A DNA stretch of 42,514 nucleotides from an uncultured bacterium (GTDB lineage Bacteria; Verrucomicrobiota; Kiritimatiellia; RFP12; UBA1067), in contig CACWIW010000031.1 of the NCBI GenBank assembly GCA_902761035.1, positions 1-42,514 on the forward strand. Direction: 5' to 3'. Position 1 is the stretch's first letter. Every line of letters starts with the position of its first letter. Below the pieces are notes generated by a model. The model was not told where the DNA came from and did not search any database. It worked only from the letters and a program-made list of their open reading frames with translations. Made by a program: the position numbers and the translations under genes. Positions 1 to 42,514 of this stretch are shown here, one piece after another.

Positions 1-905
1 GTCGGCGCGACGTCGTAGTTGTGCGACGTGCCGGGGATGCGTCCGTTGCGCACGTGGCGCGACGAGACGATGAGCGGAATCGCCGTGGCGTGTCCGCCGA
101 AAAGCCCGTGCGTGTTGGCGTAGCCGCCGTGGTCGGACGTGATGACCACGATCCAGTCCTCGTCCTTGAACGTCGGCCTCTTCGCGATTGCGTCAAGGCA
201 CCTGCCGATGATTCCGTCGCAGAGATGAATCGCGTTCAGGTAGGAGGTCGAGTACGGATAGAACCCGCCGCCCCAGCCGCCGAGAAGACCGTGCCCGCCG
301 TGGTCGGGACAGTCGAGCATGAGAAGCGTCGCGTCCGGCGCCGCGTCTGAGGCGAGCCGCCGCTCCAGCTCCGCGCCGTTTGCCAGGTCGCGCGCGTAGG
401 CGTCGCCCCACCTCGCGTTCTCAGCCTTTGTCGCCCGCGTGCCGCCGTACGAGAACTCCACCTTCGGGTGCGGACACAGCAACTCGTCCGCCTTCCACGA
501 ATACATGAAGAGCGTCTTCGCGCCCGGACGCGCCTCGGCGATCCGCGCGAGGAAGCTGGGCCACTTCTTGTAGTCGCACTGCACGAACTGCTTTCCGGTG
601 TTCGTCACGCAGTTCTTCGCCGTCGTCACGCCCACGGCGATCGCCGTGTGGTTGGGCGCGGAGGACGCGAGCGCGTCCGGCACGGTCTTCGCCGTGAATG
701 ACCACGCGCAGGAGTAGCCCGGCTGCCACTTTCCCGCCACAAGCCGCTGCATGTTCGGCGCGCAAGCATTCTCCACAGCGTCCGCGCGGAATCCGTCGAG
801 CATCACGACAAGCGCCTTCGGCGCCGGCTCGGCATCAGATGCCAGCGAAAAGGCCATCGCCGCCACCAAGATGGTGGCTTTCCCAGTCAATTTTCTCATG
901 TTCAT
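1..905 (-). CDS. Exported type I phosphodiesterase / nucleotide pyrophosphatase family protein, 3' end cut by window edge
   Basis: Alkaline-phosphatase-superfamily hydrolase, probably exported; the substrate (phosphodiester or phosphomonoester) is unknown. About 301 codons are visible and the frame is open to the left edge. The start at 905 is chosen because AAGGA lies about 9 nt upstream; a second ATG follows two codons later. An N-terminal hydrophobic signal peptide ends near SLASDAEP. Family motifs seen in order: VVMLDGFRADAV (metal-binding Asp), SSAPNHTAIAVG (nucleophile region), LMLDCPDHGGHG and ITSDHGGYANTHG (metal-binding Asp/His). The nucleophile position two residues before PNH is Ser, where NPP enzymes usually carry Thr. 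It is last in a run with the GH78 gene (12-nt gap) and is a paralogue of the N-terminal part of the broken gene at 3387-6368, so both may act on the same glycan-linked phosphate. Sulfatase was considered, but no C/S-x-P-x-R motif is seen. Confidence 0.8.
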   Translation of the reverse strand, partial: MNMRKLTGKATILVAAMAFSLASDAEPAPKALVVMLDGFRADAVENACAPNMQRLVAGKWQPGYSCAWSFTAKTVPDALASSAPNHTAIAVGVTTAKNCVTNTGKQFVQCDYKKWPSFLARIAEARPGAKTLFMYSWKADELLCPHPKVEFSYGGTRATKAENARWGDAYARDLANGAELERRLASDAAPDATLLMLDCPDHGGHGLLGGWGGGFYPYSTSYLNAIHLCDGIIGRCLDAIAKRPTFKDEDWIVVITSDHGGYANTHGLFGGHATAIPLIVSSRHVRNGRIPGTSHNYDVAP

Positions 906-917
906 TTTCGTGTGTCC

Positions 918-3377
918 TTATAGAGCATTGCGTCCGGGCTTGAGAGGCTGGCGACGACCCTTCCACTCGAATACGCCGCCGATACCGTCGGGTAGCGTCA
1001 CTTCACCTTCGACCGCGTCACCGTCGAAGTACAGCTTCACGTGGATCAATCCCCTCGGGTGCGGCGTAGCGCAATCGACCCATTTGAGACCACCTGGTTG
1101 CGGCGCGATGCGAACGGACTTGAACCCCGGTTCCGCCGGCATCACGCCAGCCACGTCCGTATGAAGGTGCAGGAGCGGATTCGCACCCCATGCGTGGCAG
1201 TCGCTGCGCGCCTCCGGATTATCATCTTCAAGCGGCGTCTTCAAGCCGTATTTCACCACCATCGCGCGCATCGAGGCGAGCGATCCGAGAAAAAGGTCTG
1301 TCCGACCTTTTTTCGCGTAGGCGGCGTAGAGGAAATGCCTGAAGGAATTTGTGGCCTTGGAGATACCCTTATTCTCGATCATCGCCTTAAATGCCGCGTC
1401 CTCCTGCTCCGGCGAAAGGATTCCGGCGATGACGGCCAACGCCTGTGCGTGCTGGCTGTATCTGTTCTTCGCGAGGTTGTCCGCCAACATGCCGCGCGAT
1501 GCGTCCCAGAACGCAGCGACAATCCGGCGGCCCAATGCATCCGCCTTCACGGCCCAATATTCGCCAAGCGAGGCATCGCCCGCGTCGCGGGCAAGACGAG
1601 ATGCGGACTGGAGCGCGAGAAGGTAAAAGAGGTTGTTGAGCGCGCTTACGCCGTGCCGTCCGTCCGGCGCGATTCCGGCCCGCCATTCAGGGACCCAGTC
1701 GATGAAGCTCCAACCGGGCAGGTTCTCGAGGAGTCCGTCGGCGTTCTCCCATTGAGCAAGACCGAACATCGTGTGGCAGAGTCCCGGGATTTTTGCCTTG
1801 AGCCACGCCGGATTGTCGTGCCGCAAATGCCACTCGTCCAACGTGATCGGCCACGCGATCGTGTAGATGGCGCTCTCCTGCGTGCCGACGGTCGGGAAGT
1901 TCATGGGGAGCATTCCGTTCTCCCTGCGGGCGAAATCGAAAACGTCCATCGCCCGTCTCGTCAGCCGGTCATCTGACGTCAGCGCCGTCAGCATCGCGCA
2001 CTGAAAGGTGCAATCGCCCAAATACATCTGCTGTTCGTAATGGGGATCGAGCAGCGTGTCGTGCGCGCCATTGACGATTCCGCGTACGCACACGCGCAGT
2101 ACATCTTCGATTGCGGGATCGCTGCACTTGAACCATCCCGCGTTCGTGATCGGATAGCGCGACTCGGCGATGGATACGGCGTTCAGCGTCAGCGGCTCGT
2201 CTGCCGTCTTGATCTCGATCTTGCACCATCTTCCGGTGCGCCACCACGGAACGGTGAAGAACGCGTTGTCGCGTCCGTCGGGGAAAAAACGATCCGCCGG
2301 GTCGCGTCTGCCGCCGGCGATTGTCTTGCCGACAAACGCGCTGCGGTTGCCCTTCTTCTTTTTCGCGTCGCGCAGGGATTCCGCCCATGTCCAGCGGATC
2401 TCGGCGCCCTTGCCGCCCGATACCGCCATTTCAGGATAGGCGCAGAAGTAGTCCTCAAGGTCGAGCATTGCCGACATCTGCACATTCGGTGCGATCGTCA
2501 GCGACTTTCCTTCCTTCAGAAGCGCGTTGAAATCCGCGGCCATCGGCCGGGTTGCGTCCGCCTCCGTGATCAGTTCGTCGCTTCCGAACGACTCCATGAC
2601 GGCGCGGAACGCTCCGGGGCGCATGCGTTCATGCGTCTGGTCGGGGATGATGGTCGGGAAGAGCATCCAACCAGGCGTTCGCAGACCGACCGAGTTTGCC
2701 TTGACCGGCGCGCGAACGGACTTCACCTTGACGAAATCGCCGTCTTGCGGCTTTTCGTCGAGCAACGAACATCCCCGCACTTCACATTCCGCACCCACGC
2801 CGACGTTCTTGTGCATTCCCTTTTCGAGCATCCGCGTATTGTGCAGCTCTGCCACGCGCCAATCCGCAATGCCCGTCGTCAGCTGCTTGTGATAGGCACC
2901 AGCGGCCTTCAAAATGAAACCACCGCGCCAAGATAGCTGCGCGGACGGCGCATACGGTCCGAGCACCCACACGACAGCCTCCATCACGTGCTTCCCCGGC
3001 GCGATCTTCGCCTCGTATGACTGGTAGAGCCAATTCTCCGGCGACCCGCGATGCGGCCCCTCCGCGATGCGCTTACCATCAAGAAGAAGAACAAACCTCT
3101 CGTCCGCGCTCACGTCGAATGTAAGAGGATCGGCGTTCGCCATGAACTCCTTCCTGAAGCGAAGGAAAGCATACTTTCCGACCTCGCCCCTCGACACCGC
3201 CGTCGGATGCCAAACCCAGTGTGCAGCGTCAATCTCCTGCAGACGCGACACGTTCGTATCGCCACGGTTGAACCGCTCAGCGCGGAATATCTGCTTCACC
3301 TCGACCGCGCCATTCGCCGCGAACACCGCAGCGAACGTCCCCGCAACCAAAACTGCTGCAATGCAGGATCTGTTCAT
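918..3377 (-). CDS. Exported GH78-like alpha-L-rhamnosidase
   Basis: Predicted to release terminal alpha-L-rhamnose from plant or microbial glycans, outside the cytoplasm. The 819-residue protein starts with a signal peptide (MNRSCIAAVLVAGTFAAVFA). A jelly-roll module follows (about residues 30-170, with the FDVSADERFVLLLDGKRIAEGP and W-L-Y-QSYE signatures of rhamnosidase N-domains), then a beta-sandwich. The (alpha/alpha)6 barrel contains DPHYEQQMYLGDC and ENGMLPMNFPTVG, and the C-terminal beta domain has the GVMPAEPGFKSVRIAPQP motif typical of GH78. The length fits the family. The start has AGGAA 8 nt upstream. It lies 9 nt behind the broken phosphodiesterase/beta-repeat gene and 12 nt ahead of the next phosphodiesterase, so the three are probably cotranscribed. 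The fold assignment is strong; rhamnose specificity is inferred from family membership. Confidence 0.88.
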   Translation of the reverse strand: MNRSCIAAVLVAGTFAAVFAANGAVEVKQIFRAERFNRGDTNVSRLQEIDAAHWVWHPTAVSRGEVGKYAFLRFRKEFMANADPLTFDVSADERFVLLLDGKRIAEGPHRGSPENWLYQSYEAKIAPGKHVMEAVVWVLGPYAPSAQLSWRGGFILKAAGAYHKQLTTGIADWRVAELHNTRMLEKGMHKNVGVGAECEVRGCSLLDEKPQDGDFVKVKSVRAPVKANSVGLRTPGWMLFPTIIPDQTHERMRPGAFRAVMESFGSDELITEADATRPMAADFNALLKEGKSLTIAPNVQMSAMLDLEDYFCAYPEMAVSGGKGAEIRWTWAESLRDAKKKKGNRSAFVGKTIAGGRRDPADRFFPDGRDNAFFTVPWWRTGRWCKIEIKTADEPLTLNAVSIAESRYPITNAGWFKCSDPAIEDVLRVCVRGIVNGAHDTLLDPHYEQQMYLGDCTFQCAMLTALTSDDRLTRRAMDVFDFARRENGMLPMNFPTVGTQESAIYTIAWPITLDEWHLRHDNPAWLKAKIPGLCHTMFGLAQWENADGLLENLPGWSFIDWVPEWRAGIAPDGRHGVSALNNLFYLLALQSASRLARDAGDASLGEYWAVKADALGRRIVAAFWDASRGMLADNLAKNRYSQHAQALAVIAGILSPEQEDAAFKAMIENKGISKATNSFRHFLYAAYAKKGRTDLFLGSLASMRAMVVKYGLKTPLEDDNPEARSDCHAWGANPLLHLHTDVAGVMPAEPGFKSVRIAPQPGGLKWVDCATPHPRGLIHVKLYFDGDAVEGEVTLPDGIGGVFEWKGRRQPLKPGRNAL

Positions 3378-3386
3378 CCAGTATTC

Positions 3387-6368
3387 CTACTTGACGATGA
3401 TCACCAATCCCTTGGGCTTGCGGATTCGCAGACCAGTATCGGTTGGCGTCAGCACGTACTTCTCGGCGTTCGCCATCTTCGGAACGAACTTCACGTTCGT
3501 CGGCTTTGTCGCCCACGTAATCACGTAGCCGCGCTCGTTTCCTTCCACCTCGCCCTTCGCAAGCGACTCCATTTCCGCCTCGCGCCCCGTGAGGTTCACC
3601 GTCACCGTTGCCCCGGACGCGAAAGTGGTGTAGAAATCAAAGCCGGAACATTTCGTGTCCCACGCACCAGTCTTCATGGACAGGTCGATTGTCGAGCCGT
3701 CGAGCATCTCGACATTGTGGAAGTATATCGATATCGGCGTAAACGTGCCATAGACGCGGTGGCAGGCTCCGCCATTAGGCCCAACCGGATTTCTCCTATC
3801 TGCAGGCGTGCGGAACGTGAGGTTGCTCACCGTCGATATGGCTACACCCTGATGGCGGATAGCCGTCGAGATGTCATAGCTGCCGCCTTGCGTTCCGTCC
3901 GTGATTGCTTCCTGCCACCAGCCGGTGCTGCCGACAGTCTTCACCGTACCATTCTTGAGAATCAGATGTCCCTTGCCATCTGCCCGCGCTCCCGCGAAGT
4001 CAAAGTCGGGATCAGCACCCTGATACGTAATCGTGAGCGTGTGTCCGCCAAGGTCCCAGACGGCATTGTCGGTGATGGTCTTGTCCGCACTGACAGCCGT
4101 CTGCGTGTCAAACACGATCTGCGAATCGGCCTTGAGCGTGAGGTTGCCTATGTGGTGGGTCATACTTGTACATGCTGTGTTGCGCGTGTTCAGGAACTTT
4201 CCGCCTGCAAGGACGACATGGTATGAGTAGGTGTATCGGCTGTAGGCATCGATGTTCGCACCGGATGCGACCTCAATGGTCGTGTCTGTGGCGCCAAACG
4301 GCTTGTTGGCTCCCGTCACGCCGAATTTCGCCGTTCCCTCCGCGACAAGCGTCCCGCCCGTGTAGGATTGGTTGGTCTTCGTCGCGATAAACGCCCCCGC
4401 ACCCATCGTCTTAAGGCGAAGGTTTCCGGTGAGGGCAATCGCCTTGTTCTCGAACGTCACGCCGGAGGGCGTGTTGATTTCAAGGACGCCGGGGTTCGCC
4501 GTATCCGTCGTCGAATCTGTAATCGTGCAGACATTCGCCGCGACGTTCGCGCCGCTGACGCCCCTGAGCGTCAGGCGCTTCCCGCACAGGTCGATGCTGG
4601 AGCCGTTCGCGATCTTCGAGACGTCGATCCCACTCCAGTCCCCTTACCGTCTGCGAGGTCGAATGTCGTCGCCCCCGAGATTGTGACAGCCGTCGCAAGT
4701 CCGGGAATCGCATCTGGAAGCGGATTCGACTCCTCGTCCGCACATGACCAGTTGGCAGGATCGGCGGAATCGGAAGGATTGCTCCCCGCGCCGGTCCATA
4801 CCGCCGTCGCCGGATCTGCGGTTAAGAGATCGCCTATGGCCGTGCCGGCAAGGCCGCTCTCGTAGATACGGCGGATGTCCTCATGACGTAGCGCGCGCGT
4901 CCAGATCGCGACATCATCCACGCCGCCGACGAACTTCGAGCCATAATTCCCGGTACCGTCCTGCCCGATGCAGAACGGATAAGTCGTCTTCAGCACGAAC
5001 GTGTCGAACGTCAGCGCGTTCCAGTTCAGCGTCCCGTCGCTGCGTCCCTGGTAGATGATGTGCGTCCCGTCGTCCCAGCGCGAAATCGCGTAGAACGTCC
5101 ATTTCGTATTGTCCTCCACGTGGTAGGGGCCGATGTCGAGACGCCCGTTTCCCGAACCCGAATTGAGCGTCACGCCGCGATAGTTGTAAAGCAGCTTGCC
5201 CGCGCAAAGGAGCGTGCCGGCGGCATTTCCAGACCAGTTCTTGTTTGCAAGAATCGCAGGGTCGCCGCTTGACACCTGGTTCATCTTCACCCAGACAATC
5301 GCCGTGTAGCTCTTGTCGCCGCCTTCGTACGCGAGCGACTGGGAATTTTTCAGACGCAGGTAGCTGCCAGTGGGAATGTCGCAGTAACTGCCGATCCGGC
5401 CGCCCGCCGTGATTGCCGGAGAACTTACCTTTTCGGTCGTCACATTGTTGCCTGTAATCTTGTTGTCGAAGTCATCGTCGAACGGAAGGTACGCGGCAAG
5501 GCCGGCCGAAATCGGACGCGCCGTCTCAGCGGCACCGTCTCGCGCCGTCGCCTCCATTCCCGAGACCGTGATGCCGAAGTGCGCGAGCGCGGAGGCGCAC
5601 ACGTCGAAGTTGTAGGAGAGTCCCGGAATCCGCCCGGCGGTGACGGAAGTTCCGGCGATGACGATCGGCACGGTGATGCCGTGCGTACCCGAACCTGCCG
5701 CTCCATGAGTGGTCAGATAGCCGCCGTGGTCGGACGTGACGAGGATGAGCCAGTCTTCGTCCGCAAACGTCGGACGGCTCGCGATGGCGGAAAGGCACTG
5801 TCCGAGGTAGCCGTCGGACGCGGCAAGCGAGTTCCTGTAGCCCGTCGTGTACGGATAGTAGTTGCCCGCGTGGCCTCCCGCGTCAGGTTCGTTGATGAAG
5901 AACATCGTCGCGTCGGGCGCCGCCGACGGCGGGGCCGAGGCCTGCGTCCTCACCCCACGAATAGGCGAACGCGGCGGTCGCGCCGCTCTTCGCGTCAATA
6001 ACGCGCTTGAGCCATGTCGGGTACGTCGTGTAATCAACGCTTGCGGTCTGTCCGTTCGCCGTTGCGCCGTGCGTCGCGGGAGAGTAGCCCGTCGCGATGG
6101 AGATGTGGTTCGGCGCGCTCACCGAATCGGAGCCTGGCGCGATCTGCGCCGTCACAGACCAGGCGCCGTTGTAGCCCACCTGCCACGTGCCGTTGCGCAG
6201 GGCCATGACGTTCGGCATCGAGCCTGATTCGATACCGTCGGCGCGGAGTCCGTCGAACATCACCATGAGCGCCATCGGGCGCTTCTCGCCGTCAGCGTTC
6301 GCTGTCAAAACGCTTGCCGCAATCGTAAGTGCGGCAGCTATCGTAGTGTGGATTGTCTTTGTTTTCAT
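3387..6368 (-). pseudogene. Broken exported phosphodiesterase - LamG - autotransporter-repeat protein (two frame disruptions)
   Basis: Three reading frames join into one protein. Frame 1 (6368 to about 5940) gives a signal peptide (ending LTANA) and a phosphodiesterase N-half with LMVMFDGLRADGI and SVSAPNHISIATG. Frame 2 (about 5935 to 4644) continues with SAAPDATMFFINEPDAGGHAG, VTSDHGGYLTTHG, then a LamG/concanavalin-like domain (AYLPFDDDFDN to GGVDDVAIWTRAL). Frame 3 (about 4640 to 3387) is a beta-strand repeat region (ATKTNQSYTGGTLVAEG) ending GLVIIVK. At the first break about 39 residues present in the paralogue at 1-905 are missing between YSW and AAPDAT and the frame changes. At the second, a C4 run at 4640-4643 (plus strand) seems one base short: restoring it gives DGKGDWSGIDVSK. 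The start at 6368 has AAAGG 8 nt upstream. It could be a real pseudogene, or an assembly error for the second break; the first looks like a true deletion. Confidence 0.8.
4640..4643 (-). other. Probable single-base frameshift in homopolymer
   Basis: The minus strand reads AAGGGGACTGGAGTGGG. Upstream the frame encodes FDLADGKG, and one base later it encodes DWSGIDVSKIANG, a typical beta-repeat continuation. One extra G in the G4 run would fuse both frames without loss of residues. Confidence 0.7.
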
Positions 6369-6418
6369 ATCTTATGCCTTTCTGTGTTTGCCATTGCGGG
6401 CGGGTAGGGACGATTCGC

Positions 6419-6446
6419 GAAGTCCGATGTCAGAAGTCCGAAGTCC
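6419..6446. repeat. Four-unit heptamer tandem repeat (GAAGTCC)
   Basis: Plus strand gaagtcc/gatgtca/gaagtcc/gaagtcc in exact 7-nt register, just upstream of the gene starting at 6368. A second heptamer array with a related motif lies at 18613-18690. Confidence 0.75.
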
Positions 6447-6456
6447 TTCCAACGCG

Positions 6457-6473
6457 CCCTCACGCGGCGTTTT
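6457..6473. promoter_or_regulatory. Partial copy of the upstream block of the shared glycan promoter
   Basis: ccctcacgcggcgtttt here matches ccctcggcggcgtttt at 18555-18570 and ccctcacgcgg at 10498-10508, which sit directly upstream of the -35 boxes of the two shared promoters. The TTGAC-N-TAACAT core itself is absent here and the heptamer array follows, so promoter activity is uncertain. No other convincing promoter is seen in 6369-6520. Confidence 0.4.
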
Positions 6474-6520
6474 AGTGCGGTTCCGTGCGGTTCTGTGGAG
6501 GGTGGCGGTCATGGTGTGGT

Positions 6521-6715
6521 TTATGCCTTTGTGGGCGCGATACGCGCTATCGGTAGTCGGACGTACCGACGCCCCTTTGCTTCCGCCATGCGCTGGCGTT
6601 CTGCAACGGCATCCGCCAAGCGATAGACATTATGACCATACCGTTCCGAAATCTTCCGCCTGACGGCATAGATTTCCTCCAAAACGGGATCGTATGCATT
6701 CATGTCAATTTCCAT
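6521..6715 (-). CDS. Small antitoxin-like partner of the PIN protein
   Basis: A 64-residue protein beginning MEIDMNAYDPVLEEIYAVRRK. The pattern 'DPVLEEIyavRrkisErYG' plus a basic tail resembles the small proteins that follow PIN-domain toxins in cyanobacteria and other phyla and are regarded as antitoxin components. Its ATG overlaps the end of the PIN gene by 11 nt (ATGGAAATTGA), which implies translational coupling. The toxin-first order is the reverse of most VapBC pairs but usual for this kind of pair. Neutralisation of the PIN protein is inferred from position only. Confidence 0.6.
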   Translation of the reverse strand: MEIDMNAYDPVLEEIYAVRRKISERYGHNVYRLADAVAERQRMAEAKGRRYVRLPIARIAPTKA

Positions 6716-7220
6716 AGCCGAACTCCTCCTTTCGATTGAGGAACTCCTCTGGTGTTATGATTATCGGGCATTGATAACCCGCATCTCTTATGATTGACGC
6801 TGTTTTCGGAAGCGTGACCGGATTTGCCATGTGACGGCAATTCCAAGTCAACAGGACATCCATCCCGTAAACAGCTGCTGTCGCTATGTGGGAAGCATCC
6901 GTTGTTTCATCTTCTGGCACCGCGTGATTGCGCATCAGCGAATCTGCAAGTGACAATACCTCACGAAGCGTACCGTCAAGCCACGTCGAATCTGCCATAC
7001 TTGCAAGACGACGATCTGCAAACTCTGCATTTCCGTCACTTGATTCGTCTTCGACATACTGCGACACGTAGATATCGCACGCTGGCGCAATGTCCTGCCC
7101 CCATTGGTGCGTCAAAGCCTGCTTGACGGCAATATGAGACAACGGAGTTCTGCCGTCGTTCAGGTAGCTCCAGAACGTCGTCTCGCAATAGACCTTCAAT
7201 CTCTGTTTCGCCTCTTCCAT
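6705..7220 (-). CDS. PIN-domain protein, probable VapC-like ribonuclease toxin
   Basis: About 171 residues from ATG 7220. Family signatures are LKVYCETTFWSYL at the N-terminus (first acidic region, here E in YCETT) and the late block DASHIATAAVYGMDVLLTWNCRHMAN, the classic D-x-x-H-x-A-x-A-...-LL-TWN-RH pattern of PIN proteins of the type that cleave RNA with Mg2+. The closing motif ITPEEFLNR is also usual. An alternative GTG start at 7241 has GAGG only 4 nt away and would add seven residues (VPLGGKT); homologues normally start close to the 'YLETT' strand, so ATG 7220 is preferred. A good sigma70 promoter lies at 7261-7290. It is followed by an overlapping small antitoxin-like gene. Confidence 0.78.
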   Translation of the reverse strand: MEEAKQRLKVYCETTFWSYLNDGRTPLSHIAVKQALTHQWGQDIAPACDIYVSQYVEDESSDGNAEFADRRLASMADSTWLDGTLREVLSLADSLMRNHAVPEDETTDASHIATAAVYGMDVLLTWNCRHMANPVTLPKTASIIRDAGYQCPIIITPEEFLNRKEEFGYGN

Positions 7221-7260
7221 GGTTTTTCCGCCCAAGGGCACATTACCTCAAGCGATGAGT

Positions 7261-7290
7261 ATTTTACACTATTATTCGTTTTCCCGTCAA
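7261..7290 (-). promoter_or_regulatory. Sigma70-type promoter for the PIN pair
   Basis: -35 TTGACG (7290-7285), 18-nt spacer, -10 TAAAAT (7266-7261). It is correctly placed for the PIN gene starting at 7220. Confidence 0.75.
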
Positions 7291-7380
7291 GGGATGACGG
7301 CGATTTTTTGTAATGCGATATTACGGCGCGGAACGGGTGGATGTGGGGTGTCACTGACTGGGAAAGCACCCCTGCTAGGG

Positions 7381-7500
7381 CATCCGCTTCGCGGACTCGC
7401 TACGCTCGGGGGATATTCCATCTTGGCGGCTGAATGGTAGGGGCGGCTCGCCGAGCCGCCCGCCCCAATTGGTACAACGCGCTGCCAGCGCGTTGCCGCG
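7381..7500. repeat. Two adjacent perfect hairpins in a repetitive-looking intergenic element
   Basis: Hairpin A at 7441-7461 has gggcggctc / gagccgccc arms (9 bp, 3-nt loop). Hairpin B at 7475-7495 has caacgcgctg / cagcgcgttg arms (10 bp, 1-nt loop). Both lie immediately downstream of the stop at 7506 of the minus-strand surface protein and could end or protect its mRNA, but no T-run follows. The preceding stretch (gcatccgcttcgcggactcg) also looks like REP-type filler. Confidence 0.6.
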
Positions 7501-7505
7501 ATGGG

Positions 7506-10319
7506 CTACTTGACGATTATGACGAAACCGCTACAGAAGTAAAGGCCGTCGGACCTTTTGACGACAGAATACCCCCGCCCTTCGTCGCCGCACACGAACT
7601 TGAGCGTATCGAGATTTGACGGCGTGCTGTCTCTCCAGTCAACGATCTTCGTGCCCCGGGGAACTTTCTTCGCGCCGAGCTTGATCTTTACCGTCGCATC
7701 GTTCGCGAACGTGAACGTATTCCTGACCTTTACGCCATTTGTCACCCTCGCACTCCGCGAATACACCGGCCAGCCGAGCGACGTCGGCCACGCGGAGAAG
7801 TCGAGCGTGGAGCCGTCCTGCATCGTCGGGCCGTAGAAGTAGCCGCCGGCCGTTTCGGGACGGAACGTGCCATAGACATTGAGCGCCGCCGTTCCCTGGT
7901 CCCAGTCGCCATTGTACTTTATGACGATGTTGCTTACGGAAAGGTCTTTCTCGAGCCACAAGGCACAATTCAAGTCGATGTTCGCGTTTCGCGCGTTGCT
8001 TGCATTCCTGAACGTATGCAGATAGCCGCCGCTTGTGATGTCGAAGGTTCCGTTCGAGATCGTGGTATTGTTGAGGTAGAAGTGCTTCCCCGCCGAGATG
8101 CCCATCTGGAGCGTCTTGCCGCCGAGATCGAGCGTCGTCAGGCCGTCCGAATCCCTGTAGAAGCCCATGTTGTGCGGCACGGTGACGTATGACCGCTCCG
8201 CTTCCGCGAGCCGGAAATAGAACAACGAGGCGCTGGAAGTTCCAATGTCCGCTCCCGTGTTGGTCAGCGTGCCGCCCTTCAGGACGAACATGTACGACCT
8301 CAAGCCCGTCTGTCCGTTCTGATCGACCGTCGCCCCGGGGAGGATTTCCACATCCGCATATTGAACCGTCGTGTTTTCATACTGATGGCCTCCGCCAAGT
8401 TCGTTGAAGTATCCGTCGTGCTGGTTGTGTGCAGTGGAAAGCTTGACCGTGCCCGCCGCGATTTCGTTGCCGCCCGTATAGGGCTGATTGAGCTTGGTGG
8501 GAACGAATGTGCCCGCACCGCGCTTCACGAACCTCAGGCTGCCGGAAAGCGTCACGGACGTGTTCTCAACCGTCTGGCCCGAAGGCACGTCGATGACCAG
8601 CTGTCCGCCCGGCGACGAGGAATCCGTTATGGTGGACTCGTTAAAAGTCGATATCACAGAACAGGGAATCGTCATCGTATTGCCCTTCAGGTCTATCGTC
8701 GTGCCATCTCCCAATATGAAACCGAGCCCGGACAGATCGATTTCATCCGTGCCTTCCGCCAGAGAAAGCCCCGTCAGGACGTATGCCATCGGCGTTATCC
8801 CCAAGTTCGCGTTCGTCAGCACCGCGTACTCGGCAAGGGAACTGAAATGCACCTGCATGCTGGACGTCACCCCTTCCGTCCACTCGTGGGGGAACGGCGT
8901 CCCATCCGCCAGATAGTAGTCCCACTTGTCATCCCCTTCCTTTTCGAGATTCCATACCGCGTATGCCGGAGCGAGCGTCGATTTGACGTAAAGCCCGTCG
9001 CTGAGCTTTACAGCCTCCACGTCTGGCGTAACCGTCGCAAGGGAAAACGTTGCGCCGGGGCTCGAGAACGAAGGCCAGGAAACGAGCTGTTCGCCGACTT
9101 GAAGTTCACGTGCGCCGGTATCGACCGTCACGGTTGATCCTGCGTAGAACGTCGTGGCCGAGGCGTTGAACGTCCTGTTCGTGAAATAGCCGAGGTCGAG
9201 CGTCGTCGCCGTGTGGCCGCTCGCTCCAAGCGTGACTCGCATTGTCGGATAGGAACCCGTGTAGTTCAGGTTCGGCGCGTATTTCTCGTACACGACAATC
9301 GTCTGTTTGTCTTCCTGATTCGCCGCGCGCCCTGCATAACTGCCACTCGGCTCGAACACGAGAGACTTCACTGGAGAAACCTTATTGCCGTTCTGGTCGA
9401 TTGTCCCGCGCACGATGAAGTCGCAATCGGGTGCGCTGCTGTCACCCATGGACATCTGAAACCCGGTATTTTCGGCTACGACTATGGTCCCGTTGCCGGA
9501 ATACGTCCCCACCCAGCACATGAACTTGCGTCCATCGGTGAAATTGGTGAATGTCAACGAGTGCCCATTCATGGTGATGGTAAGTCCGACATAGCTGTTG
9601 TTGTTCCTATAAAAACACATCCCCCACGGATAAGGGCCGCCGATGGAAGCATCTGCTGAAAGATTCAGCGCACGAAGATAACCGACCCAGTTCGGCAAGT
9701 TCCATCCTGTCTCGGTAGATTCGTTATTCACCAACGCACCATTGCCGTCCGGCCCGTTGCCAGCAATGTCATACCTGTAGTTATGGGAACTAGTCCATAT
9801 ATTATTACCGGATTTTCCCCAGCCTTGGATATCCGCCGCTCCACCGTCTTCGACCTTGATTAAGGACTGGTTCGCACCCCATGGTGTCTCATACGAACGG
9901 GTTCGGGTCAGCAGGCCACCTTTCACAACGATCGATGTCGTGTCTGCTGCACCAAAGCCCGCATTCGTCTTCGACATCTTGAGCGTCCCCGCGCCGGTCT
10001 TCCACACCTGCAAATTCGTGCCGCCCGTCAGCGTCACGGCGGTGTTGTTGACGGTGACACCCGAATCGACGTCTATCTCGAGGACGCCTCCGGTGGCGGA
10101 AGAGGTGATCGTACCGGCCGCCGTGCCGAGTCCCTTCACGGTCAGCTTGTGCCCGGCGAGATCGACCGTCACGCCTGAATTGACCGTCAGCGCCGCATCA
10201 ACGCTTTCATCTTCGGTCAGCGTGTAGTCCGCCGCAACTGGGTTGTCTATTGCCCACGACGGCGCAGCCGCCGCTACGCAGATTGCCGCAATCGCGGCGC
10301 GAATCATCTTTGCTTCCAT
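7506..10319 (-). CDS. Large secreted autotransporter-associated beta-strand repeat protein
   Basis: A 937-residue surface or secreted beta-solenoid protein. The true start is ATG 10319: AAAGG lies 8 nt upstream, and the protein begins MEAKMIRAAIAAICVAAAAPSWA, a clean signal peptide; the open frame extends 54 codons further upstream without reason. Two halves repeat the same plan: a strand such as GVTVDLAGHKLTVKG or GTTIDLKGNTMTI, 'ITSSATGGVLEID' or 'DSSSPGGQLVIDV', 'NTAVTLTGG' or 'NTSVTLSGS', then 'KTGAGTLKMSKTNAGFG' or 'KRGAGTFVPTKLNQPYTGG', the hallmark of PATR repeats. A link (YAVWNLEKEGDDKWDYYLADGTPFP) separates them. No C-terminal autotransporter barrel is present; the protein ends GFVIIVK, like the gene at 3387. 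Own promoter at 10466-10495. Likely role: adhesion or substrate contact (inference). Confidence 0.82.
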   Translation of the reverse strand: MEAKMIRAAIAAICVAAAAPSWAIDNPVAADYTLTEDESVDAALTVNSGVTVDLAGHKLTVKGLGTAAGTITSSATGGVLEIDVDSGVTVNNTAVTLTGGTNLQVWKTGAGTLKMSKTNAGFGAADTTSIVVKGGLLTRTRSYETPWGANQSLIKVEDGGAADIQGWGKSGNNIWTSSHNYRYDIAGNGPDGNGALVNNESTETGWNLPNWVGYLRALNLSADASIGGPYPWGMCFYRNNNSYVGLTITMNGHSLTFTNFTDGRKFMCWVGTYSGNGTIVVAENTGFQMSMGDSSAPDCDFIVRGTIDQNGNKVSPVKSLVFEPSGSYAGRAANQEDKQTIVVYEKYAPNLNYTGSYPTMRVTLGASGHTATTLDLGYFTNRTFNASATTFYAGSTVTVDTGARELQVGEQLVSWPSFSSPGATFSLATVTPDVEAVKLSDGLYVKSTLAPAYAVWNLEKEGDDKWDYYLADGTPFPHEWTEGVTSSMQVHFSSLAEYAVLTNANLGITPMAYVLTGLSLAEGTDEIDLSGLGFILGDGTTIDLKGNTMTIPCSVISTFNESTITDSSSPGGQLVIDVPSGQTVENTSVTLSGSLRFVKRGAGTFVPTKLNQPYTGGNEIAAGTVKLSTAHNQHDGYFNELGGGHQYENTTVQYADVEILPGATVDQNGQTGLRSYMFVLKGGTLTNTGADIGTSSASLFYFRLAEAERSYVTVPHNMGFYRDSDGLTTLDLGGKTLQMGISAGKHFYLNNTTISNGTFDITSGGYLHTFRNASNARNANIDLNCALWLEKDLSVSNIVIKYNGDWDQGTAALNVYGTFRPETAGGYFYGPTMQDGSTLDFSAWPTSLGWPVYSRSARVTNGVKVRNTFTFANDATVKIKLGAKKVPRGTKIVDWRDSTPSNLDTLKFVCGDEGRGYSVVKRSDGLYFCSGFVIIVK

Positions 10320-10440
10320 ACTTTTTGCCTTTCTATCCTTTGTTGAAGATTGGGTGTGTGCAATCATACGCGGCGTCGTTTCCGATGCCGTTCCATGCCT
10401 CTTCAATGCCGCCATTTGCAATTTGCCTTTCAAATCCGCA

Positions 10441-10508
10441 GGTCTCCCCATGGAAGTTTGAAGATATGTTAGCACATTCATCCGTGATTAGTCAATCCCC
10501 TCACGCGG
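10441..10508 (-). promoter_or_regulatory. Shared-type promoter and leader of the surface protein gene
   Basis: -35 TTGACT (10495-10490), 18-nt spacer, -10 TAACAT (10471-10466). The transcript leader then contains CTTCCATGGGGAGACC (10456-10441). Both the core and the leader block recur upstream of the operon starting at 18470 (see 18499-18570). Upstream of the -35, the block ccctcacgcgg is also shared. Confidence 0.78.
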
Positions 10509-10517
10509 ATTCAGTGT

Positions 10518-10757
10518 AACGCGGGCGCATCTGCGTAATTCACCGCCGAGCCTTCTGATGTTTGGAAACAACTATTTGAAACAACTTGCCTTTGGCGCAC
10601 GGGCTAACTCGCCCGTGCCCATTTGCAGGTCCTCAAACTACCACATTTCTGAATGTTCAAGGTGCGCCCGCAGGATAATGTTGTTCTTGACAGTTGTCAT
10701 GGTTGTTTCCAAATCCCAATACGTATGGGTGAAAAACTCAGATGCGCCCGTGTAACG
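10518..10757. repeat. Foldback (MITE-like) element with about 55-bp imperfect inverted arms
   Basis: The left arm (plus, from 10519) and the reverse complement of the right arm (from 10757) align: GTAACGCGGGCGCATCTG vs GTTACACGGGCGCATCTG, then TTCACC in both, then a perfect 12-bp TTTGGAAACAAC (10561-10572 vs 10713-10702). The two arms are equidistant from the centre at about 10638. An inner 8-bp hairpin gcacgggc/gcccgtgc lies at 10597-10618. The right arm contains the last codons of the GH95 gene. No coding sequence is seen between 10520 and 10737. Confidence 0.65.
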
Positions 10758-13107
10758 CGCGCCCCTTAAACCGCACCACGGGGCGAGGGCCGGCGTTGGG
10801 ACCTGGGCGCAGTTCGACCTTCACCGGCTGGCCGTCCTTCCATTCGCAGTCCACCATCCAGCCGCCACGCGCGCAGAGGCCCTTGAACGAACCCTGTTTC
10901 GCCCACTCCTGCGGCAGGGCCGGCAGGAGGTCGATTCCGCCGCGATGCGACTGCATGAGCATTTCCGCGATACCGGCGACGGCACCGAGGTTGGCGTCGA
11001 TCTGGAACGCCAGACCACGGTCCTTCGAGACTTGGAAGAGGTTGTTGTAGAGGCTACCCAAGTCTGCGTACGAGGAGAACCTGCGCATGCTTCCATCTGC
11101 GTTCACCGCAACTGTCGTCAACCTCTTCAGCGGGGCGTACGCACGCTTTGCCTCCCCGCAACGCGCCCAGAGGCACACGCGCCATGCGAGCGACCATTGG
11201 CCGCCGAGCCCGCGCGCGGCAAGGGACACCTTCGCCGCCTCGAAGAGCGTCGGCGTCTCGGGCGTGACCTGGTCCGACGGATAAAGCGCGTAGAGATGGC
11301 TGGTGTGTCCGAAATGGTCGTTCGGATCGTCGATGTCCTGCCGCCATTCCTGAAGCTGTCCCCAACGTCCGATGTGGGTCGGCTCCACGTCGGCGGCGAC
11401 GCGGCGCAGCTTTTCCGCGTATGCCTTGTCGCCACCCAGGATCTCCGTCGCCTCCGCGACGGCCGAGAGCATGTCGCGTGCGAGCTGGTGGTCGATGGCG
11501 TTGCTGGGCATCACGGCCCGTTTGTACGGCTTCGCGATGTTTTCAGGCGACATCGAGGGGCACACGGTCAGCTTTCCCGTATTCGGATCGCGCGTCATGT
11601 ACGAGACGAGGAAGTCCGCCGCACCCTTCAGCGTCGGGTAGTGCCGGGCAAGGACGTCGCGGTCGCGCGTGTAGAGCCAGTGGTACCAGATGTGCATCGC
11701 GAGCCACGTGCCGCCCGTCGGCCACATCCCGTAGCGCGGGGACGACGTAGGGGCCACCCATCGCCAGAGGTCGGTGTTGTGGTGCGTCGTCCAGCCGTCC
11801 GCCTCATAGACGTCGTGCGCGTATTCGCGGCCCGTCACGGCAATCTCGTCGCACAGCCGCCAAAGCGGCTCCGCGAGGTCGCCGAGGCCCGTCACCTCGG
11901 CGGGCCAGTAGTTCATCTGCGTGTTGATGTTGATCGTGTAGTTGGATCGCCATGCGGGGCGCATGTCCTTGTTCCAGATGCCCTGCAGGTTCGCCGCCTG
12001 GGTGCCGGGCTGCGAGGACGAGATGAGCAGGTAGCGTCCGTAGCGGAAGAGGAGCGCGTAGAGGTAGAGGTCATCGCCCTTGCCGTCGTTCGCGGCAATG
12101 CGCTCGTCGGTGGGCATCGACGGATGCGCGTCGGGCCCGAGCGAGAACGTGCAGCGGTCGGCCTGCGCGCGGTAGAACGCGACATGCGCCGCACGCGCCT
12201 TCTCGTAGGGCGAGCCGAGCGCCTTCCCGAGCGCGGCGCGGCATTTCGCCGTCGGGTCGCCGGTGAGGTCCCGGAAGTTTCGGTAGTTGGTGGCGATGGC
12301 CATGTAGATCGTCGCCTCGTCCGCGTCCGCGACGACGATCTTGTCGCCCGCTGCCTTCGCCGTGCCGCCCTTCACGCGCACGACCGCGCGCCCTTCGTAT
12401 TTCAACGCGCCGCCCGCCGTCACGCCGCGCACGACGAGCGCGCCGTCCTCCACCGCGCACGACGCCGGACGCGGGGACTCGACGGACACATCGAACGCGA
12501 TAGCACCGGGCCGGTCTGCCGCGGCGCGGTAGATCACCACGTCGTCCGTGAAACTCGCAAACGTCTCGCGCGTGAAGCGGACACCACCGCGCGCGAATTC
12601 CGCGCGCGCCACGGCGTCGTCGAGCGAAAGCGACCGGCGAAAGTCCTTCGTTTCGCCTTCTGGCAGGACATGACGAATCCTGAGGGTGCCGAACGGCTGG
12701 TAGGATGACGTCTGCGGCAGCTTGCCCGGCAAGGCCGCGTTGCCCTTCACGATCTCGCCCGCGAAAAGCAGCTCGCGGCTCCTCTTCAGCATTGCGGGCG
12801 TGATGGGCTCGTTGCCACGCCCGAACGGACGCCCTGTCCAGATGGTGTCTTCGTTCAGCACGAGGCAGTCGCTCTCCACGCCGCCGAACGCCATCGCGCC
12901 GAGGCGGCCGTTCCCAAGCGGCATCGCCTCGAACCAGTTCCGGGCCGGCTGGCGGTAGGACAGCGTGAACGGCTCCGCCGCGCCGGGCGAAACCGAGCTC
13001 GCTTGCGCATCCGCGCCCAACGCGGACAACCCGCCAAGCGAGAGGGCGAAAGCACCTCCCGCGCTCAAAAATGTCCGACGATCAAGCAATCCAAGTATTC
13101 TTCCCAT
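10738..13107 (-). CDS. Tat-exported GH95 alpha-L-fucosidase
   Basis: A 789-residue enzyme predicted to hydrolyse terminal alpha-1,2-L-fucose (inverting). Start ATG 13107 has GTGGAGAAG just upstream; a longer TTG-initiated frame has no support. A twin-arginine signal (LLDRRTFLSAGGAFALSLGG) directs folded export. Family blocks in order: RNWFEAMPLGNGRLGAM and NEDTIWTGRP (N-terminal beta domain), NINTQMNYWPAEVTGL (the Asn pair used with the catalytic base), PSMSPEN (catalytic Glu region) and FQIDANLGAVAGIAEMLMQS (Asp region). All key residues known for GH95 appear intact. It lies 22 nt downstream of an ATPase gene that seems to be an insertion into the GH127-GH95 operon. The last codons fall inside a foldback element. 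GH95 also includes some galactosidases, so sugar specificity is inferred. Confidence 0.9.
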   Translation of the reverse strand: MGRILGLLDRRTFLSAGGAFALSLGGLSALGADAQASSVSPGAAEPFTLSYRQPARNWFEAMPLGNGRLGAMAFGGVESDCLVLNEDTIWTGRPFGRGNEPITPAMLKRSRELLFAGEIVKGNAALPGKLPQTSSYQPFGTLRIRHVLPEGETKDFRRSLSLDDAVARAEFARGGVRFTRETFASFTDDVVIYRAAADRPGAIAFDVSVESPRPASCAVEDGALVVRGVTAGGALKYEGRAVVRVKGGTAKAAGDKIVVADADEATIYMAIATNYRNFRDLTGDPTAKCRAALGKALGSPYEKARAAHVAFYRAQADRCTFSLGPDAHPSMPTDERIAANDGKGDDLYLYALLFRYGRYLLISSSQPGTQAANLQGIWNKDMRPAWRSNYTININTQMNYWPAEVTGLGDLAEPLWRLCDEIAVTGREYAHDVYEADGWTTHHNTDLWRWVAPTSSPRYGMWPTGGTWLAMHIWYHWLYTRDRDVLARHYPTLKGAADFLVSYMTRDPNTGKLTVCPSMSPENIAKPYKRAVMPSNAIDHQLARDMLSAVAEATEILGGDKAYAEKLRRVAADVEPTHIGRWGQLQEWRQDIDDPNDHFGHTSHLYALYPSDQVTPETPTLFEAAKVSLAARGLGGQWSLAWRVCLWARCGEAKRAYAPLKRLTTVAVNADGSMRRFSSYADLGSLYNNLFQVSKDRGLAFQIDANLGAVAGIAEMLMQSHRGGIDLLPALPQEWAKQGSFKGLCARGGWMVDCEWKDGQPVKVELRPGPNAGPRPVVRFKGRALHGRI

Positions 13108-13129
13108 TTTGCTTCTCCACGTTTCCTTT

Positions 13130-14557
13130 TTATTCAAACAGTCGCTCTACCGGAATTGCAAAATCGAGCAGATGATCTGTGCGAATGGACGAAGCAAGAC
13201 GGCCGTCATACACGAGCACGGTGCGGACGGACATACCCGAACGGAAACCCACGGCATGGGCTTTGTCGTTTATCTCGGAAACCACGTCCAAACCGATGCT
13301 CTCACGGCGTTTTATTTCCACCAGATACGCCGTTGTCCGTGTCTGGAGCAGGAGATCGACCTGAACGCCGCCAAGGTCCGCAGATTTCGCGCGGCGATAC
13401 GGCGCGGCGGAAAGCAGCGACGCTCCGTCTATTCCGAGCATTGGAAGCAGTGCTCTGTAATTTGAGATCACGAGGTTCTCGAACTGAAGCCCCTTCATCA
13501 CGTCCCACCCCTTCAGCTCCGCAAGCGATCCGCACTGGAAAAGCTCCGCTTCAACCTCCTTGGCGTGCGGCTCGATGTGGTGTAAGTAGAATCGCGCGTA
13601 ATTGTCCTTGAGCCTATACCGCACGATGCGTCCCACCCTTCCCGTACAGGGGTTGACTCCGCCATCCTTCGCGACGAACCCGGCAAGTTCCAATTCGGAG
13701 AGATGTTCCACCAGGTGCCCGTTCCGTTCAATGCCGAGCGTCTCCGCGATTTCGGCAGCGGATTTCGCCCCGTATGCGATCGCCTTGAGCAACGCCTTTC
13801 GCATCTGCGACTTCTTCCCGAATATCTGGCTGAATATCTGGTTGAAGTCGCGGAAGAGAATACCCTCCCGCGTGAAACACAGCTGTCGAATGTTCTCGTC
13901 TGACGAAACGCCGGGATTGATCTCTTCAAGATACTTCGGGACGCCGCCGGTCACGGAAAGGACATCCAGAACCTCGCCTATGGAAACGCGCTCCGCCGCC
14001 GTTCCCCAAAACGCCCTGCAGACTTGAAGCGGAAGTTCGTCTATGACAAAATCAAGCGAGTCGCGCCCGGCAAAGCCAGTCCCGTTCAAGATGTTCTCCG
14101 CAATCCAGCTTGAAACGCTGCCGCAAAGAACAAGGACGAAGTTGTTTCTGGTCTTGAAGAACCTGTCCCATGCGATCTTGAGCGTTCCGGCGAAGGAAAC
14201 GTCATAGCCGCCCATCCATGAAATCTCATCAAGCAACACGACAAGACGTCCATCCCTTGGAAGCGAATTGCCGAGCATCTGGAAAGCCTGCAGCCAACTC
14301 GACACGGCCACGTCAGGCGCGTTCGTCTGCATGGACAGCTGTTCCATGAAACTACGCAACTGCACCTTGTTATTGACGCCTTCGCCCGGAGCTTGTCCCT
14401 CAATTGAAATGAAATGGTCGGAAGAACGCCTTGCGAACTCCGCCACAAGCGTCGATTTGCCGATTCGTCGCCTTCCACGAACCGTCACAAGGGAAGGCGT
14501 TGACTTCTGCCAAAGCCCATCCAGCCTATCTAAAATTGATTTTCTTCCTACGAACAT
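13130..14557 (-). CDS. ATPase_2 / DUF234 family protein (P-loop ATPase, winged helix, PD-(D/E)XK-like C-domain)
   Basis: 475 residues, cytoplasmic. The N-terminus MFVGRKSILDRL leads into a STAND-like P-loop ATPase of the archaeal ATPase family: Walker A in VRGRRRIGKSTLVAEF, Walker B in LVVLLDEISWM, sensor region VLVLCGSVSSWI. A winged-helix segment follows (KSAAEIAETLGIERNGHLVEHLSELELAGFVAKD). The DUF234-type C-domain shows VDLLLQTRTTAYLVEIKRR, a D-...-E-x-K restriction-endonuclease-like core. Function is unknown for the family; DNA binding or cleavage is inferred. Promoter TTGATT-17-TATCAT at 14586-14614 overlaps a palindromic repeat array, suggesting autoregulation. Gene and array are bracketed by a 75-bp duplication of the GH95 leader, so the gene is probably a later arrival in this glycan operon. 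Confidence 0.85.
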   Translation of the reverse strand: MFVGRKSILDRLDGLWQKSTPSLVTVRGRRRIGKSTLVAEFARRSSDHFISIEGQAPGEGVNNKVQLRSFMEQLSMQTNAPDVAVSSWLQAFQMLGNSLPRDGRLVVLLDEISWMGGYDVSFAGTLKIAWDRFFKTRNNFVLVLCGSVSSWIAENILNGTGFAGRDSLDFVIDELPLQVCRAFWGTAAERVSIGEVLDVLSVTGGVPKYLEEINPGVSSDENIRQLCFTREGILFRDFNQIFSQIFGKKSQMRKALLKAIAYGAKSAAEIAETLGIERNGHLVEHLSELELAGFVAKDGGVNPCTGRVGRIVRYRLKDNYARFYLHHIEPHAKEVEAELFQCGSLAELKGWDVMKGLQFENLVISNYRALLPMLGIDGASLLSAAPYRRAKSADLGGVQVDLLLQTRTTAYLVEIKRRESIGLDVVSEINDKAHAVGFRSGMSVRTVLVYDGRLASSIRTDHLLDFAIPVERLFE

Positions 14558-14585
14558 CGCCTATGATCCTCAATCAGCGGGCACC

Positions 14586-14614
14586 ATGATATCACAATTT
14601 GGGCACGAAATCAA
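14586..14614 (-). promoter_or_regulatory. Promoter of the DUF234 ATPase gene
   Basis: -35 TTGATT (14614-14609), 17-nt spacer, -10 TATCAT with TG extension (14591-14586). The -35 overlaps the first half-site of the inverted repeat at 14601-14611, an arrangement expected for repression. Confidence 0.65.
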
Positions 14615-14692
14615 CCCCACAGCATATTTCGTGCCCGAAAATGCAATGTGGCTTTCGGGCACGAAATATCCCTATGGGTCATTTTCGTGCCC
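14601..14692. promoter_or_regulatory. Two inverted-repeat pairs with exact 56-bp period (operator-like array)
   Basis: Half-sites gggcacgaaat at 14601-14611 and 14657-14667; inverted half-sites atttcgtgccc at 14626-14636 and ttttcgtgccc at 14682-14692. Both pairs have 14-nt unrelated spacers (caaccccacagcat, atccctatgggtca). Start-to-start spacings are 25, 31 and 25 nt. Confidence 0.8.
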
Positions 14693-14779
14693 GTTTGGTG
14701 AATTGCCAAGCGAGAGGGCGAAAGCTCCTCCCGCGCTCAAAAATGTCCGCCGATCAAGCGATCCAAGTATTCTTTCCAT
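14672..14779 (-). pseudogene. Truncated duplicate of the GH95 Tat leader
   Basis: From ATG 14779 (TAGGAGTG upstream) the frame reads MERILGSLDRRTFLSAGGAF and continues ALSLG, then unrelated residues to a TAG at 14674-14672. The first 75 nt differ at only four positions from the start of the GH95 gene (13107-13033). After codon 25 it runs straight into the inverted-repeat array. It looks like the original 5' end of the GH95 (or a sister) gene, separated from its body by the ATPase insertion; the functional GH95 gene has its own second copy. Confidence 0.75.
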
Positions 14780-14805
14780 TAGCCATCACTCCTAAACGCA
14801 GTTTT

Positions 14806-14889
14806 CTACGGCCGGTCCTTCTCCACGACGCGGCCGGGAAGATGTCCCTCCGCCGTGTACGACACCTTGCCGTCCGCCGCAATCAGTTC
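14806..14889 (-). other. Coding-like tail after the GH127 stop, in the +1 frame
   Basis: Directly after FFPWTK-stop, the +1 frame reads NELIAADGKVSYTAEGHLP and continues GRVVEKDRP to a TAG at 14808-14806. Codon use is like the neighbours. It may be an out-of-frame C-terminal extension of GH127 or the remains of a deleted gene. Confidence 0.4.
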
Positions 14890-16852
14890 ATTTCGTCCAC
14901 GGGAAGAACGTGATGCGCAGTTGCGTGAGGGCGATGGGCACAAGTTCGACCGTCTCGGCCTTGTCGTTCACCTCCACCGCCGGGACGGGACTTCGCGGCG
15001 GATCAACTGCCCGGCCAGGCGCGTCGCGGCGCATCAGGCCCCAGCCGCCGCTCGACGTGCGCACAGCCTTGACCGCCAGGCGGCGATCCATTCCCTCGCC
15101 AACGCACGTGAAGGACGGTTTTCCCACGGCGTCTGCCACAAGCGCGTAGTTCCACGGCGTCGTCGGCTCCATCAGGCGCATCGGCATGCCGAGCTCCACG
15201 TCGCGCACGACGCCCGACGCGTCCCGCTTCAGAATCGGCCAGTCGGCCGCGGTGCGCCGCGTCTCCTTCGCGCCGATCTTGAGCGCGTAGAGCAGCGGCC
15301 CGCGAATGACAGCGAGCGAATCGTTCTCCCAGTGAGAGACGACGGGCTTCGACGGGAACGACAGCTCCACGACATCGCCCTTCTTCCAATCCCGTGCGAG
15401 GCGTACAAACATTCCGGGCCGTTGCGGGGCGTCCGGAGTCCGCGCCCTGCCGTTTACCTTCACCGACGCAGTCTTGCACCATCCGGGGATGCGCACGAAG
15501 AGCGGCCACGCGCCGCCCGCCGTCTCAACGATCTCAAGCCTCACGCCGTCTGAGAACGGATATCCGCCCGTCTCGCGCACCGTCGCAAGCAACGTCTTCA
15601 CCGTACAGTCGCCGTAGACTACCGCCGCAAGCCCACCCTCGCGCTTCATCCACATGGACTCCGCCACCTTCGGCCATGCGAAGTGGAAGTTGGAGCGGCA
15701 GCATCCGTACCCCGCATACGGCCCGGCGACGGTGGAGAGCATCCCACGCCCGTTGCATGCGAACTTCAGCTCCTCATCAATGCACGCGGGCTGGTTGAGA
15801 AGGCAATAGTACCTGAGGCCGCGACCGTCTCCGCCGAGCGTGGCGGGCAGAGTGTTGTACGCCGCCATCTCAAGGTCGTCCGCGAACTGGGTATCGCCAA
15901 GCGCCTCCAGTGCCACCTGGGCGCTCAGGATGTGCTCGGCCGTGGCGCAGAGTTCGGTACCCTCGGTGGAGCTGCGGCTTGTGAGAGGCTCGGTTCCATT
16001 GACTGCGCAGTCGGGGCGGCCGCACTTCTTCATCGCCCAGCCTGACGGATCAAGCGCCGCGCGCACGGCGGTACGGTCCTCCTCGCTACCGCCGAGCAGC
16101 CACTTGAGCGCGGGCAGCTTCAGCCCCTGCATGTAGTTCACGATGTGTACGCGGTAACCGGGGTCGCTCGCGCCGCCTTTGTGGTAGAACGAGGTCCAGT
16201 CGGCCGACATTCCGGCCACGCGGCGCGCGAGGTCGGCCCACTCCCGCTTGCCCGTCTTGCGGCACAGCCACACGAGGACGTCGATTTCGTCCCCGCCGCG
16301 CGCAATCGCCCAGCGGGAATCCTTCGAAAGCGAATCGCCATTCTCGAATGCGGTGCGCTGGAACGCGAAATATCGCTCAAGGAACGGCACTACGCGCGGG
16401 TCGCCCGTCGCCTCGCACCAGTCGCGCAGCGTCCAGAGCACGATCATGTTCGCCCACCAGTTGCGATTCTTCGGACCAAAGTCGCCGTTCTCCCGCTGCG
16501 AGGCGATGTATGCGTCCACCCACTTCTTCGCGCGTGCCTTGAGCTCCGCGTCGTCAAGGGCGAACGCAAGCGAGAGGAGACCCTTCGCATAGTACGGCCC
16601 ACGTTCCCACGCAAACTGCCCGCCGCGCGTGCCGCGCGTGATCCAGTCGCTCTTGCCGATGTCCTCGTACAGCTCCTCCGCATGGCCGGTCAGCCCGTCC
16701 CGCTGCATCTCCATCTGCTTGAGCAGCCACCCCTGCGGCCGGACACTCCCCGGCGGCAGACGCTCCATCGCGCAGGGCCGAACCGCCGCGCCATCCAATG
16801 CCCAACCCGCACCGGACACAGCCAGCACAAAACCGATTAGAACCTTTTTCAT
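14888..16852 (-). CDS. Exported GH127-like beta-L-arabinofuranosidase
   Basis: 654 residues, predicted to remove beta-L-arabinofuranose (or a related sugar) from glycans. The start ATG 16852 has AAGGA 7 nt upstream and gives a signal peptide (MKKVLIGFVLAVSGAGWA); the longer open frame upstream belongs to the next gene's antisense. Family features are the opening P-x-G-W-LL-Q-M block (VRPQGWLLKQMEMQ), NRNWWANMIVLWTL, the Glu-x-Cys pair in TEGTELCATAE, the Cys-Cys pair in GYGCCRSNFHF, and the C-terminal P-FVRIPGW/VKVNG block. In characterised GH127 three Cys and one Glu hold zinc and the last pair supplies the nucleophile; here the Cys two positions before the pair is Tyr. It sits 20 nt behind the DUF6807 gene. 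Coding-like sequence in another frame follows the stop (14806-14889). Confidence 0.85.
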   Translation of the reverse strand: MKKVLIGFVLAVSGAGWALDGAAVRPCAMERLPPGSVRPQGWLLKQMEMQRDGLTGHAEELYEDIGKSDWITRGTRGGQFAWERGPYYAKGLLSLAFALDDAELKARAKKWVDAYIASQRENGDFGPKNRNWWANMIVLWTLRDWCEATGDPRVVPFLERYFAFQRTAFENGDSLSKDSRWAIARGGDEIDVLVWLCRKTGKREWADLARRVAGMSADWTSFYHKGGASDPGYRVHIVNYMQGLKLPALKWLLGGSEEDRTAVRAALDPSGWAMKKCGRPDCAVNGTEPLTSRSSTEGTELCATAEHILSAQVALEALGDTQFADDLEMAAYNTLPATLGGDGRGLRYYCLLNQPACIDEELKFACNGRGMLSTVAGPYAGYGCCRSNFHFAWPKVAESMWMKREGGLAAVVYGDCTVKTLLATVRETGGYPFSDGVRLEIVETAGGAWPLFVRIPGWCKTASVKVNGRARTPDAPQRPGMFVRLARDWKKGDVVELSFPSKPVVSHWENDSLAVIRGPLLYALKIGAKETRRTAADWPILKRDASGVVRDVELGMPMRLMEPTTPWNYALVADAVGKPSFTCVGEGMDRRLAVKAVRTSSGGWGLMRRDAPGRAVDPPRSPVPAVEVNDKAETVELVPIALTQLRITFFPWTK

Positions 16853-16871
16853 CTCATTTCCTTTTCGTACT

Positions 16872-18470
16872 TCATTTTCCTGCCGATTTCGCCACTTCCA
16901 GGACATAGTGGAAATCGCGCTTCTCGCCCTTCGCCATTTCAAGAGTCGTGTTGAACATCTCCGGGAAGGCGATGAAATAGAAGCCCGCGCCCTTGTACGT
17001 CTGCGGCTGGTGAAGCGTGTAGTTGGCGGTGGGACGGTCGGCGATGAAGGAGAGGCGCGTCGTGTCGCCGGTCCGCTTCGACTTCGCGTAAACGTCGATC
17101 CGGGGCGAGACGTCGCCGTAGCAATGCGCGTCGACGGAGCCAACCGCGTTCGTGTAGGCGTAGGTGAACGCGCCGCTGCCGGCGAGGCGGGCCGAGAAGC
17201 CCGCGTAGCCGCAGTAGTTGTTCGTCCCCTTCGCCTTGTCCCACTTGGGGATGCTGGCGGTGAAAGCAAGTTTCTCGAGGGCCTCGAAACGTCCGGTCCA
17301 GTCGAACGAATAGTCGCCGTTCGGCTTCACCGTCGCCTTCACGGTACGGTGTTCGCGCAGGATGGCCCTGCCGTCGAGTTCATACGAAAGCTCGGCCTCG
17401 AACACCGCGCCGTCGGACATGGCCCTCTCGCTGTGCGAGACCACCCTGTTCACCGCGCCCCTGTCGCGCGGCTCCCAGAAGTTGCGTCCGTTGATGAACT
17501 TCCACGAGTAGAAGAACGCAAGGTGCCAGACGTGGTCCCGCGGACGGGCCTGCGTGAGATACTCGTCGGACATACCGGGGACGAGCAGCTCGAAATAGGG
17601 CTTGCCCTCCGGCGGAACCGGGTGGTACACGAACGGCATGTTGAGCGCCTTGGGTGCGGGCGGCAGGAGATCGACCAGGTTGAGCAGCATCCGCTTGCAC
17701 AAGGGCACATCCGGCGTCTCGTAGAAGCGCGGCCCCACGAGCGTCACCGCGCCGCGCCCGACGGCGTACTGCGCGATCGCCGTCGCGATGCGCCTCTGTC
17801 CGGCATCCGCCACCGTCATCAGGCTCCTGTCGCCCGTCAGGTACATCCCGTGGATCCACTTGGGGATTGCGGCGAACTCGGCGTCAAGGCGCGGTTTCTG
17901 CGGCAGGCCCTCGAAGAGCTTCGGACAGTTTGGAACCGCCACGCCGCCCTTCTCCGGCCCGTTGATCGTCAGCACGCCGCCGTACGAGAAGCCCAGGCGC
18001 CTGGCAAACGCCCCGCTCCACGCATCGGTGCCGCACAACGTGACCACGTGGACGCCTTCTGCTGCGGCGCGGTAGAGCATCTCCACGTCGCCGGACGTGT
18101 AGTACGGGTGCTGGGTGACGAAGATGACGTCGGGCAGCTCGCCGCGCGCCAGCGCGTCGGGGTCGAGTTCCGCGACGTCCAGTCCCCATTTCTTGAAGAA
18201 GGGAAGCATCATCGCCCCCCAGCAGCGGACCTTTTTCGCGGCGTGGCGCGGCTGCACCGTCGCCTCGATTTTCGCCGCTTCGCCGCACGGCACGGCAATC
18301 AGCGCCTTGAGGTCTTCGCTTGTCTTCACCCCCGAAAGGGAATGGCCTGCGAGGTAACGCCCGACTTCAGACTCAAATGAAGGCTTGGCTTTCTCGGCAT
18401 ATCCGCTGGCGGCGATCGTCGCCACGAGTAAAAGCGGGAGCCTAATGAAATTTTTATACGTTGTTTTCAT
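16872..18470 (-). CDS. Exported ThuA/GATase-like domain fused to DUF6807 (PmoA-like) domain
   Basis: 532 residues with a signal peptide (about 1-25). The N-terminal half (about 30-260) reads like a class I glutamine-amidotransferase/ThuA fold (DVIFVTQHPYYTSGDVEMLYRAAAEGVHVV, then GRGAVTLVGPRF). The C-terminal half has the DUF6807 signature: PFVYHPVPPEGKPYFELL, then RPRDHVWHLAFFYSWKFINGRNFW, then YCGYAGFSARL near residue 430. DUF6807 proteins are common beside sugar oxidoreductases and hydrolases in Planctomycetes/Verrucomicrobia, but their reaction is not established. It is first in the operon with GH127 and GH95. Promoter at 18524-18553 with a roughly 50-nt leader. The start has AAGGATC then an A-rich stretch before ATG. 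Confidence 0.75.
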   Translation of the reverse strand: MKTTYKNFIRLPLLLVATIAASGYAEKAKPSFESEVGRYLAGHSLSGVKTSEDLKALIAVPCGEAAKIEATVQPRHAAKKVRCWGAMMLPFFKKWGLDVAELDPDALARGELPDVIFVTQHPYYTSGDVEMLYRAAAEGVHVVTLCGTDAWSGAFARRLGFSYGGVLTINGPEKGGVAVPNCPKLFEGLPQKPRLDAEFAAIPKWIHGMYLTGDRSLMTVADAGQRRIATAIAQYAVGRGAVTLVGPRFYETPDVPLCKRMLLNLVDLLPPAPKALNMPFVYHPVPPEGKPYFELLVPGMSDEYLTQARPRDHVWHLAFFYSWKFINGRNFWEPRDRGAVNRVVSHSERAMSDGAVFEAELSYELDGRAILREHRTVKATVKPNGDYSFDWTGRFEALEKLAFTASIPKWDKAKGTNNYCGYAGFSARLAGSGAFTYAYTNAVGSVDAHCYGDVSPRIDVYAKSKRTGDTTRLSFIADRPTANYTLHQPQTYKGAGFYFIAFPEMFNTTLEMAKGEKRDFHYVLEVAKSAGK

Positions 18471-18498
18471 TTATTGTTTGATCCTTTCTCAAATCGTT

Positions 18499-18570
18499 GG
18501 TCTCCCAATGGAAGATGGGCGGTATGTTAGCACACTCTTCCGCGATTCGTCAATCCCTCGGCGGCGTTTT
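18499..18570 (-). promoter_or_regulatory. Shared-type promoter and leader of the glycan operon
   Basis: -35 TTGACG (18553-18548), 18-nt spacer, -10 TAACAT (18529-18524). The leader carries CTTCCATTGGGAGACC (18514-18499). Core, spacer (AATCGCGGAAGAGTGTGC vs AATCACGGATGAATGTGC) and leader match the promoter at 10441-10508. The upstream block ccctcggcggcgtttt (18555-18570) is also shared in part. Confidence 0.8.
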
Positions 18571-18612
18571 GCGGTGTTTGAAGAAGTTTATGGGGATGGC
18601 TGGTAGTGGATG

Positions 18613-18690
18613 GTGACGTGAAACGTGAGACGAGAGACGAGCTGGACATTAGACGGTGAGACGTGAGACTTGACGTGAGACCAAGAGACT
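18613..18690. repeat. Degenerate heptamer tandem array (GAGACGT-type)
   Basis: About eleven 7-nt units (gtgacgt, gaaacgt, gagacga, gagacga, gctggac, attagac, gtgagac, ttgacgt, gagacca, agagact) with one 8-nt step, upstream of the glycan-operon promoter. The rest of 18571-18765 shows no gene. Confidence 0.7.
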
Positions 18691-18765
18691 TTGGGATTGC
18701 GGGGAACGCTTCGCCAGTGGCCTTGCGGTCGAAGTCACGGCGAACGTCAAAAGCATGGGAACAAA

Positions 18766-19155
18766 TTACGACATAACCAAAACGCCGTATTGGGGGAAAC
18801 GATGATCTGTCGTAACCACAGGAATATTCTCTGTCAACGCTGTCGCGATTATGAATCGGTCTGCCGGATCATGGTGGATCTGCGGAAGTTCCGTGGCCCT
18901 GAACATCACCTCTTCCGTCAATGGCGCAAGATTGACACCGTACTTTGCCATAAAACGGGAAAGAAGCCTCCGCGGTGGCATCGGCAAGACGATTCCTCCG
19001 TCATGCCACTTGAGCGAAATCTCCCATTCAGTAATCGGGCTGATGCACAAATCCTCCGCCTCTCGCATGGCGTCAAGGGTGTCTCTGGAAAAACGTCCCA
19101 ATTCTCCGTTGGCAAGCCATAATACCGCGCATGTATCAAGGAGTAGCCGGCGCAT
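18766..19155 (-). CDS. VapC-like PIN-domain toxin
   Basis: 129 residues, probable Mg2+-dependent ribonuclease. The start ATG 19155 is chosen for its GGGAGG 6 nt upstream and because the protein then opens MRRLLLDTCAVLWLANGE, the usual first PIN strand; the open frame extends 11 codons further inside the antitoxin gene. Acidic PIN residues seen are D in LLLDTC, E in ITEWEISLK, D in HHDPADRFIIATA and D in VTTDHRF. The four-residue set is complete, so it is probably active. It overlaps the end of the Phd/YefM-type gene by 20 nt, the standard antitoxin-toxin order, and is expected to be inactivated by it. Confidence 0.88.
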   Translation of the reverse strand: MRRLLLDTCAVLWLANGELGRFSRDTLDAMREAEDLCISPITEWEISLKWHDGGIVLPMPPRRLLSRFMAKYGVNLAPLTEEVMFRATELPQIHHDPADRFIIATALTENIPVVTTDHRFPQYGVLVMS

Positions 19156-19387
19156 TGCATGCCTCCCAATCTCCCGATCCGTCCGCAAACAAGTCGCAAT
19201 TGATCTTTATCTTCCCGGCGAGGCCGGGGATGGGCGAGAGCGATCGCGCCTTGCGCTCAATGGGCACCACGCGCGCGACAGGACGTCCGTAGCGCGTGAT
19301 GGTGATTGTCAGCATGTTGCGCTCAACCTCCGCCAGCACGCCAGAAAAGTTCGCTTTAGCTTCGTTGACATTTAAAACTGTAGGCAT
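19136..19387 (-). CDS. Phd/YefM-family antitoxin
   Basis: 83 residues. MPTVLNVNEAKANFSGVLAEVE is the DNA-binding N-terminus typical of Phd/YefM antitoxins, followed by the strand TITITRYGRPVARVVPIE. The C-terminal 35 residues should wrap the VapC toxin. The start has AAGGAG 9 nt upstream, with a clear promoter at 19426-19454. It partners the overlapping PIN gene. Autorepression is expected from the family but no obvious palindrome is visible in the promoter. Confidence 0.9.
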   Translation of the reverse strand: MPTVLNVNEAKANFSGVLAEVERNMLTITITRYGRPVARVVPIERKARSLSPIPGLAGKIKINCDLFADGSGDWEACNAPATP

Positions 19388-19425
19388 CGTCCCGACTCCT
19401 TAAAATGTTTAACCAAGACGGGAAT

Positions 19426-19454
19426 AGAATATCAAACCTTGGTCTGTTGGTCAA
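19426..19454 (-). promoter_or_regulatory. Sigma70 promoter of the Phd/VapC pair
   Basis: -35 TTGACC (19454-19449), 17-nt spacer, -10 TATTCT (19431-19426). Confidence 0.72.
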
Positions 19455-19481
19455 GATGGCGCGTTACGCCGAAAGCAACAT

Positions 19482-20021
19482 TCACTCGGGAAGCGACCAG
19501 TGTCGCTTCCCCGAGGAGGAGCACATCGAATACTTGCCGTGGCACGTTCCTTTCGGATGTTCGTGCTGGCAGTAGAAGAACGGCTTCGCGCCGTACAGCT
19601 CCGCCGCATGCACGCGAAAATATTCGTCAATCGGAAGATTGAGACTCGACCACTGCGCACCGACGAACGTCGGGCGCGTGGCGGCAGAAAGCGCGTCGCC
19701 TGGATTCGGTCGTTCGTCCTCCACTTCCGGGACATCATCCATGAACACGAGCGCGTTGGCCGCCTTGAGCCGCAGATCGTCCCTGTGCAAATTGACAAGA
19801 ATCGTGCAGAGAAACGAAAAATACGACTCCTCGGACGGAAAGTCACCCTGGGCTTTCACGGCACGGGCAAGCGTGCGTATGACGAGGTCCTCGGACAACG
19901 CCGCATCAGAACAAAGCCGAAACGCCAGCTTGTAGAGACGATCTGAAAAGGACGCGACGAGCGCCTTTGCGCCCGCCTCCGGATTGGATCGTATCTGTTC
20001 CCAAATTGGCATACCCAACAT
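19482..20021 (-). CDS. Chimera: ECF-sigma region 2-like N-terminus joined to a metallophosphoesterase fragment
   Basis: 179 residues. Residues 1-110 look like an ECF sigma factor region 2 (ALVASFSDRLYKLAFRLCSD, ALSEDLVIRTLARAVKAQ, YFSFLCTILVNLHRDDLR), but no region 4 follows. Residues about 118-161 instead match the metallophosphoesterase encoded at 33998-35503: FVGAQW vs VIGTHW, then KPFFYCQHEHPKGTCH vs KPFFYLQHPPLKGTCH; the DNA in this stretch is similar too. The active-site His of VIGTHW is Gln here. The last 18 residues are unrelated and the stop sits inside a 10-bp hairpin. Probably the fused remains of two genes; it could still be an anti-sigma-type decoy. Start 20021 lies 9 nt after a TATCAT box; ATG 20012 is an alternative. 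Confidence 0.6.
   Translation of the reverse strand: MLGMPIWEQIRSNPEAGAKALVASFSDRLYKLAFRLCSDAALSEDLVIRTLARAVKAQGDFPSEESYFSFLCTILVNLHRDDLRLKAANALVFMDDVPEVEDERPNPGDALSAATRPTFVGAQWSSLNLPIDEYFRVHAAELYGAKPFFYCQHEHPKGTCHGKYSMCSSSGKRHWSLPE
19488..19511 (-). terminator. Hairpin at end of the sigma-like chimera
   Basis: Perfect 10-bp stem gggaagcgac / gtcgcttccc with a 4-nt loop, overlapping the stop codon. No T-run follows, so termination is uncertain. Confidence 0.5.
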
Positions 20022-20144
20022 GTATAACGCATGATATCAATATTCGGTTGGGTATGATCGTTGAAAAACTGACAACGTCCTTCGCACTACATCTCCATCT
20101 ACTTCGCAAGCCAGCCCTGTAGCCTGACGCTCCCCGAAGGTGGG

Positions 20145-20192
20145 GCTCCCCTATATATATAAGGTCGCGCGCGTAACATATATTATAGGAGC
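20145..20192. other. 48-nt AT-stem / GC-loop hairpin in a 389-bp gene-free stretch
   Basis: The stretch 20022-20410 has no convincing gene. At its centre gctcccctatatatataagg faces catatattataggagc around a cgcgcgcg core, forming a long imperfect hairpin on either strand. It is flanked by short GC hairpins (ctccccgaaggtgggg; gggagatttcgctccc). A minus-strand frame (from ATG 20246) reads MTPINALWVKGERNLPRACS across it, with no family I recognise. Confidence 0.5.
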
Positions 20193-20316
20193 ACGCACGA
20201 GGGAGATTTCGCTCCCCCTTCACCCAAAGCGCATTGATCGGAGTCATGGAGTTATCGAGCCGTTCTGAAGAATTTCTCCAAGGCTCGCCTTTCAAAATTT
20301 TTCGTCTTTTGCCCCC

Positions 20317-20345
20317 TTGACGGCAGCTCACTAAAAAGATATACT
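20317..20345 (+). promoter_or_regulatory. Promoter of the CBM48 gene
   Basis: -35 TTGACG (20317-20322), 17-nt spacer, -10 TATACT (20340-20345). It gives a leader of about 60 nt to ATG 20411. Confidence 0.78.
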
Positions 20346-20410
20346 ATACGCTCCTTTTTGGGGTGAACTCAAGCATGAGCGAGCTTCAGAAACCAGGAGA
20401 GTAAACAAAA

Positions 20411-20767
20411 ATGAAGATCAAGAGCAAAACTGCCGTGAAAACCGTCACGGCGCCAAAGACCCGCACAGTGGTCAAAAAGGCGACCACCAAGGCCGCCAAG
20501 CCCGTCGAGAAGTCGGTCACGTTCACCGTGCACGCCGAACCGGGCAAGACCGTCTACCTCGCGGGGACGTTCAACAACTGGGATCCCACCGGCAAGAAGA
20601 TGCTGGAAAAGAAAGGCAACGGCGTCTACTCGGTCGCCATCAAGCTGGCTCCCGGCACGTATCAGTACAAATTCGTGATCGACGGCACATGGTGCGCCGA
20701 TCCGGAGAACAGGGATTTCGTGCAGAACGACCACGGCACGCTCAACAGCGTAATCACGGTTAAGTAA
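20411..20767 (+). CDS. Small CBM48 / AMPK-type glycogen-binding domain protein
   Basis: 118 residues. Residues 1-33 are Lys/Thr/Val-rich and basic (MKIKSKTAVKTVTAPKTRTV), without a signal peptide. Residues about 34-118 form one E-set carbohydrate-binding module: KTVYLAGTFNNWDPTGKKM, GVYSVAIKLAPGTYQYKFVIDGTWCADPEN, then LNSVITVK. The N-W and W-x-D-P-E aromatic positions used to bind alpha-glucan are present. It probably binds cytoplasmic glycogen or associates with a glycogen enzyme; the basic tail could bind nucleic acid (inference). AGGAGAG lies 9 nt upstream of the ATG. It converges with gluQ, overlapping it by 8 nt. Confidence 0.88.
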   Translation: MKIKSKTAVKTVTAPKTRTVVKKATTKAAKPVEKSVTFTVHAEPGKTVYLAGTFNNWDPTGKKMLEKKGNGVYSVAIKLAPGTYQYKFVIDGTWCADPENRDFVQNDHGTLNSVITVK

Positions 20768-21677
20768 AGGATCCGTTCCAGACTACCGCCTCGTGCGGGA
20801 TTGTCTCCAACGGGCAGCGCCCGACCAGGCTTTGCAGCCGGGTCGGCGTTTTTTTTGCATTCCACCCGCAGGTGTAGGCGAGCCAGCCGATGATGTTCTC
20901 CGGTGAGACGCCTGCCGCTCGGAACGCCGCAAGGCGAGTGTCGCCATGGCGCTTTGCTAGACGGCGGCCATCCGGCCCCACGACGAGCGGTACGTGACAA
21001 TAGGCGGGCGGAGCATGCCCCAGCTGGCGTGCCACGAGTATCTGAGGCGGTGTGGCTGGCAGGAGATCGTCGCCCCGCACGACCTCCGTCACGCCCATCA
21101 ACAGGTCGTCAACTGTGACGGCCAGCGTGTAACCGGCACCGTCTGGATCGCGCGCGAGGGGAAAATCGCCCAGCGTGCGCGATACGTCCTGCTCGTACGG
21201 ATCTGCGAAGGCGTCGTCGAAGCGCACGGTCGTTCCGTCCGGCACGCGGAGACGCCAACACGGGATTCGCGGCGCACAGGCCGCCGCCGCCTCGTTCCAT
21301 GAGGCGAAGCGTCCGCGGCAGGTGCCGGGATAGAACAACTGCTCGCCGGCGTGAGGTGCGGACTGCGCGCTCGTCACGTCCTTGCGGCTGCAAATGCAGG
21401 GGTAGGCGTCAAGGCGGGCAAGGGCGTTGCGGTACACGGCGCGGCGTTCGGACTGCACGTACTCCTCGTCCCAGTCGAAACCGAGCCAGCGGAGGTCCTC
21501 GACGGCTGCGGCGGCGGCACCGGGCTTGTCGCGGGGGTGGTCAAGGTCCTCCATGCGGAATACGACCTTCCCGCCGCACGAACGCGCGCGCAGCCATGCT
21601 ATCATGAAAGTACGCGCGTTGCCTAGGTGCAGAGCCCCCGTGGGACTAGGCGCGAGGCGCCCGACGTATCCGCTCAT
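20760..21677 (-). CDS. gluQ: Glutamyl-Q tRNA(Asp) synthetase
   Basis: 305 residues. Attaches glutamate to the queuosine base at the anticodon wobble position of tRNA(Asp). It is a class I synthetase catalytic core without an anticodon-binding domain: GRLAPSPTGALHLGNART (HIGH-type motif as HLGN), the zinc-site region CICSRKD ... YPGTCRGR, VDDLLMGVTEVVRGDDLL, and the KMSKS-like RLAKRHG. The length and lack of a C-terminal domain separate it from full GluRS. Its ATG overlaps the stop of the metallopeptidase (ATGA), so YihY, peptidase and GluQ form one tight operon. The C-terminal end overlaps the convergent CBM48 gene. Confidence 0.93.
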   Translation of the reverse strand: MSGYVGRLAPSPTGALHLGNARTFMIAWLRARSCGGKVVFRMEDLDHPRDKPGAAAAAVEDLRWLGFDWDEEYVQSERRAVYRNALARLDAYPCICSRKDVTSAQSAPHAGEQLFYPGTCRGRFASWNEAAAACAPRIPCWRLRVPDGTTVRFDDAFADPYEQDVSRTLGDFPLARDPDGAGYTLAVTVDDLLMGVTEVVRGDDLLPATPPQILVARQLGHAPPAYCHVPLVVGPDGRRLAKRHGDTRLAAFRAAGVSPENIIGWLAYTCGWNAKKTPTRLQSLVGRCPLETIPHEAVVWNGSFT

Positions 21678-23212
21678 TGCCGCTTCCAGAAATCGAGCCA
21701 GGCCGAAATGAAAGCCTCGCGCGTCTCGTCGTCAAACACCGCAGCCGTGGCCCCGTACATGGAACGCGTGCGCACAAGCGCCTCGACATACTTCGCGCGC
21801 AGGCGCTCAAACGGGCGATATGGCAGTTTCGGCGCGCCCACTTCAAGGAAATAGGCCATCGACCATGCAATGCGGTACTTCGCGGCTATCTCCTCCTGCG
21901 TACCGTCGTAGAACTCCAAATAATCCATCTCCAGGACGGCTGGGATGTTCTGCGCCAGTTCGGCAGCGTACTCATGCACGTATGCCGCCGCCTGCACGTC
22001 GCGGTCGAACACAATCTCGCCATTCCGGTCGAAATGCGAATACTCGAAGAGCTTGGCATGGCCCTCGTTGAACCACGGGGAACTTTCGATCATCGACCCC
22101 GCGTATGCCAGGTACTGGTGAAACGCCTCGTGCCAGACTGTGTGGATCAGCTGCTCCGCGCCGCCTTCAGGATGATAGAGCACGAGTTCGCGATGCGTCG
22201 GACTCCAGAGCGCAGCGGTCCATTTGTGCTGCACGCCTACGTAGGCGAGATACTCCTCCTTGCTGCGGAACACGCGCACGACCGCTGTCTGGTTCGTTGC
22301 CGAAAGCGCACTCGGCACGCACTGCGCGTATGCGCGGCGCAGACGTGGCAGGTCGTTCGTAAGCGTCGGGATGAAGGTGCTGCGGACGACTGGATCGACG
22401 TCGTCTACGATCAGGACGTCTTCGGCCGACGTGGAATGCCAGTCGTCGTAGTTCACCACGTTGCCGCGAACGTCCCTCCACAGCAGCTCACCTTCTTCCG
22501 CCTCCTCGGGCGGAAGCTTGTCGGCGGCCGGCTCGGTCCGCGAACGCGCAGGCGGCACGGATATCTCGTCGAGAAAAGCCTCGTCGAACCAAGACTGCAC
22601 CTCGTTCATGTCGGCACCAGGTGCCGCGATGAGGGAGGCTAGGTACCAGTCAGAAACCTCATTCCGCTCGGGAGTACGCGGACGGAACGCGCAGATGAGC
22701 GCATGGTCGTTCGTAGAGGAATAGTACACAATGTCCATCAGGTTCTGCCGCTGCGAACGGCGCGGCTTCACAGGCGACAGCACGTCGACCGGGGCGATGG
22801 CCTGCACCGCCTCGTTACGCTGTTCCAGTCGCTTGGGGTCTATGGTCCGCCGCTTCAGCGCGTCGTAGAATGCGCGCCGCGTACTCACTGTGCCGGGTGC
22901 GTCCATGGGCGGCTGGGCGAAGAGACGGGCGATCTGCAGCTGGTTGCCCTCATAGTCAACCCACCTGCCGCGCAGCGTGGCAGATACCCAGAGGTCGAAT
23001 ACGTCAAAACGATCCTCAAGCCTGCTCTTGCCGGTCGTGGAGGTGACGAGATACCCTTCCGCCTTTGGAAGAGTAAAGGGTCGCGCCTCCGAGCGGGCAA
23101 GCCCCGGAAGAGAGATTCCAAGATCAGGACGCCATACAGGATCCGTGAACCTGGGCGCCGCCTCAACCGTCAGCCCTAACAAGGCTGCCGCGATATACAC
23201 TTTCGAACGCAT
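21674..23212 (-). CDS. Exported gluzincin-type zinc metallopeptidase
   Basis: 512 residues with a signal peptide (MRSKVYIAAALLGLTVEA). The N-terminal 220 residues contain no family I recognise. Near residue 360 lies HTVWHEAFHQYLAYAG, an HExxH zinc site, followed 20 residues later by WFNEGHAKLFE, whose Glu should be the third ligand (gluzincin pattern as in DUF1570/M1-like enzymes). Substrate unknown; action in the periplasm is inferred. The start overlaps the 3' end of the YihY gene by 50 nt, with GGGGAG about 11 nt before the ATG inside that gene, and the stop overlaps gluQ by 4 nt. Confidence 0.75.
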   Translation of the reverse strand: MRSKVYIAAALLGLTVEAAPRFTDPVWRPDLGISLPGLARSEARPFTLPKAEGYLVTSTTGKSRLEDRFDVFDLWVSATLRGRWVDYEGNQLQIARLFAQPPMDAPGTVSTRRAFYDALKRRTIDPKRLEQRNEAVQAIAPVDVLSPVKPRRSQRQNLMDIVYYSSTNDHALICAFRPRTPERNEVSDWYLASLIAAPGADMNEVQSWFDEAFLDEISVPPARSRTEPAADKLPPEEAEEGELLWRDVRGNVVNYDDWHSTSAEDVLIVDDVDPVVRSTFIPTLTNDLPRLRRAYAQCVPSALSATNQTAVVRVFRSKEEYLAYVGVQHKWTAALWSPTHRELVLYHPEGGAEQLIHTVWHEAFHQYLAYAGSMIESSPWFNEGHAKLFEYSHFDRNGEIVFDRDVQAAAYVHEYAAELAQNIPAVLEMDYLEFYDGTQEEIAAKYRIAWSMAYFLEVGAPKLPYRPFERLRAKYVEALVRTRSMYGATAAVFDDETREAFISAWLDFWKRQ

Positions 23213-24263
23213 AAGACATGCAACTCCCCAGCAGCACCAGCTGCCAGCTCATGTAAATCCAGGCTAGAAGTATAGGTACGGCCGCAAAGGAGCCGTACAT
23301 GGCGCTGGACCTGGAAATGCCAACGCCGAACGCCGTGCAGAGCTTCATCCAGCCGCCCACGAGCAACGCCGTAATGATGCCCGCTCTAAACGACGCACGG
23401 AAACTGATGCGCCTGTTCGGCATCATCTTCAAAAGCACGGCGAATGCCAGCGAAGCGAAGATAAGCGTGATGAAAAAGCCGAAAAGACGCGACGTGAGGA
23501 GGGTGACGAGGGAATCCCCGACCCAGCGCGTATAGCTCGTGGCACCAAGCGTCGCGTCCAATGCCGTCTTTATCAGGCGAAGAATAGGAAGTGACATCGC
23601 CAGAGAAAGGAAGGTAGGCAAGGCAATGACGATGAAAAGGTAGACTATAACCTTACGCCAGATTGGGCGTACCTTGTCGACGTGCCATACCTCGTTGACG
23701 GCTACCTCAACCTGCCCCAGCGTGGAGACCACCGTCCAGATCAGCATGGCAAAGCCGATCCAACCCAGCGTGGACAGGTCAACCTTGTCGATGCGGTCGA
23801 ACATCTCGTTCGCGAACTGGCGTCCCTTCTGGGCTAGGTCCTTTGATGCCTCCGCCTTGAAATTTTCAAGCTTTACCTTGTCGTCCACGACGGCCTGCGC
23901 GGCGGCATCCGCCTCGCGCGGGGCGGAGGCAGCTGCGGAGGCGGCATTCTTCTGGGCAGTCTCCACCTGCGTGATGAACGCATCGATGTGCTCGTTGATT
24001 TTCTCGCGTGCAAAGTTGCCCACGCCGCACGCCTTGGCACATACCATCAGCATGCAGACGACCGGAACGAAACCGAGGATAGAAAAGTAGGTGAGCCCCG
24101 CCGCGTGCAGGCCGCAACGGTGTTCGCTGAAACTCGATACGGTAGCCGACACGAACCGAACGACCTTCACGCCGACGCGCCGAAAGAACCCGGACGCGCC
24201 GAGATCGACGTCCCAGCACCCATCCTTGTAGAATGCAAAGGCACCTTTGAACTTGTTGATCAT
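23163..24263 (-). CDS. YihY/BrkB-family inner-membrane protein
   Basis: 366 residues with about six hydrophobic segments. Typical YihY features are SFSEHRCGLHAAGLTYFSILGFVPV (first TM), IWTVVSTLGQVEVAVNEVWHVDKVRP, and the final TM pair around AVPILLAWIYMSWQLVLLGS. A roughly 80-residue Ala/Lys-rich insert (AQKNAASAAASAPREADAAA) between TM1 and TM2 is longer than usual and probably forms a periplasmic coiled coil. The family's role is unsettled (once called RNase BN, now seen as membrane transporter-like). AGGAG lies 12 nt before ATG; promoter box at 24290-24295. First gene of the operon with the peptidase and gluQ. Confidence 0.87.
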   Translation of the reverse strand: MINKFKGAFAFYKDGCWDVDLGASGFFRRVGVKVVRFVSATVSSFSEHRCGLHAAGLTYFSILGFVPVVCMLMVCAKACGVGNFAREKINEHIDAFITQVETAQKNAASAAASAPREADAAAQAVVDDKVKLENFKAEASKDLAQKGRQFANEMFDRIDKVDLSTLGWIGFAMLIWTVVSTLGQVEVAVNEVWHVDKVRPIWRKVIVYLFIVIALPTFLSLAMSLPILRLIKTALDATLGATSYTRWVGDSLVTLLTSRLFGFFITLIFASLAFAVLLKMMPNRRISFRASFRAGIITALLVGGWMKLCTAFGVGISRSSAMYGSFAAVPILLAWIYMSWQLVLLGSCMSYAFESVYRGSLVRADG

Positions 24264-24289
24264 GGATGATGATTTCTCCTAGCGCGCAC

Positions 24290-24322
24290 AGTATACCAAA
24301 AAAACCTCGGCTATGGTATACT
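24290..24322. promoter_or_regulatory. Mirror-image divergent extended -10 promoters (YihY operon and apbE)
   Basis: agtatacca (24290-24298) and tggtatact (24314-24322) are a perfect 9-bp inverted repeat. The minus copy TGGTATACT serves the YihY gene (about 20-nt leader). The plus copy TATGGTATACT ends 7 nt before ATG 24330, so apbE should be leaderless. No -35 hexamer is seen on either side. Confidence 0.75.
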
Positions 24323-24329
24323 ATCCGCC

Positions 24330-25292
24330 ATGCGTTTTTGCCGCCTTATCGTTACCATTGCCATCGGCGCGCTCGCCGTCGGCGTGCCACTTCTGCTCGC
24401 GCGCTCCAACACGAGGACGACGCCGCGCCGCGTCGAATGGCCAGTCATGGGCACCGTCGCTGGCCTCACGTTCCGCGGCGGAGAAGCGTCGGCGCATGAT
24501 GCCGTCCGAGAATCGGTGCAGCAGACCTACGTGCGCCTGAACGCGCTGCTCTCCGCCTGGGATCCCGATTCCGAACTGTGCCGCCTCGCTCGCGCGGGCG
24601 ATACAAACGCCTTTGCTCACGCCTCGGCAGAGGTGCGTCCCTGCTATCAGGCGGCGCTCGACCTCGCGGCGGCGTCCGGCAACGCCTTTAACCCGCGCGT
24701 CGGCGCGCGGCTGCGCGAACTCGGGTTCAGCCACGGACAACCCTTCTGCGACTTCGACCTCGGCGCGATCGCCAAGGGCTTCGCCGTGGATGCCGCCGTA
24801 CGCGCGCTCCCCTCCAACCTCCCCTTCGACGGACTGCTCGTGGACCTCGGCGGCAACCTCCGCGCCGTACGCGGTAGCTGGCGCACTGGCGTGCGCAATC
24901 CGTTCGGCGACGGACTCGCCGCCGCGCTCGTCCTCGCCGATGGCGAATCGGTCGCGACAAGCGGCAACTACGAGCGGTTCGTCGAACGCGACGGCAAGCG
25001 GTATTCGCACATCCTAGACGGACGCACCGGCGACCCCGTCACGGGCGTCGCGGGCGTGACGGTGGTCACTCCGCCCGCGCTCGGCGCGACGCTCGCGGAC
25101 GGACTCTCCACCACGCTGTTCGTGCTCGGTCCAAATGAGGGAGTTCGTTTCCTGCGCGAATACGCAGAAACATACGGCACCGCGCAGGTTCTCTGGATTC
25201 CCGATACGCCGGCGAATCCCGAAATCCTCGCGACGCCCGAAATGGCCGCGCGTCTAGCCGACGCAGCCTTCCCGGTCCGCGTGGTGCGCTAG
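24330..25292 (+). CDS. apbE: ApbE-like FAD:protein FMN transferase
   Basis: 320 residues. Transfers FMN from FAD onto Thr of partner flavoproteins (RnfG/NqrC type) outside the membrane. An N-terminal membrane anchor or signal (LIVTIAIGALAVGVPLLLA) has no lipobox Cys. Motifs: VMGTVAGLTF, LLSAWDPDSELCRL, FDLGAIAKGFAVDAA, LLVDLGGNLRAVRG, ATSGNYERF, YSHILDGRTGDPV, and the Mg2+-binding ALGATLADGLSTTLFVLG. All are typical, so it should be active. ATG 24330 lies 7 nt after TATACT, so the mRNA probably begins at the A of ATG. The 3' end overlaps the convergent thiM-like gene by 4 nt. No Rnf/Nqr partner is in the window. Confidence 0.92.
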   Translation: MRFCRLIVTIAIGALAVGVPLLLARSNTRTTPRRVEWPVMGTVAGLTFRGGEASAHDAVRESVQQTYVRLNALLSAWDPDSELCRLARAGDTNAFAHASAEVRPCYQAALDLAAASGNAFNPRVGARLRELGFSHGQPFCDFDLGAIAKGFAVDAAVRALPSNLPFDGLLVDLGGNLRAVRGSWRTGVRNPFGDGLAAALVLADGESVATSGNYERFVERDGKRYSHILDGRTGDPVTGVAGVTVVTPPALGATLADGLSTTLFVLGPNEGVRFLREYAETYGTAQVLWIPDTPANPEILATPEMAARLADAAFPVRVVR

Positions 25293-26200
25293 GCGCTCGC
25301 GACCGTGACCTTGCCGAGCTTCTGCACTTCGGCCGGCGTGAGCGCGGCGAGCGCGTCGATCAGCGCGACGGAAAACGACGCTGGCCCCTTTGCGACCTTC
25401 AGCGCCTTCTCGGTTGCGATGGCCATCACGATGGATGCGGCAAGAGCCGCCTCCCACCGCGCGCGCGTGCCGAGCGCGCCGAGGAACGCGGCGCAGAGCG
25501 CGCCCTGGATGCAGCCTTCGCCCGCGAAGCGCGGACGCGCCGCGTGCGGCATGGCCACCACGGGCGCGCCCTCGGCGGCCACATAGTCCGTATCACCCGC
25601 CACGAGCACCGCAGCGTGCGTCACGCCCGCGAGGCGCTGCGCGCCCTGCACGGCGTCCTCGCTCGGAATGAGCGACTCGCAGCCGCGTCCGCCCGTGGGT
25701 GCGCCGGCGAGGAACATGACTTCCGAGCCGTTGCCGCGGATCACGGCGGGGAAGCGGCGCATAAGCTCCTTTGTGGCGAACGTACGGAGCGGCAGCGCGC
25801 CGATGCCGGCCGGCACGAGCACCCACGGACGCGCCGCGCTGTTCGCGTGAGACACTGCGGCGCGCATCGACTCCGTCTGAGGCTTCGTCACCGACCCCAT
25901 GTTTACGAGAAGTCCGTCCGCCGTGCGCGCGAGCTGCGTAGCCTCGCCCATGTCCTCTACCACCACCGGCGAGGCACCCGCCGCGAACAGCGCGTTTGCC
26001 GCCTGCGTGGCGCCGGCGAGGCTCGCGAGACATTCAACCAAAGGATTCTTCGCGCGCAGCGTCTCCAACGCATCGGCCGTAGTTTGCAGTATAGACTCCG
26101 CTGTCACGCCCGTACGCATCTCGGGCGTCTTTTTCTTGCGAACGATCAGCTCATCTGGTGAGAAATCGTCGTCCTGCATCATCTCTTCGTTATCACTCAT
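25289..26200 (-). CDS. ThiM-like hydroxyethylthiazole kinase family protein
   Basis: 303 residues, ribokinase-fold. ThiM phosphorylates hydroxyethylthiazole in thiamine salvage. Matching blocks are AANALFAAGASPVV, LLVNMGSVTKPQTESM, VLVPAGIGALPLR (for LDPVGAGAT-R), VIRGNGSEVMFLAG and FAGEGCIQGALCAAFLGA (Cys region). Deviations: the normal HNITN motif after 'PLV' is ECLAS, and an acidic extension of about 35 residues (MSDNEEMMQDDDFSPDELIV) precedes the domain. The substrate may therefore differ. AGGAGG lies 5 nt before ATG; promoter at 26229-26257. Neighbours are not thiamine genes. Confidence 0.72.
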   Translation of the reverse strand: MSDNEEMMQDDDFSPDELIVRKKKTPEMRTGVTAESILQTTADALETLRAKNPLVECLASLAGATQAANALFAAGASPVVVEDMGEATQLARTADGLLVNMGSVTKPQTESMRAAVSHANSAARPWVLVPAGIGALPLRTFATKELMRRFPAVIRGNGSEVMFLAGAPTGGRGCESLIPSEDAVQGAQRLAGVTHAAVLVAGDTDYVAAEGAPVVAMPHAARPRFAGEGCIQGALCAAFLGALGTRARWEAALAASIVMAIATEKALKVAKGPASFSVALIDALAALTPAEVQKLGKVTVASA

Positions 26201-26228
26201 GGCAACCTCCTATTTAGGCGTCGCTGAT

Positions 26229-26257
26229 ATAATACGAAAAATCGGCGGCGGAGTAAA
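26229..26257 (-). promoter_or_regulatory. Promoter of the ThiM-like gene
   Basis: -35 TTTACT (26257-26252), 17-nt spacer, -10 TATTAT (26234-26229). Confidence 0.6.
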
Positions 26258-26299
26258 CACAGAAATACAACCAAATTAAACTTGCGTAAAATTGCGCGT

Positions 26300-27364
26300 T
26301 CAGCGATACACCTCACCAGCCCACTCGTATGGCTCAGAATGCACGTCCCCGCGCGTCGTCTCGACCATGTACCTGAGTACCCGCCGCGCGTCGAACAGGC
26401 GTCGGTAGGCCGCGCGCCCGGCTGCCGCGACCTGGCGGCGCTCCTCGTCGTGGCGGTTGAACCATCCGATTCGGTCTGCCAGCTCCTCTGGCGTGTGGAA
26501 GTAAGCCGTTTCCTTGCCGGAGAAGAAATGCTGCATGTCGTTGCCGTCGTACTGGAACGTCAGCACGCCGTTAGCCATCAGGTGCGTGACGCGGTCGGAG
26601 GCATACCATTTCCAGCCCTCGAAGCGGTTGATGGAGAGCCCCATCTTCGAGGCGGCTATCGCCTCCTCGTAGGCGCGACCGACGACGAGCGGCGCCGCGT
26701 CCATGCCGAACAGACCGAAGCGCACGGAAGGGTCGAGCCGCGCGCGCAACTTGTCGAGCAGCTCGCGCCGCGCGTCCGCAAGCGCGGGACGTCCCGCGAA
26801 GAAGAGATCCCACCTGAACTCCGTCTTCGCGGAGTTGTCCTCCACCTCGTACGAGGGGTCGCTCGGATTCGGGAAGAATCCCACCACGTTGCGCCCCGTG
26901 GTCCACCGCTTCAGCACGTCGCCCGCAGTCGTCACGAAGATCGCGTCGCACGACTCCATGCGCCGCTCAATCTGCGCGCGGCAGTGCTCCGTCTCGACTG
27001 GGTCGCAGTTGATGTGGACGATCCGCACGCCGGGACACACCTTGCGCGCCGCCGCGAGCGTCTCGTTCGTCACGTAGTCGCAGTGCGAAATGAAGACGAA
27101 GTCCGGCTTCCAGTTCCGCACCGTCTTCACGAGCCGCGCGTTCATCATCTTCGCACCGACGTTCCGCATGAAGCCGAGCGGCGCGAGGAAACGCGTCACG
27201 TCGCGCTCCGAGAACGTGGCCATCTCCCACTCGTTGCGTATCGCCCCCGCCGCAAGGCGCATGTCGATCCCCGTGCGCCCGTTACCCCAGTGGCGCACGA
27301 GGAAGTTTCCGACGAAGAGGATGCGCGGAGGCTTCCCGTCGGCGGCAGTCGCTGTTTTTCTCAT
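26300..27364 (-). CDS. CgeB-like glycosyltransferase
   Basis: 354 residues, cytoplasmic, GT-B fold. RILFVGNFLVRHWGNGRTGI opens the N-domain; DFVFISHCDYVTNETL and IVHINCDPVE follow. The C-domain has WDLFFAGRPALADARRELL, LSINRFEGWKWYASDRVTHLMANG (with the E-x-x-x-x-x-S-D-R nucleotide-sugar region) and YFHTPEELADRI. This matches CgeB/'glycosyltransferase group 1-like' proteins of unknown acceptor. The start ATG 27364 is set by TATAAT ending 7 nt upstream (leaderless); a GTG two codons earlier would lie upstream of the predicted transcription start. Divergent from the TPR gene through a mirror-image promoter. Confidence 0.8.
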   Translation of the reverse strand: MRKTATAADGKPPRILFVGNFLVRHWGNGRTGIDMRLAAGAIRNEWEMATFSERDVTRFLAPLGFMRNVGAKMMNARLVKTVRNWKPDFVFISHCDYVTNETLAAARKVCPGVRIVHINCDPVETEHCRAQIERRMESCDAIFVTTAGDVLKRWTTGRNVVGFFPNPSDPSYEVEDNSAKTEFRWDLFFAGRPALADARRELLDKLRARLDPSVRFGLFGMDAAPLVVGRAYEEAIAASKMGLSINRFEGWKWYASDRVTHLMANGVLTFQYDGNDMQHFFSGKETAYFHTPEELADRIGWFNRHDEERRQVAAAGRAAYRRLFDARRVLRYMVETTRGDVHSEPYEWAGEVYR

Positions 27365-27371
27365 GCGCACG

Positions 27372-27412
27372 ATTATACCACAATTCCGCCGGGGACGGAA
27401 TTATGGTATAAT
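27372..27412. promoter_or_regulatory. Mirror-image divergent leaderless promoters (glycosyltransferase and TPR gene)
   Basis: A 17-bp inverted repeat with one mismatch: attataccacaattccg (27372-27388) and cggaattatggtataat (27396-27412), 7-nt centre. Each arm ends in TGGTATAAT, and each TATAAT ends exactly 7 nt from an ATG (27364 minus, 27420 plus). Confidence 0.85.
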
Positions 27413-27419
27413 TTACCGC

Positions 27420-29435
27420 ATGAAAAAATTGGCTCTTGCATTTCTATTCGCCGCTGCGGCCGCAGTCGCCGCCGATGAAAAACCGCTGCCCATCTGGCGC
27501 ATGCCCCAGCTCTGGCCGCGCCACATGCAGCTGCGCGGACAGCTGGCCGACGTTCTCAAGCGCGGCGACGCCGCCCGAATGGAGGAAATCTGCCGGGAGG
27601 CCCTGCGCGTTTTCCCCGGCGACGCCACCTGGCACTACAACCTCGCCTGTGCGGTCTCCCAGCTCGGAAAATCGGCCAATGCCCTCGACGAACTGGACAA
27701 AGCCATTGATTTCGGCTTCAGGAACGCAAAACTCATCGACAAGGACCCGGATTTCGCCCGCATTCGCGAAAATCCTCGTTTCGCCGAACTGGTCAAGAAG
27801 GCCAGCGACCTAGCGGGAAAGCCGGTTCTCGGCCGTCCCGAAACACGGTCTGCCAATGCACTGCCCAACGGGAAGCTCGTCCTGGACGACACAAACGTGA
27901 CATGGAACTTCGACATCGGCGTCTTTGAGGCGCACTTCCGCATCGCGGAGCCCGCCACGCCCATCGCCTCACAGGCAGGTGCGTTCGACAAGTCGGAGCC
28001 AAAATCCCCCGAGCTCCCCTACGTCAGGACCTGGATCTCCGACGGAACGGGGGCCAGCAATCTTGGTGACATCTACGTCAACCGGGACCATGGGCACTCC
28101 CCGCTAACCGTCGGCGACTTCCCCGGCATCGTCAGCGTCAAGTACTGCCCGGCCGCCCATGCCGCGCAACTCGACTTAGACCACCCCAATACGCTGTTCC
28201 CGAATTGCGCCGTGTTCGGAAACATCTCGCGCGCCCGCCTCGGCGGCGCCTTCTGGCGGTCGCTCGGACGCGCATCCATGACCGACTCCGGCCTCGCTAT
28301 GCGCATGCACCTTCTCTACCGCAACAACCAGTTCTGGGTGATGCCGGCGCACCATGACTTCGGAAAGAAGGATATCGGCGACGTTTTCCCCGGCATCGCG
28401 CCGTTCCAGTTCATCACAGTAGGATCGTCCTGGTCCGACCAGGGATTCCTCCGCGCAGCACTCGCCGCGTCCGCCAGTTTTCCGAAAGAGACGAAGCAAG
28501 CCATCATCCGCCAGCACCTGATGGGGCCCACGCTCCAATGGCTCATGCGCAGTGCGCAGAGGGGCGTGAAGACGGAGGACGACTACCTTTCGCCCAAGGC
28601 CCACCCCGCCGCCTTCCCAGGCTCGCGCCTCGACAGGGTACGGCTCGTCGAAAAGGCCCACGCGCTACGTCCAGAGCAGATTCCGCCCCTCGCTGCGCTT
28701 AACCTCATCAACTCGAAGATTCGCCCCCTGCGCTATCCCGTCCCGGTGCGTGACTTTCCGGACACATCCTCGGAAATCCTCTACAACACCCCAAGTGCCA
28801 TTTGCTTCGTCCTGCGCGCACCCGATGGCATCCGCAAGTTCCAGTTCCGCGCGCACGGGGAGGGAGCCTCGCGGACGGCCGCCACGGTCTTCACCTGGCG
28901 CGTGATGCATGGCGACGCCTCCGCCGTCAAGATCGCGGCGATTCCCGACGATGCCAACGCCACCCCCGAAAAGGGCTTCGTCCAGATCACCGTAGACCGG
29001 CGGAACATCAAGGAACGAATCGACGTGGCCTGTTTCGCGAAAGCGGACAGCACGGAATGGGGTGCGCCTTCCTTCATTTCCTTCTTCCCCATTCCGCAGG
29101 AGGCGCGCGTATACCGTCCGGACGGGAAAATCGCCTCAATCGACTATTCCAATCCCGAAGGCGTCTACTCCGACCCACTCGTGTCGCTTCCCCGCCACTG
29201 GAAAGACACCTATTCCTACGACGACACCGGTAAAATGCTCGGCTGGACACGCAGCTACAACGGACGGGACACCGCCTCGTTCACCGCCGCAGGCGACCGC
29301 ATCGTGGAGCGCAATGCCGATGGCACGCCCGCAAAAGCCGTGCACGTGAGGTACGTCCCCCGTTCGTCAAGCGACAAGCTCGAACCCCTCACGCTCTCGT
29401 ACCTCGACGACGGCGAACCCTTCGACGTCAAATGA
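27420..29435 (+). CDS. Exported protein with a short TPR region and a large unassigned C-terminal part
   Basis: 671 residues. The start ATG 27420 follows the TATAAT box by 7 nt and gives a signal peptide (MKKLALAFLFAAAAAVAADE); the open frame begins much earlier without support. Residues about 35-130 are TPR-like (MEEICREALRVFPGDATWHYNLACAVSQLG, ALDELDKAIDFGF, DPDFARIRENPRFAEL), ending in the 'DPDF..iR..prF..l' closing repeat common in Planctomycetes/Verrucomicrobia. The remainder (about 540 residues, beta-rich) shows no motif I recognise; its end includes HWKDTYSYDDTGKMLGWTRS. No RBS is visible, as expected for a leaderless mRNA. The stop overlaps the dus ATG (ATGA). Confidence 0.7.
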   Translation: MKKLALAFLFAAAAAVAADEKPLPIWRMPQLWPRHMQLRGQLADVLKRGDAARMEEICREALRVFPGDATWHYNLACAVSQLGKSANALDELDKAIDFGFRNAKLIDKDPDFARIRENPRFAELVKKASDLAGKPVLGRPETRSANALPNGKLVLDDTNVTWNFDIGVFEAHFRIAEPATPIASQAGAFDKSEPKSPELPYVRTWISDGTGASNLGDIYVNRDHGHSPLTVGDFPGIVSVKYCPAAHAAQLDLDHPNTLFPNCAVFGNISRARLGGAFWRSLGRASMTDSGLAMRMHLLYRNNQFWVMPAHHDFGKKDIGDVFPGIAPFQFITVGSSWSDQGFLRAALAASASFPKETKQAIIRQHLMGPTLQWLMRSAQRGVKTEDDYLSPKAHPAAFPGSRLDRVRLVEKAHALRPEQIPPLAALNLINSKIRPLRYPVPVRDFPDTSSEILYNTPSAICFVLRAPDGIRKFQFRAHGEGASRTAATVFTWRVMHGDASAVKIAAIPDDANATPEKGFVQITVDRRNIKERIDVACFAKADSTEWGAPSFISFFPIPQEARVYRPDGKIASIDYSNPEGVYSDPLVSLPRHWKDTYSYDDTGKMLGWTRSYNGRDTASFTAAGDRIVERNADGTPAKAVHVRYVPRSSSDKLEPLTLSYLDDGEPFDVK

Positions 29436-30370
29436 AACTCGTCCTCGCACCGCTCGCGGACTTCACGAACGCCGCCTTCCGCAAACTCGCCTACGAGCTC
29501 GGCGCCGACCTCACGTACACCGAGATGGTCAGCGCCGCGGCGCTCGCGCATGGGTCGTCCCCCACTCGACACCTCTTCGAAAAACTCCCCGGCGAGGGGC
29601 CCGTCGCCTGCCAGATATTCGGACACAACCCCGACGAACTCGCCTACGCCGCACGCGAAGCGACGGCGCTCAAGCGTTTCGTCGCCATCGACCTCAACGC
29701 CGGCTGCCCCATGCCGCGCATCCGGCACGAAGGCGACGGCGCGGCACTTGTGCCGCAGCCCCAGCTCGTCCACGACCTCCTCGTTGCCATCAAACGAGAG
29801 ACGGACCTCCCCGTCACGCTCAAAACGCGCCCGGGGCCGAGTCCTGACCGCGTGACGATGTTCGAGCTGCTCGACGCGGCCGAGACGGCGGGATGCGCGG
29901 GCTTAACCCTCCACGCCCGTTTCACATCTCAGATGCACGGCGGTCCCGTACATCTCGACCTCCTCGCGGAACTGGTCCAGCGCGCGCACATCCCCATTAC
30001 CGGCAACGGCGGCGTACACAATGAGGAAACTCTCAAGTCCATGCTGGAAACGGGCGTCGACGCCGTGATGCTCGGACGCGCCGCCATCACGAACCCCGCG
30101 CATTTCGCCGCGCTCAGGGGACTTCCCGCGCCGTCGCCTAAGGAACTGTACCTCCGGCACATCGGCTACCTACTCGATCTCCAGAAACAGCTCGCCCGCA
30201 ATTTCCCGGACGACCACGTACCGCAGCCGGACGGCTTCGTCTCCGTCGCCCTGCACCGGCACCTGTTCCACTACTTCCGCGGACTCCCCGGCGCCGCCGA
30301 AATCCGCCGCCGCCTCAACACCATCCGCACACTAGACGAAACCCTCGCCCTCGCCGAATCCTTCGCCTAA
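29432..30370 (+). CDS. tRNA-dihydrouridine synthase (Dus family)
   Basis: 312 residues. FMN enzyme reducing uridine to dihydrouridine in tRNA. LAPLADFTNAAFRKLAYELGADLTYTEMVSA is the classic N-terminal strand; QIFGHNPDEL, DLNAGCPMPRI (catalytic Cys), VTLKTRPG, LTLHARFTSQM and ITGNGGVHNEETLKSML follow in TIM-barrel order, with VDAVMLGRAAITNP for phosphate binding. The C-terminal helical domain is present. Which subfamily (A, B or C) is not clear. It is translationally coupled to the TPR gene by a 4-nt overlap. Confidence 0.9.
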   Translation: MKLVLAPLADFTNAAFRKLAYELGADLTYTEMVSAAALAHGSSPTRHLFEKLPGEGPVACQIFGHNPDELAYAAREATALKRFVAIDLNAGCPMPRIRHEGDGAALVPQPQLVHDLLVAIKRETDLPVTLKTRPGPSPDRVTMFELLDAAETAGCAGLTLHARFTSQMHGGPVHLDLLAELVQRAHIPITGNGGVHNEETLKSMLETGVDAVMLGRAAITNPAHFAALRGLPAPSPKELYLRHIGYLLDLQKQLARNFPDDHVPQPDGFVSVALHRHLFHYFRGLPGAAEIRRRLNTIRTLDETLALAESFA

Positions 30371-30375
30371 CCCCA

Positions 30376-30699
30376 CTAGGACGAGACTGGTTCAGTCGCC
30401 GTCTCAAGCACCTTCACAGCACGGCAACCGCCCCACACAAACAGACGCCACGGGCGGATGTTACGCACAACCTTAACCACCTGATCATTCTTGTCCAGAA
30501 ACGTCGCGTCGATCGCGAAACGCATGAAGCATGTGTGGATGGCGTTGCACTTCAGTATGAGCATCCCCTCACCGGGCGGAAGGCTTTTACGTCCCATGAG
30601 CCCCTTGAGCCGCTGCCATAACGTCCGTGCAACCTCCGCCCGCACTCCGTTGACTTCTGTCTTCTCCACGAGAACACCTGCGCTAGACTTCCTCGGCAA
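30376..30699 (-). CDS. DUF192 family protein
   Basis: 107 residues if started at TTG 30699; a GTG at 30669 is the alternative. DUF192 hallmarks are VRAEVARTLWQRLKGLMGRKSL, PPGEGMLILKCNAIHTCFMRFAIDATFLDK and VVKVVRNIRPWRLFVWGGCRAVKVLE. Function unknown; most homologues are secreted, but no signal peptide is seen here. TTG is preferred because GGAGGAG stands 9 nt upstream, inside the last codons of the preceding ATPase gene (17-nt overlap), which implies coupling. Convergent with dus, 5 nt apart. Confidence 0.8.
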   Translation of the reverse strand: MPRKSSAGVLVEKTEVNGVRAEVARTLWQRLKGLMGRKSLPPGEGMLILKCNAIHTCFMRFAIDATFLDKNDQVVKVVRNIRPWRLFVWGGCRAVKVLETATEPVSS

Positions 30700-32488
30700 G
30701 CACGCAGTCTCCTCCGTGGAACACGAGGACGAGCCGGTGGAGGGTCACTCGCGGGAGGGCCGCGCTTGCCGCGACCTCAACGGGCGGGACGCCCACCACC
30801 CCGACGGGAGCGCTGTGCCACTTGGCGACGAGGGCGGGGTCGGAAGAATACTGGTCGAGCTGGTCGATGGCCTCGGACTTGATCTTCGCGAGCTGTTCCG
30901 GCGTGGGCACGGGGTCGCCCGCCTTCACGTACTTCATCTCGATGAGCGCCGCGTGGGCAATGTCCGGCCAGCGGTCGAGGCGAGGCGCAAGGGCCAGGTC
31001 ATAGAAGCCGCCGCCCGCTTCGCGTTCGTGGCTCACGAGGTACGGCCCCTTCGCGGCGGTCAGGAGCGCGACGAGGGTGGACTGCACCACCTTCTCGCCC
31101 TCAACCGCGTCGCGCACCGCGAAGTTCTCCCTCACGATCCCAGTGAGGATGCCCATGAAGCCGTTCCATTCGCCGCGCCTTGCGAACGCGACGAGCTCCT
31201 TGTTGATGTCGAACATCCGCTCGTCGATCTTGTAGATGTCGGAGTAGGCGTCGGGAATCATCGTCGCCGCAAGGTGCTTCAGCGTCTCGTTCGGGATTCC
31301 GAACCGGGTCAGCTCAAAGTCGCTGCCCGTGATCGTCGTGATGCCGAGCCAGTAGAGGAGCGAGGTGAAGTTCTCCTTCTTTGAAAGCGTTTTGGCCTGG
31401 AACGACTTGATGATCGGCTCCTCCAGCGTGCCGCCCGCCAGCAGGTTCTCGAGCACGTGGAAATTGCCGTTGAGCCGGCGATCCATGGTCACGAGGTGGC
31501 GGATCTTCGCGTAGTCCGTGCGCAGGTTCTCGTCCACCATGTCGTTGGGCCATACCTTGGCGTTGACGAGCTGCTCGAAGAAATAGAGAACGAGAGTCGT
31601 GTTGGCGACGGAGGGCGCGGAGGCGCTGCCGAACCGGTAGTTGTCGTACCAGGTGATCGCGGCGTCGTATGCCCTGTCCGCGTCGAACCCGCACCGCGGC
31701 GCGTAGTAATCCGCCATCGCGCGGAGGTCGTCGTGGCGGAAGCCGGTGAGGTCGGCGAACTGCGGACGGAGCGAGATGTTCGTGCCGATGTTGAAGCCGC
31801 TCGTCACGTCATCCATCGTCACGGGCGAGACGCCCGTGACGAACAGACGCGTCACCGGCGCCTCCGTCCCGGAGGTGGCCGCCTTGAGCCTGGCGAAGAA
31901 GTTCTTGAAGAATCCGTCTCCGTGGCAGAGCGCGTTGTAGGCGGTCACCCCGCTTTCTGCGAGGATCGTATTGGTGAAGTTGTCGTATTCGTCGATGATG
32001 ACGTAGAGTTTCTTGCCGGAATTCTTCATTCGCAGGGCAATCTTGTTGAATTTGTCGCCTGCCATCGGCTCTTTGAGAACGGCCTCGGGGAGACCAGATG
32101 GAAGGTCATCCGCATAGTTCATTACGAAGGCATCGCAACAATCGGCGGCATATTTGTTGAAAGACGCCTGAACCTCCTGGGCATCTTTCGACACGGCGGA
32201 GAAGTCAAACTTGAGTACAAGGTACTTGCCACGCTCGTCGGTCGGTTTTGCGCCGATGTCGGTCCCCGCGAAGAACTCGTCGAACCTGTCGGAGTACCGC
32301 ACGTCGTAGTACGCCTCCAGAATCGCCGTCAGCAGCGACTTGCCGAACCGGCGCGGCCTGAGGAACACCGCGTAGCGCGTTGTCTCCAGGTCGCGGATCT
32401 TCGCGGTGCGGTCGACGAACCAGGCGTTCGCCCGCCTGATTTCGGCGTAGTCCGCCACGCCGTAGAGTATGGGCCTTGTCTTCTCCAT
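30683..32488 (-). CDS. AAA-ATPase-like / PD-(D/E)XK nuclease superfamily protein
   Basis: 601 residues. The N-terminus ILYGVADYAEIRRANAWFVDRTAKI, then FLRPRRFGKSLLTAILEAYYD (Walker A-like) and KLYVIIDEYDNFTN (Walker B-like), identify the AAA-ATPase_like family; the second half ends with a PD-(D/E)XK nuclease-like domain (GGGFYDLALAPRLDRWPDIAHAALIEMKYVK, giving D...E-x-K). These genes are abundant in gut anaerobes and their role is unknown; a defence or mobile function is often guessed. ATG 32488 lies 7 nt after TATACT, so it is predicted to be leaderless. DUF192 overlaps its end. Confidence 0.87.
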   Translation of the reverse strand: MEKTRPILYGVADYAEIRRANAWFVDRTAKIRDLETTRYAVFLRPRRFGKSLLTAILEAYYDVRYSDRFDEFFAGTDIGAKPTDERGKYLVLKFDFSAVSKDAQEVQASFNKYAADCCDAFVMNYADDLPSGLPEAVLKEPMAGDKFNKIALRMKNSGKKLYVIIDEYDNFTNTILAESGVTAYNALCHGDGFFKNFFARLKAATSGTEAPVTRLFVTGVSPVTMDDVTSGFNIGTNISLRPQFADLTGFRHDDLRAMADYYAPRCGFDADRAYDAAITWYDNYRFGSASAPSVANTTLVLYFFEQLVNAKVWPNDMVDENLRTDYAKIRHLVTMDRRLNGNFHVLENLLAGGTLEEPIIKSFQAKTLSKKENFTSLLYWLGITTITGSDFELTRFGIPNETLKHLAATMIPDAYSDIYKIDERMFDINKELVAFARRGEWNGFMGILTGIVRENFAVRDAVEGEKVVQSTLVALLTAAKGPYLVSHEREAGGGFYDLALAPRLDRWPDIAHAALIEMKYVKAGDPVPTPEQLAKIKSEAIDQLDQYSSDPALVAKWHSAPVGVVGVPPVEVAASAALPRVTLHRLVLVFHGGDCVLAEEV

Positions 32489-32495
32489 GGCGCAC

Positions 32496-32501
32496 AGTAT
32501 A
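32496..32501 (-). promoter_or_regulatory. Extended -10 of the AAA-ATPase gene (leaderless)
   Basis: TTGTGGTATACT on the minus strand, ending 7 nt before ATG 32488; no -35 hexamer visible. Confidence 0.72.
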
Positions 32502-32579
32502 CCACAAATCGCCGCAGCCGTGCGGAGTGAATTTCACCCAATCATCTCCTTCGCAATTTGATTGCGCAGAGGATTTCCC

Positions 32580-33179
32580 CTACTTGAGGATTTCGGATTC
32601 AGGGAGCGGGGAAGACTTCGCCGCCTTGCTCCATCTGGGGTTCGAGACAAACGATTTCTCGACCGAATCCTTGACCATCAGCTGGATGATGCATCCCGTA
32701 ACGCGCGAGCCCGTTGTCTCGGACTTCGCGGACGAGTTACCGCCCCTATACCTTGTCCTTCTTGTCGTCGTAATGATCTTCTTGCGCACGAGCTTCTCTG
32801 TCGGTGACGTAACGACGGTCTTGAACACGCCCTTCTCGTCCAGAGTGACCGAAATCGTCTTGTCGCCGAGCATCGCTTTCTTCCCGTCGGTCGTGCCGAT
32901 GAAATAGCACTTAAGCTTCACGGAACCGGCTTCGGGAAGCGTCTTGCCGGTGAATGACACGGTGACCGGCCATGACAGGTTGCGGCTCGTAGTCTTTGTC
33001 TGAACCGATGTCCGCGTGCGGCGTCCCCCTGACCTCTTCGCCCCTTTGCTTTCGGACGTTGACTGCATCGCCGTCGAGTTGTCAACGTGCAGCGAACTAA
33101 TGTAGCCGGGTCCCTCTGCGGCCGACGCCGTGAATGTCGCCGCACACAGCAGCGAAACTACTATTTTCAGCAATTTCAT
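32580..33179 (-). CDS. Secreted protein of unknown function
   Basis: 199 residues with a signal peptide (MKLLKIVVSLLCAATFTASA). A Ser/Thr/Lys/Arg-rich segment (about 35-70) precedes a beta-rich region (SWPVTVSFTGKTLPEAGSVKLKCYFIGTTDGKKAM). The C-terminal third is basic and Ser-rich, with SRVTGCIIQLMVKDSVEKSFVS. No family recognised. AAGGAG 6 nt before ATG is strong. It follows the glutamine amidotransferase gene by 27 nt and is last in the operon starting at 35503. Confidence 0.65.
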   Translation of the reverse strand: MKLLKIVVSLLCAATFTASAAEGPGYISSLHVDNSTAMQSTSESKGAKRSGGRRTRTSVQTKTTSRNLSWPVTVSFTGKTLPEAGSVKLKCYFIGTTDGKKAMLGDKTISVTLDEKGVFKTVVTSPTEKLVRKKIITTTRRTRYRGGNSSAKSETTGSRVTGCIIQLMVKDSVEKSFVSNPRWSKAAKSSPLPESEILK

Positions 33180-33206
33180 TTGTTTCTCCTTTTTGTTTTT
33201 TCAAAC

Positions 33207-33998
33207 TCATAGCATGGCGTAGCCCATGTAGACGTAGCGGTAGTCCTCCGGATCGTAGACATACTCGTGCCCGTGTGGAGGAGCCTCGCGGATGAACGCG
33301 CCGTCCCGCACCGCGAGGAGCCGCGTGAACGGTACAGGCTTCCACGTCCCCGTCGAGAGCGGCTTCGTCGAGAAGATCAGCGCGTCATCGTCCTGACAGT
33401 AGTGCAGGGTCTCTCTCAAGTTCGTGTGGACGTACATTACCTCGCCGTCGTATATGAGCAAGTTGAGCTTGTTCCCATCCGCGAGCGCGGCAATTTCGGT
33501 AGCAAGCACCTCGAAGCGCCCTTCCGCGTCGAGGGGCCTCCCCGCCTGAGCCTGTGCGCGGTCGATGCGGTCTACGAGATACAGGAGGACGCGCTCGGAA
33601 TCGGTCGAGCCTGACTGGATGTTAAGGTAGTCGTTCAAGGCTTCGCCGTGAAAAATCGTCCCGTTGTGGATGAGCGTCCAGGCGCGCCCGGAACTGTCGG
33701 TGGCCGTAAAAGGATGGCAATTGACGTATTCTGGATGTCCAATCGAGGCAAAGCGAATGTGCGCGAGAAGCGCCTGCTCCTCGATGCCGGCATCAAGGAG
33801 AGCGCGCAGTCGTTCGCTCGTCGTGGCCTTGCACGGTTCCTTGTCAATGAGAGGCTGTGGCAGGCGCACCCCGCCCGCGTCAGTGAAGCGGGCGAGTCCC
33901 CATCCGTGCGGATTCTGCTCGGCGTGCGAGAAGAATTCGCGCAGGACCGCGTTGAACGCACGGCGTTGTTTCGCGGATATCCCCAGCAGTTCACACAT
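33207..33998 (-). CDS. Class II glutamine amidotransferase (YafJ/GATase_4-like)
   Basis: 263 residues. The start ATG 33998 makes Cys the second residue (MCELLGISAKQRRAF), as required for the N-terminal nucleophile after Met removal; the longer open frame upstream is antisense-like. Further Ntn motifs: EQNPHGWGLARF, LLAHIRFASIG, NCHPFTAT and WTLIHNGTIFH, then STDSERVLLYLVDRI and ALIFSTKPL. No synthase domain is attached, so it is a stand-alone amidotransferase or amidohydrolase of unknown substrate. The start overlaps the metallophosphoesterase stop by one base (TGATG). Confidence 0.88.
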   Translation of the reverse strand: MCELLGISAKQRRAFNAVLREFFSHAEQNPHGWGLARFTDAGGVRLPQPLIDKEPCKATTSERLRALLDAGIEEQALLAHIRFASIGHPEYVNCHPFTATDSSGRAWTLIHNGTIFHGEALNDYLNIQSGSTDSERVLLYLVDRIDRAQAQAGRPLDAEGRFEVLATEIAALADGNKLNLLIYDGEVMYVHTNLRETLHYCQDDDALIFSTKPLSTGTWKPVPFTRLLAVRDGAFIREAPPHGHEYVYDPEDYRYVYMGYAML

Positions 33999-35503
33999 CA
34001 CACATGGGGCGCGAACGTGGTCGAGATCGGCGCGCCTGCCTTGCCGAAGCTGTTGCGCGGCGAGACTTCGATACGCAGTTTGCCGGTGGCCTTGAGACGG
34101 TTCACGGCAAGGCTGCACACGGTCGGAACGTTCGCCGCACCGCCCGACTCGGAGCGGTAGAACGATTCTGCGAACACGTACCGGTCGTCCGCCTTGCCGT
34201 TCTCGCCCGTGATCCTGAGGGCGAAGTCGAGCGCCCGCGCGCCCTTCTTGCCGTTCGCAGGCGGGATGGTGATCTCGAGGACCGGCTGTTTCACGGCCTT
34301 GACTTTCTTGCCGCCGCGGTTCTTGCCCTTCGTCATGCGCACCGCAAGCGCGGCGCCCTTCGGGAACTGCGGGGGAACGCTCGCCGCCGCGCGCTTCGCG
34401 TAGGCGAACGGCATGGGTTCCGCCGACGGTAGCGGCACGACCCAGTCGTCGCCGAGGAGGCCGAGGTCCTCGAAGTCGCGGCGCTCAAACACCATGCGGT
34501 CGTCGTACACGCGCAGTATCATGCCCTGGTGTCCGCTGTGGATCTTCATCTTGTGCATGATCTTGTACGGGTCTTCGTCCCGCTGGCCCGGCGACGGCAA
34601 ATCGTTCTCGCGGCCGAACGGAAGGACATCGCCGTATTCGAGGCCGGTGTACTTGAGCGAACCCGCGCCGATGGACGTGAACGCGCCCTGCCAGATCGCG
34701 CGCTCGTCGTTGATCGAAGCGTGGGAGTGTCCGGAGAACGCGACGGCATTGCGGAACTTCGAGAGCGCCCGCGTGACGAGTCCGTTGTCATGTCCCCACA
34801 CCCAGTCGCAGTGGCACGTGCCCTTGAGCGGCGGATGCTGCAGGTAGAAGAACGGCTTGGACGGATCAAGCGTCGCGCCGTTCTGCTCGAACCAGTGCGA
34901 TGCATACGACGTGCCGACTTCCTCCCATCCGCGGCAGTGGTCCTTGGTCCAGTGCGTGCCGATTACCGTGTAGCCCTTCACCTCCTTGCGCCAGATCGGG
35001 TTGAAATCCTCGTGGAAGCACTTCTTCCAAGCTGCGGCGAGATCCTTGTTGATGGCATGGTCGTAGTACTCCTTGCCAAAGATCGACTTGACGCGTCCGC
35101 CGTACTTGTAGCCTTCAAAGTCGTGGTTGCCGTACACGAACAACTGCTCCACGCGGCGTCCGTCCGGTGCCTTGCCGTCGGGAAACACGGAGTACCAGGC
35201 GCGCGCAACGGCCTCAAGTTCCTCAACCGTACCGCGGTCCGCCATGTCGCCGCAAACGAGCACGCCGTCGACGCCCTGGTCGCGGAACCAGCCGAGAGCC
35301 TTTCGGAACATCTCCTCGCCGGCAAACGAAAGCGTCCCGTCCTTGCCCTTCGAGATTGACAGGTGGATGTCGCTCAGGATGCCGAGCGTGAGGTTCGGAC
35401 GCCCCGCCGGCGCCGCAAACAGCGGACGCGCCGCGCCAAACGCGCCAAAGGACGCCATCGCGCCCAGGAATTGCCGTCTATTGAATAGCATTTTATTAGT
35501 CAC
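33998..35503 (-). CDS. Tat-exported calcineurin-like metallophosphoesterase
   Basis: 501 residues. Start GTG 35503 (VTNKMLFNRRQ) has AAGGAAG 6-8 nt upstream; ATG 35491 is too far. Twin-arginine signal NRRQFLGAMASFGAFGAARP. Dimetal motifs: ILSDIHLS (D45, H47), GDMADRG (D86), YGNHDFEG (N126, H127), VIGTHW (H184), FFYLQHPP (H223) and FSGHSHAS. All ligands are present, so it should be active on an unknown phosphate ester. The last 130 residues form a beta-rich C-domain with a basic linker (KGKNRGGKKVKAVKQ). A fragment of a close relative is fused to the sigma-like gene at 19482. Promoter at 35560-35589. Confidence 0.87.
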   Translation of the reverse strand: MTNKMLFNRRQFLGAMASFGAFGAARPLFAAPAGRPNLTLGILSDIHLSISKGKDGTLSFAGEEMFRKALGWFRDQGVDGVLVCGDMADRGTVEELEAVARAWYSVFPDGKAPDGRRVEQLFVYGNHDFEGYKYGGRVKSIFGKEYYDHAINKDLAAAWKKCFHEDFNPIWRKEVKGYTVIGTHWTKDHCRGWEEVGTSYASHWFEQNGATLDPSKPFFYLQHPPLKGTCHCDWVWGHDNGLVTRALSKFRNAVAFSGHSHASINDERAIWQGAFTSIGAGSLKYTGLEYGDVLPFGRENDLPSPGQRDEDPYKIMHKMKIHSGHQGMILRVYDDRMVFERRDFEDLGLLGDDWVVPLPSAEPMPFAYAKRAAASVPPQFPKGAALAVRMTKGKNRGGKKVKAVKQPVLEITIPPANGKKGARALDFALRITGENGKADDRYVFAESFYRSESGGAANVPTVCSLAVNRLKATGKLRIEVSPRNSFGKAGAPISTTFAPHV

Positions 35504-35559
35504 TGTTTTCTTCCTTTCTAATGCTTCGACATGGAATGCGCTTCCTTTACGTCGAGGAA

Positions 35560-35589
35560 ATTATACCAAGAATTCCCGCCGACGCGCAA
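35560..35589 (-). promoter_or_regulatory. Promoter of the metallophosphoesterase operon
   Basis: -35 TTGCGC (35589-35584), 18-nt spacer, extended -10 TTGGTATAAT (TATAAT at 35565-35560). The leader is about 50 nt. Confidence 0.72.
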
Positions 35590-35652
35590 GCGTCAAAGCG
35601 TGTCATCACTGTAGGCATACGGGAGAGGCCGAGCCTTCCACTCGTGGACGGC

Positions 35653-37764
35653 CTATCGCGGGCCAGCAACGCGGGCATTCCAGGGCTTGAAGCCGAGCGC
35701 AAGCGCCGGAGAGCTGGGCCTGAGGCGGAAGTCGTTACGCTCGGGATCCTCGAACTGCGGGTCGGCGTAGACACCGCCCACTTCCTTGCCGCACGCCGTC
35801 CAGGCGTTCCAGTCGAGGCCATCCAACTGCGGACGCCCCGAGTAGTCGTACCAGAGGTTCGCAGCCCACACGCCGCCCACGCCGCGCGGACCGCGTCCCA
35901 CGAGCGGTCCTTCCCGCACCACGACGATGTTGTTCACGAAGTGGAGCGTACAGGGAACGCCCTGCACCTCGCGCCGCTGCGTGCGCACCGCGCCGAGCAT
36001 GCGGTTCCATGCGAACACGTTGTTGCGGATCACGCATCCCGTGCCGTAGTGCTGGTGGAAGCCGCCGTCCGTCGTGTTCCAACAGAGGTTCCGCTCCATC
36101 ACGATGCCTTCGCTCCCTTCGTCCGTGTAGAGCGCCCAGCCGCCGTAGGAGTAGGACTTCACGTCGTGGATCACGTTGTCATGTACCCAGGTGCCGAAGC
36201 TCGTGCCGAGCGTGTAAACGCCGCCCATGTCGCTCATCACGCCCTTGCCAAGACCGTAGATGCGGTTGAACGCCACTTCGTTGCGCTGCGCCACGCTGCC
36301 CCTGAAGCCCCAGGTCCAGCCCACGCTCACGCCCGTGTAGTAGAAGTCGTAGATGTCGCAGTGCAACACCTTCGAGTCCGAAACGTGAGTGAGCGCCACG
36401 CCCGTCCCCTCCGGATTGAACCGCCCGCCCTTCCGGATCGTGCAGTCCGCGATCACGTTGAACGCCGTCGAACGCGGCGCGAGACGCCGGATCACGCGGC
36501 GCGTAAGCTCCTCGCCCGCCGCGACGTAGCCCTTGCTCGCGCCCATCCAGATTCCGCCCGCGCCGAGATCCTCGAGCGTGCAGCGGACAATGCGGTTGGA
36601 CGTGCAGCCGTCGTTGAAGCGGAACGCGTAGTTGCCCGTGTTGCGCACCGTGCAGTTCTCCCACGAGAGACGCTGCACGCCCTCCGCCGTGACGAGTCCG
36701 TCAAAACCGGACGCCGCCTGGTGCTGCCAGGACTCGGACGGTCCCTTTGCGCCGTCCGGCGCGGGCGCGTCGCTCGCGGCGAACGTGAGGCCCTTGAACG
36801 CGATGTCGTGTACGTAGCGTCCGGCGTCCGGCTCGCCCTTGAACTCGACAAGGCGGCTCAGCTTCGCGCTCGGCGCGATCGCCTGGACCTTCTCGATCTT
36901 TTCGCCCGGACGCGGACGGTACAGCACCTCGCCCGCCCGCGCGTCGTAGAACCACTCGCCCGGTGCGTCGAATGCGCTCCGTACGTTCTCGAAACAGACG
37001 AGCGTTTCGCGCGGGTTCCAGCTCTGGTAGTCCTTCCAGCCGTGCGGCGACCATGTCTCGACCATCCCCGTCGCGGGATCGAACGCACGCAGAATGCGCC
37101 GCGCGAAGTTCCATTTGTGTACCACGCACATCTGCGCGTAGGGCATCTCTTCCGGCGCGATCGCCGCAAGCTCCTTCACGCCGTTGGTGACCACAAGACG
37201 CTCGGCAAACGAGGGCGCATCGGGCGAATGCGGCGGTCGCGGGGCGACCGCCATACCGGGCGCGTCTTTGCGCGGCGAGATTGAGGGCTTCGCAACTTTG
37301 AAGTAGCCGGAGTTCGGCAGACGCGCCCGGTTCGCGCGCCGCCCGTTCACCCACAGCTGCTCGAAGTAGACAGGTTGGCCGTCAGCGCCGCGCGGCACGG
37401 GGACTGCCCACCAGCCCTTCCCCGTGTCCTTCCACCCCACGAGTAGCGCGCCGCCGGAGATCACCGCGCCCTTCTCGCCGGTCCACGTGACCGGTGCCTG
37501 CGGCGTGCCGGAGTCCGCCGGCGTGAAGAGAAGCGTGCGGTCGAGTACGTAGAGGCCCGGCTTCACGCGGATTGTCCAGGCGGACACATCGCCCTTCGCC
37601 TTCGCGGCGCGGATTGCCTCCAACGCGCCCTGCGGCGTCAAGCCGCCCGGCGCGACCACAAGTTCACCGGCCGACACGGCAAAAAATCCCGCCGCACCGA
37701 GAACGAGAAACATGAAACAAACGCGAGTCGCAAAACATAAAGCGAAGGCATTTCTTTTATTCAT
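35653..37764 (-). CDS. Exported right-handed beta-helix glycan-active enzyme, GH141-like
   Basis: 703 residues. Start ATG 37764 (MNKRNAFALCFATRVCFMFL, signal peptide); the frame extends 15 codons upstream into the promoter. PGGLTPQGALEAIRAA and VKPGLYVLDRTLLFTP begin the helix. VTWTGEKGAVISGGALLVGW, then YFEQLWVNGRRANRARLPN, is a block I associate with GH141 (fucosidase/xylanase) and related helices. Parallel-beta-helix repeats run to the end (NCTVRNTGNYAFRFNDGC, NEVAFNRIYGLGKGVMSDMGG, RNNVFAWNRM), with DPQFEDPERNDFRLRPSSPAL as the usual closing motif. Enzyme activity is inferred; a non-catalytic helix cannot be excluded. Extended -10 TGTGGTATCAT at 37798-37803; RBS weak. Confidence 0.78.
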   Translation of the reverse strand: MNKRNAFALCFATRVCFMFLVLGAAGFFAVSAGELVVAPGGLTPQGALEAIRAAKAKGDVSAWTIRVKPGLYVLDRTLLFTPADSGTPQAPVTWTGEKGAVISGGALLVGWKDTGKGWWAVPVPRGADGQPVYFEQLWVNGRRANRARLPNSGYFKVAKPSISPRKDAPGMAVAPRPPHSPDAPSFAERLVVTNGVKELAAIAPEEMPYAQMCVVHKWNFARRILRAFDPATGMVETWSPHGWKDYQSWNPRETLVCFENVRSAFDAPGEWFYDARAGEVLYRPRPGEKIEKVQAIAPSAKLSRLVEFKGEPDAGRYVHDIAFKGLTFAASDAPAPDGAKGPSESWQHQAASGFDGLVTAEGVQRLSWENCTVRNTGNYAFRFNDGCTSNRIVRCTLEDLGAGGIWMGASKGYVAAGEELTRRVIRRLAPRSTAFNVIADCTIRKGGRFNPEGTGVALTHVSDSKVLHCDIYDFYYTGVSVGWTWGFRGSVAQRNEVAFNRIYGLGKGVMSDMGGVYTLGTSFGTWVHDNVIHDVKSYSYGGWALYTDEGSEGIVMERNLCWNTTDGGFHQHYGTGCVIRNNVFAWNRMLGAVRTQRREVQGVPCTLHFVNNIVVVREGPLVGRGPRGVGGVWAANLWYDYSGRPQLDGLDWNAWTACGKEVGGVYADPQFEDPERNDFRLRPSSPALALGFKPWNARVAGPR

Positions 37765-37797
37765 TTTATAATCTCTATTTGTTCTAAAGGTGGTCCT

Positions 37798-37803
37798 ATG
37801 ATA
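37798..37803 (-). promoter_or_regulatory. Extended -10 of the beta-helix gene
   Basis: TTTGTGGTATCAT on the minus strand, about 33 nt before ATG 37764. Confidence 0.6.
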
Positions 37804-37855
37804 CCACAAACCTGCGCCCTCCGTCTATCCGAAATTCAGCCCGTGACCAATCTTG

Positions 37856-38494
37856 TCATTTTCCCTTGCGGGCGGCGCGACGCGCGCAGGAGAACAGGCG
37901 CATGCTGGCCGCACCGCAGACCAGAGGCGACTCCTCGCAGCACATCTTCTCAACGCCTTCAGCCGACGCGTCGAAGGTGGCGCACGATTCAGCGGCAAGG
38001 CCGAAGTCGCGTCCCGTGGTGATGGCGTCCTGGTTCGCCGCCAGGAAGCGGAACTCCCAGCTGTACTTCGAGGACTGGTGCTCGATCCGGTTCCTGACGT
38101 CCGTGCGCGTGAACGTGTGCGAGGCGTTCTCGAAGCCGTCCGTGAGGATGGCGAAGATCACGCCGTCGGGACGCTCCGCCTCGGGCTGGGCGGCGAACTT
38201 GCGCCCCAGCTCGTCGATACCGGTGCAGATGGCGTCGTAAAGCGCCGTGCAGCCGCCGATGGTGTAGTCCTCGATCGTGCGCGGCGCGCCCGCGTTCAGG
38301 TCGACCGAGTCGGCGAGGTGCTTCACCTCGTCGTCGAACTGCCACACGTCGAGGAGCGTCTTGTCCTCGTCGCTCTTGAGTCCCGCGAAGAACTTCTTCA
38401 GCGACTCGATCGTGGTCGTGCGCAGCGAGCCCATCGAGCCCGAGGCGTCGAGGACGAGCGCGACGTGCATGTAGCTTTTGATTTCCTTGTTCAT
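37856..38494 (-). CDS. von Willebrand factor A domain protein
   Basis: 212 residues from ATG 38494, chosen for AAGGAATGG upstream and because the domain starts directly (MNKEIKSYMHVALVLDASGSMGS). The metal-ion-dependent adhesion site is complete: D16-x-S18-x-S20, Thr in IGGCTALYDAI, and Asp in ILTDGFENAS. No signal or membrane segment is seen, so it is cytoplasmic. The C-terminal 30 residues are Cys- and Arg/Lys-rich (MCCEESPLVCGAASM, CARRAARKGK). It is divergent from an HTH gene whose start is 165 nt away. Similar cytoplasmic vWA proteins bind partner ATPases or regulators; the partner here is unknown. Confidence 0.87.
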   Translation of the reverse strand: MNKEIKSYMHVALVLDASGSMGSLRTTTIESLKKFFAGLKSDEDKTLLDVWQFDDEVKHLADSVDLNAGAPRTIEDYTIGGCTALYDAICTGIDELGRKFAAQPEAERPDGVIFAILTDGFENASHTFTRTDVRNRIEHQSSKYSWEFRFLAANQDAITTGRDFGLAAESCATFDASAEGVEKMCCEESPLVCGAASMRLFSCARRAARKGK

Positions 38495-38565
38495 CTTTCC
38501 ATTCCTTCTTATGGTTGTTTTTTCTGCCGCCGCCCGGAAATGCCCGGAGCGCCTGCGACGCGGAC

Positions 38566-38571
38566 ACTTTA
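38566..38571 (-). promoter_or_regulatory. Probable extended -10 of the vWA gene
   Basis: TTATGGTAAAGT on the minus strand, about 70 nt before ATG 38494; fits the TnTGGTATAMT pattern with two changes. Confidence 0.5.
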
Positions 38572-38646
38572 CCATAAAAAGGCGAGCAAAAACCGCTGGG
38601 CAAAGAAATGTCCATTTCGGATGGACACGCCCCGCGTCCGATTTGC

Positions 38647-38652
38647 TATACT
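38647..38652 (+). promoter_or_regulatory. Extended -10 of the HTH gene (leaderless)
   Basis: TTTGCTATACT, ending 6 nt before ATG 38659. Confidence 0.68.
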
Positions 38653-38658
38653 TAAGCC

Positions 38659-39408
38659 ATGCACGAACTCGAGGAAAACGAAACCGATTTCCCGCCCCTT
38701 CCGCCACCGCCGCCGATGACGGCGGAACAGCGCGCGCTAGCCGAGGCGTCCATCCAGGCCGCCCTCGCCCGCGAGGCGGAGCGCCAGGCGCGTCTCGTCA
38801 ACATGGAAACATGTCGGGCTGCCGCGTCGGCAGAGTGTTTTCCCCCCGACAGTGCGGGCGGAGAGGTTTTGCAGGAAGAAGTCTGCGAAATGCGACGCAG
38901 CCCGCCGCTGCCTATGGCATCTGCCACCTGTGGCGGCGCTCACCCGCGCGCGAAACGCGAAACGCGCCAATTCAATCTCTTATCGCGGCGCAGGAGTGCC
39001 GCCCTCCCGACGATCGACCTGCCCGAGAACAAGTCGCGCAAGCCCGACCTGCACGCCGCCAACCTCTCGTTCGCCGCGCGCGTGATCATCTGGGTGCGCG
39101 ACCGCTACGCCAACAACGCGCCCGCCATCTACAAGGCGGCCTACCTCAGCCGCAAGACCTACTCGGCGATCATCTCGGACGAGAACCACGGCGTCTCGAA
39201 GCGCACCGCCATCCAGCTCGCGTTCGCCCTGCGCCTCACGCGCGAGGAGGCCGACCTCCTCCTGCACGCCGCGGGTTACCACCTTTCGCGCAGCGTGGTG
39301 GAGGACATGATCTTCGACGCCTGCCTCGAGGCGAAGATCCACAACCTCGAGGACGTCAACCACTTCCTCCTCGCCCACGAATGCCGCCCCTTCGTCCCGC
39401 AGGATTAG
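38659..39408 (+). CDS. Protein with C-terminal lambda-repressor-like HTH domain
   Basis: 249 residues. The N-terminus is acidic then proline-rich (TDFPPLPPPPPMTAEQRALA), followed by an Ala/Glu helix and a low-complexity linker to about residue 125. The C-terminal 110 residues (IWVRDRYANNAPAIYKAAYL, SRKTYSAIISDENHGVSKRT, AIQLAFALRLTREEADLLLH, AAGYHLSRSVVEDMIFDACL) match the HTH module often found C-terminal to macro or other domains in Firmicutes and Bacteroidetes ('YkraniDrk-fSkI... PsKkTaialalaL-L...LL-raGY-lS-S'). DNA binding is inferred. It is divergent from the vWA gene and 24 nt upstream of a coiled-coil gene. Predicted leaderless. Confidence 0.72.
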   Translation: MHELEENETDFPPLPPPPPMTAEQRALAEASIQAALAREAERQARLVNMETCRAAASAECFPPDSAGGEVLQEEVCEMRRSPPLPMASATCGGAHPRAKRETRQFNLLSRRRSAALPTIDLPENKSRKPDLHAANLSFAARVIIWVRDRYANNAPAIYKAAYLSRKTYSAIISDENHGVSKRTAIQLAFALRLTREEADLLLHAAGYHLSRSVVEDMIFDACLEAKIHNLEDVNHFLLAHECRPFVPQD

Positions 39409-39432
39409 CAACGTATAAGGAAAGCAACTGCA

Positions 39433-40206
39433 ATGGAAACATACGGTGTGAGTTTTGACGGTTTTCAGCCGACCTGCGGGTGGCAGATGTACCGTAATGT
39501 CGAAGAGCACATGATCCCGAACTTAAAGAGTGAAGTCGAGCGTTACCGGAAATTGCGCGACAAGGCAAGCGAGGAGCTTGCGGCACTGAAGAGCCTTGAA
39601 GCCGATGTCACGGGGCTGTGCAAGGGCCGCGAAGGCCTTGCCGCCAAGTTACAGAGGCGTACCGGAGACGACACGACCACGTTGTCGGATTTGATGACAG
39701 ATGGCATTGCCCCCGCACAAAGCGATGAAAGCGCGATTTGGAAGGGATTGGTGTCGTGGCTTGATGAATCCAAGTCCCCTATCGAACAGATTGCCAGTTT
39801 TTACGAAACGACCTGCGCTCGGACGGAATACGCTTTACACTTCTGCGAGGAGTACATAACCGAGTACGGAAACGCCATTCGCTTCTGGATGCAGACATTG
39901 GAACTGGAGCGCGCCCATTGGGTGTTTGAGAAGGCGGAACTCAAGTACAAGACCAAGATCTGCCGCGAAATCGTCAAGTCGCTCAGCGAGTACGTCGGCG
40001 ACTGCCGTGCCCAGCTCGGCTGGCTCGAAACAGGACATGATGCGGAAGTGCTCAAGGACACGCCCATGCGTGAAGACCTAGAATGGCTACTCCGGGAATC
40101 AACAGCCGATCTCGCCTACTACCGCCAAATCAAGTCCGACATCGCCGAGTTCGGGGTTGAAGAGGCGCTCAGGCATTCCAGCCGCAAGATCACGCCGCCA
40201 TCCTGA
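39433..40206 (+). CDS. Coiled-coil protein of unknown function
   Basis: 257 residues, cytoplasmic, almost all helical: EVERYRKLRDKASEELAALKSLEADV and later ELERAHWVFEKAELKYKTKI have heptad patterns. No catalytic motif or family recognised. AAGGAAAG stands about 11 nt before ATG. It directly follows the HTH gene and is probably cotranscribed. G+C is lower than in the flanking genes by eye, which may point to a different origin. Confidence 0.65.
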   Translation: METYGVSFDGFQPTCGWQMYRNVEEHMIPNLKSEVERYRKLRDKASEELAALKSLEADVTGLCKGREGLAAKLQRRTGDDTTTLSDLMTDGIAPAQSDESAIWKGLVSWLDESKSPIEQIASFYETTCARTEYALHFCEEYITEYGNAIRFWMQTLELERAHWVFEKAELKYKTKICREIVKSLSEYVGDCRAQLGWLETGHDAEVLKDTPMREDLEWLLRESTADLAYYRQIKSDIAEFGVEEALRHSSRKITPPS

Positions 40207-40259
40207 CGATGCATTGGGCGTCTCGCATGAACATGACATGCGGTGATTTTCGAACCGCA

Positions 40260-42395
40260 CTATTTCCTTACGAGGGCGAAGCCGTCGGCTACGATGAGGC
40301 CAGATGATTTCGCGGGTATTATGCTGAGCGTTGCACCCGGTTCCAAGTCGAACTCGCCGAGCTTCACCCACTGTCCTGTACTCTGCGCCGGGTCGGCCGT
40401 AAACGCCTTCGTGCGTCCGCCGGAACTGATTTCAAGCATTGTCTTCGCACCTGGCTTCGCGAACCAGAGGTAGGGCACCTTGCCCATGAGCGCATAACGG
40501 CCTGATTCCTTGACGGGAAGCGGGTACACAACCGTCTCTGCCGACTTGTCTGCAGCTTTATGGTACCAATCGCCGACCTGGTCGCCGTTGGCGTTGTGCA
40601 TCTTACGCCAGCCCTTTCCGAACTCGACGTCCTCGGATTCGTCGTCTACAATGAGCCATCCTGCGGTCTTCGCCTCCGGCACGCCGGGGAAACCGCCGCC
40701 AAGACGCTCCTGGAGTTTCCTGACATGCCCGCCCTTGTAGATTCCACGCGGCGTCTCGCCGAGTTCCTTGCACATCACCGCCGCCTCGCCCGCCGCGACG
40801 CCGAGTTGCGAGAGCGTGTTGATCACGCGCGGACCGCCGAGCCCTACGTGCGTGCAGCTGAAGCAGCGTCCGACCACGAAGAGGTTGCCCACGTTGCGCG
40901 AGTAGATGCAGCGGTACGGAATCCAGTACCGTCCGTACGTGTTCCCCTTGCACGTGGTGAGGAAATCGACGCCCTTCTTGCAGTTGTCGTAGTGGAGGTC
41001 AATCGCCCACGATCCGGTTGCGATGGCGTCCTCGAACGGCGTGGTAGAGGTGACGTCCTTCTGTGAGTACACCCAGTCGCCCATGATGCGGCGTGATTCG
41101 CGCTTGCCAAGGAGGTACGGACAGAAGTTCAGCACCTTGTTCGCATTCGCCTGGCGCTTCTTGGCGAGCGAGAACGAACCGTAAATTGCAAGCAGCATCC
41201 TGTCGCGTATCTCCTCCGCTTCGGCGATCATGTCGCGGTGGATACCATACTCCCAGTTCCATTCGCCGTTCACCGCCACGATCCCCTGCGCGTGCTTCTC
41301 TGCCCATGGTGCGGAGAACGGCACGGCCGCATTCGCGTCCGCGCTCGTCCACATCACGGACGCACCAAGCGTATCGCCGTCCGGCTTCTCCGGCGCGCGC
41401 GACTCGTCGAACTCGCCCTTCGCCTCGCGGCCCATGCGCCAATCGGCGCCGGCCCAATAGCCAACCCAGCCGTCGCCCGTCGCGTCACAGAAGAGCGGTG
41501 CCTCGAAGCGGATCACGCGGTTGGACTTGAGGTCGAGCGCCTTCACGGCGGCGATCGTGCCGTCGGCTTTCTTCTCAACGCCGAACGCGCGCGTCAGGAG
41601 ACGCACCTCGATGTTCTTCTCGTCCTGCACGATGCGCATCCGGCGCGCGTCGCAGAACGGGATGTTCACGTCGCGGTTCATGAAGTAGCCGCGCAGTTCG
41701 CGGATGAGGTCGTGCTTCGCCTCGCCCGCACAGTACACGCGGATTTCGCCGGAGGCGTTGCCACCCAGCACGGGACGATCCTGCACGAGCGCGACCTTGA
41801 TTCCGCGCCGCGCCGCCGCAACCGCCGCACACGTTCCCGGCATACCGCCACCCACCACCACGAAATCGGCCTTGACGGTCTCGGCGACGTCGGCCTCATT
41901 AATCTTCAGCGCGCCCTCAGGGGCCTTCCCGCCCTTCACATCCGAATCAAAAACGATTCCCGCGCAGCGTCCGTCGAACCCCGTCAGGTCTTCGAGCGTG
42001 ACAGTTGCTTCCGTTCCACTGATCTGAACCACGCCGCCATCCTCCCACGACCATATGCGGGGACCCGCACCAAATTCCTTTACGAGCGGCTTGCCGTCAA
42101 CGAGGACGCGGAAGCGACCGGGGTTGCCATCCGCCCAATTGCGCGTCCTCACCCATACGCGGTATTCGCCCGCCTTCGGGAACGCCACACGCGCCTTCGC
42201 GTCCAGGACGCGCACGCCGAGTCCGTGGGCAATCAGGTACGGCGAGCCCATGACGTCCATGAACTGCGCGTCAAGCCCCCATCCTCCCGCCTCAAAACTC
42301 TGCGGATACACATCCACTCGTGCGGCACCAGCCGTGACACACAGCGATGCGGCAACGCCGACAGCGCCCACTTTGATGATTCTGCTAATTCTCAT
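40260..42395 (-). CDS. Exported FAD-dependent oxidoreductase with N-terminal beta module and golvesin-like C-domain
   Basis: 711 residues. Start ATG 42395 has GGAGG 9 nt upstream and gives a signal peptide (MRISRIIKVGAVGVAASLCVTAGA). Residues about 25-170 form a beta-sandwich (VDVYPQSFEAGGWGLDAQFM, FPKAGEYRVWVRTRNW). The FAD domain follows: DFVVVGGGMPGTCAAVAAAR (GxGxxG dinucleotide fold), LVQDRPVLGGNASGEIRV, PLFCDATGDGWVGYWAGADW and NLFVVGRCFSCTHVGLGGPR, as in FAD_oxidored proteins common in Planctomycetes/Verrucomicrobia. Residues about 590-711 look like a golvesin C-domain (GWLIVDDESEDVEFGKGWRK, ESGRYALMGKVPYLWF). Probable role: oxidation of a glycan or other periplasmic substrate; electron acceptor unknown. 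Follows another gene by 31 nt. Confidence 0.85.
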   Translation of the reverse strand: MRISRIIKVGAVGVAASLCVTAGAARVDVYPQSFEAGGWGLDAQFMDVMGSPYLIAHGLGVRVLDAKARVAFPKAGEYRVWVRTRNWADGNPGRFRVLVDGKPLVKEFGAGPRIWSWEDGGVVQISGTEATVTLEDLTGFDGRCAGIVFDSDVKGGKAPEGALKINEADVAETVKADFVVVGGGMPGTCAAVAAARRGIKVALVQDRPVLGGNASGEIRVYCAGEAKHDLIRELRGYFMNRDVNIPFCDARRMRIVQDEKNIEVRLLTRAFGVEKKADGTIAAVKALDLKSNRVIRFEAPLFCDATGDGWVGYWAGADWRMGREAKGEFDESRAPEKPDGDTLGASVMWTSADANAAVPFSAPWAEKHAQGIVAVNGEWNWEYGIHRDMIAEAEEIRDRMLLAIYGSFSLAKKRQANANKVLNFCPYLLGKRESRRIMGDWVYSQKDVTSTTPFEDAIATGSWAIDLHYDNCKKGVDFLTTCKGNTYGRYWIPYRCIYSRNVGNLFVVGRCFSCTHVGLGGPRVINTLSQLGVAAGEAAVMCKELGETPRGIYKGGHVRKLQERLGGGFPGVPEAKTAGWLIVDDESEDVEFGKGWRKMHNANGDQVGDWYHKAADKSAETVVYPLPVKESGRYALMGKVPYLWFAKPGAKTMLEISSGGRTKAFTADPAQSTGQWVKLGEFDLEPGATLSIIPAKSSGLIVADGFALVRK

Positions 42396-42426
42396 CGTCT
42401 TTCCTCCTTTTTTGTTTTTACATCTG

Positions 42427-42514
42427 TCACAGTCCGATGAAGTGGATGGTCTTGCCGTCCACGACCTCGTCGCGAGTGTAGATCTTTTCATCCCAGGACT
42501 TCGACTCGTCGTCG
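42427..42514 (-). CDS. C-terminal end of an unidentified protein cut by the window edge
   Basis: The last 28 codons read DDESKSWDEKIYTRDEV and continue VDGKTIHFIGL to a TGA at 42429-42427, in the same direction as the FAD oxidoreductase and 31 nt ahead of it, so probably the same operon. Too short to assign. Confidence 0.6.
   Translation of the reverse strand, partial: DDESKSWDEKIYTRDEVVDGKTIHFIGL

Follow-up and report, generated by a model that had tools for sequence, protein, structure and literature searches.

An operator-like palindrome array at the promoter of a mobile ATPase gene from an uncultured Kiritimatiellia bacterium, with the encoded winged helix as its predicted reader

The ATPase gene and the array upstream of it

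The window, that is the whole stretch of 42,514 nt analysed here (contig CACWIW010000031.1, from an uncultured member of the Kiritimatiellia), carries a gene for a 475-aa ATPase and, upstream of it, four copies of the half-site GGGCACGAAAT arranged as two inverted pairs (Table 1). Both spacers are 14 nt long and the period is exactly 56 bp, confirming the array of the original prediction, with one mismatch in the fourth copy. The overlap with the -35 of the ATPase gene also holds, since three bases of the predicted TTGATT are common to the nearest half-site. A degenerate fifth half-site, GGGCACC, is found in the ortholog L033 as well.

Table 1. Coordinates of the features at the ATPase locus in the window
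Feature	Positions	Strand	Basis
Half-site 1, GGGCACGAAAT, promoter-proximal palindrome	14601..14611	+	sequence
Half-site 2, exact copy, promoter-proximal palindrome	14626..14636	-	sequence
Half-site 3, exact copy, distal palindrome	14657..14667	+	sequence
Half-site 4, one mismatch, distal palindrome	14682..14692	-	sequence
Degenerate fifth half-site GGGCACC, directly downstream of the -10	14579..14585	+	read from sequence
Predicted -35, TTGATT	14609..14614	-	read from sequence and simple promoter caller
Predicted -10, TATCAT, 17 nt from the -35	14586..14591	-	read from sequence and promoter caller
475-aa protein: STAND-type ATPase, winged helix, PD-(D/E)XK motif; PDC-S27 profile	13130..14557	-	ORF, profiles, model
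Codons 253-296, winged-helix match HTH_20	13670..13801	-	Pfam; helices 267-274 and 280-291 in model
Codons 278-282, helix residues co-varying with half-site bases, most at 278 and 281	13712..13726	-	
Codons 360-416, nuclease motif E360, Q399, D401, E414, K416	13310..13480	-	conservation in 151 homologs; strands in model
Inserted unit of the window lineage, AATTCAC (left end) to stop codon +9 (right end)	13121..14704	-	
Left copy of 76-nt direct repeat, 5' end of GH95 gene, from the unit's left end	14705..14780	-	
Right copy of 76-nt repeat (95% identical), 5' end of GH95 gene	13033..13108	-	

The paired GGGCACGAAAT pattern occurs at two sites in the 6.14-Mb genome, both at the window array, while its reversed control gives none; the exact 11-mer half-site is found five times genome-wide, and three of these occurrences belong to the array. 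Matches with up to two mismatches number 16 in the window alone against 14.8 expected by chance, which is no excess, so that the evidence for the array lies in pairing, spacing and conservation. A chance origin was rejected on the basis of the uniqueness in the genome, of shuffles and of reversed-pattern controls, which gave zero in 144 genomes.

The Pfam models matching the window protein above cut-off are ATPase_2 and HTH_20; the DUF234 label originally given to the gene is not supported, as neither the window protein nor any of six homologs matches that model at E <= 0.01. No NCBIfam match was obtained for the window protein at E <= 0.01, and a sequence search of the PDB returned nothing. 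Conversely, the PADLOC profile PDC-S27 matches residues 2-417 with E 9.8e-71 (profile positions 4-412 of 474), and a paralog from a second clade, L031, reaches E 2e-194. The Walker A/B residues (G28, R29, R30, G33, K34 and D110, E111) are kept in 151/151 homologs and so are E360 and D401 of the PD-(D/E)XK motif (E...D...ExK), with E414 in 150 and K416 in 149 of them. The structure model has a mean pLDDT of 92.3, with helices at 267-274 and 280-291; structure matches mostly cover residues 1-353. The ATPase and winged-helix fold of the SSO1545/PABY2304 STAND-type group is present; however, the match to these archaeal ATPases (2fna, 2qen) stops near model residue 327, and the nuclease part of the window protein is extra. 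To our knowledge, no operator array has been reported for the SSO1545/PABY2304 ATPases.

In the available part of its account (PMC12988326), PDC-S27 is presented as the fusion of an ATPase domain with a member of the PD-(D/E)XK superfamily, and experimental validation is stated to be pending for most of the core-set PDCs; the profile match thus places the window protein in a candidate defence family. The same part does not mention promoter arrays, private sites or single-gene insertion, as seen here. PDC-S27 is listed among the more abundant systems in rumen genomes, with 2865 in the MAG set, in the available part of a further source (PMC13356809). In the open-licence literature we found nothing on how PDC-S27 genes are switched on, nor any description of private promoter arrays for such ATPases.

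Arrays of common geometry and private sequence

Six orthologs with 66-98% identity, three of which come from another genus or family, retain GGGCACGAAAT pairs, mostly twice, those of L035 having mismatches. The spacers and surroundings of the pairs differ among the six, and thus the originally noted combination of kept half-sites and variable spacers extends beyond the window. The palindrome GGGCACGAAA was found at 24 sites, forming 16 loci in 15 of the 144 genomes, with none for the reversed control. An ATPase gene follows at nine of the 16 loci, although the contig ends within two of these; at three more the gene is truncated or has an internal deletion, and at the remaining four there is no clear gene. 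Palindromes lacking such a gene had been named at the outset as counting against a link between the two, and this is the case for the latter four, two of which are clear array remnants (in G017, with a 92.5% match to unit arrays over 107 nt, and in G074, with one of 96% over 84 nt). Weak traces of the unit are seen in G099, while at L359 (G129:C190) no DNA trace of its gene was detected within the surrounding 6 kb. A second motif, TGTCACATTA, occurs at ten loci, nine beside a homologous gene and one beside a remnant, its reversed control again giving zero.

Truncated or internally deleted copies that retain the array are L355, L354, L356, L353 and L290. In L355 roughly 86 nt from the start of the gene are joined to its last 88 nt plus some 20 nt. 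A MITE-like family was considered, as this deletion derivative keeps both ends, yet its junction occurs once in 144 genomes and L355 is therefore taken as a decayed copy, like the other four.

A search of the window genome with the ATPase gave 47 matches, fragments included. Full-length testable copies number 23, that is the window gene and 22 paralogs at 45-51% identity, and a second clade of paralogs is found at 27-31%. An inverted repeat with a score of at least 9 lies upstream of 20 of the 23 (at least 8 in 22), and the sequences of these arrays nearly all differ. Homologs were collected from 144 genomes of the order, the window genome included, with a match at E <= 1e-30 in 54 of them; the set consists of loci among the matches listed plus 100 further stretches, some near contig ends being omitted. 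Eight of the 159 loci were dropped as short, cut or devoid of a start, and for the other 151 the best inverted repeat within -210..-30 of the gene was scored. Upstream regions reach a score of at least 9 in 135/151 cases, as compared with 10/453 dinucleotide shuffles and with control stretches of coding (4/151), far-upstream (9/145) and downstream (19/150) DNA, part of the downstream repeats perhaps being terminators; eight of the 151 score below 8. For the second clade and other members of the phylum a score of at least 8 was obtained in 32 of 38 rows, six of which repeat loci, hence in 26 of 32 distinct new loci, the baseline for this threshold being 43/453 shuffles. The check proposed at the outset, to look upstream of other genes of this family, thus turned out in favour of the original reading, since most homologs have inverted repeats there; that their sequence would differ in nearly each paralog had not been anticipated.

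Among the best 80 of the matches listed, the named relatives are mostly Kiritimatiellae, Lentisphaerae and Verrucomicrobia, many of them from ruminants, and a few are titled Fibrobacter, Acidobacteria and Krumholzibacteriia. Five relatives, L277-L281, with 26-42% identity, lie on contigs filed as viral.

The arrays share one geometry. After removal of nine of the 151 loci, which had no usable dyad, an expectation-maximisation register gave half-site position 1 a constant distance to the dyad in 124/142 loci, and C stands at position 4 of both arms in 134/142. The distance between neighbouring dyads is 26-28 bp for 121 of the 199 intervals and, since half-sites alternate in direction, full palindromes recur about every 54-56 bp. 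Eleven loci with doubtful register were then set aside, leaving 131, whose upstream regions carry two to four half-site copies in 117 cases. Searched with their own half-sites (11-mer, up to one mismatch), these loci gave 359 matches in 30 kb of upstream DNA, three in coding DNA and five in 77 kb downstream.

Conversely, the sequences are private. As many as 66 different 9-mer half-sites are found among the 131 loci, the positions other than 4 being variable. The 21 paralogs of the window genome have 20 different 9-mers, only L019 and L020 (92% DNA identity) sharing one; the same two give the only exact half-site cross-match within the genome, and six further combinations of paralogs are near-matches with one mismatch.

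As for other repeats, tandem CATTCGGTCATATTT-like units directly precede the array upstream of L018, and around L055, L089 and L006 short GTTGCCAATG / CATTGGCAAC repeats are numerous and look like a repetitive extragenic element.

Promoter placement and co-variation with the winged helix

According to a simple promoter caller, which misplaced some sites (e.g. L014), the palindrome's outer edge precedes the -35 by 6-10 bp in 80/129 loci; in the clade of the window (seven loci) it lies 13 bp past the start of the -35, two helical turns nearer, and the others scatter. With the start assumed from these predicted promoters, the dyads are centred near -61 in most loci and near -41 in the window's clade. 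Both are classical activator positions, and the predicted placement fits activation or face-specific repression. Since the window array overlaps the -35, repression is favoured at this locus, though -41 would equally fit activation; overall, the predicted geometry favours neither sign of regulation. In L284, L285, L288 and L289, of the second clade, the palindrome is followed by an apparent third half-site, which is either close to the -35 or in the spacer that separates it from the -10, an arrangement that, read by eye, seems to suit autorepression.

Inverted repeats near a gene start might also act as RNA, in the form of attenuator or terminator hairpins. However, in at least those 80 of 129 loci the palindromes are upstream of the predicted -35 and thus outside the predicted transcript, and neither the two to four half-site copies nor the regular spacing of the dyads favours such hairpins, which we regard as scarcely credible here.

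The relation between site and protein was analysed by comparing half-site differences with protein differences in 15-column segments, corrected for whole-protein distance (partial Mantel), in 91 representatives with less than 85% identity, 40 of the 131 loci being removed as near-duplicates. The peak is formed by four overlapping segments at residues 268-291, with values of 0.34-0.37 against a maximum of 0.185 in 300 permutations, and in the model extends from helix 267-274 across the turn into the first residues of helix 280-291; the best segment elsewhere, residues 76-90, has 0.196, slightly above the permutation maximum. Mutual information identifies residue 281 as the best partner of site positions 1-3 (z 15.2) and residue 278 as that of positions 5-7 (z 15.3), where many other columns are also raised (residue 166 with z 11.8, median 2.4); for positions 8-11 the information is weaker, again with residue 278 (z 9.0). 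His281 pairs with GGG in 34/42 cases, Lys278 with C6 in 20/20, Pro278 with C7 in 11/11 and Asn278 with C6 in 0/8. The resulting residue/base table reads almost as a code, and part of it (His281-GGG, Lys278-C6) appears readable from the alignments. Twenty held-out proteins, with less than 90% identity to all earlier ones, gave a palindrome in register at 17 loci and none at three, the choice of palindrome favouring C at position 4; His281 occurs with GGG at seven of nine of these loci and Lys278 with C6 at both of two.

Part of the co-variation signal is explained by common ancestry. When close relatives are allowed, the rest of the protein predicts the partner half-site better than the helix (1.92 vs 2.27 mismatches of 11), as it still does with partners within distance 0.35 excluded (3.26 vs 3.64), and the helix becomes the better predictor only if those within 0.45 are excluded (4.20 vs 4.87). 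The best single columns in one ranking, 237, 351 and 310, are all outside the helix; these columns, together with segment 76-90 and the raised mutual information at positions 5-7, indicate that shared ancestry was not fully removed. The ATPase's own winged helix, originally suggested as a possible binder, is nevertheless the likely one, with the co-variation peak at residues 268-288.

Binding by the ATPase is a prediction from sequence, and ordinary operators are often read by proteins other than the product of their own gene, so that a separate host regulator might bind each array instead. A genome would then need about 20 distinct regulators that change in step with the units, and neither the maximum of co-variation at the ATPase's own recognition helix nor the same site kept by orthologs in other genera and another family would be expected of such a regulator, which we consider very unlikely.

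The mobile unit and its interpretation

Twenty-four homolog pairs have at least 90% DNA identity. In eight of them the common DNA is confined to a stretch beginning 106-179 nt ahead of the start codon and ending at -16..+13 nt around the stop codon (L003/L033, 98%; L019/L020, in the same genome, 92%; L008/L095; L126/L128; L057/L096; L021/L148; L013/L137; L065/L072); L012/L130 (87%) behaves likewise and L091/L092 extends further left (-334). The remaining 15 pairs have more flank in common on at least one side; most of them seem to represent one location in two genomes, L055/L089 (-629 to +73) being an ambiguous case.

Empty sites were found in relatives. That for L003 indicates an insert of 1594 bp with 78 nt duplicated, that for L020 one of 1620 bp with a 1-nt overlap, and that for L011 one of 1693 bp with a 2-nt overlap, in two relatives and less clean in a third; the gene whose start L011 occupies is, judged by a motif, presumably hemW-like. 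For L017 and L025, 13 and 7 nt are replaced in the nearest relative, and the sites for L009 and L013 are less clean. In the window lineage the array starts 12 bp inside the left end AATTCAC, which is identical in four different contexts (L003, L033, L356/L357 and L358), and the 76-nt repeat that flanks the unit is single in the empty site L172. Since nothing but array, promoter and gene is common to near-identical copies at unrelated places, and since relatives have empty sites, the three together are, by sequence comparison, a mobile single-gene unit of 1.6 kb.

The target change differs between insertions, from the 78-nt duplication through overlaps of 2 or 1 nt to the replacement of 7 to about 80 nt, and no constant target-site duplication, as in classical transposons, was found across the compared insertions. 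Terminal inverted repeats at both ends are absent, the array being at the left end only, and the right ends of seven pairs lie 1-13 nt after the stop codon with no common sequence. The ATPase is the only long sense-strand ORF between the unit ends, without a transposase; as the common DNA stops 1-13 nt after the stop codon in those seven pairs, there is no second, neutralising gene of toxin-antitoxin type either.

The array could, however, be mainly a recombination end, as was also considered in the original prediction, the protein binding it and its nuclease moving the unit, with promoter control as a secondary effect. Indeed, in most of the copies compared no more than about 50 bp separate it from the left end, AATTCAC is conserved there in the window lineage, units of G000 are absent from the same place in relatives, and the deletion derivative L355 still has the array together with the gene's 3' end. 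Conversely, the right end has neither array nor common sequence, as also seen from the few own-half-site matches downstream, the target change varies, L355 is single in the 144 genomes, and the position of the array is tied to the promoter; on balance a role mainly in recombination is unlikely.

The comparison, at the level of sequence, thus establishes the array, its common geometry, its private sequence in most paralogs, the co-variation, the kept motifs, the fixed left end of one lineage and the empty sites of relatives. Our preferred interpretation, held with good though not full confidence, is that an operator-like array stands at the promoter of a mobile unit whose own winged helix (around residues 278-282) is the predicted binder, so that the unit is likely self-controlling. 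Subunits of the STAND-type ATPase would sit on alternating half-sites along one DNA stretch, and the ATP state might alter their assembly, hence transcription. With at least 20 copies in one cell, each would need a site unread by the others, and site and recognition helix would therefore diverge together, like phage immunity groups. Because PDC-S27 is a candidate defence family, the nuclease would most likely act on foreign DNA after the protein is switched on. A further step, which we put forward tentatively and consider rather improbable, is that these are self-moving single-gene elements whose private array would be both operator and moving end, the pairing of helix and array defining immunity groups through a readable code; if so, at least 20 mutually invisible copies could fill one genome.

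Phage immunity repressors and plasmid iteron/initiator pairs are known cases in which a protein recognises a private operator next to the gene that encodes it; as with the units described here, copies of different specificity can coexist in a cell. In contrast to them, the likely reader is here an ATPase that also carries a nuclease motif, a single gene makes up the whole unit, and about 20 site sequences are present in one genome. A replication origin, with an Orc1/Cdc6-like initiator beside its own repeats in a unit that is or was a replicon, is an extremely unlikely reading of the array. MalT-type activators are STAND ATPases that also use arrays of short promoter sites, to which binding is here predicted; they serve sugar genes via one common site, whereas most paralogs here carry a site of their own at the respective promoter. 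The parts are thus of known kinds, while the combination of about 20 sites per genome and a partial code was not found in the open-licence literature searched. A private operator per copy gives a direct handle, each protein having its own reporter. The set may be regarded as a natural experiment in protein-DNA recognition, with 66 9-mers in 131 loci, one scaffold and few base-linked residues, and could yield a winged-helix code and a large kit of non-crossing switches; if the preferred interpretation is true, dozens of natural lock-and-key gene switches have been built from one protein design. Given these insertions of a single gene, one may ask what moves the units.

Neighbouring genes are co-directional in 98 vs 46 cases downstream (7 of 151 uncounted) and in 68 vs 60 upstream; given the crude ORF calling, and as genes are often co-directional anyway, no bias to insertion before a co-directional gene is claimed. 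At the right flank, as in L003, L011, L021 and L025, the next gene often runs in the same direction as the unit and has its start codon a short distance beyond the unit's end. Elsewhere in the window (18766-19387, minus strand), a PIN-domain protein preceded by a Phd/YefM antitoxin makes up a type II toxin-antitoxin pair.
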